Source: Methanocaldococcus infernus ME (GTDB lineage: Archaea; AGJL01; Methanococci; Methanococcales; Methanocaldococcaceae). Taken from it: a stretch of 64,000 nucleotides of DNA. Shown in pieces: positions 1 through 64,000 of the stretch. The position numbers and the translations under genes were made by a program. How positions within the stretch are numbered: the first letter of the stretch is position 1; each line of letters begins with the position of its first letter. The stretch is taken from positions 868,001 through 932,000 of the forward strand of contig NC_014122.1 of NCBI RefSeq assembly GCF_000092305.1, read 5' to 3'. Under the pieces are notes generated by a model. The model had not been told where the DNA came from and searched no databases. It saw nothing but the letters and a program-made list of their open reading frames with translations.

Positions 1-2
1 CT

Positions 3-908
3 GAGAGAAAGAGAAAGTCTATAAAAATTGACCTTGACAAGTGTATTGGCTGTCTAAAATGCTCTTATCTATGCCCAAGATACACAATTATGCCAAGGAA
101 TGTTAATTACTGTACTTATTGTAACCTCTGTAAAGAGGTTTGTCCAAAGGATTGTATAGAGAATGGAGAGGTTAATGAAGAGAAGTGTGTTCTCTGCTTA
201 AGATGTGTTAGAGTTTGCCCAACCAATGCCTTGAAGGTTGAAAACTTTAAGATAAAGAAGGTTAAGGAGAGTAAGAAGATTAAGCCAGTTAGATACTGTA
301 TAAATTGCTCCCTCTGTGCTGAAGTTTGTAAGAGTGGAGCCTTAAAGTTGGAAGATCTTTTACTCTACTCCCCAGACCTCTGCTGGAAATGTGGAGCCTG
401 TATAGAGATTTGTCCAAATGAAGTTAGATTTATAGAGAATGATAGGGTTGATGGAGCCTGCTCTCTCTGTGAGGTTTGTATAAATAATTGTCCAGTAGGA
501 GCTATAAAAATTGAAGAAATTAGCTTTAAGAAAATAAAGGATGAAAATTGTATCCTATGTGGAACCTGCTTTAATGTTTGTCCTAAGGAAGCTATTATAA
601 TTGATAGGAGTAATAGAGAAATAATATTTACTGACAACTGTATCTTATGTGAAAATTGCTCTATTCATTGTCCAAGAGACATTATTCCAAATACAACAGG
701 ATACAAAAAAGTTGTTGATAGAGAGAATTCATTTATAAGGGTGGATATGGATGTCTGTATAAAGTGTGGCCTTTGTAATAAAGTGTGTCCTAATGAGTGT
801 ATAGACTATGGAGTTATTGACATAAAAAAATGTGAGTTTTGTGGAGCCTGCTATAATATATGCCCAACAAAAGCCATTTACCTATATAGAAAGTGGAAAG
901 CTCTTTAA
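3..908 (+). CDS. Polyferredoxin (partial, 5' end outside window)
   Basis: The reading frame is already open at base 3 and runs through the ATG at 90, so the true start lies upstream. The visible 301 codons contain ten four-cysteine motifs of the CxxCxxCxxxCP kind (the fourth has S in place of the final P region), enough for about ten [4Fe-4S] clusters, i.e. five ferredoxin-like domains in a row. Such polyferredoxins wire electrons between hydrogenase or formylmethanofuran dehydrogenase modules in methanogens (EhbK, EhaP, VhuB, FwdF types). An MnhE-like protein, a fold used as subunit A of the Ehb hydrogenase, lies 430 bases downstream and favours an EhbK-like role, but this is inference. The 3' end overlaps the convergent prefoldin gene by 4 bases. 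Confidence 0.85.
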
Positions 909-1306
909 TCTTTCTTCTCCTTCTCCATCTTTTCAGCTTCTTTCTGGAGTTCTTCTTTAAGCTCAGCTATAACCTTAGAAAGCTCATTTAACCTCTTTAA
1001 GCCTTCCTTCTCAACATTGTCAAGCTCTTCATAAGACTTCTTTAAATCTTCAATACTCTCACTTAAAGACTTTTCAATGTAGATATCTGACTTAACTCCC
1101 AATAAAGCTTTGTCATCAATAACCTTAGCCTTTAAATAAACTCCTGGCCCTACTGGAATAAGGGTTTCTTCATCAACCTTCACATTACTTAAGGTTTCAA
1201 TAGCTTTATTTATTTCATTCTTCAATACTCTTACTGATGCTATCTCCTTCTGTATAGCTTCAATCTGCTTAGAGTACATCTCTAAAGCTAAAATTTTCTC
1301 ATTCAT
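905..1306 (-). CDS. pfdA: Prefoldin alpha subunit
   Basis: A 133-residue protein with the prefoldin alpha layout: an N-terminal coiled-coil helix (about 1-45), a short beta hairpin region carrying the family hallmark [12 protein letters not shown] (about 49-60), and a long C-terminal helix rich in Glu and Lys. Prefoldin is a jellyfish-shaped hexamer of two alpha and four beta subunits that holds unfolded proteins and passes them to the thermosome, whose gene is also in this window (11.9-13.5 kb). Starts at ATG 1306 behind GGGATGAT. It converges on the polyferredoxin gene with a 4-base overlap. Archaea often have more than one alpha-type subunit and I cannot tell which paralogue this is. Confidence 0.85.
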
Positions 1307-1336
1307 TTATCATCCCCTCTGTTTAGGTGGTGACTA

Positions 1337-1639
1337 ATGAGATTATTAAGTACTTTAGGCTATTTAATAGTTTTTATAAAAGCCATATCAGAATCTTGGA
1401 TTGATGTTGTTAGAAGAAGTATAACTGGAGAGATTGATCCTAAGGTTGTTGAGATAGAGTCTAAAATAAATAACCCTAATGGCTTAGTGCTCTTAGCCTG
1501 GTCTATTACAGCAACCCCTGGAACCTTAGTTATAGACTTAAATACTAAAGAGAGAAAGCTTAAAGTTGCTGTCATCTCTCCAAGGGAAAGGGATGATATA
1601 GTTCCCTTTGAGCCTTATATAAAAAAGATGTTTGACTGA
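1337..1639 (+). CDS. MnhE/EhbA-like small membrane protein
   Basis: A 100-residue protein with one hydrophobic N-terminal segment (about 3-20) and the core motif of the MnhE/MrpE family of cation-antiporter subunits: an ITG-E--PKVV stretch (about 29-38), then [17 protein letters not shown] (about 51-67). In methanogens this fold occurs as subunit EhbA of the energy-converting hydrogenase Ehb. Start ATG 1337 is preceded by GGTGGTGA. Its TGA stop overlaps the ATG of the NAD kinase fusion gene, so the two are probably co-transcribed. No other Mnh or Ehb membrane subunits are nearby; only the polyferredoxin at the window edge could be a partner. The family call is fairly strong, the complex assignment is inference. 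Confidence 0.65.
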
Positions 1640-3252
1640 TGGTTATGGAAGCTTTAAAGATAGCTTTAGAAGTTGTGAATGAAGTGCATAAAAAGATAAA
1701 GCCCTTAATAGGCTGGGAAAAGGCTGGAGAAACTGTTAAAATAGGGGCTGATGGCACTCCAACTAAGAGAATAGATGTTGTAGCTGAAGAAACAGCTATA
1801 GAGGTTTTAGAGAAATATGGAGGAATATTAGTTAGTGAAGAAGTTGGAACTCTAAATTTAGGGGAAGGGGAATATATTTATGTCTTGGATCCAATTGATG
1901 GAACCTACAATGCTATAAAGGATATTCCCTTCTATGCCTCTTCAATAGCTATAGGTTATAGAGACGCTAAAACCATAGATGATCTCTTCTTAGGAGTTGT
2001 AAAAAATTTAGTTACTGGAGACATTTACTATGGAATTAAGGGAGAGGGAAGTTACTTAGTAAAAGAAAATGGAAGGAAAAAGAAGTTAGAGGTTAATAAA
2101 AAAAGTGAGCTGAGGGAGATATCAATCTCTGCCTATGGGTTGAGTAGGGAGAGCTTAGAGCTATTGAAAAATATAAGGGTTAGATTATTTGGAGCTACAG
2201 CTTTGGAGATGTGTTTTACTGTCAGTGGAGCCTTAGATGCCTATATAAATTTAAATAAAAATGCAAGGCTTGTTGATATAGCTGGAGCTTATGTAATCTG
2301 TAAAGAGGGAAATGCTGTAATAACTGATGTTAATGGAAAGCCTTTAAACATGAAGATGGATGTTAGGGAGAAGAGTACTATAGTCTTAGCCAACCCTATC
2401 CTACATAGAAAGTTTGTTTCCATCTTAGGGAATAAGTGGATCTTAAAGCCTATAGCCTTTGGAGTTGTGGTTAAGGATAATAAAGAGGCTATAGAGTTGG
2501 CTAAGAAAGCTATTAACTATCTAAAGTCTAAAAATATTCCAGTCTATTGTGATAAATTTTTGAAGAGTATAGTTAATGAGAAGGAAATTGACAAAAAAAA
2601 GATTTCTCATGTTATAGCCATTGGAGGAGATGGGACAATATTAAAAGCTGCAAGGATTGTTAATAATGAACCTATCCCTATCTTAGCTATAAACTTAGGA
2701 AGGGTTGGGTTCTTAGCAGATTTTAGTAAAGAAGAGCTATTTAAAGCTATAGACTTGGTTATAAGTGGTAACTATGATGTGATAAAGAGAGAAAAGATTT
2801 CTTGCAAGGTTAAAAGAAGGAGATATAATGCCTTAAATGAAGTAGTTATCATAACTAAAAATCCTGCTAAGATCTTAGAGTTCTCCCTTTATATTAACAA
2901 TAAGAAGGTTGAAGAGATTAGGGCTGATGGGTTAATTATCTCAACTCCAACAGGTTCAACAGCCTATTCCCTAAGTGCTGGAGGGCCTATAGTTGATAAC
3001 TCAGTTAGCTGCTTTATCATAACTCCTATTTGTCCATTTAAATTATCTTCAAGGCCTTTAGTTGTAGGTAGCCAGAATAAGGTTGAGATTGAGTTAAATA
3101 GTGACAAGAGGGCTTTAGTGGTTATTGATGGAAGTGTTGAGGAAGAAATTAAAAAAGGAGAGAGAGTAGAGATAGAGAAAGATGGTTATAGTTACTTTGT
3201 TAAAGGTAAGGACTTCTATGAGAAGTTAAAAGAATTTACCAAGATGGTGTAA
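1639..3252 (+). CDS. nadK: Bifunctional NADP phosphatase / NAD kinase
   Basis: A 537-residue fusion. Residues 1-255 form an inositol-monophosphatase-type domain with the metal-binding EE pair (67-68), DPIDGT (84-89) and the LVDIAG stretch (211-216). Residues 265-537 form an NAD kinase with GGDGT (329-333) and the later STPTGSTAYSLSAGGP motif. One half adds and the other removes the 2'-phosphate of NADP, so one polypeptide sets the NAD/NADP balance. The same fusion is known from Methanocaldococcus jannaschii. The start is ATG 1639, overlapping the TGA of the MnhE-like gene; ATG 1645 is an alternative. The next gene begins 4 bases after the stop, so this is a compact transcription unit. Confidence 0.93.
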   Translation: MVMEALKIALEVVNEVHKKIKPLIGWEKAGETVKIGADGTPTKRIDVVAEETAIEVLEKYGGILVSEEVGTLNLGEGEYIYVLDPIDGTYNAIKDIPFYASSIAIGYRDAKTIDDLFLGVVKNLVTGDIYYGIKGEGSYLVKENGRKKKLEVNKKSELREISISAYGLSRESLELLKNIRVRLFGATALEMCFTVSGALDAYINLNKNARLVDIAGAYVICKEGNAVITDVNGKPLNMKMDVREKSTIVLANPILHRKFVSILGNKWILKPIAFGVVVKDNKEAIELAKKAINYLKSKNIPVYCDKFLKSIVNEKEIDKKKISHVIAIGGDGTILKAARIVNNEPIPILAINLGRVGFLADFSKEELFKAIDLVISGNYDVIKREKISCKVKRRRYNALNEVVIITKNPAKILEFSLYINNKKVEEIRADGLIISTPTGSTAYSLSAGGPIVDNSVSCFIITPICPFKLSSRPLVVGSQNKVEIELNSDKRALVVIDGSVEEEIKKGERVEIEKDGYSYFVKGKDFYEKLKEFTKMV

Positions 3253-3256
3253 ATTT

Positions 3257-4591
3257 ATGGATATTGAAGAGTTTGTAAGGAAAAAATTAAGGGAAAATGT
3301 CCCTGAGGAAAAGATAATTGAAGAAGGATTCAAGAGAGTTTTAGAATTTAAAGAGAATGAAGAGTTTTCACTAAAGTTTATTAAGGCTGTCTTAGAAGAG
3401 GTTAAGGCATCAGAAAAAATACTAAAGATTAAAGATGAAACTTTAAAGAACCTTCTTCTCTACCCAAGAGCTGGGGTGAAGATGGGAGAGGCTGGAGTTG
3501 GAAGTAGAGGAGAAGGAGACTTCTTTGTCCATAGAGAGATAGCAAGGATTATAAAGAGTTGTAAGTCAAGAGCTATCATAGACAGTGAAGACCAAGATGA
3601 TGCTGGAGTTGTTAAGGCTAAGGGAAAATATATAGTTGCTGCTGTTGATGGGACACATTCAAGGTTAAGTGAATTCCCCTTCATAGCTGGCTTTCATGTG
3701 GCAAGAGCAGCTTTAAGAGATATATATGTGATGGGAGCTGAGGGCTTAGCTCTGTTAAGTGATATACATTTAGCTGATGATGGAGATGTTGGAAAGATCT
3801 TTGACTTCACAGCTGGGATAGCTACAGTTTCAGAGGCTACTGAAGTTCCTTTAATAGGAGGGAGTACCCTAAGAGTTGGAGGGGACATGGTTTTAGGAGA
3901 GAGGTTGGTTAGTTCAGTAACAGCTATAGGCTCTGGAGACCATATAACAGCAAGGAGACATGCTAAGGAAGGAGATCTTATATTAATGACTGTTGGCTCT
4001 GGTGGAGGAACCATATGTGCAACAGCTATTTATCATGGCTACTTTGATGTGGTTTATGAAACCCTAAATGTTAATTTCATTTTAGACTGTCAAAAGTTAA
4101 TAAGAAACTCTTTAATAAATAAGGTTCATGCTATGACAGATGTCACAAATGGAGGAATAAGAGGAGATGCCTTTGAGATCTCTAAGACTGCTAAGGTTTC
4201 TTTAGTTTTTGACTATGAAACTTTAGTTAAGACAGTGAATAAAAAAGTTTTAAAGATGTTGGAAGAGCTAAATATAGATTTCTTAGGGGTTTCAACTGGT
4301 TCTTTATTAATTATATGTCCTGAAGACACTGCAAGGGAGATAAAGAGGTTGATAGATGTTATTGAAGTTGGCTATGTTGAGAGAGGGAATAAAAGTTATT
4401 TATTAAAAGATGGGAGAAGGGAAGAGTTAAAGCCAAAGTTTAGAGAGGCTCCTTACACACCAGTTAAGAAGGTTGTTGATAGAGAGCCTGAGAACTTTGA
4501 GGAGATGAAGGAGAAGATAAGGAAGGCTTGTGATGAAGCCATAAAAAAGAAAGAGTTTGTCTTAAATAACCTTCTTAAGAAGAGAAACTAA
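3257..4591 (+). CDS. AIR synthase-related (PurM-like) protein
   Basis: A 444-residue member of the PurM/SelD/HypE/ThiL superfamily of ATP-dependent dimeric enzymes. An N-terminal extension of about 65 residues precedes the PurM-N fold, in which a D-QDDAG-VV acidic metal site (about 113-121) and AAVDGTHS (about 129-136) can be seen. GSGGGT (about 248-253) and MTDVTNGG (about 294-301) belong to the C-terminal PurM fold. It lacks the N-terminal Cys/Sec loop of SelD, so it should not be called selenophosphate synthetase. The substrate is unknown. It follows nadK closely, with GGTGT before the ATG. Its 3' end overlaps tfrB on the other strand by 30 bases. Confidence 0.8.
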   Translation: MDIEEFVRKKLRENVPEEKIIEEGFKRVLEFKENEEFSLKFIKAVLEEVKASEKILKIKDETLKNLLLYPRAGVKMGEAGVGSRGEGDFFVHREIARIIKSCKSRAIIDSEDQDDAGVVKAKGKYIVAAVDGTHSRLSEFPFIAGFHVARAALRDIYVMGAEGLALLSDIHLADDGDVGKIFDFTAGIATVSEATEVPLIGGSTLRVGGDMVLGERLVSSVTAIGSGDHITARRHAKEGDLILMTVGSGGGTICATAIYHGYFDVVYETLNVNFILDCQKLIRNSLINKVHAMTDVTNGGIRGDAFEISKTAKVSLVFDYETLVKTVNKKVLKMLEELNIDFLGVSTGSLLIICPEDTAREIKRLIDVIEVGYVERGNKSYLLKDGRREELKPKFREAPYTPVKKVVDREPENFEEMKEKIRKACDEAIKKKEFVLNNLLKKRN

Positions 4592-5965
4592 GTTAATAAC
4601 ATCTAAACCCTGCTCTTTTAAGTGAAGCTCACAGAATGGGCATATAGTAATAACTTTATCAACATCTCTAAATTGCTTAGCTCTTCTCTTTCCTAACAGT
4701 TTAGCAAGTTCCTTAACTCCACTTCTAACTCCTCCCCCAGCTCCACAGCATTGGGGCTTAGAGTCTAAAAACTCTATTCCAGGAATTCTTTTTATAAGCT
4801 CTCTTGGCTCTTTATAGACATTTTGCCCTCTTCTCAAATGACAAGGATCATGGTAAGAAACCCTTAGCTTTAGCTTTTTATATTCTCTCTCAAACTCTAT
4901 TAAAAGCTCTGAGATGTCTTTAACATTCTTTAACTTGTAGTCATTCTTTAATGTGCTTCCACAGCCAGCACAGACTGTAACTATATAATCAATATCTAAA
5001 CTTTCAAGGGTTTCTAAGTTTTTTTCCATTAAGTCCTCAGCTACATCTCTCTGTCCAGTTCTAAGCATAGGTGAGCCACAGCAAACTTGAGCCTTTGGAA
5101 GATAAACAGAGATGTTATGAGCTAAGAGAACCTCTATAGTGTCAAAGCCAACAGCTATATTTCTATAGTCTATCAAACAGCCAGTGAAGAAAGCTACCCT
5201 CAACTTTTCATTTTCAGCCTTATAAAACTCTTTAGCTTTCTCTAAAAAGCTTTCTTTTATTTTTGGAATACTTCTATTACTCTTTAAAATATTTTCTCTA
5301 ACCTTTCTATGCTCTTCCAAGAAATAGCCTTTTTTAAATGCCAACTCTCTAAGCTTTTCAATAGCTCTCTCTAATTTAATATTCATTGGACAAACTTCAA
5401 CACAGGAAGAGCAAGTTGTACAAAAATAGAGATTCTCAAAGAAAGCTATTCTTTCTCTATCTTCCTCATCTCTCTTATCTAAGGAAAATCTCAATAGTTG
5501 TCTCATCACTGTAGCCCCTGGGAAGTTGGAAGAGCTTCTTGCTGGACATGTGGATAAGCAAGATAGACAGTCTATACAAGCCCTCAACTCCTTAGTTTTT
5601 TCTACTTCACTCTCCTCTATCTCCTCTAAGCCATTAGGAAGTTTCTTTCTAACTATGTAGTTTCTTATACTCTTAAGCTTCTGATAGTAGGGCTCTCTAT
5701 CTACAATCAAGTCCTTTACAACTCTAAATCCTCTTAGTGGCTCTATTAGCATGTTATCTTTAACAAGGGTTTCACATGCCAATCTTGGAGAGCCATTTAT
5801 GGTTAAAGCACAGCTTCCACACTGTGAATTTCTACAGGAAGCTCTAAACTTTATGTTTGCTCCATATTCTCTATTTATGTACTCAAGAGCCTCCAAAACT
5901 GTAAGATTCTCTGGGACTTTATATTTTTCAATTTTCCCTTCTCTATTGATCTTGATGGTTATCAT
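4562..5965 (-). CDS. tfrB: CoM/CoB-dependent fumarate reductase, subunit B
   Basis: Thiol:fumarate reductase oxidises coenzyme M and coenzyme B to the heterodisulfide while reducing fumarate to succinate, feeding the incomplete reductive TCA path. The protein has an N-terminal 2Fe-2S domain (CRNSQCGSC near residues 44-52), two [4Fe-4S] motifs in the middle (CIDCLSCLSTCP, CTTCSSCVEVCP), and two cysteine-rich CCG domains at the C-terminus (CCGSPM, CCGAGGG) like those of heterodisulfide reductase HdrB, where the CoM and CoB thiols react. The frame is open from 5974 (ATG ATG ACT ATG); I prefer the ATG at 5965 because homologues begin MITI. The catalytic flavin subunit TfrA is not in the window. 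Confidence 0.92.
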   Translation of the reverse strand: MITIKINREGKIEKYKVPENLTVLEALEYINREYGANIKFRASCRNSQCGSCALTINGSPRLACETLVKDNMLIEPLRGFRVVKDLIVDREPYYQKLKSIRNYIVRKKLPNGLEEIEESEVEKTKELRACIDCLSCLSTCPARSSSNFPGATVMRQLLRFSLDKRDEEDRERIAFFENLYFCTTCSSCVEVCPMNIKLERAIEKLRELAFKKGYFLEEHRKVRENILKSNRSIPKIKESFLEKAKEFYKAENEKLRVAFFTGCLIDYRNIAVGFDTIEVLLAHNISVYLPKAQVCCGSPMLRTGQRDVAEDLMEKNLETLESLDIDYIVTVCAGCGSTLKNDYKLKNVKDISELLIEFEREYKKLKLRVSYHDPCHLRRGQNVYKEPRELIKRIPGIEFLDSKPQCCGAGGGVRSGVKELAKLLGKRRAKQFRDVDKVITICPFCELHLKEQGLDVINLVSLLKKVI

Positions 5966-6044
5966 AGTCATCATTTAAATAAGATTTTTGTTTTAAATAG
6001 AAAATTCCCCAAATCAAAAATAGCAATATTTATATTATATTATT

Positions 6045-6098
6045 ATGAATATTTCTGATTGTATCTTCTCCTTCTTAAAGCCTAATAGGGTGATATAA
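6045..6098 (+). other. 17-codon ORF upstream of the RelE-like gene
   Basis: ATG 6045 opens a 17-codon frame (MNISDCIFSFLKPNRVI) ending at TAA 6096-6098, directly over the place where the RelE-like frame would start. AT-rich TATA-like sequence (6028-6040) precedes it. It could be a chance ORF, a leader peptide or a relic of an antitoxin. I see no family resemblance. Confidence 0.2.
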
Positions 6099-6367
6099 TA
6101 ACTTATTTTAAAGTTGAAATTCACAAAAGTGCCAAAAAATCATTAAAAGATCTCCCAAAATCAATAAAAACAAAAATTATTGAATTTTTAATTCAACTAA
6201 AGTCTAATCCTTTTCCTACATCAGATATTAGAAAGTTACGTAATCTTAATAATACTTTTAGAGCGAAATTTGGTGATTATAGGGTTGTTTATTCTATAGA
6301 CTTTGATAAACGCTTAATACGTGTCATTAAAATTGAGCATAGAAAGAAGGTATATAAGAGACTATAA
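6098..6367 (+). pseudogene. RelE/ParE-type toxin gene lacking a canonical start codon
   Basis: An 89-codon frame encodes a RelE/ParE superfamily toxin: it begins TYFKVEIHKSAKKSLKDLP, then the family core RKLRNLNNTFRAKFGDYRV (about residues 48-66) and a C-terminal VIKIEHRKKVYKRL. RelE toxins cleave mRNA on the ribosome. A good ribosome binding site, GGTGAT (6089-6094), is in place, and three bases after it, exactly the spacing used by comA in this window, stands ATA (6098) instead of ATG. There is no ATG, GTG or TTG in frame near it; a TAG lies at 6086. So either this is a toxin silenced by a start-codon mutation or it uses AUA. No upstream RelB-like antitoxin is visible; the only neighbour is a small acidic ORF facing it. 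Confidence 0.75.
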
Positions 6368-6372
6368 ATTAG

Positions 6373-6588
6373 TTAGTCAAATAAATCATCTAAAATTTCA
6401 TCTAAATCTTCCCACTCCTCTCCTTCTAAGATTTTAAGATACTCTTTAACTTCTTCTTCATTAGCCTCTTCTTCAGGTAAAAGCTCAGCCTTTAATTTAA
6501 ATAAATTTATAACTGTGTCATCAATTAATTCAACTTCATCTTTTTTTAATTTTATATCTACTGATTTGCGGGATATAATAATTACCAC
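6373..6588 (-). CDS. Small acidic protein, possible antitoxin relic
   Basis: A 71-codon frame with a basic-hydrophobic N-terminal part (ISRKSVDIKLKKDEVELIDD) and a strongly acidic C-terminal half ending EEWEDLDEILDDLFD. I do not recognise a family. Its position 5 bases from the end of the RelE-like gene, on the opposite strand, and its small acidic nature suggest a toxin-antitoxin remnant, but classical antitoxins lie upstream on the same strand. The start is doubtful: GTG 6588 sits inside the AGGTGGT that looks like the ribosome binding site, and only ATT and ATA codons follow at the usual spacing. Confidence 0.45.
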   Translation of the reverse strand: MVIIISRKSVDIKLKKDEVELIDDTVINLFKLKAELLPEEEANEEEVKEYLKILEGEEWEDLDEILDDLFD

Positions 6589-6796
6589 CTAATTCAGTAA
6601 CATAATTCAATAAACCTGCCTAAAAAATAAGTTTTAACGACTCCTAATAGTCCTTAGTTATCTTTTAGTGTAATACTAACCAAATATAAAAACTTTTTTA
6701 TTATTTACACATTTAAATTCATAGCTATTACTGAAATCCTTTAAATATCTTAACATTAAATTTATTTAGAAAAACTCTTCAGAGGGATGAGAATAA
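6589..6796 (+). promoter_or_regulatory. Gene-free promoter region of aspS
   Basis: About 200 bases without a gene. It is AT-rich, with CCAAATATAAAAAC near 6679-6692 as the best TATA-like element toward aspS and GGGATGAG just before the start. I see no RNA gene or clear operator here. Confidence 0.4.
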
Positions 6797-8092
6797 ATGA
6801 TGAAAAGAACACACTACTCTTCAGAAATAACTCCCCAGATGGATGGTGAGGAAGTAATAGTAGCTGGATGGGTACACTCTATAAGAGCCTTAGGAAAAAT
6901 TATTTTTGTTATTTTAAGGGATAGGGAAGGGACAGTTCAAATAACTGCTCCTAAGCAAAAAGTGGAAGAAGGGGTTTTCAAAACCATAAAGAGCTTGGGA
7001 GTTGAAGATGTTATAGCTGTTAAGGGAAAAGTTGTAGCCAATGAAAAAGCTCCTAATGGCTTTGAGATAATTCCTATAGAGGTTGAAGTATTAAATAGAG
7101 CTGAGAGGCCTCTTCCATTAGATCCTGCTGAAAAGGTTCCTGCTGAGCTTGACACAAGGTTAGAAAACAGATTCTTAGACTTAAGAAAGCCAAGGGTTCA
7201 AGCCATATTTAAGATAAGGCATGAAATGCTAAAGAGTGTAAGGGAAACCTTTTATAGTGAGGGGTTTATTGAGGTTAACACCCCTAAGTTGGTGGCAAGT
7301 GCCACAGAGGGAGGAACTGAGCTATTTCCAATTTCTTACTTTGAAAAGGAAGCATTCTTAGGACAGAGCCCTCAGCTTTATAAACAGATGTTAATGGCTT
7401 CTGGCTTAGATAGGGTTTTTGAAATAGCTCCTATCTTTAGAGCTGAGGAGCACAATACAAGGAGACACTTGAATGAAGCTACCTCTATTGACATAGAGAT
7501 GGCATTTGCTGATGATAAAGATGCTATAAAGATGTTGGAGAAGGTTGTTTATAATGCCTGTGTAAGTGTCTATGAGAATAGAGAGAAAGAGCTTAATCTA
7601 CTAAATCATAAGTTAGAGGTTCCTCCAAAGAGCTTTGATAAAATTACTTATGATGAAGCCATAGAGATAGCTAAAAGAAGAGGAGTAGAGATAGAGTGGG
7701 GGGAGGATTTAAGTAGAGAGGCTGAAAAAGCTATAGGGGAAGAGATGGGAGGCTTTTACTTCATAGTTGATTGGCCTACTGAGATAAGGCCATTTTACAC
7801 CATGCCTAAGGATGATAAGTATTGTAAGGCATTTGATTTAATGTATAAAGATTTAGAGATATCTTCAGGTGCTCAAAGGATTCATATCTATGACATGTTG
7901 GTAGAGAGTATAAAAAATAAAGGTTTAAATCCTGATGCCTTCACTTATTACTTAGAAGCTTTTAAATATGGGATGCCTCCACATGCTGGTTGGGGTTTAG
8001 GAGCTGATAGATTTACAATGGTTTTAACTGGGCAAGAGAATATAAGAGAGTGTGTCCTCTTCCCAAGAGATAGGCACAGATTGACACCATGA
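6797..8092 (+). CDS. aspS: Aspartyl-tRNA synthetase
   Basis: Class II synthetase of 431 residues, the usual archaeal length. An N-terminal OB fold (about 15-100) binds the anticodon; the catalytic part shows motif 1 around [17 protein letters not shown], motif 2 as [14 protein letters not shown] and motif 3 as [15 protein letters not shown] near the C-terminus. It charges tRNA-Asp in the cytoplasm; in archaea that make Asn-tRNA by the GatCAB route the enzyme is non-discriminating and also makes Asp-tRNA-Asn, which the sequence alone does not settle. The start is ATG 6797 (or the next codon, also ATG) after GGGATGAG. The stop overlaps the next gene's start by 4 bases (ATGA). Confidence 0.95.
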
Positions 8093-8865
8093 AGTGGGAA
8101 ATAACATTTGAGGGAATAACTTATAAGTGTAAGTTTTGTACTTACTGTTGCTCTTGTAAAGGCTGGAGAATCTACTTAAATTATTTTGACTATCTAAGGC
8201 TAAAGGATTATAAAGAGTTTATTGAGCCAAGTGATGGAGAGTTTAAGTATAAGTTGAAGGTTAATAATAAAGGCTGCTTGCTCTTAAAAAATAATCTTTG
8301 TAGGATTCACTTAGAAAAGGGTTATATTTACAAGCCTCTCATGTGTAGAATTTTCCCTTTTAGCATGATGGTTAAGTGGGATGGCACACCTCTTTTAATT
8401 ATTAAACATTATTGTAGTGGAATAATTAAAGGAGAAGTTGAGAAGAATTTGATAAAAGAAGCTATAAGTAATATTAAAGAGCTTTATTTTGACATTTTTG
8501 AAGATCTGATTTATAGAGGGATGGAGCACTCTTCTACAACCTACTTAAAAGAGAATGAGAAAATTACATGGGAAGAGAGGGAAGAGCTTGGAAGATATAT
8601 TTTAAAATCTAACTCTTTTCTTGAGCTTAAGGAGAGATATAAAGAAATTTTTAGAGAAGATATTAAGATAGAAGTTAAGGAGGATGAAGAGATTTTAAGA
8701 TATCTTAGAGAACTTCACTACAGAGAACATTTTAGAAAGCTAACCTTAATGGATGAGATTAAAAAACTCTTGGAGATAGGGAAATATTTATCAAAATTTA
8801 AGAATGTGTTTGAGGGAGAGAAAAGAGTAGATGAGTGGCTATTTTTAAATAAAAATCTTAATTAG
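8089..8865 (+). CDS. YkgJ-family cysteine cluster protein
   Basis: A 258-residue protein with the zinc/iron-chelating YkgJ pattern: [12 protein letters not shown] near residues 14-25, a second pair in [14 protein letters not shown] and PLMCRIFPF (about 63-90), and a further Cys in KHYCSG. The family probably coordinates a metal cluster; its biochemistry is not established. The C-terminal 120 residues are charged and helical and not typical of the minimal domain. The start overlaps the stop of aspS by 4 bases, so it is translationally coupled to it, and the carbamoyltransferase gene follows after 9 bases. Confidence 0.75.
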
Positions 8866-8874
8866 GTTTTTATC

Positions 8875-10389
8875 ATGATTTTAGGCATTCATGATGGGCA
8901 TAACTCAAGCTCTTCCTTAATTAGTAGAGAGAGAATTTTATGGGCAATGAGTGAGGAGAGATTTGTTAGGAAGAAGAACTATAGAGGTTTCCCAAAAAAC
9001 TCTTTGAGTTATATTTTAAGTAAGGAAAGAGATTTTGAATATATAACTGTTGGAAGTGTCTTCAGAAGGGGAAAGAGGTTAAGAGATATTAAAGAGTTTC
9101 AAAGTAAGGTGATGAAAAAATTACTCTATATTTATCATCATCTTTCACACTCCTATCTTTATAAGCTCTCCAACTTTAAAGAATGCTTAGTCATTTCAAT
9201 AGATGGAGCTGGAGATGGGTTATCTTTTTTAGCCTCTATTGGAAGTAAGGATCTTGAGATCATAGCTGAGAGTGATGTTATAGACTCTGTTGGAGACTTT
9301 TATGCTTCTATAACTGAACTCTTGGGATTTAAGGCTATGAAGGATGAGGGTAAGGTGATGTCCCTCTCTTCATTCCCCTGTAGTGAAAGGATAGAGCTTA
9401 AGGTTTTGGACTATATTGAAGAATTAAAGAGTTTTAAAAACTTACTTGGAGTTGTTGGAAGAGAGGGGACAGAAAAATTAAGAGAACTTTTAAATTATAA
9501 AGGAGAGAGCTTTAATGAGAAGGTTAAGATTTCAAGATTTGCTCAGGAAACCTTAGAGAGAGCTGTTTTAAAGGCTGTTGATAATTTAAGTAAGGAATAT
9601 GGGATAGAGAATATAGTTTTTACTGGAGGAGTGGCTCAAAATGTTAAGTTAAATACTAAGATAGCTGAGAATTATAACTTATTTGTCCCTCCATTCATGG
9701 GAGATGAAGGCTTAAGCTTAGGCTCCTCTCTCTCAGATAGAAAAATAGGAAGAATAGAGATAAAAAATACTTACTTTGGCTATGAAATAGAGAATGAAAA
9801 GGTTGAAGAGATAATAGAAGAGAAAAAATTAAGTTACAAATACTTAGAAGACTCTGAGATTCCTGAAGTTGTTGGAGAGCTAATTTTAAAAAATAATATT
9901 ATCTGTGTTGCAAGGGGAAAAATGGAGTTTGGTCCAAGGGCTTTAGGGAATAGAAGTATCTTAGCTCTACCAACAAGAGAAAATAGAGAGAGGGTAAACA
10001 AAATCTTAGGGAGAGATTGGTTTATGCCCTTTGCTCCAACTATTCTATATGAGCATATTGATGAATATTTAAAAGAGCCAAAATATTCTCCTTTCATGAC
10101 CCTTCTTTTTAAGGTTAAAGAGGAAAAAATTAAGGAGATTGAAGGAGTTGTTCATGTTGATAAGACAACAAGGGCACAGACATTAAAGAGGGAGAGTAAT
10201 CCAATATACTATGACACTATAAAATATATTTATGACTCTATCAACTTACCAGTTCTTTTGAACACATCCTTTAACCTACATGGAGAGCCAATAGTTTGCA
10301 CTGAAAGGGATGCAATAAATAGTTTTTTAAGGACAAAGTTTAATTATCTTCTCTTAGCCAATTACTTAATCAAGAGGGAAAACTTATGA
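8875..10389 (+). CDS. NodU/CmcH-type carbamoyltransferase
   Basis: A 504-residue protein with the two-part layout of O-carbamoyltransferases. The N-terminal ASKHA fold begins with ILGIHDGHNSS, has YHHLSHSY (about 81-88; the His pair binds metal) and a VISIDGAGDG motif (about 106-115), with VFTGGVAQNVKLN further on. The C-terminal part has the carbamoyl-phosphate region (ARGKMEFGPRALGNRSI, FMPFAPTIL). These enzymes transfer a carbamoyl group from carbamoyl phosphate via carbamoyl-adenylate; the acceptor here is unknown. It is not HypF: acylphosphatase and zinc-finger domains are absent. It overlaps the next gene by 4 bases. Confidence 0.85.
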   Translation: MILGIHDGHNSSSSLISRERILWAMSEERFVRKKNYRGFPKNSLSYILSKERDFEYITVGSVFRRGKRLRDIKEFQSKVMKKLLYIYHHLSHSYLYKLSNFKECLVISIDGAGDGLSFLASIGSKDLEIIAESDVIDSVGDFYASITELLGFKAMKDEGKVMSLSSFPCSERIELKVLDYIEELKSFKNLLGVVGREGTEKLRELLNYKGESFNEKVKISRFAQETLERAVLKAVDNLSKEYGIENIVFTGGVAQNVKLNTKIAENYNLFVPPFMGDEGLSLGSSLSDRKIGRIEIKNTYFGYEIENEKVEEIIEEKKLSYKYLEDSEIPEVVGELILKNNIICVARGKMEFGPRALGNRSILALPTRENRERVNKILGRDWFMPFAPTILYEHIDEYLKEPKYSPFMTLLFKVKEEKIKEIEGVVHVDKTTRAQTLKRESNPIYYDTIKYIYDSINLPVLLNTSFNLHGEPIVCTERDAINSFLRTKFNYLLLANYLIKRENL

Positions 10390-11297
10390 TAGTTGGCTGT
10401 TTTGGACAGATAGAGAACTTAAGAGAGTTGGGAAAGAAAGGAACAAGTTCAGATATTACACTTTACAACTACAAGCAGGGAGATAAAATAGTTAGTTATG
10501 TTGAGCCAACAAGATATCCTGATAAGATAGCTCCTTTGATATATACTATAAATATGATGGACTATGCCTTAGTCTTTATAAAAGAACTGACTGGAGAGTT
10601 GGGAGAGACACTATTAGCTTTAGACATGGCTAAGGTTAAGCATGGCTCATTTGTCTTAGGGGATTATGTTGATGAAGATCTCTTCAATCAAGTGATAAAA
10701 GGAACATCAATGAAAAACTTTGATATCCTGCCTTGGAACTTCATAGAGATTAGAGAGAAGATTATTAACTTAGATATAGAAAGAGACTTTAGCTATACAA
10801 AGATTCCTATTGATCACCACTTTAAGGTTAAAAGTGTTGGTACTGTTGTCTTAGGAAAGGTTGAGAAGGGAATAGTGAAGGTTCATGACACTCTAAAAAT
10901 TTATCCTATAGATAAGGAGGTTCTTATTAAAAGTATTCAAATCCATGATAATAATGTTAATGAAGCCAAGGCTGGAGATAGGGTTGGCTTAGCATTAAAA
11001 GGGGTTGATAGTGAGGAAATAGGTAGAGGCTATATACTAACAAATAAAGATATAGAGGTTTATGATGAAATTAAGCTAAATGTGGAGTGGAACCCCTTTA
11101 AGGAGAGAGATATTAATGTTGGAGAAACCTACCAAATAATTTGTAATCTTCAATATGTCTCCTGTACAGTTGAAGATAAAGATGAAGTTAAATTAAAGTT
11201 AAATAAGCCAATAGCTTATGATAATGAACTTATTTGGCTACTTGATGGTAGTGCAAAGATAAGGATCCTTGGAGTAGGAAAAATTAAAAAAGGTTGA
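10386..11297 (+). CDS. Elongation-factor-like protein with degenerate GTPase domain
   Basis: A 303-residue relative of EF-1alpha/SelB. The C-terminal half resembles translation factor domains II and [26 protein letters not shown] (first 20 residues of it around 149-168) and [20 protein letters not shown] are classic domain II. The N-terminal 130 residues correspond in size to the G domain, but the P-loop GxxxxGK(S/T), the DxxG and the NKxD motifs are all missing. It therefore cannot be expected to hydrolyse GTP and may act as a scaffold or a regulator of translation. It is in an operon-like run with the carbamoyltransferase upstream (4-base overlap) and ilvN downstream. Confidence 0.75.
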
Positions 11298-11302
11298 AAG
11301 AC

Positions 11303-11806
11303 ATGGAAGGAAGACATGTAATCTCTGCTCTTGTCTTAAATAAACCTGGAGTGCTACAAAGAATTTCAGGGTTATTCACAAGAAGAGGATTTAATATTCA
11401 TAGTATAACTGTTGGAGAAACAGAGAATCCAAATATATCAAGAATGACTATTGTGGTTAATGGAGATGATAAAATTTTAGAGCAAGTTGTCAAGCAATTA
11501 AATAAGTTAATTGATGTAATAAAGGTTAGTGAGCTTAAAGAGAAAAGAGCTGTTGAGAGAGAACTCTGTTTAATAAAAGTTTATGCCCCAACAGAAACAG
11601 CAAAGTCTCAAGTTATTCAGTATGCAAATATCTTTAGGGGAAGAATAGTTGATCTAAGTCCAGAATCATTAATAGTTGAAATTACAGGAAGTGAAGATAA
11701 AATAGATGCCTTTATAGAGCTTGTTAAACCACTTGGCATTAAAGAGATGGCAAGAACTGGAGTTACAGCTTTAGCAAGGGGTCCTAAAGTTTTAAAGTCT
11801 AAATAA
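11303..11806 (+). CDS. ilvN: Acetolactate synthase, small (regulatory) subunit
   Basis: A 167-residue ACT-domain protein. The N-terminal ACT domain carries the family motif [25 protein letters not shown] (read in two pieces, about 6-30), and a second ACT-like domain begins at about residue 80 ([10 protein letters not shown]). It stimulates the catalytic large subunit and confers feedback inhibition by valine in branched-chain amino acid synthesis. The large subunit is not in the window. The frame also opens at TTG 11294, but GGTTGA (11292-11297) is better read as the ribosome binding site for ATG 11303. Confidence 0.92.
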
Positions 11807-11869
11807 AAAATTATGAATTTAAATTAACCAATCTACTCTAATAAAAAAATAAAAATTAGTTAGAGGAGC

Positions 11870-13492
11870 TTAGAACTCCTCATCTTCTCCTCCCATTCCT
11901 CCGCCTTTCTCTTCTCCTTTGGATTTCTCTGCAGCTATGACATCATCAATTCTTAAGAGCATAACTGACGCTTCAGTAGCTGAGTCTATAGCTTGAGTCT
12001 TAACCTTTAATGGCTCAACAACTCCTTTTTCTAACATGTTAACGACTTCTCCTTCAAAGACATCTAATCCGTAAACTTCTCCTCCTTCTTTCTCGTGTGC
12101 AGCTCTTAACTTGACTAACATGTCAATTGGATCTAATCCAGAGTTCTCGGCTAAGGTTCTTGGAATTACCTCTAATGCATCTGCGAAAGCTCTAACAGCG
12201 AGTTGCTCTCTTCCTTCTATACTTTCAGAGTATTTTCTTAATCTCTTAGCTAACTCTATCTCAGCAGCTCCTCCACCGGCTACAATTCTTCCATCCTCTA
12301 AGGCGCACTTAACAACGCCTATAGCATCTTCTAAAGCTCTTGCAACCTCTTCAACAACGTGCTCGGTTGAACCTCTTGCTAATATTGTAACTGCCTTTGG
12401 ATGCTTGCAGTTTTCAACGAAGATCATTGCGTCTCCAGCAACCTTTCTCTCTTCAACTAATCCAGCCTCTCCAAGGTCTTCTGGGGTTAAGTCATCTATC
12501 TTAGTAACGATTCTTGCTCCAGTAGCCTTAGCTAATTTCTCCATATCTGACTTCTTAACTCTTCTAACTGCTAAGATTCCCTTCTTAGCTAAGTAGTGCT
12601 GAGCTAAGTCGTCAATTCCCTTCTGACAGAACACTACGTTAGCTCCAGTAGCAGCTATCTTATCAACCATATCCTTAATCATTTTCTCTTCTTGCTCGAT
12701 GAACTCAATTAACTTACTTGGGTCAGTTATTCTTATCTCAGCGTCAGTTTCAGTTTCTTTAACTTCAATTGGGCAGTTTAATAATGCTATCTTAGCGTTT
12801 TCTACTTTCTTTGGCATTTGTGGGTTAACTCTCTCCTTGTCAATAACAACTCCTTTTATTAAGGTTGTTTCTTCTATTGGAGCTCCTTCCTTCTTCTCAA
12901 CTTTTATTAAATCTTTATCAACTTTTCCAGTCTCTTCATCAACGACAGATCTAACAGCTTCAACGACTATTTCAGCTAACTTCTCTCTTGCCTTCTCAGC
13001 TCCTTTTCCAGTTATTGAAGTCATTGCGATTTTCTTTAACATTTCAGTGTCTTCTGGCTTAACTTCCTTAGCTATGTTCTTTAACTCCTCTATAGCCTTA
13101 TTTCTTGCTAACTCATAACCGTTTATTATAACACTTGGGTGTATATTCTGATCTAACAACTCTTCAGCCTTTCTTAATAACTCTCCAGCGATAACAACAG
13201 CTGTTGTAGTTCCATCTCCAACCTCTTTCTCTTGAGTCTTAGCGACTTCAATTAACATCTTAGCAGCTGGATGTTCAACACTCATCTCTTTTAATATGGT
13301 AACTCCGTCGTTAGTAACTATTATATCTCCTAACTCGTCAACTAACATCTTGTCCATTCCCTTTGGTCCTAAGGTAGTTCTTACAGTCTCAGCTATTATT
13401 CTCCCTGCCAAGATGTTCATTCTTTGAGCATCTCTTCCAACGTATCTCTTAACATTCTCTGGTAAAACTACTATTGGAGCGTTCATTGCCAT
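11870..13492 (-). CDS. Thermosome (group II chaperonin) subunit
   Basis: A 540-residue subunit of the archaeal double-ring chaperonin that folds proteins using ATP. Visible hallmarks are [24 protein letters not shown] and GDGTTTAVV in the N-terminal equatorial half, the hinge-return motif with [10 protein letters not shown], and a Gly/Glu-rich tail ([15 protein letters not shown]). The frame opens at GTG 13501, but this GTG is part of GGTGAT, so I place the start at ATG 13492, giving MAMNAPIVV as in relatives. Codon use is richer in GC-ending codons (GCG, ACG, CCG) than in neighbours, typical of a very highly expressed gene. A strong promoter lies at 13547-13554. Confidence 0.97.
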
Positions 13493-13544
13493 CCCTATCA
13501 CCTTTCACTTGGTTCTTGCTTCGGTATGTATATGTTGTTGTAGT

Positions 13545-13562
13545 AGTATATAAAGGTTTTGG
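13545..13562 (-). promoter_or_regulatory. Thermosome promoter (BRE/TATA)
   Basis: On the minus strand the sequence reads CCAAAACCTTTATATAC, a near-ideal archaeal BRE plus TATA box (TTTATATA at 13554-13547). Transcription should start about 25 bases on, near 13525, leaving a 5' leader of roughly 30 bases before ATG 13492. Confidence 0.75.
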
Positions 13563-13576
13563 TTTTGTTGTTTTAA

Positions 13577-14449
13577 TTATTCAGTTATAACAATAACTTT
13601 ATCTTCAGTTATGTAAATAGTATGCTCAGCCTGAGAAACCATTCCTCCCTCTTTTTCTTTTAAAATAGGATAGCCATAGATAGCATTAGCTTTTAAAAGA
13701 GAGTTTAGAATAAATCTATCTTTTTTATCTTTAATTACCCATCTTTCAGCAAAGGGGAGATAAGGATATTTTTTAGAGATCTCATCTAACAATTTTTTAG
13801 CTTTTAAAAGTCTTATAGGCCTTTTAGCTAAGAACTTATATATATTTCCAAGCTCCCCATCCTTAACCATTCCAAAGCCATCAGTGGCAAAGGGCTCTAT
13901 AGCTACTAAGTCACCAACTCCTATAGTTTTATTTGTTTTCTCATAGACATTTGGAATACTTATCCCAGTGTGTAACTCATATCTATACATCACATGCCCA
14001 GAGAGGTTAGCAATTGGCTTAAAGCCATAGCTTTCAATAGTTTCCTGAATAATTTTTCCCATCTCTCCAATATTCATAGGAATCTCTATTCTATTGATAA
14101 CTTCTTTTAGAGCATCTTCTGAAGCTCTCACTAACTCTTTATACTTTCCTGAGAGATCTATGGTTACAGCTGTATCTGCTATGTAGCCATCAACATGAAC
14201 TCCTAAGTCAAGCTTAACCAAGTCTATGTCATTGAAAGTTAGAGGGTCATTAAAACTTGGAGTGTAGTGAGCAGCAATATCATTTATAGAGAGGTTACAG
14301 GGAAAAGCTGGCTCTCCTCCAAGCTCTTTAATTCTATTCTCAACAAATTCAGCCACATCAATTAACTTAACTCCTGGCTTTATCATCTTTTTAGCTTCCT
14401 CTCTAACTTTCTTAGCTATCTCTCCAGCTTTTAGTATCTTATCTATCAT
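13577..14449 (-). CDS. map: Methionine aminopeptidase, type II
   Basis: A 290-residue type II enzyme that removes the initiator methionine from nascent proteins. The five metal ligands can be placed: D in LVKLDLGVHVDGY, D in YIADTAVT, H in ANLSGHVMYRYELH, E in AIEPFATDG, and E in SQAEHTIYI near the C-terminus. The typical archaeal insertion between the fourth and fifth ligands is present. Start ATG 14449 overlaps the end of the small membrane protein gene by 11 bases, which places map at the end of the feoA-feoB operon. MAP uses Fe(II), Mn(II) or Co(II), so iron-linked expression is plausible. Confidence 0.95.
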   Translation of the reverse strand: MIDKILKAGEIAKKVREEAKKMIKPGVKLIDVAEFVENRIKELGGEPAFPCNLSINDIAAHYTPSFNDPLTFNDIDLVKLDLGVHVDGYIADTAVTIDLSGKYKELVRASEDALKEVINRIEIPMNIGEMGKIIQETIESYGFKPIANLSGHVMYRYELHTGISIPNVYEKTNKTIGVGDLVAIEPFATDGFGMVKDGELGNIYKFLAKRPIRLLKAKKLLDEISKKYPYLPFAERWVIKDKKDRFILNSLLKANAIYGYPILKEKEGGMVSQAEHTIYITEDKVIVITE

Positions 14450-14735
14450 TTTCCCTTACCTTTAGATATAGATCTATAGTAGAGAGAAGTCCAAGGAGTA
14501 AAGAAGGAGTTAAAGCTTCTCTTGGATCATATCCACAGATAATTCCTATTGAGTAAGTTAGTAAGGTTAGGAAAGAGACTATAAAGATTCCTGTCCCTAT
14601 AATTGAAGCCACTAACCTAAAGCCCTCATGGTTCTTTAAGTATAATATTCCTACAATAAATAAAGATATCTTCCCTAAAATTTCTGGCTCAAAGATTGAT
14701 AAAAATATATAAAGTAAAGCTAAAATTACTCTCAA
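14439..14735 (-). CDS. Small membrane protein in the feo operon
   Basis: A 98-residue, very hydrophobic protein with about three membrane segments (roughly 3-33, 42-64 and 75-90) and a short charged tail (KVRENDR). I do not recognise a family. It begins at TTG 14735 behind GGGTGAG, four bases after the feoB stop, and overlaps map. It may assist FeoB at the membrane, as FeoC-like or accessory proteins do elsewhere, but this rests only on position. Confidence 0.65.
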   Translation of the reverse strand: MRVILALLYIFLSIFEPEILGKISLFIVGILYLKNHEGFRLVASIIGTGIFIVSFLTLLTYSIGIICGYDPREALTPSLLLGLLSTIDLYLKVRENDR

Positions 14736-14739
14736 TTTC

Positions 14740-16539
14740 TCACCCTAATATTAGTGAAGCAATGGCATAAATCAATGAGGAGAGGATGTAAGCTATTAAT
14801 AAACTTGAAATCATTGAAAATAAAGCCCATTTCCAGCCAACCTCTGATTTTAGAGTGGCTAAGGTTGCTATGCATGGGAAGTATAAGAGGGAAAATACAA
14901 GATATGAGAGAGCTGAAGGTAGGGTGAATGATAAATTCCCTTTATATAAGATCTCTAAGCTACTGACAACAAGCTCTTTAGCAATAACTCCATAAATTAG
15001 AGAAACTACAGCCCTCCAATCCCAATTTTGTATAAAGATGTGGGAAAGAGTTTCTCCAACATAATATGATAGAGAGTTCTCTGGAGTTGGATAAGTTAAT
15101 AAATATATTAAGATGGATCCAAGTAAGATAATGGTTGAAGCTTTGTATAAGAAAGCTTTAACTCTAAACCAAGTATTCCTAAATATTGATGAAAATGTTG
15201 GAACATTATAGTGAGGAAGCTCAATAATCAACTCCATTGGAGGGGTTTTAAAAACAACTCTTCTTAATATAAGGGTTAAAAAGATAGCTACAAATAGACC
15301 TAAGAAATAGTAAAAGACTAAGAGAATTCCTTGATAGCTCTTAAAGAACATTGCTATGAAGAAAGCAAAGATTGGTAAACGAGCAGTACATGGGATAAAT
15401 GGAGAAATAATAGCTGTTATTATTCTGTCTGCCCTATCCCTAATAACTCTTGTAGCTATAACCCCAGGAACATTACAACCATAGGAGATAATTAAAGGAA
15501 TTGAAGCCTCTCCAGGTAGCCCAAGCTTTTTTAAAATAGAGTCTAATAAATAAGGAACTCTTGAAAGGTAGCCACTCTCCTCCAAGATAGCTAAGAAGAT
15601 AAACATAAATGCTAAAATTGGGATAAAGGAGAGAACTGTTCCAACCCCTTCAATAACTCCATCAGCTAACAAATTTATAAAAAAGTTATTTCCTAAAGAT
15701 TTTATATAGCTGGCTAAGGTGTTAAAGAAGAGTGAGATGAGGTCAACAAGTGGAGCACTTGTTTTAAATGTGAAATTAAAAAGAAGCCAAAATATTGGGA
15801 TCATTACTAAGTAGCCATACTTAGATAGTATAACTTCATCTAAGAGGTTAGTAATATCTTCTTTCTTTTCTACTTTGACACACTCTTTTATAATCTCTTC
15901 AATAACTCTATATCTCTCTTTGACAATTTCATCTCCTAACTCTTTAGTAGCTAAGAATCTACTAATTTTCTTGTCTTTAAATTTCTCTTCTAACTTTTTT
16001 ATTTTCTCTTCAATCTCCTTTGAATACAGGGTTATTTTTTTATCTCCTTGTTTTTTTGAGAGCTCATAAATTTTCTCTATAAGTTTGTCTATGTTTATAT
16101 CTTTAATTACTGATATGGGGATAACTTCTAAATTAAGTTTCTCTTTTAACTTCTCAACATCTATCTTTATCCCAAGCTCTTCAGCCTTATCTATCTTATT
16201 TAAAACCAATAGTGGCTTAATTCCCAAGTCAAGGAGTTCTAAGGTTAAATATAAGTTCTTCTCAAGGGCAGTACTATCCAAAATATTTATAACCAAGTCT
16301 GGCTTATTATTAATTAGGTAGTCTATAGCTATCTTCTGATCAATTCCTTCTGATGATAAAGTATAGAGTCCAGGCAGATCTATAACTTTAAACTTTTCAT
16401 CCTTATATTTGAAAAGTCCTTCCTTTTTCTCCACTGTAACCCCTGGCCAATTTCCAATATAAACATTTTCCTTAGTTAGCTTATGAAATAGTGAAGACTT
16501 CCCAACATTTGGATTTCCAATTAAGGCTATTTCCTTCAT
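14740..16539 (-). CDS. feoB: Ferrous iron transporter FeoB
   Basis: A 599-residue Fe(II) importer. The N-terminal G domain shows G1 GNPNVGKS (residues 8-15), G3 DLPG (about 54-57) and G4 NKID (about 116-119); a helical GDI-like spacer follows (about 165-240), then the polytopic membrane part with two Gate motifs (LSYGCNVPG-type around [13 protein letters not shown], and the repeat PCIATL near the C-terminus). It is somewhat shorter than typical FeoB. Its start overlaps the feoA stop (ATGA). It is controlled by the palindromic operator and promoter upstream of feoA. Confidence 0.95.
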
Positions 16540-16757
16540 TCTAAAACCTCTCCAAATATTTTTTTAGCCTGCCCCCTTCCAATAGCTACTTTCCCCCCTC
16601 TAACTTCTAAGACAACTGGGCCAAAATCATTTTTTAAGATTTTTACTACACTTCCCTCTACAATCCCTAACTCTTTTAATCTTTCTTTAATTCCAAATCC
16701 TCCCCCTATATTCAAAATTTTAAATTTTCCTTTTTTGACATCACTTAAACTTATCAT
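16536..16757 (-). CDS. feoA: FeoA, SH3-like accessory protein of iron transport
   Basis: A 73-residue FeoA protein with the SH3-like core: ILNIGGGFGIKERLKELGIVEG (first part residues 15-34) followed by VVLEVRGGKVAIGRGQAKKI. FeoA binds the cytoplasmic side of FeoB and supports Fe(II) uptake. ATG 16757 is the first gene of the feo operon, preceded by GTGAG. Promoter and a DtxR-type operator lie 14-56 bases upstream. Confidence 0.92.
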   Translation of the reverse strand: MISLSDVKKGKFKILNIGGGFGIKERLKELGIVEGSVVKILKNDFGPVVLEVRGGKVAIGRGQAKKIFGEVLE

Positions 16758-16770
16758 TTTCTCACAATCA

Positions 16771-16792
16771 AATTTTCGGCTAACCGAAAATT
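16771..16792. promoter_or_regulatory. DtxR/IdeR-type operator of the feo operon
   Basis: A palindrome with two perfect 9-bp arms, AATTTTCGG and CCGAAAATT, around a CTAA centre. Its inner part TTCGGCTAACCGAA matches the class of sites used by archaeal iron-dependent DtxR-family repressors. It is centred about 29 bp downstream of the feoA TATA box, i.e. over the expected transcription start, where a bound repressor would block RNA polymerase. Confidence 0.75.
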
Positions 16793-16805
16793 TTTATGTA
16801 AGTAG

Positions 16806-16816
16806 TATATAAAGCT
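16806..16816 (-). promoter_or_regulatory. feoA promoter TATA box
   Basis: The minus strand reads GCTTTATATAC here, a strong archaeal TATA box that is nearly the same as the thermosome one. The expected start of transcription, about 25 bases downstream, falls in the palindromic operator. Confidence 0.7.
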
Positions 16817-17288
16817 TTCTCCTAAAACCTTTAGAAGAAACTTTTAGAAAAAGTTTCATCAAAAAATTTAGAAAGTTTGATGATTTTTATATAATGTCTT
16901 ATTTTTTATTTTTGTTTGGGTTGTATCACGTTTAAAATTCTTATTTTTAGGTTTTTGTTGTTTTCGTGTGAGTTTTTTGATTTTTATTTGGTTTTTAGTT
17001 GGCTTCGGAGGGTAGCTTAATGTTATTAATTTGAATATTCGGTTTTTATGAATTATTGAGATTTTTTAGTTTTTTAGGTTATTTATTTTTAGAATTTTAT
17101 TTTCCCTTTGGAAATTTTGTTTTTGGTTTAAAGGTTTAATTTTATTTTAGTATTAAGGAAAGTAAGTATTTTTATCAAACTTCGGATCTTTTTAAATAAA
17201 TAGGAAAACCTAACCTTCATCCAGTTGATTAGGGATAAAGCTTATATACTATAAGAGCGAATGTTATAAACAAGCAAAATTTTGCTTT
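16817..17288 (+). promoter_or_regulatory. CRISPR leader region
   Basis: About 470 bases without a gene between the feo promoter and the first repeat. It is AT-rich with long T and TTTT-G tracts, typical of Methanocaldococcus CRISPR leaders. It contains small inverted repeats (AAACTTTT/AAAAGTTT near 16847-16857), a TATA box at 17241-17249, and a perfect 16-bp palindrome at 17272-17287 that touches the array. Confidence 0.65.
17238..17249 (+). promoter_or_regulatory. Promoter of the CRISPR precursor RNA
   Basis: AAGCTTATATAC resembles the archaeal BRE/TATA pattern. A start about 25 bases downstream (near 17270) would lie just before the first repeat, giving a plus-strand transcript that reads repeats in the orientation ending GGATGGAAAC. 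This supports the left end as the leader end. Confidence 0.6.
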
Positions 17289-18549
17289 GTAAAATAACGC
17301 TCCTTAGGGGATGGAAATTTAAGCTCGAGATGCAAATCATAATCACAACCAGTTTCCGTAAAATAACGCCCCTAAGGGGATGGAAACGAAAGTATAAGGA
17401 ATTGAATGATGAAGATAGAAAAAAGATTTGTAAAATAACGCCCCTAAGGGGATGGAAACGTATCTATCTCAATCTCATCCTCATCTAAAAGTAAAATAAC
17501 GCCCCTAAGGGGATGGAAACCTTTTGTGAATTTTGAATAATCGTTTAAAATGCTCTCTATAAGTAAAATAACGCCCCTAAGGGGATGGAAACTATAACCA
17601 ATCCAAAATAGCACTATTGATAATAGTATAGTAAAATAACGCCCCTAAGGGGATGGAAACGGATATGAGCGTTTCTCCTCTTGGTAATTGCATCAAGTCC
17701 GAGTAAAATAACGCCCCTAAGGGGATGGAAACTCAATATCAATTTTCTTATGAATTATTACATTCGGGTAAAATAACACCCCTAAGGGGATGGAAACTTT
17801 ATATACGTATTTTTTTCTTAATAAATTTATCCAGTAAAAGTAAAATAACGCCCCTAAGGGGATGGAAACGTGATTCTGATGATCTTTCCACCAAGTTTTA
17901 CATCTAGGTAAAATAACGCCCCTAAGGGGATGGAAACGCTCTCTACATAATGGACAAGATTGCATTCACAAGAGCAAGGTAAAATAACGCCCCTAAGGGG
18001 ATGGAAACAGGGCAGCCCCAGGCTGCCCCTCATGGGAGAGCCTCCTCCGTAAAATAACGCCCCTAAGGGGATGGAAACAAAGATAAGAGGGAGGAACTCA
18101 AGCCCTCCCCCTTGTAAAATAACGCCCCTAAGGGGATGGAAACATAAATGGCGCTAATATTGATGTTGCAATTGTTTTTTTAGTAAAATAACGCCCCTAA
18201 GGGGATGGAAACTATCTAATGACTAACGCGGATAATCCTCCCAACACTAGTAAAATAACGCCCCTAAGGGGATGGAAACTATCTAATGACTAACGCGGAT
18301 AATCCTCCCAACACTAGTAAAATAACGCCCCTAAGGGGATGGAAACTATTATCTATTTTATACTTGCTAATCTTAATATACCTTGTAAAATAACGCCCCT
18401 AAGGGGATGGAAACTATTATCTATTTTATACTTGCTAATCTTAATATACCTTGTAAAATAACGCCCCTAAGGGGATGGAAACCAAATATCGTTTTTTTTT
18501 ACTTCAACTTTTGTTATAAGCAAAATAACACCATTAAGGAGACTAAAAT
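17289..18549 (+). CRISPR. CRISPR array: 19 repeats, 18 spacers
   Basis: The repeat is 30 bp, beginning GTAAAATAACGCCCC and ending TAAGGGGATGGAAAC; the inner CCCC-TAA-GGGG can form a hairpin. Repeat starts: 17289, 17358, 17430, 17491, 17563, 17631, 17703, 17768, 17840, 17908, 17979, 18049, 18114, 18183, 18250, 18317, 18385, 18453, 18520. Sixteen are identical; the first (3 mismatches), the eighth (1 mismatch) and the last (strongly diverged) differ. Spacers are 31-42 bp. Spacers 14 and 15 are identical to each other, as are 16 and 17. Spacers 11 and 12 are GC-rich and can fold into hairpins. The form of the repeat fits type I systems of thermophilic methanogens. No cas gene is in the window, so it must work in trans or be silent. 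Confidence 0.97.
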
Positions 18550-18752
18550 AGCTCTTCTAAACACTTCAAAATTCTCTTATATTGTTCATCCAAGTATAAA
18601 AATTTATCAACATCTTCTTTATCAGCTTTTTTAAGAAACTCCTCTTTCTCTTTACATCCCCATTTTTCAAATAACTTTTTTATATCAGCTTCAATATTTT
18701 TTAACTCTTCAGTAAGGACTTTTTTCATAGACATATAAATTAGCTTATCCAA
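18543..18752 (-). CDS. Small charged helical protein next to the CRISPR array
   Basis: A 69-residue protein, almost entirely charged and helical (KKVLTEELKNIEADIKKLFE...), with the stretch KKADKEDVDKFLYLDEQYK. I do not recognise a named family, though it resembles small coiled-coil antitoxin-like proteins that are common in Methanocaldococcus. The frame is open to GTG 18761, but that GTG lies in GGTGAT; TTG 18752, four bases after the binding site, is the better start. Its stop codon lies inside the last degenerate CRISPR repeat. Confidence 0.55.
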   Translation of the reverse strand: MDKLIYMSMKKVLTEELKNIEADIKKLFEKWGCKEKEEFLKKADKEDVDKFLYLDEQYKRILKCLEELF

Positions 18753-18781
18753 ACCTATCACCTCATTTTTGGTGAAAAGGG

Positions 18782-19099
18782 ATGAATGTCTTTGCCTATG
18801 GAGAGCTTATGAAAGACAAAGTTTTAAAAACTTTAATTGGTAAAGTTCCTAAAAAGATTAAGGGAAGGGTCTATAACTACAAAAAATTTTTTGATAACTC
18901 TATTGGTTACTATGGAGCTAAGAGAGAAGAAGGAAGTTATATAGATGGAGTTATCTTAATAGATATAACTCCTAAAGAGTTGGAAATCTTTGATGACTTT
19001 GAGGATCTCAATATTTACTACATAAGGGAGAAAACCAAAGCTATAGGAGAGGATGGAAAGGAGTATGAAGTCTATATATACTTGAGAAAGGTGGAATGA
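18782..19099 (+). CDS. Gamma-glutamylcyclotransferase (AIG2-like) family protein
   Basis: A 105-residue protein of the AIG2/GGCT fold: N-terminal MNVFAYGELM (the YG-L motif that binds the glutamyl group), a central VDGVILIDIT-like strand and EIFDDFEDLNIYYIRE with the conserved D-FE----Y-R pattern. Members cyclise gamma-glutamyl amines to pyroglutamate, but many are uncharacterised and the substrate in methanogens is not known. ATG 18782 follows GGTGAAAAGG. The stop overlaps argB's start. Confidence 0.75.
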   Translation: MNVFAYGELMKDKVLKTLIGKVPKKIKGRVYNYKKFFDNSIGYYGAKREEGSYIDGVILIDITPKELEIFDDFEDLNIYYIREKTKAIGEDGKEYEVYIYLRKVE

Positions 19100-19971
19100 T
19101 GGAAAAGGCTAAGGTTCTCTTGGAAGCTCTTCCATATATTCAGAAGTTCCATGATAAGATTTTTGTTATTAAATATGGTGGCCATGCAATGATAGATAAG
19201 AATATAAAGAATTGGACAGCTCAGGATATTGTTTTATTAAAATATGTTGGGATTAAGCCAGTTATAGTCCATGGTGGGGGGCCAGAGATAAATAAGGCCA
19301 TGGAGAAGATGGGAAAGAAGCCAGAGTTTGTTCATGGGCTAAGAGTAACAGATGATGAAACCTTAGACATTGTTGAGATGGTCCTAACTGGAAAGATAAA
19401 TGGAGAAATAGTTTCAAAGATAACTAAATATGGAGGTAAAGCTGTTGGCTTGTCTGGGAAATCTGGAAGGATTATAGTGGCTAAGAAGAAGATAAAGAAG
19501 ATAAAGACAGATAAGGGAGAGATTGAAATAGACTTAGGAAAGGTTGGGGAAACAGTTGAAGTTAATACTGAACTCTTAGAAATTTTGATAAACAATAACT
19601 ATATTCCAGTTATCTCACCAATAGGTTTAGATGTGAATGGAGAAGCTTACAATATGAATGCTGACACTGTTGCAGGAGATATAGCAAGTGCCTTAAAGGC
19701 TGAGAAGTTGATAATGATAACTGATGTAGATGGAATTATGGAGGATGTAAATAGGCCAGAAACACTTTATAAAAAATTAACTGTAGATGAGCTTAAGGAA
19801 CTTTTAGATAAGGGAAAGATAAAGGGGGGAATGATCCCAAAGGCTGAGAGTGCTATCTATGCTATAGAGAGTGGAGTTAAGAGTGTTCATATCATCAATG
19901 GGAAAATTCCTCATGCCCTTCTCTTGGAGATATTTACAGAGGAAGGGATAGGGACAATGATAACCAAGTGA
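19096..19971 (+). CDS. argB: Acetylglutamate kinase
   Basis: A 291-residue kinase of the amino acid kinase fold that phosphorylates N-acetylglutamate, the second step of arginine synthesis. Motifs: IKYGGHAM (about 24-31), VIVHGGGPEI (about 56-65), LSGKSGR, the NMNADTVAGDIASALKAEKL region (about 192-211) with the acetylglutamate/ATP-binding residues, and GGMIPKAESA near 246-255. Start ATG 19096 (the next codon is also ATG) behind AAAGGTGG, overlapping the previous gene. argD, a later step in the same pathway, is at 36.8 kb. Confidence 0.96.
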   Translation: MMEKAKVLLEALPYIQKFHDKIFVIKYGGHAMIDKNIKNWTAQDIVLLKYVGIKPVIVHGGGPEINKAMEKMGKKPEFVHGLRVTDDETLDIVEMVLTGKINGEIVSKITKYGGKAVGLSGKSGRIIVAKKKIKKIKTDKGEIEIDLGKVGETVEVNTELLEILINNNYIPVISPIGLDVNGEAYNMNADTVAGDIASALKAEKLIMITDVDGIMEDVNRPETLYKKLTVDELKELLDKGKIKGGMIPKAESAIYAIESGVKSVHIINGKIPHALLLEIFTEEGIGTMITK

Positions 19972-19975
19972 AACC

Positions 19976-21325
19976 ATGATAGACAAGATTGTAAAAGAGA
20001 TAGAGAAGTATGATGCAAGCTATATAGATGTTAGATATGTAATAAGAGGGAAGAGCTCATCTATTGTATTGAAAGATGGAAAATTAGAGGAGATAAGTTC
20101 AGGCTATTCCAAAGGGATAGCTGTTAGAGTTCTATATAAAAATGGCTGGGGCTTTGCTAAGTCATACAATTTAGAGAGTTATAAGGAATTGATAGAGAAG
20201 GCTTATAGAATAGCTAAGATAAGTAATGAATACTCAACAAAGGAGGTTAGGTTAAAAGAGTATAAAGCTGTTAAAGATAGCTATAAAGTTGTTGGGAAAG
20301 TTGATCCTAACTCCATAGACATTAGTGAGAAAATTGAGATAGTTAAGGATTGCTATGAAACCTTGCTAAATGAGAAAATTAAGAGTGCTTCAGTAAGCTA
20401 CACAGATGGCTTTAGTAAAGGAGTTTTTATAAACTCTGAAGGCTCTGTTATAGAATCAGAAAAGTCTTTATTTATCTTAACTATGAACTGTGTAGGAAGG
20501 GAAAATGGAAATTTACAATACTCTGGAGAGAGAATAGGAGGCTTTAACTTTGAGAAAATATATGACTACAAAAAGAAAGCTACTGAGTGTAAGGAGAGAG
20601 TTTTAAGATTGTTGAAAGCTAAGCCCTGCCCAAAGGGAGAGTTTTTAGTTGTCTTAGACCCAGAGCTTGCTGGAGTTTTCATACATGAAGCTGTTGGCCA
20701 TGCCTCTGAGGCTGACTTGGTTTTACAAAATGACAGTGTCTTTAAAGATAAGTTAGGGGAAGAGGTTGGAAGTGACTATGTCACAATTATAGATAACCCC
20801 AACATAGAGGAGAGCTTTGGCTTTTATAAGTATGATAGTGAAGGTGTTAAGGGAGAGGAAACAGTTATTATAGAGAAAGGAGTTTTAAAGAGCTATTTAC
20901 ATAGTAGGGAAACAGCTGGAAGGATGGATATGGAATTAACTGGGAATGGTAGAAGTGAAGGGCTTAACAAACCATTGGTTAGGATGAGCAACACTTACAT
21001 AAAGCCAGGAGATTGGACATTTGAAGAGCTTATAGAGGATACTAAGAATGGCATATATATGGTTGGCTCAAGAGGAGGGCAAGTAGATACGGGAAAAGGA
21101 GTTTTCCAATTCAGTGCTGTTGAAGCCTTCAAAATAGAGAATGGGGAGATAACAGAGAACTATAGAGATGCTGGGATCAGTGGAGAAATTTTAAGTATTC
21201 TGAAAAAAATAGATGCTGTTACTAAGGACTTTAAGTTAAGTGTTGGCTACTGTGGAAAGAATGGGCAAAGTGTTCCTGTTGGAGATGGAGGAGGTTATGT
21301 TAGAACAAGGATAACAATTTCTTAA
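19976..21325 (+). CDS. tldD: Metalloprotease TldD
   Basis: A 449-residue TldD subunit. The zinc site [11 protein letters not shown] (HExxxH, about residues 237-242) is intact and the C-terminal [16 protein letters not shown] supplies the third ligand region. TldD works with its paralogue PmbA (TldE) to degrade unfolded peptides by threading; PmbA is not in the window. Start ATG 19976 follows argB after 4 bases. The 3' end overlaps the convergent DraG-like gene by 26 bases. Confidence 0.93.
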
Positions 21326-22139
21326 CCTTCTCCTCCAAGATTTCTTTATTTTTCAAGCCTTTCAAATATCTCTTAGGAACTCTTTTATAGTAACTTCCTG
21401 CCAATGCTCCATAAATAGATGCTAATGTATCTGTATCTCCTCCAGCATTTACACACTTCAATAACCCTTCTTCAAAGTCCTCTTCTAAAATAAAGGTTGC
21501 TATGGCTGAGGGAACTACTTCATAGGCTAAAACACCAGTACCAAATAGTTGATAAGCTTCTTCAACAGCTTTTAAACTTTTTATTCTCTCCAATAGCTTA
21601 GAAAACTTGTAATTGAAGTTCTCTAAGAATTTTATACATCCATCTAAATCTTTCTCTTCTTTAAAAACTAAGTAGGCAATAGCCAAAGCTCCAGCAATGG
21701 CATCTTTATTATTGTGGGTTATCTTTGAGTATAAAATAACCTTTCTCTTCAATCCATCTAAGTCCTTACAAACTAAGCCTATAGGGTAGATTCTCATAGC
21801 TGCTCCTGAGCTTGGGCTATCAACTCCTGAAAGATCTCCTCTCTCAAGCTTCTCTATAGCCTTCAGTGAGGTTAAGCCAATATCTGGAGGGTTTCTATTT
21901 TTCCACTCAATCAACTTCCTAATAAATATATTTATATCTTCTATCCCATCTATCAAGGCAAGAGCTTGGTCAGTGTCATCTGTCCATTCTCCTCTCTCCT
22001 TCTTTCCCTTTAAATAGTTCTTTGGCTCTTCATAATCCTCTATAAATCCATAGAGCTTTTTAATTTCCTCTCTTTTTAAGCCCTCAGCTGGCATTCCTAA
22101 GGCATCACCAATAGCTGCAGAGAAGACAACAGATTTCAT
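21300..22139 (-). CDS. ADP-ribosylglycohydrolase (DraG) family protein
   Basis: A 279-residue helical hydrolase with both metal-binding signatures of the family: [13 protein letters not shown] (about 53-65) near the N-terminus and [18 protein letters not shown] near 232-249. Family members remove ADP-ribose from proteins, as DraG does from nitrogenase reductase; the substrate here is unknown and no nitrogenase gene is in view. The frame opens at GTG 22148, but that looks like part of GTGTGAC; I choose ATG 22139 ([15 protein letters not shown]), which matches the usual N-terminus. Confidence 0.88.
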
Positions 22140-22250
22140 ATTAGTCACACATTTACATATTTGGATATAAAAAACAAAAAAATAGATAGTATGATATACA
22201 AGAAACTCTAATAAAATAATAATTGTCTAAAAATCAAAAAAGTTGAAAAT

Positions 22251-22454
22251 TTACTTTTTCAAAGCTAACTTGACATCTTCAACCTTAACTGTCTTCCTCT
22301 TAGCATGCTTAGCCAATTCTACAGCTTCCTTAGCTATATCTAATGCTATTTCTTCAATAGCCTCAGCCAAGTACTCAGCTGCAGCTCTACTTACTCTCTC
22401 AGCTCCAGCCTTCTTTAATATTCTTTCAAATGGTGCAACTGGTAATTCACCCAT
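22251..22454 (-). CDS. Archaeal histone
   Basis: A 67-residue core histone fold of three helices without tails: [20 protein letters not shown], a long central helix and the C-terminal [13 protein letters not shown]. Histones of this HMf type wrap and compact DNA as dimers and longer polymers. Start ATG 22454 lies four bases behind GGTGAT. A strong BRE/TATA lies at 22506-22522. Confidence 0.96.
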
Positions 22455-22505
22455 TCATATCACCCTTTTAAAGCTTTTACATTTAATTTTTGTTTTAAAA
22501 AGGGG

Positions 22506-22522
22506 TATTTAAAGTTTTCGGT
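22506..22522 (-). promoter_or_regulatory. Histone gene promoter
   Basis: The minus strand reads ACCGAAAACTTTAAATA, a match to the Methanococcales promoter pattern (ACCGAAA then TTTATATA-like). The predicted start, about 25 bases on (near 22483), leaves a leader of about 30 bases. Confidence 0.7.
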
Positions 22523-22577
22523 AAATTGTGCTTTTCTCCTTGAGATTGGTAATATAATTATCTCATTGTGGGAGATA

Positions 22578-24044
22578 ATGGCTAACTATATCATGGTTGT
22601 GGGAACATCATCAAATAGTGGGAAAACTACTTTAGTAACTGGCTTATGTAGACTGTTGGCAAATCAAGGTTATGAAGTAGCTCCATTCAAATCACAGAAT
22701 ATGAGCTTAAATTCAAGGGTGGCTAAAGAAGATGGAGAGATTGCTGTAGCTCAATATACTCAAAGTTTAGCTGCTAAACAAGAGCCTTCTATTCATTTTA
22801 ACCCTATTTTACTAAAACCAAAAGGAAATTTTATTTCTCAGGTTATAGTCCATGGAAAGCCATTTAGGAATATGAACTATAATGAGTATAGAGAGAACAA
22901 GAATTTCTTTTTAAAGAAGATTAAAGAAAGCTTAGAGAAGCTTAAAGATTATGACTATGTCATAATGGAAGGAGCTGGAAGCTGTTGTGAGCTTAATTTA
23001 TTAGAGGATGATATAGCAAACTTAAGAATTGCTGAGATTGTTAAGGCTAAAGCTATCTTGGTGGCTGACATAGATAGGGGTGGAGTCTTTGCCTCTATCT
23101 ATGGAACTTTAAAGTTACTTCCTGAGAGATGGAGAAAGCTGATTAAGGGAATTGTGATAAATAAATTTAGGGGAAACTTAGAAGTGCTAAAGGATGGGAT
23201 TGAGAAGATAGAGGAATTAACAGGGGTTGAGGTTTTAGGAGTTTTACCATATGATGAACATCTAACCCTTCCAGAAGAAGATAGTCAAAGCCTATCTCAA
23301 ATAAAGTATTTAGGGGATAAGAGAAGTAAGATAACTGTTGATGTGGTTAGATTTAAAAAGATAGCCAACTTTTCAGACATTGATCCCTTAAGATTTGAAA
23401 GCTTTATAAGGTTTATAGATTTTGATGAAGACATTGGAGGAGATATTCTAATTCTCCCAGGAAGTAGAAGCTCTACAACTGAAGCTCATTACTTAAATAA
23501 AAATAACTTCTCAGAGAAGGTTAGAGAGTTTTTAAAGGAAGGAGGAATTTTAATAGGAATCTGTGGAGGCTATCAAACCTTGGGAGAGAAGTTATTAGAC
23601 CCTAACAATAGAGAGAACTTCTTAGAAGAGGTTGAGGGCTTAAAAATATTGGAAGCTAAAACTACATTTGAAGGAGAGAAGGTTATAAAAAATTCAATTG
23701 GGGTTTTTAAAAATTATGAATTTCTTGGATATGAGATTCATGAGGGAAGAACTTACACAAAAGAGAGAAGATTTTTAAAAATTAAGAGGGGCTTTGGAGA
23801 CTGTGGAGATGGATATGATGGCTCTATAAAAAAGGTTGGAGAGGGTTTAGTTATTGGAACATACTTCCATGGAATCCTTGAGAATACAAAATTTAGGGAA
23901 TATATATTAAATAAGGTCTGTGAGAGGAAGGGCTTAGATAAGATAGAGGTAAAAGATAGATATAGGGAGATGTTGGAAAAGAGCTTTAATCACTTTGCAA
24001 AAGTTGTAAAAGAAAATTTAAACTTGGAAATATTATTTTCCTAA
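22578..24044 (+). CDS. cobQ: Cobyric acid synthase
   Basis: A 488-residue glutamine-dependent amidotransferase that amidates side chains b, d, e and g of adenosyl-cobyrinic diamide. N-terminal synthetase domain with P-loop [12 protein letters not shown] (about 8-19) and [13 protein letters not shown]-terminal class I glutaminase-like domain with the nucleophile motif [10 protein letters not shown] and late His in [10 protein letters not shown]. The frame opens at TTG 22566, but ATG 22578 ([10 protein letters not shown]) gives the usual family start. The corrinoid it makes serves CODH/ACS and methyltransferases. It overlaps the convergent gene by 12 bases. Confidence 0.95.
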
Positions 24045-24620
24045 TAGCATAGCCATAATAAACCTTGATTCAGCCTTATCAAGTTCTTCTAATGAATTTC
24101 CTTCAATAATAAACCTATTTCCTCTTTTTATTATCTTAGCTTTTCCATCTCCTTTAATAATGCTTACAACCATTGTTTTATTTGAGTTTATTATTTTTGT
24201 CATATTTTCAATAGGCACATAAGTCTTTATCCTCTCTCCATCCTTGGTTAGGGAATCAACATAAATATAACTTCCATTTCTCTCAAGCTCAACCACAATA
24301 TTGTGAGGATAGTAATGGTTTAGCCACTTCACCTTACTAATGAAGTCTATTATTGTAACTCCTCCTTCTTCAGGGGTTATATTTAAAGTCCCATTGATAT
24401 AAATATTAGGCTTGGTTAAATAATATTTATGGATCTCTTCAGGAGTTGTATTTATAAGCTCTGTCTTCTTAGCCAAGTAAATATTTGTCCTTAGCTCAAC
24501 ATTTATAGAGGTTCCATTAATATTTACTGTAAAGCTCTTCTTCATCTCTCCAACATTTAGGCACATGGAGAGAGAAACAAAGAGTAAGACAATAAAGGCT
24601 ATTAAAACTCTTTTAGTCAT
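24033..24620 (-). CDS. Secreted or membrane-anchored protein, unknown
   Basis: A 195-residue protein with a clear N-terminal signal ([20 protein letters not shown]) whose Cys at about 20 could be a lipobox-like anchor. The rest is a beta-rich extracellular domain with several NGT/NxS-type glycosylation sites (INGTS, YINGTLN, RNGS). No family recognised. It overlaps the end of the signal peptidase gene by 4 bases, so it is probably cotranscribed with it and may be one of its substrates or partners (inference). Confidence 0.7.
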
Positions 24621-25246
24621 TTTCTCCCTCTAAGGTAGTTATACAAGTAATAGAGAGCTATTCCCAACACTATTAAATACCAATACTCCTTAGCATAGAT
24701 TGATAAATAACCTACATAGGGAATAACTAAAGGATAGCCATTAATTGTAACAACTCTCTGCCTTATCTGGGAAAGGGAAACTAATTCAGGATCATAGATA
24801 GGGTTATTATCTCCTTTTATTATTAAATAGTCCTTCCCTAAGAATTGAACTTTATCTCTAACCCTATGAATCACTGGCTTCTCATAGAGTTGAGGGACAG
24901 ATAAATTAAAAACCTTAAAGATTCCTAATTTACTATTAAGATTTCCCAAATATTTAGCCTCTAAATTGCCCTCACTAAAGATATATAGGATATTTCTCTC
25001 CCCTAACCTCTCATCAATTTTGAAAATAATATCTTCATAGGCTGGCCAATGAGCATTATAGATAACAATGTCACCAACCTTTACATCCTTAGGGTTAAAT
25101 TCAAGTCCCGCATTTTCCACAATAACCAAGTCTCCTCTCTTTAAAACTGGATACATGCTATTAGAAACAACAACATTTACATGGCTCCAAATTAGGAATA
25201 GGATAACTAAAAAAATGATCCACTCAGTAAGTTCTTTCTTATCCAT
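24617..25246 (-). CDS. Signal peptidase I, archaeal type
   Basis: A 209-residue membrane peptidase that cleaves signal peptides. It has an N-terminal membrane helix (about 9-26), catalytic Ser in VVSNSMYPVLKRGD (about 29-42), the His in PVIHRVRDKV that replaces bacterial Lys, conserved IKGDNNPIYDPE, and a second membrane helix at the C-terminus (WYLIVLGIALYYLYNYL). This is the ER-like Ser-His-Asp type. The frame is open to TTG 25261, but GAGAGGT lies in that extension; ATG 25246 is chosen. It overlaps the end of the NTPase gene by 8 bases. Confidence 0.9.
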   Translation of the reverse strand: MDKKELTEWIIFLVILFLIWSHVNVVVSNSMYPVLKRGDLVIVENAGLEFNPKDVKVGDIVIYNAHWPAYEDIIFKIDERLGERNILYIFSEGNLEAKYLGNLNSKLGIFKVFNLSVPQLYEKPVIHRVRDKVQFLGKDYLIIKGDNNPIYDPELVSLSQIRQRVVTINGYPLVIPYVGYLSIYAKEYWYLIVLGIALYYLYNYLRGRK

Positions 25247-25760
25247 AGTATAACCTCTCATTGATAATAGGAATTAAAGACATAAGAACACTCTCCTCAC
25301 AGAGCTTTTCCCTAACTATTTTATTTTTTGTTAGATAGCCAATAAATCCTACTCCTCTACCAATATCCTTTATTCCACTGATCTCCTCAGCTATCTCCTT
25401 TCCTTCTCTCCCTTTAAATATTTCTTCAATAGCAAATTTAGGATATTCAAAGGCTGAGGATAGGCCTACACTCTCTCTTTCTCCATCATAGATAACAGAG
25501 ACATGAACATCTAAATAATGGTTATTTAACTTCAAAATTCCAGCTTCAATACCAACAGAGTAGTCAAAGTTTCCAAGTTTATAACTCTCCTTAGCCCTAT
25601 TTAAAGCTCCTCTATAGGTTTCCTCTAAACTCTTAGGATGGGGAGAAACCCCTGAGCTAACATTTAATGGAACAACTTCAACCTCTTGGAAAAAGGTTAA
25701 GAAAGCTTTCTCCACAGCTCTAACCTTAACTGGATTTGTTGAGCCAACAGCTACTTTCAA
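25239..25760 (-). CDS. Inosine/xanthosine triphosphatase (YjjX family)
   Basis: A 173-residue house-cleaning NTPase that hydrolyses ITP and XTP so damaged purines are not incorporated. Diagnostic features are the N-terminal VGSTNPVKVRAVEKAF (substrate phosphate loop), GVSPHPKSLEETYRGALNRAK, DYSVGIEAGI and the late GRGVGFIGYLT. It begins at TTG 25760 behind GGTGAG. The gene is head to head with the methyltransferase gene, with only 21 bases between start codons. Confidence 0.88.
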   Translation of the reverse strand: MKVAVGSTNPVKVRAVEKAFLTFFQEVEVVPLNVSSGVSPHPKSLEETYRGALNRAKESYKLGNFDYSVGIEAGILKLNNHYLDVHVSVIYDGERESVGLSSAFEYPKFAIEEIFKGREGKEIAEEISGIKDIGRGVGFIGYLTKNKIVREKLCEESVLMSLIPIINERLYYG

Positions 25761-25781
25761 GCTCTCACCAAAGTGGTTGTT

Positions 25782-26459
25782 ATGAAATATTATGACAAGT
25801 TGGCTAAATACTATGACAAGCTCTATAAAGAGAAGTATATGAGAGAGGTAGAGAAAAAGGTTATCATGAAAGAGGTTGAGGGCTTAACTTTGGATATAGG
25901 TTGTGGCACAGGAGAACAACTAAAGCTTTTAAATGAGGGGATTGGTTTAGACATCTCTTTAGAGATGGCTAAGATAGCTAAGGAGAAGTGTAAAAAGTTT
26001 GTTGTTGTTGCTAACTCTGAACATCTTCCCTTTAAAGATGAGAGCTTTGACACAGTCATCTCTTTCTTTGGAGCTCTAAATCACTGTAACATAGATAAAG
26101 CTTTTAAAGAAGTTTATAGGGTTTTGAAGCCTGAGGGAAAGTTTATTTTTACAGTTGCCAATGCCTATGACATAAAGTGGATAGTTAAAAATTTAAGAAG
26201 AAAGGGACTTAAAAAGACATTAAAGGCTGTAAAAGAGAGAAGGGGAAGGTTGGTTAAGTATATAGATGGAGAGAGGATAAGAGTTAAGATTAGATTTTAC
26301 TCAATGAATGAAATAAAGGAAAAGCTACTAAAGAATAATTTTAAAATAGAGTATTCCTTTGGAGCTAACATAACTAATAGCTTCATTGACAAGTTCATTT
26401 ATAAAAGCTTTTTAAAATATTTTGGCTCCTATATTGGGGTTGTTGCAAGGAAGTGTTAA
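25782..26459 (+). CDS. Class I SAM-dependent methyltransferase
   Basis: A 225-residue methyltransferase. Motif I is LDIGCGTGEQLKLL (about 35-48), the acidic residue after strand 2 is in GLDIS, and the post-motif reads LPFKDESFDTVISFFGALNHC; DKAFKEVYRVLKPEGKFIF is typical of the UbiE/Methyltransf_11 group. Substrate unknown. The frame opens at GTG 25773, but ATG 25782 fits GTGGTT as binding site. The 3' end overlaps the HepT-like remnant on the other strand by 65 bases. Confidence 0.85.
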   Translation: MKYYDKLAKYYDKLYKEKYMREVEKKVIMKEVEGLTLDIGCGTGEQLKLLNEGIGLDISLEMAKIAKEKCKKFVVVANSEHLPFKDESFDTVISFFGALNHCNIDKAFKEVYRVLKPEGKFIFTVANAYDIKWIVKNLRRKGLKKTLKAVKERRGRLVKYIDGERIRVKIRFYSMNEIKEKLLKNNFKIEYSFGANITNSFIDKFIYKSFLKYFGSYIGVVARKC

Positions 26460-26682
26460 TTTCCTTTTTAATAACTCCCCAAGTTAAACATAAATCTGCT
26501 CCAAAATATTTATGAATTAAAACTCTCTCCAGCAAATTCTTCCCTTTGAATTTTTCTCTAAACTCCATGGGTAAGTTTTTAATTGCCTCCCCTATAATTT
26601 CTAATCTTCTAATGACTGCATCTTGTAAAATTTTGGATGTAAAGAATTCATCCTTAGTTTTATCCTTAATAAAAATCACCAA
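26395..26682 (-). pseudogene. HepT-like (DUF86) remnant
   Basis: The 95-codon frame contains the core of the HepT/DUF86 RNase toxin family: DEFF-SKILQDAVIRRLEIIGEAIKNLP and LIHKYFGADLCLTWGVIKKEI. Compared with the family it lacks the first helix of about 20-25 residues, lacks the W--I-G-R segment before the active site so that R-x4-H has become R-x3-H, and its last 20 residues run antisense through the methyltransferase gene. Only ATT or TTG codons are available near GGTGAT as starts. No MntA nucleotidyltransferase partner is adjacent. I judge it a decayed or orphan toxin gene. Confidence 0.65.
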
Positions 26683-26808
26683 GATAAAATAAAATTATAA
26701 CTTCTCTTATTTTTGTTGATTATTTTGATTTAGTATAGTTTTTATGAAAACTAAAATATAATAGCTTAACTATTAAATTAACCTAAAAACCTAATAAAGC
26801 TGATTACC

Positions 26809-28038
26809 ATGGATGCCATAATCTTAGCTGCTGGGAAGGGAGAGAGGTTAAGGCCTTTAACTGAGAATAGGCCAAAGCCATTAATTCCAATTGCTGGGAA
26901 GCCTATCTTAGACCACATCTTAGAGAGGGTTGAGAGCTTAGTAGATAACATTTACATTATTGTCAAGTATAAGAAAGAGAAAATCATTGAAAGATACAAA
27001 GATAGGGAAAAAATAGAATTTTTAGAGCAAGGAGAGATAGATGGGACTGGAGAAGCTTTATTAACAGCTAAAGACTATGTTGATAAAGAATTTTTAGTTA
27101 TCAATGGAGATATTATTTTTGAAGATAACTTAGAAGAGTTTTTAAAGTTTAAGTATGCTATAGGGGTTAAAGAGGTTGAGGATCCTAAAAACTATGGGGT
27201 TTTAGTTGTAAAAAATGATAAAATTATAGATCTGGAGGAAAAGCCAGAAAATCCAAGGTCAAATTTAATAAATGCTGGAATCTACAAGCTTGATAGTAAA
27301 ATTTTTGACATATTAGAGAATATAGGGTTATCTGAGAGAGGGGAGAAGGAGATTACTGATGCCCTAAAAATTTTAATTAAAGAGAAAGATGTTAAAGCTG
27401 TAAAGCTAAAAGGCTTTTGGAGTGACATAGGCTTACCTTGGCATGTCTTAGAGGCTAATAAGTACTTCTTAGATAAGATTAAAAGAGATATTAGAGGGGA
27501 GATTGAGGAGAATGTTGTTATTAAGGGGGATGTAATTATTGAAGAAGGAGCTAAAGTGAGGGCTAACTCTGTCATTGAAGGCCCAGCCATTATAAAGTCT
27601 GGCAGTGTTGTTGGGCCTTTAGCTTATATTAGGCCTTATACTGTTTTAATGGAAAACACTTTTGTAGGAAATTCCTCTGAGGTTAAGGGAAGTATTATTA
27701 TGAAAAATACTAAGATCCCTCACTTATCCTATGTTGGAGACAGCATTATAGGGGAAAACTGTAACTTTGGATGTAACACAATAACAGCTAACTTAAGGTT
27801 TGATGATAGACCAGTTAAAGTTAATATTAAGGGGAAGAGGGTTGAGAGTGTTAGGAAGTTAGGGGTTATTATGGGAGATAATGTTAAGACAGGAATACAA
27901 GTATCTTTTATGCCAGGGGTTAAGGTTGGAAGCAATTCTTGGATAGGGGCAAGTTGTTTAATAGATAAAGATATAGAGAGAGATACATTTGTTTATAAGA
28001 GAGACTCTTTAATTTTTAAGAAGAGAGTGGGAGAATGA
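26809..28038 (+). CDS. glmU: Bifunctional sugar-1-phosphate nucleotidylyltransferase / acetyltransferase (GlmU-like)
   Basis: A 409-residue fusion. Residues 1-225 are a nucleotidyltransferase with LAAGKGERLRPLTENRPKPL at the N-terminus and the catalytic VINGDIIF. Residues 235-409 are a left-handed beta helix of hexapeptide repeats (VIKGDVIIEEGAKV, VGPLAYIRPYT, IGENCNFGCNTITANLR) that carries the acetyltransferase. The archaeal enzyme makes UDP-N-acetylglucosamine for glycans. ATG 26809 is preceded by a 110-base AT-rich region. The stop overlaps amrS by 4 bases. Confidence 0.92.
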   Translation: MDAIILAAGKGERLRPLTENRPKPLIPIAGKPILDHILERVESLVDNIYIIVKYKKEKIIERYKDREKIEFLEQGEIDGTGEALLTAKDYVDKEFLVINGDIIFEDNLEEFLKFKYAIGVKEVEDPKNYGVLVVKNDKIIDLEEKPENPRSNLINAGIYKLDSKIFDILENIGLSERGEKEITDALKILIKEKDVKAVKLKGFWSDIGLPWHVLEANKYFLDKIKRDIRGEIEENVVIKGDVIIEEGAKVRANSVIEGPAIIKSGSVVGPLAYIRPYTVLMENTFVGNSSEVKGSIIMKNTKIPHLSYVGDSIIGENCNFGCNTITANLRFDDRPVKVNIKGKRVESVRKLGVIMGDNVKTGIQVSFMPGVKVGSNSWIGASCLIDKDIERDTFVYKRDSLIFKKRVGE

Positions 28039-29030
28039 AAGAGGCCATGTTTTATAAAAGGTTGAATGGAAAGGTTCAGTGCTTACTCTGTCCAAGACGC
28101 TGTATTATTCCAGAGGGTAAGAGAGGGTTTTGTTGGAATAGAGTAAATATTAATGGAAAGCTCTATGCTATAGGCTATGGAAAGGTTTGCTCTTTAGCCA
28201 TTGACCCAATTGAAAAAAAGCCCTTATATCACTTCTACCCAGGAAGTAAGTGTTTATCCTTAGCCATAGCTGGCTGTAACTTTAGATGCTTACACTGTCA
28301 GAATTGGGAAGTCTCTCAGAGAGCTCCTGATGAAGTGGTTTATAGAGAGATGGAACCAGGGGAAGTTATAGAGCTTGCTCTCTCCTATGAAGTTCAGGGG
28401 TTATCTTACACTTACACAGAGCCAACAGTTTATTATGAATTTATGTATGATTGCTCAGTCTTGGCTAAAGAGAGAGGTTTATACAATACAATGGTAACCA
28501 ATGGCTACATAGAGAAAGAGCCTTTAAAGGCTTTAACAATGGATGCTATGAACATTGATATTAAGGGAAATGAAAGATTTTATAGAGAGGTTTGTAAGGC
28601 TGAGCTTGATCCTGTCTTAGAAACCTGTAAGTTGGCTAAGAAGTTAGGGATATGGGTTGAGATAACCAACTTAATCATCCCAGGATATAATGACAATGTA
28701 GATGACATTCTCTTTATAGTGGAGTTTGTTAAATCTCTTGGTAGAGAAGTGCCTTTACACTTTACAAGGTTTCATCCAGACTATAAGCTTTTGAATGTTC
28801 CACCCACTCCTGTAGAAATCCTAGAGAGAGCAAGAGAGCTTGCCTTAGAAGAGGGCTTAAAGTATGTATATATTGGAAATGTTCCAGGACATGAGGGAGA
28901 AAATACTTATTGCCCAAGATGTGGAGCTCTTTTAATTGAAAGAGACATCTTTGGAATAAAAATAGTAGATTTAGACTTAGAGAGTAAGAAGTGTTTAGTT
29001 TGTGGAGAGAAAATAGATATTATTTGTTAA
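28035..29030 (+). CDS. amrS: AmmeMemoRadiSam system radical SAM enzyme
   Basis: A 331-residue radical SAM protein. It starts with a cysteine motif CLLCPRRCIIPEGKRGFC (about 17-34), followed by the radical SAM cluster motif CNFRCLHCQNW (about 80-90) and two terminal Cys pairs (CPRCGALL, CLVCGEK) that look like a zinc ribbon. It belongs to the AmrS group of pyruvate-formate-lyase-activase-like proteins, usually paired with AMMECR1 and MEMO proteins, neither of which is here. The product is not established. The end overlaps the convergent CBS protein by 11 bases. Confidence 0.88.
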   Translation: MKEAMFYKRLNGKVQCLLCPRRCIIPEGKRGFCWNRVNINGKLYAIGYGKVCSLAIDPIEKKPLYHFYPGSKCLSLAIAGCNFRCLHCQNWEVSQRAPDEVVYREMEPGEVIELALSYEVQGLSYTYTEPTVYYEFMYDCSVLAKERGLYNTMVTNGYIEKEPLKALTMDAMNIDIKGNERFYREVCKAELDPVLETCKLAKKLGIWVEITNLIIPGYNDNVDDILFIVEFVKSLGREVPLHFTRFHPDYKLLNVPPTPVEILERARELALEEGLKYVYIGNVPGHEGENTYCPRCGALLIERDIFGIKIVDLDLESKKCLVCGEKIDIIC

Positions 29031-29850
29031 GAGAAGAGACAATATCTTTCTCTGTAATAATTCCAACTAATTTTTCTCCATCAACAACTGGAATAGCTCC
29101 AATGTTCTCTTTTATCATAATTTCAGCTATCTTCTTTAAATTGTCATCCTCTCTTGCTGTAATCACATCCCTTCTCATAATCTCTTCCATTCTGACATTT
29201 GTAATTTCCCTAACATTTCCAGTTTTCATATGGTTAAATGCCCAATCACTACCAAGTAGCTTTATAAAGTCTGTAGCTGTAATCATTCCTACTAATCTTC
29301 CTTTACTAACAACTGGCAACCTTCTAAATTTATTTCTTAACATGGTTCTGGCAACATCCTTTAACCTCTCTCCAGGAGTGGCATAGATAACATTCTTCTC
29401 CATGTAATCTTTAACAACCCCATCTATGTCATCTAAGAAGTATTTTATAACATCTCTCTCACTTATTAGAGAGATAACTTTATCTTCTTTATCAACTATT
29501 GGCACTCCACCAACCCCTCTATTTAAAAAGAGATCTATGGCTTCATCAACATCAGCATTTTCATTAAGGGTAATAACTTCCTTGGTCATTATTTCTTTTA
29601 TAGGCTCATTAATAGCAGAGTAAAAGTTTCTGTTGTGCTTCTCTCTTATTAAATTATATTTGTCTCCTCCACCAATAAAATCAACTATATCCATTGCTGT
29701 AACAATCCCAACAAGCTTTTTATTCCCTGGGTTGGCTATTGGTAATCTTCTAAAGCCCTTCTCATTCATGGTTGTTAGAGTTTCCCTAATTGTCCAGGTT
29801 GGAGGAATAATTATAATTTCTTTAGATTCAACAATCTTTAAAACATTCAT
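29020..29850 (-). CDS. Four-CBS-domain protein
   Basis: A 276-residue protein made of four CBS domains in two Bateman pairs. Each shows the RRLPIAN/GVPIVD/RRLPVVS/AIPVVDG strand followed by LVGIVT-like strand and D----- helix (about 1-65, 82-140, 142-200, 213-276). CBS pairs bind adenosyl ligands such as AMP, ATP or SAM and act as energy sensors. There is no attached enzyme domain. The start ATG 29850 lies after GGGGAGAAA. Partner unknown. Confidence 0.9.
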   Translation of the reverse strand: MNVLKIVESKEIIIIPPTWTIRETLTTMNEKGFRRLPIANPGNKKLVGIVTAMDIVDFIGGGDKYNLIREKHNRNFYSAINEPIKEIMTKEVITLNENADVDEAIDLFLNRGVGGVPIVDKEDKVISLISERDVIKYFLDDIDGVVKDYMEKNVIYATPGERLKDVARTMLRNKFRRLPVVSKGRLVGMITATDFIKLLGSDWAFNHMKTGNVREITNVRMEEIMRRDVITAREDDNLKKIAEIMIKENIGAIPVVDGEKLVGIITEKDIVSSLNK

Positions 29851-29889
29851 TTTCTCCCCATCTTAAAATTTTACAAAAAATAGTTATTG

Positions 29890-30669
29890 TTATTTTTGGT
29901 TAATATATTTTTTCACAATGTCAATAACTTCTTTAATATTTTTGATTTTATAATCAGCCACTTCTAAAGCCTTCTCTGAAGGATGTTTATTTTGTAAAGT
30001 AACTATAGCTAAGTCACTCTCTAACATAGCTGGGACATCATTAGCTCCATCTCCTACCATGATGGTAAAATAGCCTTCCTCTTTTAATCTTCTTATTAGC
30101 TCTTTCTTCTTCTCCTGATGAGCCTCTGGCACTATGTTGTCAACTCTTAACTTTTTTGCTAACTCTTCTAAGAAGCCTTTTCTATCTCCAGAGGCAATAT
30201 AAATTTTAACTCCAAGCTCTTTTAACCTCTTAAAAGTCTCTTCAACCTCTGGAAAGAGACAGCCACTTGTTGCTACAGTATAGTCAACCTCCCCCTTTAA
30301 AGTATCTATAATGACAGCACTGCCAAAGAGGTTAGTTGAGCACTTACTTTTTAAAATATTTAGTGGCTCTTGCAACTCTCTAACCCTTGTCTTCTTATCC
30401 TCAAAGATGCCACTTAACTTTATAGGCTTATTACAGTAGGAGACTCCAATATTAACCTTCCTCAGAAAGTTTGATATTAAATTGTTAGGATTTTCTCTAT
30501 CAACTGTTTTGAGAGGATCATCTTTTATGATAACTAAAGCTCTTCCCTTTTTCTCATCAACTAAGTCAACACTCTGCTTATTACAAATAAATTCTCCTTT
30601 CTTAACATCTTTTATAGCTCTGTGTATCTTTGTAATAGTGCCAGCATTGTCAAAAACTATAGCTATCAT
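29890..30669 (-). CDS. HAD hydrolase, soluble P-type ATPase-like phosphatase
   Basis: A 259-residue HAD protein resembling the catalytic P and N domains of P-type ATPases without membrane parts, like the M. jannaschii protein MJ0968 by memory. Motif I is FDNAGTITKI (about 6-15, D-N-A-G-T), motif II YIASGDRKG (about 165-173), a Lys in HQEKKKELIR and motif III MVGDGANDVPAM (about 208-219). The substrate is unknown, possibly a small phosphorylated metabolite. The ATG 30669 has no clear binding site, suggesting a leaderless transcript. It is divergent from the rRNA operon. Confidence 0.85.
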   Translation of the reverse strand: MIAIVFDNAGTITKIHRAIKDVKKGEFICNKQSVDLVDEKKGRALVIIKDDPLKTVDRENPNNLISNFLRKVNIGVSYCNKPIKLSGIFEDKKTRVRELQEPLNILKSKCSTNLFGSAVIIDTLKGEVDYTVATSGCLFPEVEETFKRLKELGVKIYIASGDRKGFLEELAKKLRVDNIVPEAHQEKKKELIRRLKEEGYFTIMVGDGANDVPAMLESDLAIVTLQNKHPSEKALEVADYKIKNIKEVIDIVKKYINQK

Positions 30670-30803
30670 AAATAATTTAATAAATTATTTCAAATAGTTA
30701 AAATTTTCTCATAAATTGTTCTAAACCTAAAAACATTACAATTGTCTCCTCTCCCCTATAGGGTGCAAATGAAATGCGTTCCCGATCCGGGAGGGTCGGG
30801 ACT

Positions 30804-32430
<1,627 letters not shown>

Positions 32431-32441
32431 ATAAGCCAAGT

Positions 32442-32514
32442 GGGCCCGTAGCTCAGCTGGGAGAGCGCCGGCCTTGCAAGCCGGAGGCCGTGGGTTCAAA
32501 TCCCACCGGGTCCA
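32442..32514 (+). tRNA. tRNA-Ala (UGC)
   Basis: A complete cloverleaf between 16S and 23S: acceptor GGGCCCG pairs with CGGGTCC (one G-U), D arm GCTCAGCTGGGAGAGC, anticodon loop CTTGCAA with anticodon TGC, T loop GGTTCAAATCC, discriminator A. CCA is not encoded. This is the standard place for tRNA-Ala in euryarchaeal rRNA operons. Confidence 0.97.
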
Positions 32515-32537
32515 CTTTTTATTTTTTAATAGATGAG

Positions 32538-32566
32538 GCCCACAATCTCTTAAAGGGGTTGTGGGC
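32538..32566 (+). other. Hairpin in the 16S-23S spacer
   Basis: GCCCACAA pairs with TTGTGGGC around a 13-base loop, between tRNA-Ala and the 23S processing stem. Probably a structure of the precursor RNA; a T-rich run precedes it at 32515-32527. Confidence 0.5.
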
Positions 32567-32588
32567 TGAGGCCCGATAAAAACATGAG

Positions 32589-35654
<3,066 letters not shown>

Positions 35655-35755
35655 TTTTGGTTGGTTGCGAGTTTTCAGTTGGTTATATTGGTTATAGAGA
35701 GATAATATTTTATTATTATTTTTTATATTTATATATTTAAATATTTGGTGATAAA

Positions 35756-36205
35756 GTGCATATGTATGAGAAAGGAGTTAGAATGGTTGACATCTCAGAA
35801 AAGAAAGATGTTTATAGAGAGTGTATAGCTGAAGGTTACATAAAGTTAAAAAAAGAAACTATCAATATTATTAAAGAAGGAAAAGCTAAGAAAGGAGATG
35901 TGTTAAAGGTTGCTCAAGTTGCTGGAATTATGGCTGTGAAAAAAACCTTTGAGTTAATTCCAATGTGTCATCCTATTCCAATAACTGGAGTTAATGTAGA
36001 GTTTGAAATCTTTGAAGATAAGATAAAGGCTACATGTAAGGTTAAAACCACATACAAAACTGGAGTTGAGATGGAAGCTTTAACTGGGGTTTCAGTAGCT
36101 CTTCTAACCATCTGGGATATGGTTAAGAGTTATGAGAAGTTAGATAATTATAAAGAGACAAGGATTTATGATATAAAAGTTGTAGAGAAGATAAAAAAGG
36201 ATTAA
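35756..36205 (+). CDS. moaC: Cyclic pyranopterin monophosphate synthase
   Basis: MoaC converts the MoaA product to cyclic pyranopterin monophosphate in molybdopterin synthesis, needed for formylmethanofuran dehydrogenase and formate dehydrogenase. The 149-residue protein carries VDISEKKDV at the N-terminus, [11 protein letters not shown] (active-site CHP, about 72-82) and [14 protein letters not shown]. Binding site GGTGAT (35747-35752) allows GTG 35756 or ATG 35762. The TATA-like TTTATATATTTAAATAT just upstream gives a short leader. scpA follows after 2 bases. Confidence 0.93.
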
Positions 36206-36207
36206 CT

Positions 36208-36810
36208 ATGGATGTTGAACTCTGGGTTAGGATTGTGAAGGAAGGGATTAGGAAAAAAAGACTGAATCCTTGGGATGTCAATATAGGAGAGGTTGCTGAA
36301 TACTACATAAATAAGATTAAAGAGCTTAAGAAGTTTGATATTAGGTTAGGAGCTGATCTTGTTTTAGTTGGAGCTATCTTATTGAGAATGAAGTCAGAAT
36401 CTCTTTATAACTCTTTTGAAGATAAGAAAGAAGAGAAGAAAAGGAAGAGAAGAAAAAAGATAAGTGAAGAGGAGTTAATTGAGAATGTTAAAAAGGAGTT
36501 AAAGAAGATAAAGAAAAATAATAAAAGAAAGAAGAAAAAGATGGAAGAGAAAAGTTATATTGTTGAAGAGTTAGTTAATGAGATGTTGGAAGAGGATGAT
36601 GTAGATGAGCTTATAAACTTTCTCTTATCCCTCATTAAGAATGAGAAAATAATAATCTTCCAGGAGAAGTTTAAAAATAGGGATGAGAAAATTAAATACT
36701 TTCTCCCAGCTCTATGCTTAGCAAATGATAACCTTATTGAGATTCAACAGGAAGAGATGTTTAAAGAGCTTATCCTAAAGTTAAAGGAGGGGAAGGATGG
36801 ACTATTTTGA
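36208..36810 (+). CDS. scpA: Segregation and condensation protein ScpA
   Basis: A 200-residue kleisin that bridges SMC heads in chromosome condensation. The N-terminus shows the ScpA pattern LNPWDVNIGEVAEYYINKIK and DIRLGADLVLVGAILLRMKS; a long Lys/Glu-rich linker (about 72-115) follows, then a C-terminal winged-helix half with IVEELVNEMLEE and VIFQEKF-like strands. Shorter than bacterial ScpA, as usual in archaea. SMC is not in the window. It overlaps argD by 14 bases. Confidence 0.85.
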   Translation: MDVELWVRIVKEGIRKKRLNPWDVNIGEVAEYYINKIKELKKFDIRLGADLVLVGAILLRMKSESLYNSFEDKKEEKKRKRRKKISEEELIENVKKELKKIKKNNKRKKKKMEEKSYIVEELVNEMLEEDDVDELINFLLSLIKNEKIIIFQEKFKNRDEKIKYFLPALCLANDNLIEIQQEEMFKELILKLKEGKDGLF

Positions 36811-37957
36811 GTTAGAGAAAAGGTTTCATGTTCAAGTTTATAAAAGGTTTCCTGTTATTTTTGTTAGAGGTAGAGGAACAAGGTTATGGGACATTAACAA
36901 TAAAGAATATATAGACTTCTTAGCTGGGATAGGGGTAGTTAATGCTGGCCACTGTAATGAGAGGGTTGTTGAAGCTATAAAGAGACAGGCTGAAACCTTA
37001 ATCCATGTGTCAAACCTCTTTTATAATGTCCCACAGATTGAGCTATCTAAAGTGTTGGTTGAGCTCTCTAACTTAGATAAAGTCTTCTTTTGCAATAGTG
37101 GAGCTGAGGCTAATGAAGGGGCTATAAAGTTTGTGAGAAAGTGGGCACATAAGGAGGGAAGAGAGGGTTATATTATAACCATGGAAAATGCCTTTCATGG
37201 GAGAACCCTTGGGGCTTTATCAGCTACACCAAAGCCAAAGTTTCAAGAGGGCTTTAAGCCATTAGTTGAAGGGTTCAAATATATTCCTTTTAATGACATT
37301 GAGGCTTTGAAGGAGAATATTAAAGGAGCCATAGCTGTAATGCTTGAGCCTATTCAAGGGGAAGGAGGAATACATGTAGCTGAAAAAGAGTATTTAAAGG
37401 CTGTTAGAGAGCTTTGTGATGACTACAATGTTAAGCTAATCTTTGATGAAGTTCAGTGTGGAATGGGAAGAGTTGGAGAGTTCTTTGCCTACCAACACTA
37501 TAAGGTTGAGCCTGACATTGTCACCTTAGCCAAAGCCTTAGGGAATGGCTTACCTATAGGGGCTATAATAGTTAGAGAAGAAATAGCTAAAGCTTTAGAC
37601 TATGGAGATCATGGCACAACCTTTGGAGGCAATCCACTGGCTTGCTCTGCTGGACTTGCAACAGTTGAAGAAATTAAAAATATTAAGGATGTTAAAGAGA
37701 AAGGAGAATACTTCATGAAACAACTAAGTAAGTTAGACTTTAACTTTATTAAAGAGGTTAGAGGCTTAGGTTTAATGATTGGGTTAGAACTAACTTTTAA
37801 TGGCTCAGAAATTGTTAATGAGATGCTTAAGAGAGGGTTTATAATAAATTGTACATCAGATAAAGTTTTAAGGTTCTTGCCTCCATTAATAGTTAAGAAA
37901 GAGGAAATTGATGAAATGATTGAAAATTTAAAGAATGTGTTTGAGGAGATAGAATGA
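36797..37957 (+). CDS. argD: Acetylornithine aminotransferase
   Basis: A 386-residue class III PLP aminotransferase for arginine (and possibly lysine) synthesis. Visible: FCNSGAEANEGAIKFVRKW (PLP phosphate region, about 97-115), NAFHGRTLGALSAT, LIFDEVQCGMGRVG with the PLP-ring Asp, and Lys in TLAKALGNGLPIGA as the Schiff base. ATG 36797 lies in the end of scpA. The stop overlaps mdh by 4 bases (ATGA). Confidence 0.93.
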   Translation: MDYFELEKRFHVQVYKRFPVIFVRGRGTRLWDINNKEYIDFLAGIGVVNAGHCNERVVEAIKRQAETLIHVSNLFYNVPQIELSKVLVELSNLDKVFFCNSGAEANEGAIKFVRKWAHKEGREGYIITMENAFHGRTLGALSATPKPKFQEGFKPLVEGFKYIPFNDIEALKENIKGAIAVMLEPIQGEGGIHVAEKEYLKAVRELCDDYNVKLIFDEVQCGMGRVGEFFAYQHYKVEPDIVTLAKALGNGLPIGAIIVREEIAKALDYGDHGTTFGGNPLACSAGLATVEEIKNIKDVKEKGEYFMKQLSKLDFNFIKEVRGLGLMIGLELTFNGSEIVNEMLKRGFIINCTSDKVLRFLPPLIVKKEEIDEMIENLKNVFEEIE

Positions 37958-38892
37958 AGGTTAGTATAATAGGAGCCTCTGGTAAGGTTGGGAGTGCCAT
38001 CTCTTTTTTACTTGCAAATGAGCCATATGTTAAGGAACTTGTCCTAATAAGTAGAGAGAAGTCAATTGATAAACTGAGAGGTTTGAGAGAAGATATCTAT
38101 GATGCCTTAGCAGGAACTAAGAGAGACTGTGAGATAAATGTGAGTGATGACAAAACATTAAAATTCTTAGATGGCTCTGACTTAGTTATTATAACCAGTG
38201 GAGTGCCAAGAACTCCTGAGATGAGTAGGTTAGATTTGGCTAAGGTGAATGCTAAAATTATTGGAAACTATGCAAAGAAGATAGCTGAGATCTGTGAGAC
38301 CAAGCTCTTTATAATAACTAACCCTGTTGATGTCATGACATACAAGGCTTATATAGACTCTAAATTTGAGAGAAATAAAGTTTTTGGCTTAGGGACACAC
38401 TTAGATTCATTAAGATTTAAGGTTGAAATAGCTAAGTTCTTTGGAGTTCATATAGATGAGGTTAGGACAAGAATTATAGGAGAGCATGGAGACACAATGG
38501 TTCCACTGATAAGCTCAACCTCCATAGGGGGGATTCCAATAACAAGGTTCAAAAGCTTTAAAGATTTGCCTTTAAAGGACATTATTGAGAATGTTAAAAA
38601 TAAGGGTAGTAAAATTATAGCCCTAAAAGGAGGCTCTGAGTTTGGGCCAGCTGCAGCAGTATTGAATGTTGTTAGATCCATAGCCAACAATGAAAATAGG
38701 TTATTAACCCTCTCAACATACTTAGATGGAGAATTTGGCTTCTCAGATGTCTGTGCAGGAGTTCCTGTTAAGGTTGGTAAAGATGGAGTTGAGATAGTAA
38801 CAGATATAGTATTTAGTAAGGAAGAGTTTGAAGCCTTTAAATACTCAATAGAAACAATAAAAAGATACTGTGAAGAAATAAAGGAGTTGTGA
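37954..38892 (+). CDS. mdh: Malate / L-2-hydroxycarboxylate dehydrogenase
   Basis: A 312-residue dehydrogenase of the lactate/malate family. Rossmann motif IGASGKVGSAISFLLA (about 5-20), substrate loop region SGVPRTPEMSRLDLAK (Arg contacts), catalytic GEHGDTMVPL (His about 177). It oxidises malate to oxaloacetate with NAD(P); the related M. jannaschii enzyme prefers NADP. It links to the incomplete reductive TCA cycle with TfrB. Overlaps argD by 4 bases. Confidence 0.9.
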   Translation: MKVSIIGASGKVGSAISFLLANEPYVKELVLISREKSIDKLRGLREDIYDALAGTKRDCEINVSDDKTLKFLDGSDLVIITSGVPRTPEMSRLDLAKVNAKIIGNYAKKIAEICETKLFIITNPVDVMTYKAYIDSKFERNKVFGLGTHLDSLRFKVEIAKFFGVHIDEVRTRIIGEHGDTMVPLISSTSIGGIPITRFKSFKDLPLKDIIENVKNKGSKIIALKGGSEFGPAAAVLNVVRSIANNENRLLTLSTYLDGEFGFSDVCAGVPVKVGKDGVEIVTDIVFSKEEFEAFKYSIETIKRYCEEIKEL

Positions 38893-38898
38893 CTCTAT

Positions 38899-39318
38899 AT
38901 GTGGAAAAGTGAAGTTGGAAAGCTAATGATGAGATTAAAAGCCTTTAGAGGTTGTAGGCCACTCTTTGAATGTGATGATATGTTAATAGTTAAAGGGATT
39001 TGTAGAGACCAAGTTGACAATATAAAGAGCTACTTGGAAGAGAAGCTTAAAGAGGAAAACTTTGAGATTGTTGAAGATGAAGAAGAGATTAAGGAATTTG
39101 TTGAAAGTATTCATGAAAGGTTAAGAGGAGGAGAAGAATATTTAGATCCCTTTGGATTTGAGAAGATGAAGGAAGCTTTTAAAATTACTGGCTTTGAGTG
39201 TGACTACTGTATAGGAAAGAAAAAGAATTTAATGGTTGGGGTATCTATGTACTATGATAGGATAAGAAAGGAGCCAAAGTTTGTTGAAGTTGTAGCCATC
39301 TACAAAGAGCCCCGTTAG
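38899..39318 (+). CDS. Conserved-looking protein of unknown function, fused at its end to tRNA-Thr
   Basis: A 139-residue soluble protein with GCRPLFECDDMLIVKGICRDQ near the N-terminus, a charged middle, and a Cys pair in GFECDYCIGKKK (about 98-109). I recognise no family. It follows mdh by 6 bases, so it is likely the last protein of the moaC-scpA-argD-mdh run. Its last codons (ccc cgt tag) and stop lie inside the acceptor and following part of the tRNA-Thr gene, an overlap of 10 bases. Confidence 0.75.
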   Translation: MWKSEVGKLMMRLKAFRGCRPLFECDDMLIVKGICRDQVDNIKSYLEEKLKEENFEIVEDEEEIKEFVESIHERLRGGEEYLDPFGFEKMKEAFKITGFECDYCIGKKKNLMVGVSMYYDRIRKEPKFVEVVAIYKEPR

Positions 39319-39382
39319 CTCAGCCTGGGAGAGCGGCTGATTCGTAATCAGCAGGTCGCGGGTTCAAATCCCGCACGGGGCT
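39309..39382 (+). tRNA. tRNA-Thr (CGU)
   Basis: Cloverleaf with acceptor GCCCCGT/ACGGGGC, D arm GCTCAGCCTGGGAGAGC, anticodon loop TTCGTAA (anticodon CGT), T arm GCGGGTTCAAATCCCGC and discriminator T, typical of archaeal tRNA-Thr. No CCA encoded. It has no promoter of its own that I can see; it starts within the preceding protein gene and may be cut from its mRNA. Confidence 0.96.
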
Positions 39383-39383
39383 T

Positions 39384-40352
39384 TTATTCTCCAACTGTTT
39401 TTAAAATAGAACTAACCACCATCTCTCTAATATTGGGAATCTCTTTTTCAAGCTCTTCTAAGATTTCATGGCATCTTCTTCTTATACTATCTCCCTTATC
39501 CCTACTATATGGGCAGAACTCCTTATCTTTGTAATACTCTATTTTACACTCATCTAAGGCCTTAATTATTAGATCTTCTGTTATTGGGAGGAGAGGCCTT
39601 ATTATTGTACATCTTTCTAACTTTAATGTTAAGTCTCCAAAGTAAAACTCTCTTTCACTAAACTTAGTTATTGGCCTCATAAATTTTATTTTCTCTCCTT
39701 TGAAGATGTTGGCTAAGATGGTATCAGAGTTATCATCTAAGTTATGCCCATAGGCTAACTTAACCTTATCCAAGCTTATCTTTTCCCTCTCAGCTATCTC
39801 CTTGGCTAATTTTCCTAAGATATATCTTTTAATAATTGAGCATGAAAAGCATGGGGAAAACTCCATTCCCTTAGAATTTTTTGTTAAAATCTCAGAGAGT
39901 TGGACAACATCTAAGTCATTACTTATTAAATAGTGAGGAATGTCAAGCATCTCACAGTGCTTCTTAATTAATTTAACCCCTTCACTATCCTCTTTCCAAG
40001 GCCTTACTCCTCCAATATTGACATCAATGGTTACAGCTATCAGCTTGATCCCATACTTTCTTCTATAGCACTCTAAGAGGTGTAGAAGAAGTAAGCTATC
40101 CTTCCCTCCACTAAGCCCAACTATAACATAGTCTCTTGGCTCAATAATTTTATATTTATTAATAAATCTCCCTACCTTTGTTGAAATAAATTCATAAGTT
40201 TTAGAATAAATCACTGGAATGTTAAGCTCTTCTTCTATCTTATTTATCTTCCATCTTGAAATCCTTGCCATTCTTTTGTTGTTTACTATGATTTTGTCTT
40301 TCCTTATAGTTAAGAAAAAGGGATTGACATATTTCTTTAACTCCTTCATCAT
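39384..40352 (-). CDS. TtcA/Ncs6-like tRNA thiolation protein
   Basis: A 322-residue PP-loop ATPase. The ATP site is VGLSGGKDSLLLLHLL (about 78-93); FSPCFSCSIIKR holds the CxxC that, with a later Cys (near CPYSR), binds an Fe-S cluster in this family, and AYGHNLDDNSDT is the second PP-loop motif. Such proteins activate a uridine or cytidine in tRNA for 2-thiolation. Starts at ATG 40352 (second ATG at 40349) three bases after GGTGAT. Its stop lies 1 base from the tRNA-Thr end. Confidence 0.87.
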   Translation of the reverse strand: MMKELKKYVNPFFLTIRKDKIIVNNKRMARISRWKINKIEEELNIPVIYSKTYEFISTKVGRFINKYKIIEPRDYVIVGLSGGKDSLLLLHLLECYRRKYGIKLIAVTIDVNIGGVRPWKEDSEGVKLIKKHCEMLDIPHYLISNDLDVVQLSEILTKNSKGMEFSPCFSCSIIKRYILGKLAKEIAEREKISLDKVKLAYGHNLDDNSDTILANIFKGEKIKFMRPITKFSEREFYFGDLTLKLERCTIIRPLLPITEDLIIKALDECKIEYYKDKEFCPYSRDKGDSIRRRCHEILEELEKEIPNIREMVVSSILKTVGE

Positions 40353-40420
40353 GTTATCACCATAAGGTAAATTTGCTGAAGATTTTTTATTATAAGGTTA
40401 AAAGTTTTTAAGGAAAATGG

Positions 40421-40434
40421 AATATTTTATATAA
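40421..40434 (+). promoter_or_regulatory. comA promoter
   Basis: AATATTTTATATAA contains TTTATATAA at 40426-40434. A start near 40456 would leave a leader of under 20 bases to GGTGAT-TTA-ATG of comA. Confidence 0.6.
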
Positions 40435-40472
40435 TTCCTCTTGCAATTCTCTTAATAAAAAATGGTGATTTA

Positions 40473-41237
40473 ATGAAAGCATTTGAATTTATAAATGTCA
40501 AGTATGATAGAGGATTAACAGTTATCTTAGATAAGGGGTTGCCTTTAAGATACTTTGAAGACTATTTAAACCTTTGTGGAGACTATATAGACTATATAAA
40601 ATTTGGCTGGGGAACTGTAGCCACTATTGATAGAGATATAATAAAAGAGAAGATAAGGCTTAGTAAAGAGTTTAATATAAAAGCTTATCCTGGTGGAACA
40701 CTCTTTGAGTACTGCTACATAAATAATAAATTTGAAGACTATTTAAATGAGTGTAAAGATTTAGGCTTTGAAACCTTAGAAATATCTGATGGTTCAATAA
40801 ACTTGAGTTTAGAGGAGAGAAAAGATATTATAGAAAAAGTGAGAGAAGAGTTTGAAGTGCTTACAGAGGTTGGAAAGAAGGATCCAAGTAAGGATAGAGT
40901 TTTAAGTGTTGATGAGAGAATAAGGATTATAAAAGAAGATTTAAATGCTGGAGCTAAGTATGTGATTATTGAAGGAAGGGAGAGTGGGAAAAATATAGGG
41001 CTATATGATAAAAATGGAAATGTTAAGGAGGATGAACTAAATTTAATAGTTAAGAATGTTGATATAAAAAATTTAATTTTTGAAGCTCCTCTGAAAAGTC
41101 AGCAAGTTAGCTTTATAAAAAAATTTGGTAGCTCTGTAAATTTAGGAAATATTCCCTATGAAGATGTCATTAGCTTAGAAACCTTAAGAAGAGGGTTAAG
41201 AGGGGATACTTTCAATATACTTAATCAAAATCAATAA
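40473..41237 (+). CDS. comA: Phosphosulfolactate synthase
   Basis: ComA adds sulfite to phosphoenolpyruvate, the first step of coenzyme M synthesis. The 254-residue TIM-barrel protein shows GLTVILDKGLPL, YIDYIKFGWGT (about 38-48), AYPGGTLFEY, LEISDGSINLS and EVGKKDPS, plus VIIEGRESGKNIGLYD, all characteristic of the family. Start ATG 40473 is three bases after GGTGAT. Stands alone between the TtcA-like gene and the ribosomal operon. Confidence 0.95.
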   Translation: MKAFEFINVKYDRGLTVILDKGLPLRYFEDYLNLCGDYIDYIKFGWGTVATIDRDIIKEKIRLSKEFNIKAYPGGTLFEYCYINNKFEDYLNECKDLGFETLEISDGSINLSLEERKDIIEKVREEFEVLTEVGKKDPSKDRVLSVDERIRIIKEDLNAGAKYVIIEGRESGKNIGLYDKNGNVKEDELNLIVKNVDIKNLIFEAPLKSQQVSFIKKFGSSVNLGNIPYEDVISLETLRRGLRGDTFNILNQNQ

Positions 41238-41258
41238 ATAAGTTAATTATTTTTCCTT

Positions 41259-41278
41259 ACCAAAACCTTTTTATATTT
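41259..41278 (+). promoter_or_regulatory. Promoter of the L1-L10-L12 operon
   Basis: ACCAAAACCTTTTTATATTT is a strong BRE/TATA match. The expected start near 41303 leaves a leader of about 95 bases before L1. Confidence 0.65.
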
Positions 41279-41396
41279 AGTATATCAATTATTAAGCTCA
41301 TAATTTATTCAAATCAAAAAGCTCCTATTTTTTAAACACTTAAAAGTCATTAGTGAGACTTTTACTAAACAATAAAAAAGAAAAGGATTGATAACT

Positions 41397-42056
41397 ATGG
41401 ACAGAGAAGCTATACTTCAAGCTGTGAAGGAGGCTCGCCAACTTGCGAAGCCGAGAAACTTTGTACAATCCTTTGAATTTATAGCTACATTAAAAGAAGT
41501 TGATATGAGAAAGCCTGAAAATAGAATAAGGGCTGAAGTAGTCTTACCACATGGAAGGGGAAAAGAGGCTAAAATTGCTGTTGTAGGAACAGGAGATTTA
41601 ATTAAACAGGCTGAAGAGCTTGGATTAACTGCTATAAGGAAAGAGGAGATTGAAGAGCTTGGGAAGAATAAGAGACAGTTAAGAAAGTTGGCTAAGGCCC
41701 ATGACTTCTTTATAGCCCAAGCTGACCTAATGCCTTTAATTGGTAAATACTGGGGGGTTATTTTAGGGCCAAGAGGAAAGATGCCTAAGCCTGTTCCTGC
41801 CAATGCTAACATAAAGCCATTGGTTGAAAGGTTGAAGAAGACAGTAGTTATAAATACAAGAGATAAACCATACTTCCAAGTGTTGGTTGGTAATGAAAAG
41901 ATGAGTGATGAACAAATTGTTGACAATATTGAAGCTGTATTAGATGTTGTTAAGAAGAAGTATGAGAAAGGTCTCTACCATATAAAAGATGCCTATGTAA
42001 AACTAACCATGGGTCCAGCTGTTAAGATTAAGAAAGATAGTAAGAAAAAAAGATAA
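41397..42056 (+). CDS. rpl1: Ribosomal protein L1
   Basis: A 219-residue L1 with the family signature [16 protein letters not shown] (about 125-140) and [13 protein letters not shown]. It forms the L1 stalk on 23S rRNA and represses its own operon. The frame opens at TTG 41388, but that TTG is in GGATTGAT; ATG 41397 gives [14 protein letters not shown] as in relatives. Codons 9-21 are strikingly GC-rich because they hold the regulatory L1-binding site. L10 begins 14 bases after the stop. Confidence 0.97.
41421..41459 (+). promoter_or_regulatory. L1 autoregulatory mRNA site inside the L1 gene
   Basis: GTGAAGGAGGCTCGCCAACT followed by TGCGAAGCCGAGAAAC can fold into the kink-turn-like element bound by L1, about 25-60 bases after the start codon. 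Known from Methanococcus vannielii, where L1 binds its own mRNA just downstream of ATG and blocks translation. Rare codons CGC, GCG, CCG in this AT-rich genome show that the RNA, not only the protein, is conserved. Confidence 0.75.
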
Positions 42057-42070
42057 AGAGGGGAACTTAA

Positions 42071-43090
42071 ATGGAAACTAAGGTTCAAGCCCATGTAGCC
42101 CCTTGGAAGATTGAAGAGGTTAAGACACTAAAGGGGCTTATTAAGAGTAAGCCTGTTGTAGCCATTGTAGATATGATGGATGTCCCTGCTCCTCAGTTGC
42201 AGGAGATTAGGGATAAGATAAGGGATAAAGTTAAGTTAAGAATGTCAAGAAACACCTTAATTAAGAGGGCTATTAAAGAGGCTGCTGAAGAGTTAAATAA
42301 CCCTAAGTTGGCTGAACTTGCTAACTATGTTGAAAGAGGAGCAGCTATCTTAGTAACTGACATGAATCCTTTTAGATTATACAAGATCTTAGAAGAAAAT
42401 AAGAGTCCTGCTCCTGTTAAAGCTGGACAAGTAGCTCCATGTGATATAAAGGTTGAGAAAGGTTCCACTGGAATGCCTCCAGGACCTTTCTTAAGTGAGC
42501 TTAAAAGGGTTGGAATTCCGGCAGCTATTGAAAAGGGTAAGATTGCTATAAAAGAGGATAAGGTTGTTGTTAAGAAAGGGGAAGTGGTTTCTCAAGATTT
42601 AGCTAATGTCTTAAACAAGTTAGGAATTAAGCCAATAAAAGTAGGTTTAAATATCTTAGCTGTCTATGAAGATGGAATTATTTACACCCCAGATACTTTA
42701 AAGATTGATGAGGAGAAGTTAAAAGAAGATATTCAGAGAGCTTTCCAAAATGCAATGAACTTAGCATTTAACATAGCCTACCCAGCCAAGGAAGTCTTAC
42801 CATTGCTAATACAAAAGGCATTTATAAATGCAAAGGCCTTAGCCTTAGAAGCTTGCTATGTGACAAAAGATACAGCTGGAGATATATTAGCAAAGGCACA
42901 AGCTCAAGCCTTAGCCTTGGCATCAAAGTTACCTGATGAAGCCTTAGATGATGAGATAAAATCTTTACTGTCTTCATCAGCTGTAACTCAAACAGCTGAA
43001 GAGAAGGAAGAGGAGAAAAAAGAGGAAGAGAAGAAAGAAGAGGAGAAGAAGGAAGACTCTGGAGTTGCTGGATTAGCCCTATTGTTCTAA
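42071..43090 (+). CDS. rpl10: Ribosomal protein L10 (P0, stalk base)
   Basis: A 339-residue archaeal P0 that anchors L12 dimers on 23S rRNA. The N-terminal rRNA-binding part is [20 protein letters not shown]; the insertion domain follows, and the C-terminal helices ([12 protein letters not shown] region) bind L12 dimers. The tail is Lys/Glu-rich and ends [11 protein letters not shown], the factor-binding tail shared with L12. Binding site GAGGGGAA precedes ATG 42071. Confidence 0.96.
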
Positions 43091-43108
43091 CCGAAAATTA
43101 TAAATATT
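43090..43108 (+). promoter_or_regulatory. Likely internal promoter for L12
   Basis: ACCGAAAATTATAAATATT begins at the very last base of the L10 stop codon and fits the Methanococcales BRE/TATA pattern. A start about 25 bases on (near 43128) would give L12 its own transcript with a leader of about 45 bases. Confidence 0.6.
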
Positions 43109-43172
43109 CTTTTTTGTGATTATCTTCTAAAACTTTAATTTTTTATAAAAAAGGTTTAAGAGGTGTAGAAAC

Positions 43173-43484
43173 ATGGAATACATATATGCAGCTTTATTAT
43201 TACATGCAGCAGGAAAAGAGATAAATGAAGAAAACTTAAAAGCTGTCTTATCAGCTGCTGGAGTAGAAGTTGATGAGGCAAGAGTTAAAGCTTTAGTTGC
43301 TGGTTTAGAAGGAGTTGATATAGAAGAAGCTATAGCCAATGCAGCTATGCCAGTTGCTGCAGCTCCAGCACCAGCTGCAGCTGAGGCAAGTGGAGGAGAA
43401 GAGAAGAAAGAAGAGGAGAAGAAAGAGGAGAAGAAAGAAGATGACACTGCAGCAGTTGCTGGATTGGCTGCTTTATTTGGATAA
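43173..43484 (+). CDS. rpl12: Ribosomal protein L12 (P1)
   Basis: A 103-residue stalk protein. The N-terminal dimerisation domain starts [20 protein letters not shown], an Ala-Pro-rich hinge (about 60-72) follows, then the [16 protein letters not shown] tail ending [11 protein letters not shown], which contacts elongation factors. Several dimers per ribosome are needed, consistent with a separate promoter. ATG 43173 follows GAGGTG. The end overlaps the convergent PUA gene by 12 bases. Confidence 0.97.
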
Positions 43485-43937
43485 ATTCCAAATATCATCT
43501 CCAACATAGTGTAAATTCTTTATAGCTTTTCCTTTACTCTTTTCTTTCATTTCCTTACCACTCATTAAGGCAATGCCAACACATATAGGTTTTTTATGAT
43601 TTTCATCTAAGACTACAACAACATCATCCTTTTCTATGCTTTCATCAGCATCCACTATTCCAGGAGCCATGACATCAGCACCATTGATTAAAAATTTTAT
43701 GGCTCCCATGTCAACTATGGCATATTTTTCCTTAATCTCTTTGTTAGAGAGTGCTTTTAAAGTTGGAATCCACTTATCTCCAAACTTAAAGGCTACAGGT
43801 TCATCAACATATAGAATATCATACTTGTCAGTAACAACCAACTCAACACCTTTTTTAGGAAGCTCTATAAAGTTTAGCTTCTCTTTTATCTCCTTAATAT
43901 CCTTTTTACTTAAGAAGTGCCTCTTTTTAATTTCCAT
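43473..43937 (-). CDS. PUA domain RNA-binding protein
   Basis: A 154-residue protein with a small N-terminal domain (about 1-70) and a C-terminal PUA domain (about 72-150: [27 protein letters not shown]), like MCT-1 and Tma20-type proteins that act in translation initiation or recycling. The exact role in archaea is unproven. ATG 43937 is six bases after GGTGAT. It is head to head with pstK (33 bases between starts). Confidence 0.85.
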
Positions 43938-43955
43938 CTTGAGATCACCTTATAG

Positions 43956-45967
<2,012 letters not shown>

Positions 45968-45981
<14 letters not shown>

Positions 45982-47128
45982 TCATTTTCTCCTTTAGGAT
46001 ATCTATAATTTTATCTTCAACAGGGTTCATAGACTTCTCTATCCTTGACACATTTCTTAAGGTTTCTAACATATCCTTTCCAATAATTCCCCCAAATCCT
46101 TTAACACAGGAGTTAGCTGCTAAGTAAGATGAGAAGACAGCTGAAGCTAACTTTAAGGAACACTCTGTCTTACCACCATCACAGACTAAGCCAGCTAAGT
46201 TGGATGAGTAGGTTTTAACAGCCTCATCAACTTTATCAAACCCATGTATATAATAAGTAAGCCCTGCTGTAGCTCCAATTCCCCCTCTATTGACACAGCC
46301 ACACATTGGTGAGATGTAGGAAGAGAGATAAGTGGCATAGATGGTCATGATTGATGAGAGAGCTATAGATCTTAACAACTTATCCTCATCTTTCTCAGTT
46401 TCCTGATCATAGGCTATAATTGGGACTGTTGCCATTATTCCCATGTTTCCACTGCCACCAATGGTCATGGCAGACTTTGGGATTCCTATCATTCTATTAT
46501 AAACTGCTGATGCTGTATCCTTTATCATACTATTTAATATTCTATCATCTATCTTTAGGGATATAAAGTCTTCTGGAGCTTTAGGATTGGTTAGCTCTTT
46601 ATTTAACTTTATAGCTTCCTTTAGCTTAGGAATAATCCCCTTTGGCAAGTTCTCTATGTAATTTTTGAAATCTTCAGGAGAGAGAGTTAAAAACCTATCC
46701 CTAACATCTGGAGGAATTATCTCTCCTGTATGGGATCCAATAGTTTCAGCTGTTCTATTGTCTATTTTAACTCTGCAGAATATGTCATCATAATTGACAA
46801 CATTAACCTTTAACCTATCTTTTATATACTTCTCAAGCTCTTCATCATACTTAATATCCTTAAACACTTCTAACTTATTTTTTGGATCTCCCAATAAACC
46901 ACCAACAACAGCTGGCAAGATTCCAAACTTTCCAGTGTTTGGAACAGCAACAGCAAAGGCATTTTTGAATGTCCTCTTATCTAAGGTTAGCTCTATTTTC
47001 TCTATACTGTAAGGATCTTCTGGCTTAGCCTTGGCTACAGTATAACCTATAATTCCCACTTCTGTACATCCTAAGGCTCTATTCATCTCCTTATTTAAAA
47101 CAAAGGTTATTAATTCTTCTTTATCCAT
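45968..47128 (-). CDS. L-cysteine desulfidase
   Basis: A 386-residue [4Fe-4S] enzyme that breaks L-cysteine to pyruvate, ammonia and sulfide, known from M. jannaschii (MJ1025). The catalytic Cys is in RALGCTEVGIIGY (about 17-29); the cluster cysteines are in SPMCGCVNRGG and LVCDGGKTECSL. The frame opens at 47146, but AGGTGGG within it is a binding site and ATG 47128 gives MDKEELITF. It overlaps trpF by 8 bases and the HD gene by 14. Sulfide could serve Fe-S cluster and coenzyme synthesis. Confidence 0.9.
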
Positions 47129-47762
47129 ATTCCCACCTTCTAACAACTTTTATAAATTCATCTACCATATTTAAATTTTTCTTTCCTGGCTTATCTTCTA
47201 AAGAAGAGGAAACATCAACTCCATAAGGATTTAGGTAGTTTAAAGCCTGAACAACATTATCTTTATTTATTCCTCCTGCAATTATAAAAGGTTTTTTTAT
47301 CTCTTTAATAATAGATTTTGTAATTTCCCAGTTATGAACCTTTCCTTTAATTTTCTCATCCTTTATTTTTGTGTCAAACAAAAAGAGGTCAACATAGTTT
47401 TCTAAGCTTTTAACATACTCTATATTTATATTATCTTCCACATGAATAGCTTTAATTATCCTAATTCCTTTTCTTTTTAACTCTTTCACCAACTCTAAAC
47501 TTTCATCTCCATGTAGCTGTAAATAATCAGGCTTCAACTCTTTATATACATTTAGAGCTTCTTCTAAGCTCTCTGGCATGATGACAGCTACTAAGTTGGT
47601 TAGAGGAGAGAGATAATTTTTTAGCTCTATAGCTCTCTCTAAGCTTATCTTCCTTGGAGTCTTTACAGGAACATCTATAATTAAGCCAACAGCATCAGCT
47701 TTTTTTGATATATAGCTTATATCCTCTTCATTTGTAATTCCACATATCTTTATCTTAACCAT
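47121..47762 (-). CDS. trpF: Phosphoribosylanthranilate isomerase
   Basis: TIM-barrel enzyme of tryptophan synthesis, 213 residues, starting VKIKICGITNEED (catalytic Cys and Lys) with the later catalytic Asp in DLFLFDTKIKD and the phosphate-binding FIIAGGINKDNV and GVDVSSSLEDKPGKKN. The frame is open to 47771 (GTG ATG GTT ATG), but the GTGATGG is the likely binding site, so ATG 47762 is taken. It is apart from any other trp gene, within the six-gene chain. Confidence 0.92.
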   Translation of the reverse strand: MVKIKICGITNEEDISYISKKADAVGLIIDVPVKTPRKISLERAIELKNYLSPLTNLVAVIMPESLEEALNVYKELKPDYLQLHGDESLELVKELKRKGIRIIKAIHVEDNINIEYVKSLENYVDLFLFDTKIKDEKIKGKVHNWEITKSIIKEIKKPFIIAGGINKDNVVQALNYLNPYGVDVSSSLEDKPGKKNLNMVDEFIKVVRRWEYG

Positions 47763-47767
47763 AACCA

Positions 47768-48904
47768 TCACAGTGTTAGATAATAAACCTTTGTTGAAAG
47801 CCCTCCAAATTTCACATTAAACTTTTCCTTAACAGTTAAGTCAGCTTTAGCTATAGCTTCCTCAAATAGCTTAGTTTCAGCTGTTATACAGATAACTCTT
47901 GAGTTTCCATGCATAACCCTCTTCACAGAGAGTAAAAAGTTATTATATAACTCTCTTAATAGCCTTTTCTTTCCCAACCTTATACCATAAGGTGGATTGA
48001 CAACAACTAAATCAACCTCATTGAAGATCTTATCTATCTTAGTAGCATCTCCTAAGATTAAATTTACAGTGTCATCAACCATAGCACTCTCCAAATTTCT
48101 CTTAGCTCCCTCTAAGAATTTTGGATTTTTATCTATCCCATAGATTAAGTATTTCTCATAGTTTATATTAACCTCTCTCTTAACATCTTCCAACAACTCT
48201 CTACCAAAGAGATTTAAAAAAGAGAATCCATACTTTCTTTCCCTAAAAATACCTGGTGGAATATTTCTTCTAATTAATGCCCCTTCTATCAAGATGGTAG
48301 CACTTCCACACATTGGATCTAAAAGAGATTCATACTCTCTAAAATTTCCTAAGTAAATTAGAGATGCTGCTATTGTGGAGTTGAGATGGGCTAAGTGGTT
48401 ATAAACTCTATAACCTCTTTTATCTAAGGCTATATCTCCAGTGGTGTCTAAGCCAACAAGTAACTCATTGTGAATAAGCTCAACTCTAACAATAACATCA
48501 GGTTCATCTAAATTAACCTTCAATCTTACATTTTTATCTCTTAAGTAGGATTTTATTAAAGCCTCTCCAGCAACTCTTCCAATGTCTATGGAGGTGAAGT
48601 TATGAGAACCAACTCTTAAGGGTCTAATGGCAAAGCTTTTATTCTCATCTATGAAAGTCCAGTCTAAGTTATAAATAACTTCATAAATATCTTCTAAGCT
48701 TTCAACCTCTCCTCTATATAGGAGAATATTTATTCTCTCCAAGGTTCTGCTAAAATAGTTGAGCTTAGCCATCACTTTTAAATCTCCTTCAAAAAAGACT
48801 CTTCCTCTTTCCTCTCTTATCTCTTTAACCTTCCCTCCTAAGCTCTCTATCTCTTCCTTAGCAATCTTTTCCAATCCAGGAGAAAGAGTTGAGTATAGCT
48901 CCAT
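47768..48904 (-). CDS. trm14: tRNA (guanine-N2) methyltransferase, Trm14 type
   Basis: A 378-residue protein with an N-terminal THUMP and ferredoxin-like region (about 1-165; LYSTLSPGLEKIAKEE at the start) and a C-terminal Rossmann methyltransferase with SLLDPMCGSATILIEGAL (motif I) and DLVVVNPPYGIRLG (NPPY motif IV for N-methylation). M. jannaschii Trm14 makes m2G6 in tRNA. The frame is open to 48955; ATG 48904 after AGGGA is preferred and places its start 1 base after the cofC stop. Confidence 0.88.
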   Translation of the reverse strand: MELYSTLSPGLEKIAKEEIESLGGKVKEIREERGRVFFEGDLKVMAKLNYFSRTLERINILLYRGEVESLEDIYEVIYNLDWTFIDENKSFAIRPLRVGSHNFTSIDIGRVAGEALIKSYLRDKNVRLKVNLDEPDVIVRVELIHNELLVGLDTTGDIALDKRGYRVYNHLAHLNSTIAASLIYLGNFREYESLLDPMCGSATILIEGALIRRNIPPGIFRERKYGFSFLNLFGRELLEDVKREVNINYEKYLIYGIDKNPKFLEGAKRNLESAMVDDTVNLILGDATKIDKIFNEVDLVVVNPPYGIRLGKKRLLRELYNNFLLSVKRVMHGNSRVICITAETKLFEEAIAKADLTVKEKFNVKFGGLSTKVYYLTL

Positions 48905-48905
48905 A

Positions 48906-49556
48906 CTATTCCCTATAAATCTTAAATCTTCCTGCTGATGAATGCTTGGGCTCAACCTTTATATTTAAGCTCTCTAAGTATCTCTTTGTATAACTTCCAT
49001 CTCCATGGATAAATATCTCTCCTAAATCTTCAGGAGTGTTTATATCTATTGATAAATAAAAAGAGTCATAGATATAGTAGCTAACCTTATTTCTCTTAAA
49101 CTCTTCCAAGTGTTTTAAAAAGCTAAACCCTTCATATCTCAAGTTAATTAGGGAAGCTCTACTTAAATAGAGTAAGTTAGTCCCTCCACCCCTTGATGGA
49201 GCTATTATAGCTTCAAACTCCTCTTTTAATTTTTTTATCTCTTTTATGTGGCTCTCTCTTATTAATGGGATGTCAGCAGGCACAATTAAGAGATCTTCAT
49301 TAACCACACTAAAAGCCTGATTTAAAGCCTGATTTAACCCTTTTCCTTTCTCCTCTATAGTTTTAGCTCCTAAGTTGTTACAAAACTCTAAAATTTCTGG
49401 GTCTTTACTTATGGCATAGATGTTTAATCCTTTCAAGGCTTTAAAAATATCTCTAAGCATGTTAAATAATAAATTTTTTCTCTCCTCAAGGGTTAAGAAC
49501 TCCGATAACCTTGTTTTTAAGTTATTTATTGGTGAGATGGGGATAATGGTGTTCAT
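48906..49556 (-). CDS. cofC: 2-phospho-L-lactate guanylyltransferase
   Basis: CofC activates 2-phospholactate (or phosphoenolpyruvate) with GTP in coenzyme F420 synthesis. The 216-residue protein has IPISPINNLKTRLSEFLTLEE at the start (KTRL motif), LLIVPADIPLI with the metal Asp (about 94-104) and APSRGGGTNLLYL (about 118-130). Its start overlaps the MBL hydrolase stop (ATGA). F420 is the hydride carrier of methanogenesis. Confidence 0.92.
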   Translation of the reverse strand: MNTIIPISPINNLKTRLSEFLTLEERKNLLFNMLRDIFKALKGLNIYAISKDPEILEFCNNLGAKTIEEKGKGLNQALNQAFSVVNEDLLIVPADIPLIRESHIKEIKKLKEEFEAIIAPSRGGGTNLLYLSRASLINLRYEGFSFLKHLEEFKRNKVSYYIYDSFYLSIDINTPEDLGEIFIHGDGSYTKRYLESLNIKVEPKHSSAGRFKIYRE

Positions 49557-50167
49557 CTTAATCCCAATAGAGCCTTTGCTATTTCCAAGCTCTTCCTATT
49601 TCCAACCTCTCCATGTCCTGGAAGAACCTCTTTTATATTATTCTCATATATTAGTCTTTCTAACTTTAATATTGAGCTCTTTAACTCCTCTAAATTTCCT
49701 GTTGGTAGGTCCCATCTTCCAACACTGTTAGAGAATAGAGTGTCTCCAGTTAAAACCTTATCTTCATAAATAATAGAGATAGAGCCATAGGTATGTCCAG
49801 GAGTATGGACAAATTTTAAAAAATCTATCTCAACCTCAGAGAGAGGAACAATTTCCTTAGGAGCTTTCAACCTTTTCCCAAAAAGCCATGAGACAGTAAC
49901 TTCATCCCCTCTTTTTAGATGGTTAACTTCATTGTCATGTATAATAGTTGGACAATCAAATATCTCCTCTAACAGATAGTTGGCTGAGGAGTGGTCATAG
50001 TGGCAATGAGTATTTATAATATAATCTACCTTATTTGTTATAAACTCCAACTCATCCATAAGTTTGTCAAAGCTCTCTTCACTACCTGGGTCAACAACAA
50101 TAATATCCTTATCTAAGATTACATAGGTGTTAGAGCTATAACCATAACCATTTATCATAGCTATCAT
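49553..50167 (-). CDS. MBL-fold metallohydrolase (glyoxalase II-like)
   Basis: A 204-residue metallo-beta-lactamase-fold protein with THCHYDHSSAN (HxHxDH, about 55-61), HTPGHTYGSISI and LTGDTLFSNSVGRWD, and the last His in LPGHGEVG. This set of ligands binds two metals. It resembles glyoxalase II and sulfur dioxygenase-like hydrolases; the substrate is unknown. Start ATG 50167 or ATG 50158. It heads the minus-strand chain and is divergent from ribK with 42 bases between starts. Confidence 0.87.
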   Translation of the reverse strand: MIAMINGYGYSSNTYVILDKDIIVVDPGSEESFDKLMDELEFITNKVDYIINTHCHYDHSSANYLLEEIFDCPTIIHDNEVNHLKRGDEVTVSWLFGKRLKAPKEIVPLSEVEIDFLKFVHTPGHTYGSISIIYEDKVLTGDTLFSNSVGRWDLPTGNLEELKSSILKLERLIYENNIKEVLPGHGEVGNRKSLEIAKALLGLR

Positions 50168-50209
50168 GTCTAACCCCTCAATGATGAGGATTGGCTTTAC
50201 TGAACCAAA

Positions 50210-50623
50210 ATGATGATCCGTATGAGCTCTGAGAGGGCTTATTTGTTGGGAAAGGTAGTTTCAGGACTTGGTGAAGGAAAAAAGTATCTCTCAATTAAGA
50301 AGTATAAAGAAGATATAAAAAAAGTTGTTGGTTTTGAACCTTATGAAGGAACCTTAAATTTAGAGCTTCCTGAGGAGTTTGATATCAGTAAATATAATTA
50401 TTATGAGACTGAAGACTTCTACCTAAATGGAAAAAAATTTTTTGGTGTCTATGTAGTGCCAGCAACCATCTTAGTTAAAGGTAAAGAAGTTAAAGGAGCT
50501 ATTATCTTACCAAAAAAGACATCTCATAAGAGAAATGTTATTGAAGTTGTAGCTCCTATAAGGTTAAGAGACCTTGGCTTAAAAGATGGAGATGAAATAA
50601 AAGTTAAAATTGGGATAAGATGA
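50210..50623 (+). CDS. ribK: CTP-dependent riboflavin kinase
   Basis: The archaeal-type riboflavin kinase makes FMN from riboflavin with CTP. The 137-residue beta-barrel protein carries [16 protein letters not shown] (about 14-29), [14 protein letters not shown] (about 40-53) and the CTP/flavin region [20 protein letters not shown]. Start ATG 50210 is the longest choice; ATG 50222, four bases after GATGAT, is also good. The stop overlaps the ribB start. Confidence 0.92.
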
Positions 50624-51288
50624 TAGAAAAGGCTATAAAAGCTCTAAAAGAGGGAAAGATTATTTTAGTTTATGATGCTGATGACAGAGAAGGAGAAACT
50701 GACATGGTTATAGCCTCAGAGTTTATCAAGCCAGAGCATATAAGAAGGATGAGAAAAGATGCTGGAGGTTTAATTTGTACAGCTATACATCCAGAGATAG
50801 CCAATAGGTTGGGAATCCCTTATATGGTTGACATCTATGAAGCTGCTAAGGAGAGATATAGAGTTTTAGAGGAGCTTTATCCTAATGATATTCCATATGA
50901 TGAAAAGTCTTCATTTTCTATAACCATAAACCATAGAAAGACATTTACAGGGATAACTGATAAGGATAGAGCATTAACCATAAAGAAATTAACAGAGCTT
51001 GTTAAGGAAGGAAGATTTAATAACTTTGGGAAAGAGTTTAGAAGCCCAGGGCATGTTATTCTATTAAGAGCCACTGAAGGCTTAGTTAAAAAAAGGAGAG
51101 GACACACTGAGATGACTGTAGCTCTTGCAGAGCTTTGTAACTTAACTCCAATAACAACAATCTGTGAGATGCTTGGAGATGATGGCTTAGCCTTAAGTAA
51201 AAATGAGGCTAAGAGATATGCTGAAAAGCACAACTTAGTCTTTATAGAGGGGGAGGAGTTAATTAACTACTACTTGGAGAGAAAATGA
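50620..51288 (+). CDS. ribB: 3,4-dihydroxy-2-butanone 4-phosphate synthase
   Basis: RibB makes the four-carbon unit of riboflavin from ribulose 5-phosphate. The 222-residue protein shows [19 protein letters not shown] (metal site D-REGE, about 18-36), [14 protein letters not shown], and the later [15 protein letters not shown] cyclohydrolase domain is absent, as in archaea. It forms an overlapping pair with ribK and overlaps the marker 8 gene downstream. Confidence 0.94.
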
Positions 51289-52109
51289 GGCATGTAATGG
51301 AAGCTCTTGGAAAGGCTAAGGTTATTGTTGAAGATGGGAAAGTTGTCTATGTTGGAGAGCCAAAGGTTAAGTATTGTCCTCTATTTGCCAAGCATAGAGG
51401 AATTAAAGAGATAACAAAAGAGGAGATAAAGAAAAATATAGAGTTTAGAATTAAGGACTTTGGACTATTTACAAAGGATAGGAAAGTTTTAGAGAAAGAC
51501 TATATAGTTCCATTTGGAGCCTCTGAAATTATAATGAGTGCCTTGAAAAGGAAAGTTGTTGATTGCTCTGTTATTGTTTCAGACTGTGCTGGGACAGTAA
51601 TAACCAACAATCCTTACTTAGTCCAAGGCTTATGTGGTAGAATCTCAGGAATTATAGAGACTTCTCCTATAAAGGAAGTGATTGAGAAGATAGAGGAGAA
51701 TGGAGGCATTGTCTTAGATAAAGAGAAGGCTAAGATAGATCAGGTTTTAGGGGTTAAGAAAGCTAAAGAATTAGGATTTAAAAAAATTATAGTTACTGTT
51801 ACAAGCTTGGAAGAGGCTAAGAAGTGTAAAGAGCTTGGAGCAATAACCTTTGGAGTTCACTTAACAGGAATAGAGTGGAGTGAAGAGATAGAGGAATACT
51901 TTGACTTACTAACAAGCTGTGCCTCAAAGTGTTTAAGAGAGAGGCTAAGAAATATAAAGGCTCAGATTGGGAAAACCATTCCAATCTTTGCCCTCTCAGA
52001 GGTCGGGAAGGAGATACTTTTAGAGAGGGCTAAAGACTTAGATGGTGTTTTAATAACCCTTGAATCTCTTCCAAAGTTAAATGAGAACCAGCCAAGGCCA
52101 CTGTTGTGA
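51285..52109 (+). CDS. Methanogenesis marker protein 8 (DUF2099 family)
   Basis: A 274-residue protein of a family found essentially only in methanogens. The N-terminal [18 protein letters not shown] and [17 protein letters not shown] stretch (about 30-47), [20 protein letters not shown] (about 99-118) and [12 protein letters not shown] are the parts by which I recognise it. Its function is not known; conserved cysteines suggest a metal or a cofactor. It is in a touching run ribK-ribB-marker 8-fetB-like-ubiD-like. The family call is from memory of its motifs. Confidence 0.7.
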
Positions 52110-52114
52110 TCTAA

Positions 52115-52840
52115 ATGCTTAGCCTTATTTTGTCTTCAATATTTGTCATTCTCTCCATCATAATAGCAAGATTTTTAGAGCTAAGAAATGAGAAAGAAAT
52201 TATATTATCTTCTTTTTTAGTTTTAATCCAGCTGTTAATATTAGGTTATCTTCTACTCTACATATTTACCCTAAAACTTTTAGGAATATGCCTAATGTTC
52301 TTTGTCATGATTATCTCAGCTACAGTGATGATTTTTAGGAAGATTAGAGTTAAGAATAGAATAAAATTTTTTTACTCACTCTTTCTTACATTCTTTTTAA
52401 CAACCCTCTTCATTATCTCTCTACTTATTTTATTTAAAGTAATCTCCCTAACTCCAAGGGATGTTATCCCCCTCATGGGGATGGTTGTGGGGAACTCTTT
52501 AAACACTGTTCACCTACTACTTGATAAGTTAGGAGAGTTGGTTAAGAGAGATAGAGATCAGATCCTTGGCATGCTTGCTTTAGGAGCAACTGAGTGGATA
52601 GCTATAAAATTAACTCTAATAAGTTCCATAAGGTCAGCTATTATCCCTCATTTAAATAGGAGTAAGAGTGTTGGCCTCATCTTCATCCCAGGGGCTATGG
52701 TTGGTTTAATCTTAGCTGGCTACCCACCAATTGAAGCAGCTAAGATACAAATCATTATTATGTGGATGATCTTAACCTCTTCACTTCTATCTTCTTTAAT
52801 TATCTCAATATTAACCTATAAAGAATTTCTGAGGTTTTAG
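52115..52840 (+). CDS. FetB/YbbM-family membrane transporter
   Basis: A 241-residue protein with about seven membrane segments and the UPF0014/FetB signature: VIPLMGMVVGNSLNTVHLLL (about 125-144) and LALGATEWIA, followed by IFIPGAMVGLILAGYPPIEA. In E. coli FetB pairs with the ATPase FetA to export iron. No ATPase gene is adjacent here. ATG 52115 follows GTGATC; ubiD-like gene begins 2 bases after the stop. Confidence 0.8.
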   Translation: MLSLILSSIFVILSIIIARFLELRNEKEIILSSFLVLIQLLILGYLLLYIFTLKLLGICLMFFVMIISATVMIFRKIRVKNRIKFFYSLFLTFFLTTLFIISLLILFKVISLTPRDVIPLMGMVVGNSLNTVHLLLDKLGELVKRDRDQILGMLALGATEWIAIKLTLISSIRSAIIPHLNRSKSVGLIFIPGAMVGLILAGYPPIEAAKIQIIIMWMILTSSLLSSLIISILTYKEFLRF

Positions 52841-52841
52841 C

Positions 52842-54083
52842 ATGAGAGAGTTGATAGAGAAGTTGAAGCCTAAAGTTTATGAAAAAGCTTCTAAGAAATT
52901 TGGAGTCTCTAAGATATTAAAAGAGAATGATGGAAAGCCAATATATATTAAAGATGTTGATGACTTTGAGGTTGTTGGAAACCTATGGAGTAGAGAAACA
53001 TTAGCTAAAATTTTCAATGTGAAAAAAGAGGAATTGTTATTTCTACTTCTAAATGCTATTGAGAGAGAGAAAGAGGGAAAAGTAGAGATAAATGATGATT
53101 TAAGGGAGTTGTATATTAAAGATAAAAATATTTTAAGCTGGCCTATCCCAACTTACTATGAAAAGGATGCTGGGCCATATATAACAAGTGGGGTAGTAAT
53201 AGCTTATGATGAAGACTATGGTTATAACTTGTCAATTCATAGAATCTTAGTTAAGGAGAGCCACTTAGTTATAAGGATGGTTGAGCAGAGGCATTTACAC
53301 TTCCTATATAACAAAGCTCTAAGAGAGGGGAGAGAGTTAGAGGTAGCTATAGCTATTGGTGTCCATCCCTCTCTACTCTTAGCAGCTTCAACCTCAGGAG
53401 ATATAACCTTTGATGAGTATAAGATGGCCTCTATCTTAAATAAGGTTGAAGTCTTTGAACTTGACAACCTCTTAGTCCCAGAGGCAGAGTTTATAATAAC
53501 TGGGAAGATTTGTAAAGAGTTAGATGATGAAGGGCCATTTGTTGATATAACTGGAACCTATGATAAAGTTAGGAAACAGCCAATTATTAAAATAAAAAAT
53601 CTCTACAGAAAAGAGAAGCCTATATTCCATGCTCTCCTTCCTGGAGGGGTTGAGCATAAAACCCTAATGGGCCTTCCACAGGAGCCAAGGATATATAAGA
53701 TTGTTAGAAACACAATTCCAACAGTTAAGAATGTTGTCTTAACCACTGGTGGTTGTTGCTGGCTACATGGGGTAGTTCAGATAGAGAAGAGAACTGAAGG
53801 AGATGGGAAAAATGCTATCCTTGCAGCTCTTGCTGGACATCCAAGTTTAAAGCATGTTGTTGTTGTAGATGAAGACATAAATATCTATGATATAAATGAT
53901 GTTGAATATGCCATAGCTACAAGGGTTCAGGGGGATAGAGATTTAGTTATTATCAAAGGAGCTAAGGGCTCTTCCCTTGACCCTTCAAGTGATGGAACCA
54001 CAACAAAAATAGGAATAGATGCTACAAAGCCATTAAAAGATAGGGAGAAGTTTGAAAAAGCTAAGATCCCCTCAGATATCTAA
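52842..54083 (+). CDS. UbiD family decarboxylase
   Basis: A 413-residue member of the prenylated-FMN-dependent UbiD family of reversible non-oxidative decarboxylases. Seen are HLHFLYNKALREGRELEVAI (first 20), IAIGVHPSLLLAAST, EGPFVDITGTYD and the ExxR/E catalytic area with VEHKTLMGLPQEPRI. The substrate is not known; in some methanogens UbiD homologues act on quinone-like or terpenoid compounds. The partner flavin prenyltransferase UbiX is not in view. It overlaps the convergent gene by 12 bases. Confidence 0.88.
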   Translation: MRELIEKLKPKVYEKASKKFGVSKILKENDGKPIYIKDVDDFEVVGNLWSRETLAKIFNVKKEELLFLLLNAIEREKEGKVEINDDLRELYIKDKNILSWPIPTYYEKDAGPYITSGVVIAYDEDYGYNLSIHRILVKESHLVIRMVEQRHLHFLYNKALREGRELEVAIAIGVHPSLLLAASTSGDITFDEYKMASILNKVEVFELDNLLVPEAEFIITGKICKELDDEGPFVDITGTYDKVRKQPIIKIKNLYRKEKPIFHALLPGGVEHKTLMGLPQEPRIYKIVRNTIPTVKNVVLTTGGCCWLHGVVQIEKRTEGDGKNAILAALAGHPSLKHVVVVDEDINIYDINDVEYAIATRVQGDRDLVIIKGAKGSSLDPSSDGTTTKIGIDATKPLKDREKFEKAKIPSDI

Positions 54084-54845
54084 GAGTTCTAAATCTTTTA
54101 AAATAACCTCTATCTTATACTCTTTATCATGCCTCTTTATTCTCCTATCATCCAATTCTAAGGTTATTATCCCCCTATATTTTCTATCTAAAATTTTTTC
54201 TAAGTAGGGGATGAAGTTTATCTCAGACTCTTTTAAAGGGAAGTGATCCTTTCCATTACAAACTCCTGAGATGTGGATGTGGCCAACATCCAACTCTATG
54301 AAGTCTTTAACATAGTGTTTAGCATGGGCAAAGTCTAAGGTTATTGGAATATTAAAGGTTTCTGAGTAAAATTTAACCTCCTTAGGATGCCAGCAAAGCC
54401 TATTTATCTTCTTTGGCATATTTTCCAAGCAAATCTTAACCTTATTTTCTCTCTCTTTTATAGCTTTTAAATAATTTTTTAGATGCTCATGCTCTTCCTC
54501 AGTTGGCTCTCTATTCACTGGCCTCTTTCCTGGGTGGATAGTGAGAATTTTAGCCTTAAACCTCTCAGCCAACTCTAAAGACCATAGAGTCTCTTTTATA
54601 CATATTTCTCTTATATGGTGATTAAAGGAGCATGGATTTAACTCAATATGGGGACAATGGACAGAAACCTTAAACTTCTTTATTTCCTTCTCAACCTCTT
54701 TTAAATAGTCCTCATTAAACCTATTATCCCAAAAATCTGGATTCTCTGGGAAAAACTCTATAGCTTTAATTCCTATTTCCCTTAGTATGTCTAAGATTTC
54801 AACAATCCCATACTCCCAAAAAAAGAGTGAGGACACAGCTATCAT
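54072..54845 (-). CDS. Sugar phosphate isomerase/epimerase (xylose isomerase-like TIM barrel)
   Basis: A 257-residue AP_endonuc_2-fold protein. Metal site residues can be placed: Glu in KICLENMPKK, Asp/His in ITLDFAHAKHYV, His in DVGHIHISGVCNGKDHFPL and Glu in GIITLELDDRR. These proteins isomerise sugars or act on related substrates; the substrate is unknown. The start ATG 54845 lies close behind a TATA-like TTTATATATAGGG at about 54854-54866, so the transcript may be near leaderless. Confidence 0.82.
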   Translation of the reverse strand: MIAVSSLFFWEYGIVEILDILREIGIKAIEFFPENPDFWDNRFNEDYLKEVEKEIKKFKVSVHCPHIELNPCSFNHHIREICIKETLWSLELAERFKAKILTIHPGKRPVNREPTEEEHEHLKNYLKAIKERENKVKICLENMPKKINRLCWHPKEVKFYSETFNIPITLDFAHAKHYVKDFIELDVGHIHISGVCNGKDHFPLKESEINFIPYLEKILDRKYRGIITLELDDRRIKRHDKEYKIEVILKDLELLDI

Positions 54846-54905
54846 AATTATTCCCTATATATAAAATTATAAATATATACTTCTAAAATAAAAAATAATA
54901 AAAAA

Positions 54906-54981
54906 TGGCAGCCCGGCGCGGATTCGAACCGCGGTCCCGGGGTCCAAAGCCCCGGATGATAGGCCGCTACACCACCGGGCT
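54906..54981 (-). tRNA. tRNA-Gln (UUG)
   Basis: On the minus strand the acceptor is AGCCCGG with CCGGGCT, the D arm GGTGTAGCGGCC, the anticodon stem CGGGG/CCCCG around loop CTTTGGA (anticodon TTG), and T arm GCGGTTCGAATCCGC. The discriminator is G and CCA is encoded in the gene (54908-54906). GC-rich island in AT-rich sequence. Confidence 0.95.
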
Positions 54982-55017
54982 ACATAATCTAAGAGCAGAG
55001 TATAAATTTTAAGATTG

Positions 55018-55034
55018 AGTATAAAAAGTTTTCT
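55018..55034 (-). promoter_or_regulatory. tRNA-Gln promoter
   Basis: The minus strand reads AACTTTTTATACTCAAT, a TATA-type box about 40 bases ahead of the tRNA; the start would be near 54997, giving a short 5' leader. A second A/T box (AAAATTTATA) at 55010-55001 is too near the tRNA to be preferred. Confidence 0.5.
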
Positions 55035-55079
55035 ATTTTGTTATTTTTTATATTTAAATGCAAAAAATAAATTTTAAGT

Positions 55080-56288
55080 TTAAGAGCTTAATAACTTCTT
55101 AAGCTCATCTAAGGATTTAACCTTAATGGTTTCTTCACAAGCCCTTATAGCAGCATCTGGATCCTTTAAACCATGTCCTGTGGTTATACAAACAATTCTC
55201 TCACTCCTGTCAATAACTCCCTCATCCAATAGCTTAATTAAGCCAGCTATTGAAGAGGCTGAAGCTGGCTCTACAAAGATTCCCTCTTTTCTTGCTAATA
55301 ACTTTTGAGCTTTAATAATTTCTTCATCACTAACTGACTCAGCATAGCCATTAGACTCATAGATAGCATTTAAAGCCTTTTTAGCATTAACTGGCTTCCC
55401 TATCCTTATAGCAGTAGCTATAGTCTCAGGATTTTCATAAGGCTCTATCTCTCTCTTCCCTTTTTTGAATGCCTCAACTATTGGCTTAGCTCCCTCTGCC
55501 TGAATTCCTGTCATTTTTGGAAGCTCATTTATAAAGCCAAGCTCATAGAACTCTTTAAACCCTTTCCAAATAGCTGATATGTTTCCAGCATTCCCTACAG
55601 GGACTATAACCCTATCAGGAACTTCCCAGTTTAGCTCATCAGCAATCTCATAGCCTATAGTCTTTTGCCCTTCCAATCTAAATGGATTTATAGAGTTCAA
55701 TAAATAAATTAATCCCTCTTTAGCCAGTTCATTAACCATATCTAAGGCTTTGTCAAAGTTTCCATCAATCTCAACAACCTTAGCTCCATATATCATAGCT
55801 TGAGCCAACTTTCCTAAGGCTACTTTTCCTTTAGGTAGTAAGACTAAGCATTTCATCTTAGCCCTTGCTGAGTAAGCAGCTAAGGAGGCTGAAGTATTTC
55901 CAGTGGAAGCACAGCCAACAACCTTTATATTTAATTCATTTGCCTTAGAAACTCCTACTGTCATCCCTCTATCTTTAAAGCTCCCTGTTGGATTAGCTCC
56001 TTCATTTTTAACATAAAGCTCTTTAACCCCTAACTCTTCCTCTAAGTTTCTACACCTATAAAGAGGAGTTCCTCCCTCTTTTAGGCTAATTATCTTCTCC
56101 CTATTTTTTATTGGTAAGAGCTCAAAGTATCTCCAAACACTAAAAACTCTATTTTTAAACTTCTCTTTATCAACCTCTATCTTGTCAAAGTCATAAACTA
56201 TCTCCAATAAACCATTGCACTCACACCTATAAACAATCTCATCATCTTCATAGGTTTTTCCACACTCTATACATCTCTGATATATCAT
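55080..56288 (-). CDS. thrC: Threonine synthase
   Basis: A 402-residue fold-type II PLP enzyme that converts phosphohomoserine to threonine. An N-terminal zinc ribbon (RCIECGKTYEDDEIVYRC and CNG, about 5-25) precedes the catalytic part; PLP Lys in NPTGSFKDRGMTVGVSKA (about 99-116), phosphate loop VGNAGNISAIWKG, and late CITTGHGLKDP. ATG 56288 follows GGTGACTCT. It overlaps pepQ by 4 bases. Confidence 0.95.
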   Translation of the reverse strand: MIYQRCIECGKTYEDDEIVYRCECNGLLEIVYDFDKIEVDKEKFKNRVFSVWRYFELLPIKNREKIISLKEGGTPLYRCRNLEEELGVKELYVKNEGANPTGSFKDRGMTVGVSKANELNIKVVGCASTGNTSASLAAYSARAKMKCLVLLPKGKVALGKLAQAMIYGAKVVEIDGNFDKALDMVNELAKEGLIYLLNSINPFRLEGQKTIGYEIADELNWEVPDRVIVPVGNAGNISAIWKGFKEFYELGFINELPKMTGIQAEGAKPIVEAFKKGKREIEPYENPETIATAIRIGKPVNAKKALNAIYESNGYAESVSDEEIIKAQKLLARKEGIFVEPASASSIAGLIKLLDEGVIDRSERIVCITTGHGLKDPDAAIRACEETIKVKSLDELKKLLSS

Positions 56289-57259
56289 AGAGTCACCTTA
56301 CTCAATTTTTCAAAGCCATCCTTTTTTATAAGGTAGAGATCTTCTAATCTAACTCCAAATTTATCTTTAATATAAATCCCTGGCTCAATAGTTATAACCA
56401 TATTTTCCTTTAAAATGATTTCCTCTTTCTTAGACACTGTTGGAAACTCATGAACCTCTAACCCTACTCCATGACCTAAGGAATGGATAAAATATTTCTC
56501 ATACTCTTTAAAATACTCTCTAACCTTCAAGTCTAAGAACTTTGTAGAAACTCCTTCTCTTAAGTAATCTTCTACCAACTCCTTAGCCTCCTTAACTAAG
56601 TTATAAATCTCTCTAAACTCTCCCCTCTCATTCAATAGTAAGGTTCTTGTAATATCTGAACAATAGCCTTCATAACAGGCTCCAATATCAACCAATAGAA
56701 TATCTTTAATCTCTCTATCTTCAGGAAGAGCATGAGGATAACTTGTCTTCCTTCCGGAGACAACAATGGAGTCAAATGCAGCCTTTATAGCCCCTTCCTT
56801 TCTCATTAAGTATTCAAGTTCAATAGCCTTCTCTCTCTCATTCCCCTCTGGATTCTCTATAATATACTTCATAGCCTTATCACTAATCTTAGCAGCCTTC
56901 TTTATCTTCTCTATCTCTTCCTTCTCCTTTATAGCTCTCAACTCTCTAAGCTTTTCACTAACTATTTTATAATTATCTAAATATTTTAAAAATTCTATCT
57001 TTAGCTCACTTTCAACTCCATCACAGCCTTCAAAAATCTCTTTCCAGCCAGTGAATTTTCTAACCTCAATATTTAGGTTGTCCTTAGCATACTCTAAGTC
57101 AAGCTCACCAACATATAAAATTGGCTTCTCCTCAAAGACAAGGACTGAGAAGAAAGGAAAATACTTTCCAAGGAAGTAATTTATATTCTCTCTCTTAGTA
57201 AGGACAACCTTTTTTAAACCTTCACATTCCATATATCTTAGGAAATCATTGATTTTCAT
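56285..57259 (-). CDS. pepQ: Xaa-Pro dipeptidase/aminopeptidase (M24 family)
   Basis: A 324-residue M24 metallopeptidase with N-terminal creatinase-like domain (about 1-110) and C-terminal pita-bread domain. The five metal ligands are in LLVDIGACYEGYCSDITRT (two Asp), HSLGHGVGLEVHE (His), VITIEPGIY (Glu) and VRLEDL (Glu). It cleaves X-Pro bonds. ATG 57259 follows GGTGAAAGG; head to head with the next gene, 26 bases between starts. Confidence 0.92.
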   Translation of the reverse strand: MKINDFLRYMECEGLKKVVLTKRENINYFLGKYFPFFSVLVFEEKPILYVGELDLEYAKDNLNIEVRKFTGWKEIFEGCDGVESELKIEFLKYLDNYKIVSEKLRELRAIKEKEEIEKIKKAAKISDKAMKYIIENPEGNEREKAIELEYLMRKEGAIKAAFDSIVVSGRKTSYPHALPEDREIKDILLVDIGACYEGYCSDITRTLLLNERGEFREIYNLVKEAKELVEDYLREGVSTKFLDLKVREYFKEYEKYFIHSLGHGVGLEVHEFPTVSKKEEIILKENMVITIEPGIYIKDKFGVRLEDLYLIKKDGFEKLSKVTL

Positions 57260-57285
57260 CCTTTCACCAAAAGTTAGGTGAGATT

Positions 57286-57786
57286 ATGAAGATCTATAAA
57301 AGAATTGCTGAAATTAATAAAGAGTTTCCTCTACTCAATGAGGAAAAAATATTACTTGGGACTGATGGAAGTGTAACCAATATCTTAGAGATACTATTTG
57401 AAGGAGACTGTGAAGTTAAAACCATCTCACAGAGGATAGTTAATGATGTAAATTATAGGGAAGTGATATTAAAAGTTAAAAATCCCTTAGTTTATGCCAA
57501 GTCAATAACTCCACTGAAGTTAATTGAGGAAGACTTAAGAGAGGAAATTAAAAAAGATTTATTATCAGCAGATATCCCAATTGGGAAAATAATTAAGAAG
57601 CATAACTTAGAAACAAGGAGAGAGATTAAAGAGATTAAGATAGAGAAAATTAGTGATAGAGTAAAGAGGTTACTAAATGTTAACTACAACTATTTGCCTA
57701 TGAGAAAGTATAATATAATTTATAAAGGAAAAGCTATAATGGAGATCTGTGAAATATTTGCTATTAGGAAGTATATAAAGGGGTAA
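57286..57786 (+). CDS. Chorismate pyruvate-lyase family protein (4-hydroxybenzoate synthesis)
   Basis: A 166-residue protein of the UbiC/DUF98 fold. Visible pattern: LLGTDGSVTNILEIL at about 22-36 (seen in homologues), QRIVNDVNYREVIL with conserved Arg, YAKSITPL, and PIGKIIKKHNLETRREI that holds Arg and Glu. In M. jannaschii the homologue (MJ0807) makes 4-hydroxybenzoate for methanopterin; I infer the same role. It starts at ATG 57286 after AGGTGAG, and the coiled-coil gene follows after 2 bases. Confidence 0.8.
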   Translation: MKIYKRIAEINKEFPLLNEEKILLGTDGSVTNILEILFEGDCEVKTISQRIVNDVNYREVILKVKNPLVYAKSITPLKLIEEDLREEIKKDLLSADIPIGKIIKKHNLETRREIKEIKIEKISDRVKRLLNVNYNYLPMRKYNIIYKGKAIMEICEIFAIRKYIKG

Positions 57787-57788
57787 TT

Positions 57789-58325
57789 ATGGTAGAGAGA
57801 GATGTAATTAAAGAGCTTGAAGATTCTATAAATAAATTGTTAGTTAGCATAAGAAATTTTAAAGAAAGTAATAAAAATTTAACAACCCTATTAAATCAAC
57901 TCTCTGATATCTTGAACAATGTAGAAAAAACCATAGATATAACTGAAAAGAAATTACAGGAGATGGTTAAAAGATTACATGAAGGAGGATCAATTAAAAC
58001 AGAAGTCTTAGAAAAATTTATTAAAAATCTTGAGAACTTAAATATAGTGTTAGATAATGTAAGAGCCATCTCAAACAATATATTCAATGAGATGAAAAAG
58101 CATAGAGAATCTTTAGATAACATTAATGACATTGTCAAGAAATTGGAAAATATTGAAATGGAGAATGCTAAACAGGCCTTAGAAGAATACTATGAAGTAA
58201 AAAAAATTATGGATGAGAATGGGGCTAAGTTAAAGCTGATTGTTGATAAAAATATTGCTATTGAGGAGAGGCTAAAAGAGCTTTTATTAGAGATAGACTT
58301 TACCTTAGAAAATTTAAAAAAGTGA
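57789..58325 (+). CDS. Coiled-coil protein of unknown function
   Basis: A 178-residue soluble protein built almost entirely of heptad-like helices ([57 protein letters not shown]). No membrane segment, motif or cysteine pattern. It is between the chorismate lyase gene and valS, separated from both by 2-4 bases, so it is co-transcribed. It could be a structural or chromosome-associated protein; there is no direct evidence. Confidence 0.75.
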
Positions 58326-58329
58326 GAGG

Positions 58330-60966
58330 ATGGATAAGGATTACAACATTATGATAGAGAAAGAGGTTCAGAAAAAGTGGGAAGAGGAAGAGATTTACAA
58401 GTTTAAAGAGGAGAGTGATAAGCCACCTTATATTATAGATACTCCTCCACCATATCCAACAGGGAAATTACACTTAGGGCATGCTCTAAATTGGACTTAT
58501 ATGGATATTATAGCAAGATACAAGAGAATGAAAGGTTATAATGTCCTCTTTCCACAGGGCTGGGATTGTCATGGGTTACCAACAGAGGTTAAGGTTGAAG
58601 AGATTCATGGGATAACTAAGACAGACATTGACAGAAAGAAGTTTAGAGAGCTATGTGTTGAGCTAACAAAAAAGAACATTGAAAGGATGAGAGAGCAAAT
58701 AAAGAGCTTGGGAATCTCAATAGATTGGAGTAGGGAATATATAACAATGACTCCAAAATATATAGAGAAATCTCAGGTGGCTTTTGTTAGAATGTATAAA
58801 GATGGATTAATTTATAGGGGTAAGTTTCCAGTAAATTGGTGTCCAAGGTGTCAGACAGCTATAGCCTTTGCAGAGGTTGAGTACATTGAGAGAGAAACAT
58901 ATCTTAACTATATAAAGTTCCCTTCAGCTGATGGAGAGGGGGAGATAGAGATAGCTACAACCAGACCTGAGCTAATGGCTGCCTGTGTGGCCATCTTAGT
59001 AAATCCTGAAGATGAGAGATATAAGGATAAGATAGGAAAAGAGTTTATTGTTCCACTATTCAATCAGAGGGTTAAAGTTTTGGCTGATGAGCTTGTTGAA
59101 AAGGACTTTGGTACTGGGGCAGTGATGGTTTGTACCTTTGGAGACAAAACAGATGTTTTATGGGTTAATAAGTATAACTTGCCAATAATTAAAGCTATAA
59201 ATGAGAGAGGAGAGTTAACTGAAGTTGCTGGTAAGTATAAGGGGTTAAAGACAGAGGAGGCAAGGAAAAAGATTATAGAAGATTTGAAGAAAGAAGGATA
59301 TTTAATTAAGCAGGAGAAGATTAAGCAGAATGTAGGAGTTTGTTGGAGATGTAAAACACCAATAGAGATAGTTGTTACAGAGCAGTGGTTTGTTAATGTT
59401 AAAAAACTCCTTCCTAAGGTTAGGGAAGTGGCTGAAAAAATAAAGTGGGTTCCTGAGCATATGAAAATTAGGTTATTAAATTGGATAGAAAACATGGACT
59501 GGGATTGGGTTATAAGTAGGCAGAGAATCTTTGCCACTCCAATCCCAGTTTGGTACTGTCAAGATTGTGGGGCTATAGTTGTGGCTAAAGAGGAAGATTT
59601 GCCAGTGGATCCAACTGAGAGAGGCTATGTTTGTGATAGGTGTGGATCAACCAATCTGAAGCCAGAGACTGATGTCTTAGACACCTGGATGGACTCTTCA
59701 ATAACTCCAATGGTTATAACCAAGTGGTTGGATGATGAAGAGTTCTTTAAAAAACACTATCCTGTCCAGTTAAGGCCTCAAGGGCATGATATTATAAGAA
59801 CCTGGGCATTCTATACAATAGTTAAATCCCTTGCTCTAACAGGAAAGGAGCCATGGGAAGAGATAGTTATCAATGGAATGGTGTTTGGAGAAGATGGATA
59901 TAAGATGAGTAAGAGTAGAGGAAATGTTGTAGAGCCTGATGAAATTGTTAATAAGTATGGAGCAGATGCTTTAAGGTTATGGGCAAGTAATTCAGTTATA
60001 GGTGATGATGTCCCATTCTCTTGGAAAGAGGTTGATTATGGCTACAGATTTTTAAGAAAGCTATGGAATGCCTGTAGGTTTGCTAAGCTACATATAAAGG
60101 ATGAGGAAATTGAAAAATTAAAGGAAAAGAGAGAAGTTAAAAATATCATTGACAGATGGATACTATCTAAGTTACAGAGGCTTATTGAAAGGGTAGATAA
60201 GGACTTAGAGAGATACAGGTTTAATGTGATAGTAGAGATCTATAAATTTGTCTGGCATGAGTTTTGTGACAACTACATAGAGATGGTTAAGTATAGACTC
60301 TATGGAGAAGATGAGAAGGAGAAGGAGGAGGCTAAATATACTCTATACTATGTCATTGATAAGATCTTAAGGCTCTTAGCTCCATTTGCTCCACACTTCT
60401 CAGACTATGTAGGAGAAATATATAGGTTAGATAACCTACACTTCTCATTTCCAGAGGTTGATAAGGAGTTAATAGATGAAGATGCTGAGAAATTTGGAGA
60501 AATTGCCAAGAGAGCTGTGATAAGTATAAGAAGATACAAGGCCAATAAAGGCTTAGCCTTAAATGCTCCAATAAAAAAGGTTGAGATTTATACTGAAGAT
60601 GAAGAAACATATAAAGCTTTAAATGAAACTATGAAGGATATAAAGGGAACCCTAAAGATTGAAGAGCTTAAAATAATAAAAGGAAAGCCATCCTTAGAAT
60701 ATAAGATTATTGAAATTATTCCAGATAAATCTAAGATAGGACCAGAGTTTAAGAGTAAGACTAAGGAGGTTATGGAAATTATAAAGAATGCTGATGAAAA
60801 AACCTTAGAGAAGATAATAAATGAAGGTTTAGAAACAGAGTTTGGAGTTATAAGAAAAGAGCATATAAAGGATGTTAAGAGAGCTCTCTTTTCAAAAGGG
60901 GAAGAGGTGGATTCAGTAGATATTGAAGGAGCTTTAGCTTTAGCTATAATATACTTGGCTCCTTAG
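58330..60966 (+). CDS. valS: Valyl-tRNA synthetase
   Basis: An 878-residue class Ia synthetase. HIGH motif in [20 protein letters not shown] (about 40-59), the CP1 editing domain in the middle with TRPELMAAC and [16 protein letters not shown], a zinc ribbon (CQDCG...CDRCG, about 410-440), KMSKS in [10 protein letters not shown] (about 522-531), and a helical anticodon-binding C-terminus. Its 3' end overlaps cdhA on the other strand by 23 bases. Confidence 0.96.
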
Positions 60967-63220
60967 GAGCCTCTCTTGGCTTCCATCCTTTCTCTTTTAG
61001 GATTTTCTTAACCTCTTCCTTGTATTGATATGGAATTTCTCTCTCATTTCTTATATATAAGTGGATATCTTCAGGGACATAGCCAAGATACTTTTTACTT
61101 AGGTCTATGTAGTGAGTTAACTTAATCAACCTACCTTTTGGAGTGTCATTAGGTCTTATACACAGCTTAGCAATTAATGGGATAGCTTCATTTAAGCTTT
61201 CAGCTGCATATATTAAGTGTAGTGGAGCTGGCTCAGTATCTATAAGTTCGCCTGTTCTCCTATCCTTTATCTTCCTTAACATCTCTTCTCCTAAGTATAG
61301 TCTTCTATACTTAGAGCCATGTGGTCCTAAGATAACTGGAATTCCCCACCTGTTTGCTCCTGTGGCTATAGCTGCAGCCTTCTGTGACATGGCTCCCCAG
61401 GCAACAGCACAAACTCCTATTCTATTTAAGATGTAATCAGCAACCTCTGGGAAGTTCTTTTCCAGTGGTAGTTTTGCAAATATATTAGCTATCTTTATAG
61501 CTGCTCCAATGGCATGGGCATTGGCTAAGCAGGGGCCTAAGTTTAACAGCCCTCCTCTGTCAAAGGCTCCATGATACTTTTCATAAAGTGTTTTTCCATC
61601 CTTATCTTTATAGAAAGCTATAGCCATTGAAGAGCAGCCAGTAGCCACTACTATATAACCTCTTTTTAAGAACTCCTCAGCCATTAGTGGAAGATCATTT
61701 CCATTATAGTAATTGTCACAGCCAGCAAATAGTATAACTCCAGGAATGTCTCCAAAGACTATAGGAGCTCCAACCTTTCTAATCTCTACATCAGTAACTG
61801 GCCCTCTTCCAGCTCTAACTTTAAACTTCTCATTCTTTATTCTCTCTTTAGCAGCTACTCTATAGAGGTCAACTAACTTAATATTTCTCTCGCAGAATTC
61901 AACACACTTCCCACAGCCCACACATTTCTCATAGATGTTAGATAAAGGCTCTAAATTCCCTTTCTTAGCCTCAATCATAGCTTCTTTTATTGGCAACATG
62001 GCTGGACAAACTCTATTACACCAGCCACACTCAGTACACTCTTTAATACTTTCTAAGACTTGCTTATCTCTCAAGTCTAAACCTATTCTCTTTTTCTGCT
62101 CCTTTAGGATTAAAGCTAATCTAACAGCAACCTCTCCAACCTTATCTTCATCTCTAATTAAAGCTCCAGGATACTTTTTTGTTAGCAAGTCTCTAATAAT
62201 CTTATCTGGCTCCTCATCAGTTAAATCTGGCAGTCCAAAAGAAGCTTTTTCACTTGTTGCTATTACAGGAATGTCCATACTTGAACAAATTTCTAAGACA
62301 TCATTCCTTATACATTGTTCATCTATAACAACAACATCAGCAGTTCCTGAGAGGATAAAGGTTAGTTGCCTTGATAATGGACCAACAATCTTAGCCCTCT
62401 TTGAGTATCTACTTATGTCTATAGCTGTACAACAGAGGCCACAAACCTCTACCTTATCTTCAATTCCAAGCTCTTCTAAGTAATCTATTATAGCAGCTCC
62501 TGGAGCTATGTTATGTCCAATACATAAAATTACTGGCTTCTCCTTCTCAATAGTTCCTAAACCAATCTCTACAAAGTGAACATCTTCCTCTCCAAATGGT
62601 AAATCATATAGTGAAATTTGTATTAGTTCTCCAATCTCTTTAGCCATGTTGTCCAATAAACCAGCATGTAAAGCCTTGGATTCAAAGTCTATACTATCTC
62701 CTTCCTGTCCTGTGTGTGTTGCTGCTAAGAGCATGGTGATTTCTCTCTCTATCATGTCAAGGATCTTAGCTAAGTCTTTAACAGTCTCTGGCTTAACTCC
62801 TGTTACTGTTGTAGTTATAGGAGCTATAACTTGAATATCCCTACTTGTCTTTAACTTTAAATTAGGATTTTTCTTTAATGCTATTTCTAACAAGTGTCTT
62901 GCATGTGATGTATGTGTTGCTGCTCCCATACAGCAGGCTAATAAAACAATCCTTGCCTGCTGTTTTTCAAGGTTAATCCCACATCCTCCTTTTCTATTCT
63001 TGGATAAGTCACATTTTCCATAGGTACAGAGACAGCAGAGAGAGCAGAGAGGAGAATAGAAAGGCTTGAAGTAAGAGAGTAACTTATGATCCCACTCCCT
63101 TAGCTTAGGATAGTTAGAGCTAACCTCCTTCTCCTCTTCTTCCTCAAACCCCTTAATTACAATTTTCTCATAATCTACCTTCAGATTTTTTGAGAGTATA
63201 TTCTTTATATCTAAAGCCAT
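60944..63220 (-). CDS. cdhA: CO dehydrogenase / acetyl-CoA synthase, alpha subunit
   Basis: CdhA holds the Ni-Fe-S C cluster that reduces CO2 to CO in the methanogen CODH/ACS complex for acetyl-CoA synthesis. The 758-residue protein has N-terminal cluster cysteines ([20 protein letters not shown], about 57-76), two ferredoxin-type motifs in the middle ([24 protein letters not shown]) and the C-cluster region with [19 protein letters not shown] and [14 protein letters not shown] 63220 follows GGTGTTTATTC. Its partner cdhB is divergent, 87 bases away. Confidence 0.96.
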
Positions 63221-63307
63221 GAATAAACACCTTTAAATATAAGTAAGTAATTTGTCATTATTAATCATTACAAATTATAACCTATATATACATTGTGGTG
63301 GTTCTTC
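63221..63307. promoter_or_regulatory. Divergent cdhA/cdhB control region
   Basis: Eighty-seven bases of AT-rich sequence between the two start codons. CTATATATAC (63282-63291) is TATA-like, but it is too near cdhB (a start 25 bases on would fall after ATG 63308), so the true cdhB promoter may be the TTATAAC at 63276-63282. Toward cdhA, TTATATTTAAA lies just before GGTGTTT. I see no clear palindrome. Confidence 0.4.
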
Positions 63308-63820
63308 ATGTGGAATCCTGCCTATGTAACTCCTGAAATAGCTAATATAGCTTCACCAAAGATAGTAGCCATGGCTGTAAAAAAGGCTAAGAGGCCCATG
63401 TTTGTCTTAGGCTCTCTTCTAAATTCTCTGCCTGAAGAGATAACTATGGAAATTTTGGAGGTAGCTAAGTTGTTAAAAAATAAGTATAATGTTACAATAG
63501 TCTCCACTGGTGGCTCTTACTTAACCCTCTCTAAGTATCTTGAGCCAGATGCTAAAATAGGAATCATAGATCTAATAAATAACTTAAGAAATCCATACTG
63601 GGAAGGGTTTGATGGTAAGGGAAATTATGATCTAATTTTATTTGTTGGAGTTCCCTACTATATAGCTACTCAAGGCTTATCAACCTTAAAACATTTTGCT
63701 CCACATCTTAGAACCATAACCCTCTGTAAGTTCATGCACCCAAATGCAGACTATAGCTTTCCAAATCTATCTAATGAAGATTGGTTAAGCTATTTAAGAA
63801 ACTTGAAAAGCTTAATCTAA
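63308..63820 (+). CDS. cdhB: CO dehydrogenase / acetyl-CoA synthase, epsilon subunit
   Basis: A 170-residue CdhB, a Rossmann-like protein that binds CdhA in the alpha2-epsilon2 CODH component; its exact role is unclear. Characteristic stretches: WNPAYVTPEIANIASPKIVA at the N-terminus, RPMFVLGSLL (about 30-39), VSTGGSYLTLSKY and DLILFVGVPYYIATQGLSTL. The frame opens at TTG 63293, but GTGGTGG lies there, so ATG 63308 is chosen. Usually cdhA and cdhB are in one operon; here they are divergent. It overlaps the next gene's end by 9 bases. Confidence 0.93.
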   Translation: MWNPAYVTPEIANIASPKIVAMAVKKAKRPMFVLGSLLNSLPEEITMEILEVAKLLKNKYNVTIVSTGGSYLTLSKYLEPDAKIGIIDLINNLRNPYWEGFDGKGNYDLILFVGVPYYIATQGLSTLKHFAPHLRTITLCKFMHPNADYSFPNLSNEDWLSYLRNLKSLI

Positions 63821-64000
63821 GACACAGATGGTTAGATAAGAAAATTCTTTATTAATACAGTCACTTAACTTTAACTTATATATTTTCTCATTTGGATAGG
63901 TTAAGTTCTCTAAAATCCAAACTTCCCTATCAATTCCATTCTCAACCAAGTATTTGGCATCTTCCTTTAAATTGTTTGGGAGAAAAATTACTTTCTCGTT
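63812..64000 (-). CDS. Probable cobalt-precorrin methyltransferase (CbiE-like), C-terminal part
   Basis: The last 62 codons of a minus-strand gene that continues past the window. The visible peptide includes AKYLVENGIDREVWILENLT, YPNEKIYKLKLSDC and EFSYLTICVLD. The LENLTYPNE element and an FS-LT-VV-like terminal strand are typical of precorrin-7 C5-methyltransferase CbiE in corrinoid synthesis. This assignment fits cobQ elsewhere in the window but rests on a short fragment. Confidence 0.5.
   Translation of the reverse strand, partial: NEKVIFLPNNLKEDAKYLVENGIDREVWILENLTYPNEKIYKLKLSDCINKEFSYLTICVLD

Follow-up and report, generated by a model that had tools for sequence, protein, structure and literature searches.

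The window examined here, a 64,000-nucleotide stretch of the Methanocaldococcus infernus ME genome, contains what is probably an intact, convergent toxin-antitoxin pair of the aRelBE type, in which the toxin RelE would be translated weakly from an AUA codon at position 6098. The toxin gene, relE, lies on the plus strand (6098 to 6367; 89 codons plus stop), and its partner, relB, lies tail to tail with it on the minus strand (6373 to 6588), leaving 5 nt between the two stop codons. The original prediction made for this DNA drew attention to relE and its missing start codon, and the convergent antitoxin was absent from it.

The window protein belongs to the RelE/ParE superfamily and is of the aRelE type. 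The Pfam profile ParE_toxin (PF05016) matches it over profile positions 1 to 89 of 89 with an E value of 3e-11, scoring 44.2 bits against a cut-off of 23; TIGR02385 scored 25.1 bits, under its cut-off of 27.9. By sequence search the nearest solved relative is aRelE (PDB 1wmi_A, 5e-13), and the same structure was the top Foldseek match (TM 0.81, E 9.4e-8) of a RelE model with a pLDDT of 90, so that the RelE identity first proposed for this frame is borne out by both sequence and fold. Five residues that are invariant in 13 homologues (K14, R55, G59, R62, and R82) are all kept in the window protein; we take K14, R55, R62, and R82 to be basic residues of the active face, presumably with a catalytic role. 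A whole-genome search found relE to be a single-copy gene.

The relE frame is complete in the window sequence, running from 6098 to 6364 and closed by TAA at 6365 to 6367, and a check of all its codons revealed no ATG, GTG, or TTG. Ahead of it stand, in order, TAG (6086 to 6088), GGTGAT (6089 to 6094), a first ATA (6095 to 6097), and the proposed start, ATA at 6098 to 6100. As originally read, the TAG shuts the frame upstream, 9 nt before the proposed start, and GGTGAT lies 3 nt ahead of that ATA; the arrangement GGTGAT-TTA-ATG, to which it had been likened, has a single occurrence in the window (40464). Two observations argue that GGTGAT serves as a Shine-Dalgarno (SD) sequence: spacings of 3 and 4 nt are the modes among the 48 ORFs of the window in which an SD could be detected, and the hexamer pairs with the complementary 3' end of the 16S rRNA, GGATCACCTCC, encoded in the same window at 32363 on the plus strand. 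By itself the string GGTGATNNNATA is unremarkable, being expected about 0.5 times per window (its genome count is 7, versus 28 for a reversed control), and what carries weight is therefore where it stands, together with the evidence from homologues. The unusual point is the placement of GGTGATNNNATA at the N terminus of a RelE frame that has no canonical start.

The original prediction had proposed a comparison with homologues, and had named use of AUA as a start codon as one of its two readings. The comparison favors that reading: two tail-to-tail homologues carry ATA, not ATG, at the start position. The leader of the first, L002, reads GAGGTGGA-AAA-ATA-TAT-TCC (that is, GGTGGA-AAA-ATA), and that of the second, L056, a syntenic orthologue of L002 in M. 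vulcanius, reads GGTGAA-AGA-ATA-TTC-TCC, both placing ATA at the SD spacing seen in the window. ATA is thus present at three loci, two of them orthologous and one frameshifted, and the plasmid relatives in the convergent group begin their toxins with ATG or GTG, not ATA. L002 and L056 occupy the same chromosomal site, flanked by a ribD-like gene on one side and a methyltransferase gene on the other; in the remaining readable genomes of the genus the pair is missing from this site. Between these two loci relE has diverged with a dN of 0.27 and a dS of 1.47 (dN/dS about 0.18), relB with a dN of 0.23 and a dS of 1.22, and the neighboring methyltransferase gene with a dN of 0.26 and a dS of 1.9, ratios that are approximate because dS is near saturation. 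Purifying selection has therefore kept relE between L002 and L056, though both carry ATA. A frameshift has since arisen in the last third of the L056 relE.

These data bear directly on the other original reading, in which a single G-to-A change had silenced the toxin. Under this explanation relE is a start-loss pseudogene, its ATG mutated to ATA and its frame still intact as the loss is recent. The frameshift in L056 shows that decay does occur, and the explanation also draws support from the absence of the pair at the same sites in the readable genomes of the genus, from an orphan RelB in another genome (G013), and from the window relB, whose start is odd as well. However, a recent loss does not sit easily with ATA at equal SD spacing in three loci, with purifying selection between two ATA-bearing loci, or with window and L002 copies that are free of stops and frameshifts, the window protein retaining every invariant residue. 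On this balance we consider start loss unlikely. A sequencing error, with G as the true base at position 6100, would restore ATG by changing one base, but two other genomes have ATA there as well, with identical spacing, and the pattern recurs in other genes of this genome (see below), which makes an error very improbable. We favor initiation at the AUA itself over both of these explanations.

Two other placements of the start were considered and rejected. Farther downstream, the window frame offers no canonical codon; farther upstream, it is shut by TAG 6086, and L002 has no canonical start upstream either. In L056 an in-frame ATG does occur 22 codons upstream of the ATA, yet it is near the TATA-like stretch of that locus.

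The original prediction also pointed to a 17-codon ORF ending over the ATA, through which translation might be coupled. The ORF exists on the plus strand (ATG at 6045, TAA at 6096 to 6098), and its stop codon and ATA 6098 have one base in common, the first A of the latter. The proposed coupling fared less well, as L002 and L056 have no such ORF and its ATG is close behind a TATA-like stretch (6029 to 6041, plus strand), a probable relE promoter recognized from the sequence. Given the general spacing of archaeal promoters, the mRNA probably begins downstream of this ATG, and the ORF is probably not a functional uORF. The same evidence weighs on the idea that the toxin is made by some other route, whether from ATA 6095 or another non-AUG codon, by −1 frameshifting, or by termination-reinitiation from the 17-codon ORF. 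The overlap of TAA with ATA and the position of ATA 6095, also behind the SD, are in its favor, but ATA 6095 stands at a spacing of 0, and a short ORF that lacks counterparts and probably begins ahead of the transcript is a poor vehicle for such a route. We regard it as improbable, and retain ATA 6098 as the preferred start. A search of Rfam gave nothing relevant. A leader structure shared by the three ATA loci was considered and rejected, as no hairpin was marked before the SD in the leader of the window relE (z −0.43). The relE leaders of L002 (z −3.05) and L056 (z −4.38) have strong hairpins just ahead of the SD, in unrelated sequences.

The frame opposite relE is an antitoxin gene of the aRelB type. 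A profile (A1), built by aligning the frame from 6588 to 6373 with small acidic ORFs found beside relE homologues, matches aRelB (1wmi_B) at 2.4e-6; searched as a single sequence, the window RelB had no clear relative in the PDB and no Pfam or NCBIfam family above cut-off. Its start could be GTG 6588, which lacks an SD and comes immediately after an in-frame TAG, or ATT 6579, which stands behind AGGTGG. This ambiguity means that the pair in the window could be decaying. In this part of the minus strand (around 6576 to 6588), ATT ATT ATA comes after AGGTGG.

The usual type II operon has both genes on one strand with the antitoxin mostly first, a layout from which the window pair departs. Most of the archaeal relE loci examined that have a recognized RelB carry relB upstream on the same strand. 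Tail-to-tail relE and relB genes were found in the window, in L002 and L056, in the plasmids pMETVU01 (L005), pEXT9a (L117), and pTI1 (L110), and at a chromosomal locus of genome G102 (L069). In L002, 35 nt separate the two stop codons; in L005 and L069 they lie next to each other, and in L117 and L110 they overlap by 4 nt. In a RelE tree of 74 rows and 90 columns, a single origin of the convergent layout (p-AU 0.156) and a single clade of the three ATA loci (p-AU 0.327) were each neither shown nor rejected.

Three further loci vary on this arrangement. In genome G057 (L028:837-1263), relE is tail to tail with a different small ORF (ISKKEYESII...), which was not recognized as RelB. In G102 the convergent pair adjoins another relE, which is carried by the same strand as relB (L069/L105). 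The orphan RelB of G013 (L115:1317-1514) is 58% identical to that of L002 and has no recognizable relE nearby.

We propose that the strong SD would bring AUA 6098 into the ribosomal P site, where the initiator tRNA would pair with it as a near-cognate codon, and RelE would consequently be made at a low rate. A small acidic RelB-like protein would be made from the opposite strand and, judging from the two families, would bind and neutralize RelE as aRelB does aRelE; RelE itself would be expected to cleave mRNA on the ribosome. The convergent layout may add another layer of control. Past the relE stop, the first run of at least five T residues comes after 173 nt and falls inside relB; past the relB stop, the first such run comes after 196 nt and falls inside relE. 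If transcription terminates at such U runs, the two mRNAs may overlap, and antisense control of relE and relB would be possible.

To see how AUA and AUU behave behind SD sequences elsewhere, we surveyed 654 sites of the form GGTG-N5-codon in 277 kb of the genome. The search for further AUA or AUU starts was a sample that covered the window, roughly 100 sites on the plus strand, and the GGTGAT sites of both strands. A site scored when it was followed by a frame of at least 80 codons that had no canonical start in frame upstream or within the next five codons. Seven non-canonical sites among the 654 scored: 3 of 52 with ATA, 2 of 46 with ATT, none of 25 with ATC, and 2 of 473 with any other non-canonical codon except CTG. 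Taken together, ATA and ATT scored at 5 of 98 sites compared to 2 of 499 for other codons (Fisher p 0.0017). One of the latter two sites is in the 16S rRNA gene and the other is inside the trmJ hit described below; without both, p falls to 1e-4.

The five ATA and ATT hits are relE, L152, mfnA (L159), trmJ (L175), and L221. L152 (G000:C1:1125941; L152:1510, minus strand) is a 232-codon ORF preceded by GGGTGAT-ACT-ATA, with its first canonical start not before codon 204. In a homologue of L152 from G004 (L155; 45% identity), GGGTGGT-AGT-ATA occurs close to the equivalent N-terminal position, and an in-frame ATG is present upstream as well. The mfnA gene (L159:1734-2876; G000:C1 about 47850) has an SD-placed ATA, and a TTG at codon 7 is an alternative. 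The frame at L175:1510-2190 (G000:C1 about 249270) encodes a TrmJ-family methyltransferase (TIGR00050, 1.3e-88) with an apparent ATT start; family models align Met1 there, and the 37 open codons upstream contain no canonical codon. The fifth hit, L221:710-1168 (G000:C1 about 791845), has a signal-peptide-like N terminus that begins at an SD-placed ATT.

Because SD-placed AUA and AUU also appear in ordinary genes, initiation at these codons looks like an infrequent practice of the genome in general, rather than something particular to the toxin, a lead of moderate support given that the sites were chosen after the relE case and that the sample is partial. The original suggestion that an AUA start would give very low, safe expression of a toxin is accordingly plausible and not the whole story, since genes that encode no toxin also seem to use AUA or AUU. 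Our searches of the open literature turned up no account of archaea using AUA as a start codon. A bolder synthesis would hold both that Methanocaldococcus makes genuine and repeated use of AUA and AUU as starts, in genes as different as those for a tRNA methyltransferase and a toxin, and that the tail-to-tail RelBE genes form a type II module whose mRNAs overlap as antisense RNAs; we offer it tentatively, with slightly more doubt than belief.

If these proposals are true, gene callers limited to ATG, GTG, and TTG miss real archaeal genes: none of these codons occurs anywhere in the relE frame, and the only other place for TrmJ to start would be inside its conserved N-terminal motif. The locus would also provide a testable case of archaeal AUA/AUU initiation, and of a toxin restrained at its start codon. 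With the genes tail to tail, as they are on hyperthermophile plasmids too, the usual operon logic of an antitoxin made first and translationally coupled to its toxin would not be usable.

Among known systems, the best match for both window proteins is the aRelE-aRelB pair of Pyrococcus horikoshii (PDB 1WMI), by sequence and fold for RelE and by profile for RelB. The window pair is laid out tail to tail, and its toxin gene carries ATA. The RelBE systems of pMETVU01, pEXT9a, and pTI1 belong to the same family and share the tail-to-tail layout, with stop codons that are adjacent or overlapping, but have ATG or GTG as the toxin start codon. Those of pEXT9a and pMETVU01 have been described, and their orientation passes without comment in the main text of that report (PMC3543421). 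Archaeal relB-relE pairs of the same-strand type, such as those at L004, L019, and L003, have the same toxin family and related antitoxins; they differ in that the antitoxin comes first on one strand, often with a 1-base overlap, and the toxin has ATG. Rare AUU starts occur in bacteria, for example in infC of Escherichia coli. Like the AUA proposed for the window, that AUU is a near-cognate codon differing from AUG in its third base, whereas the window case is archaeal, involves AUA, and lies in a toxin gene.
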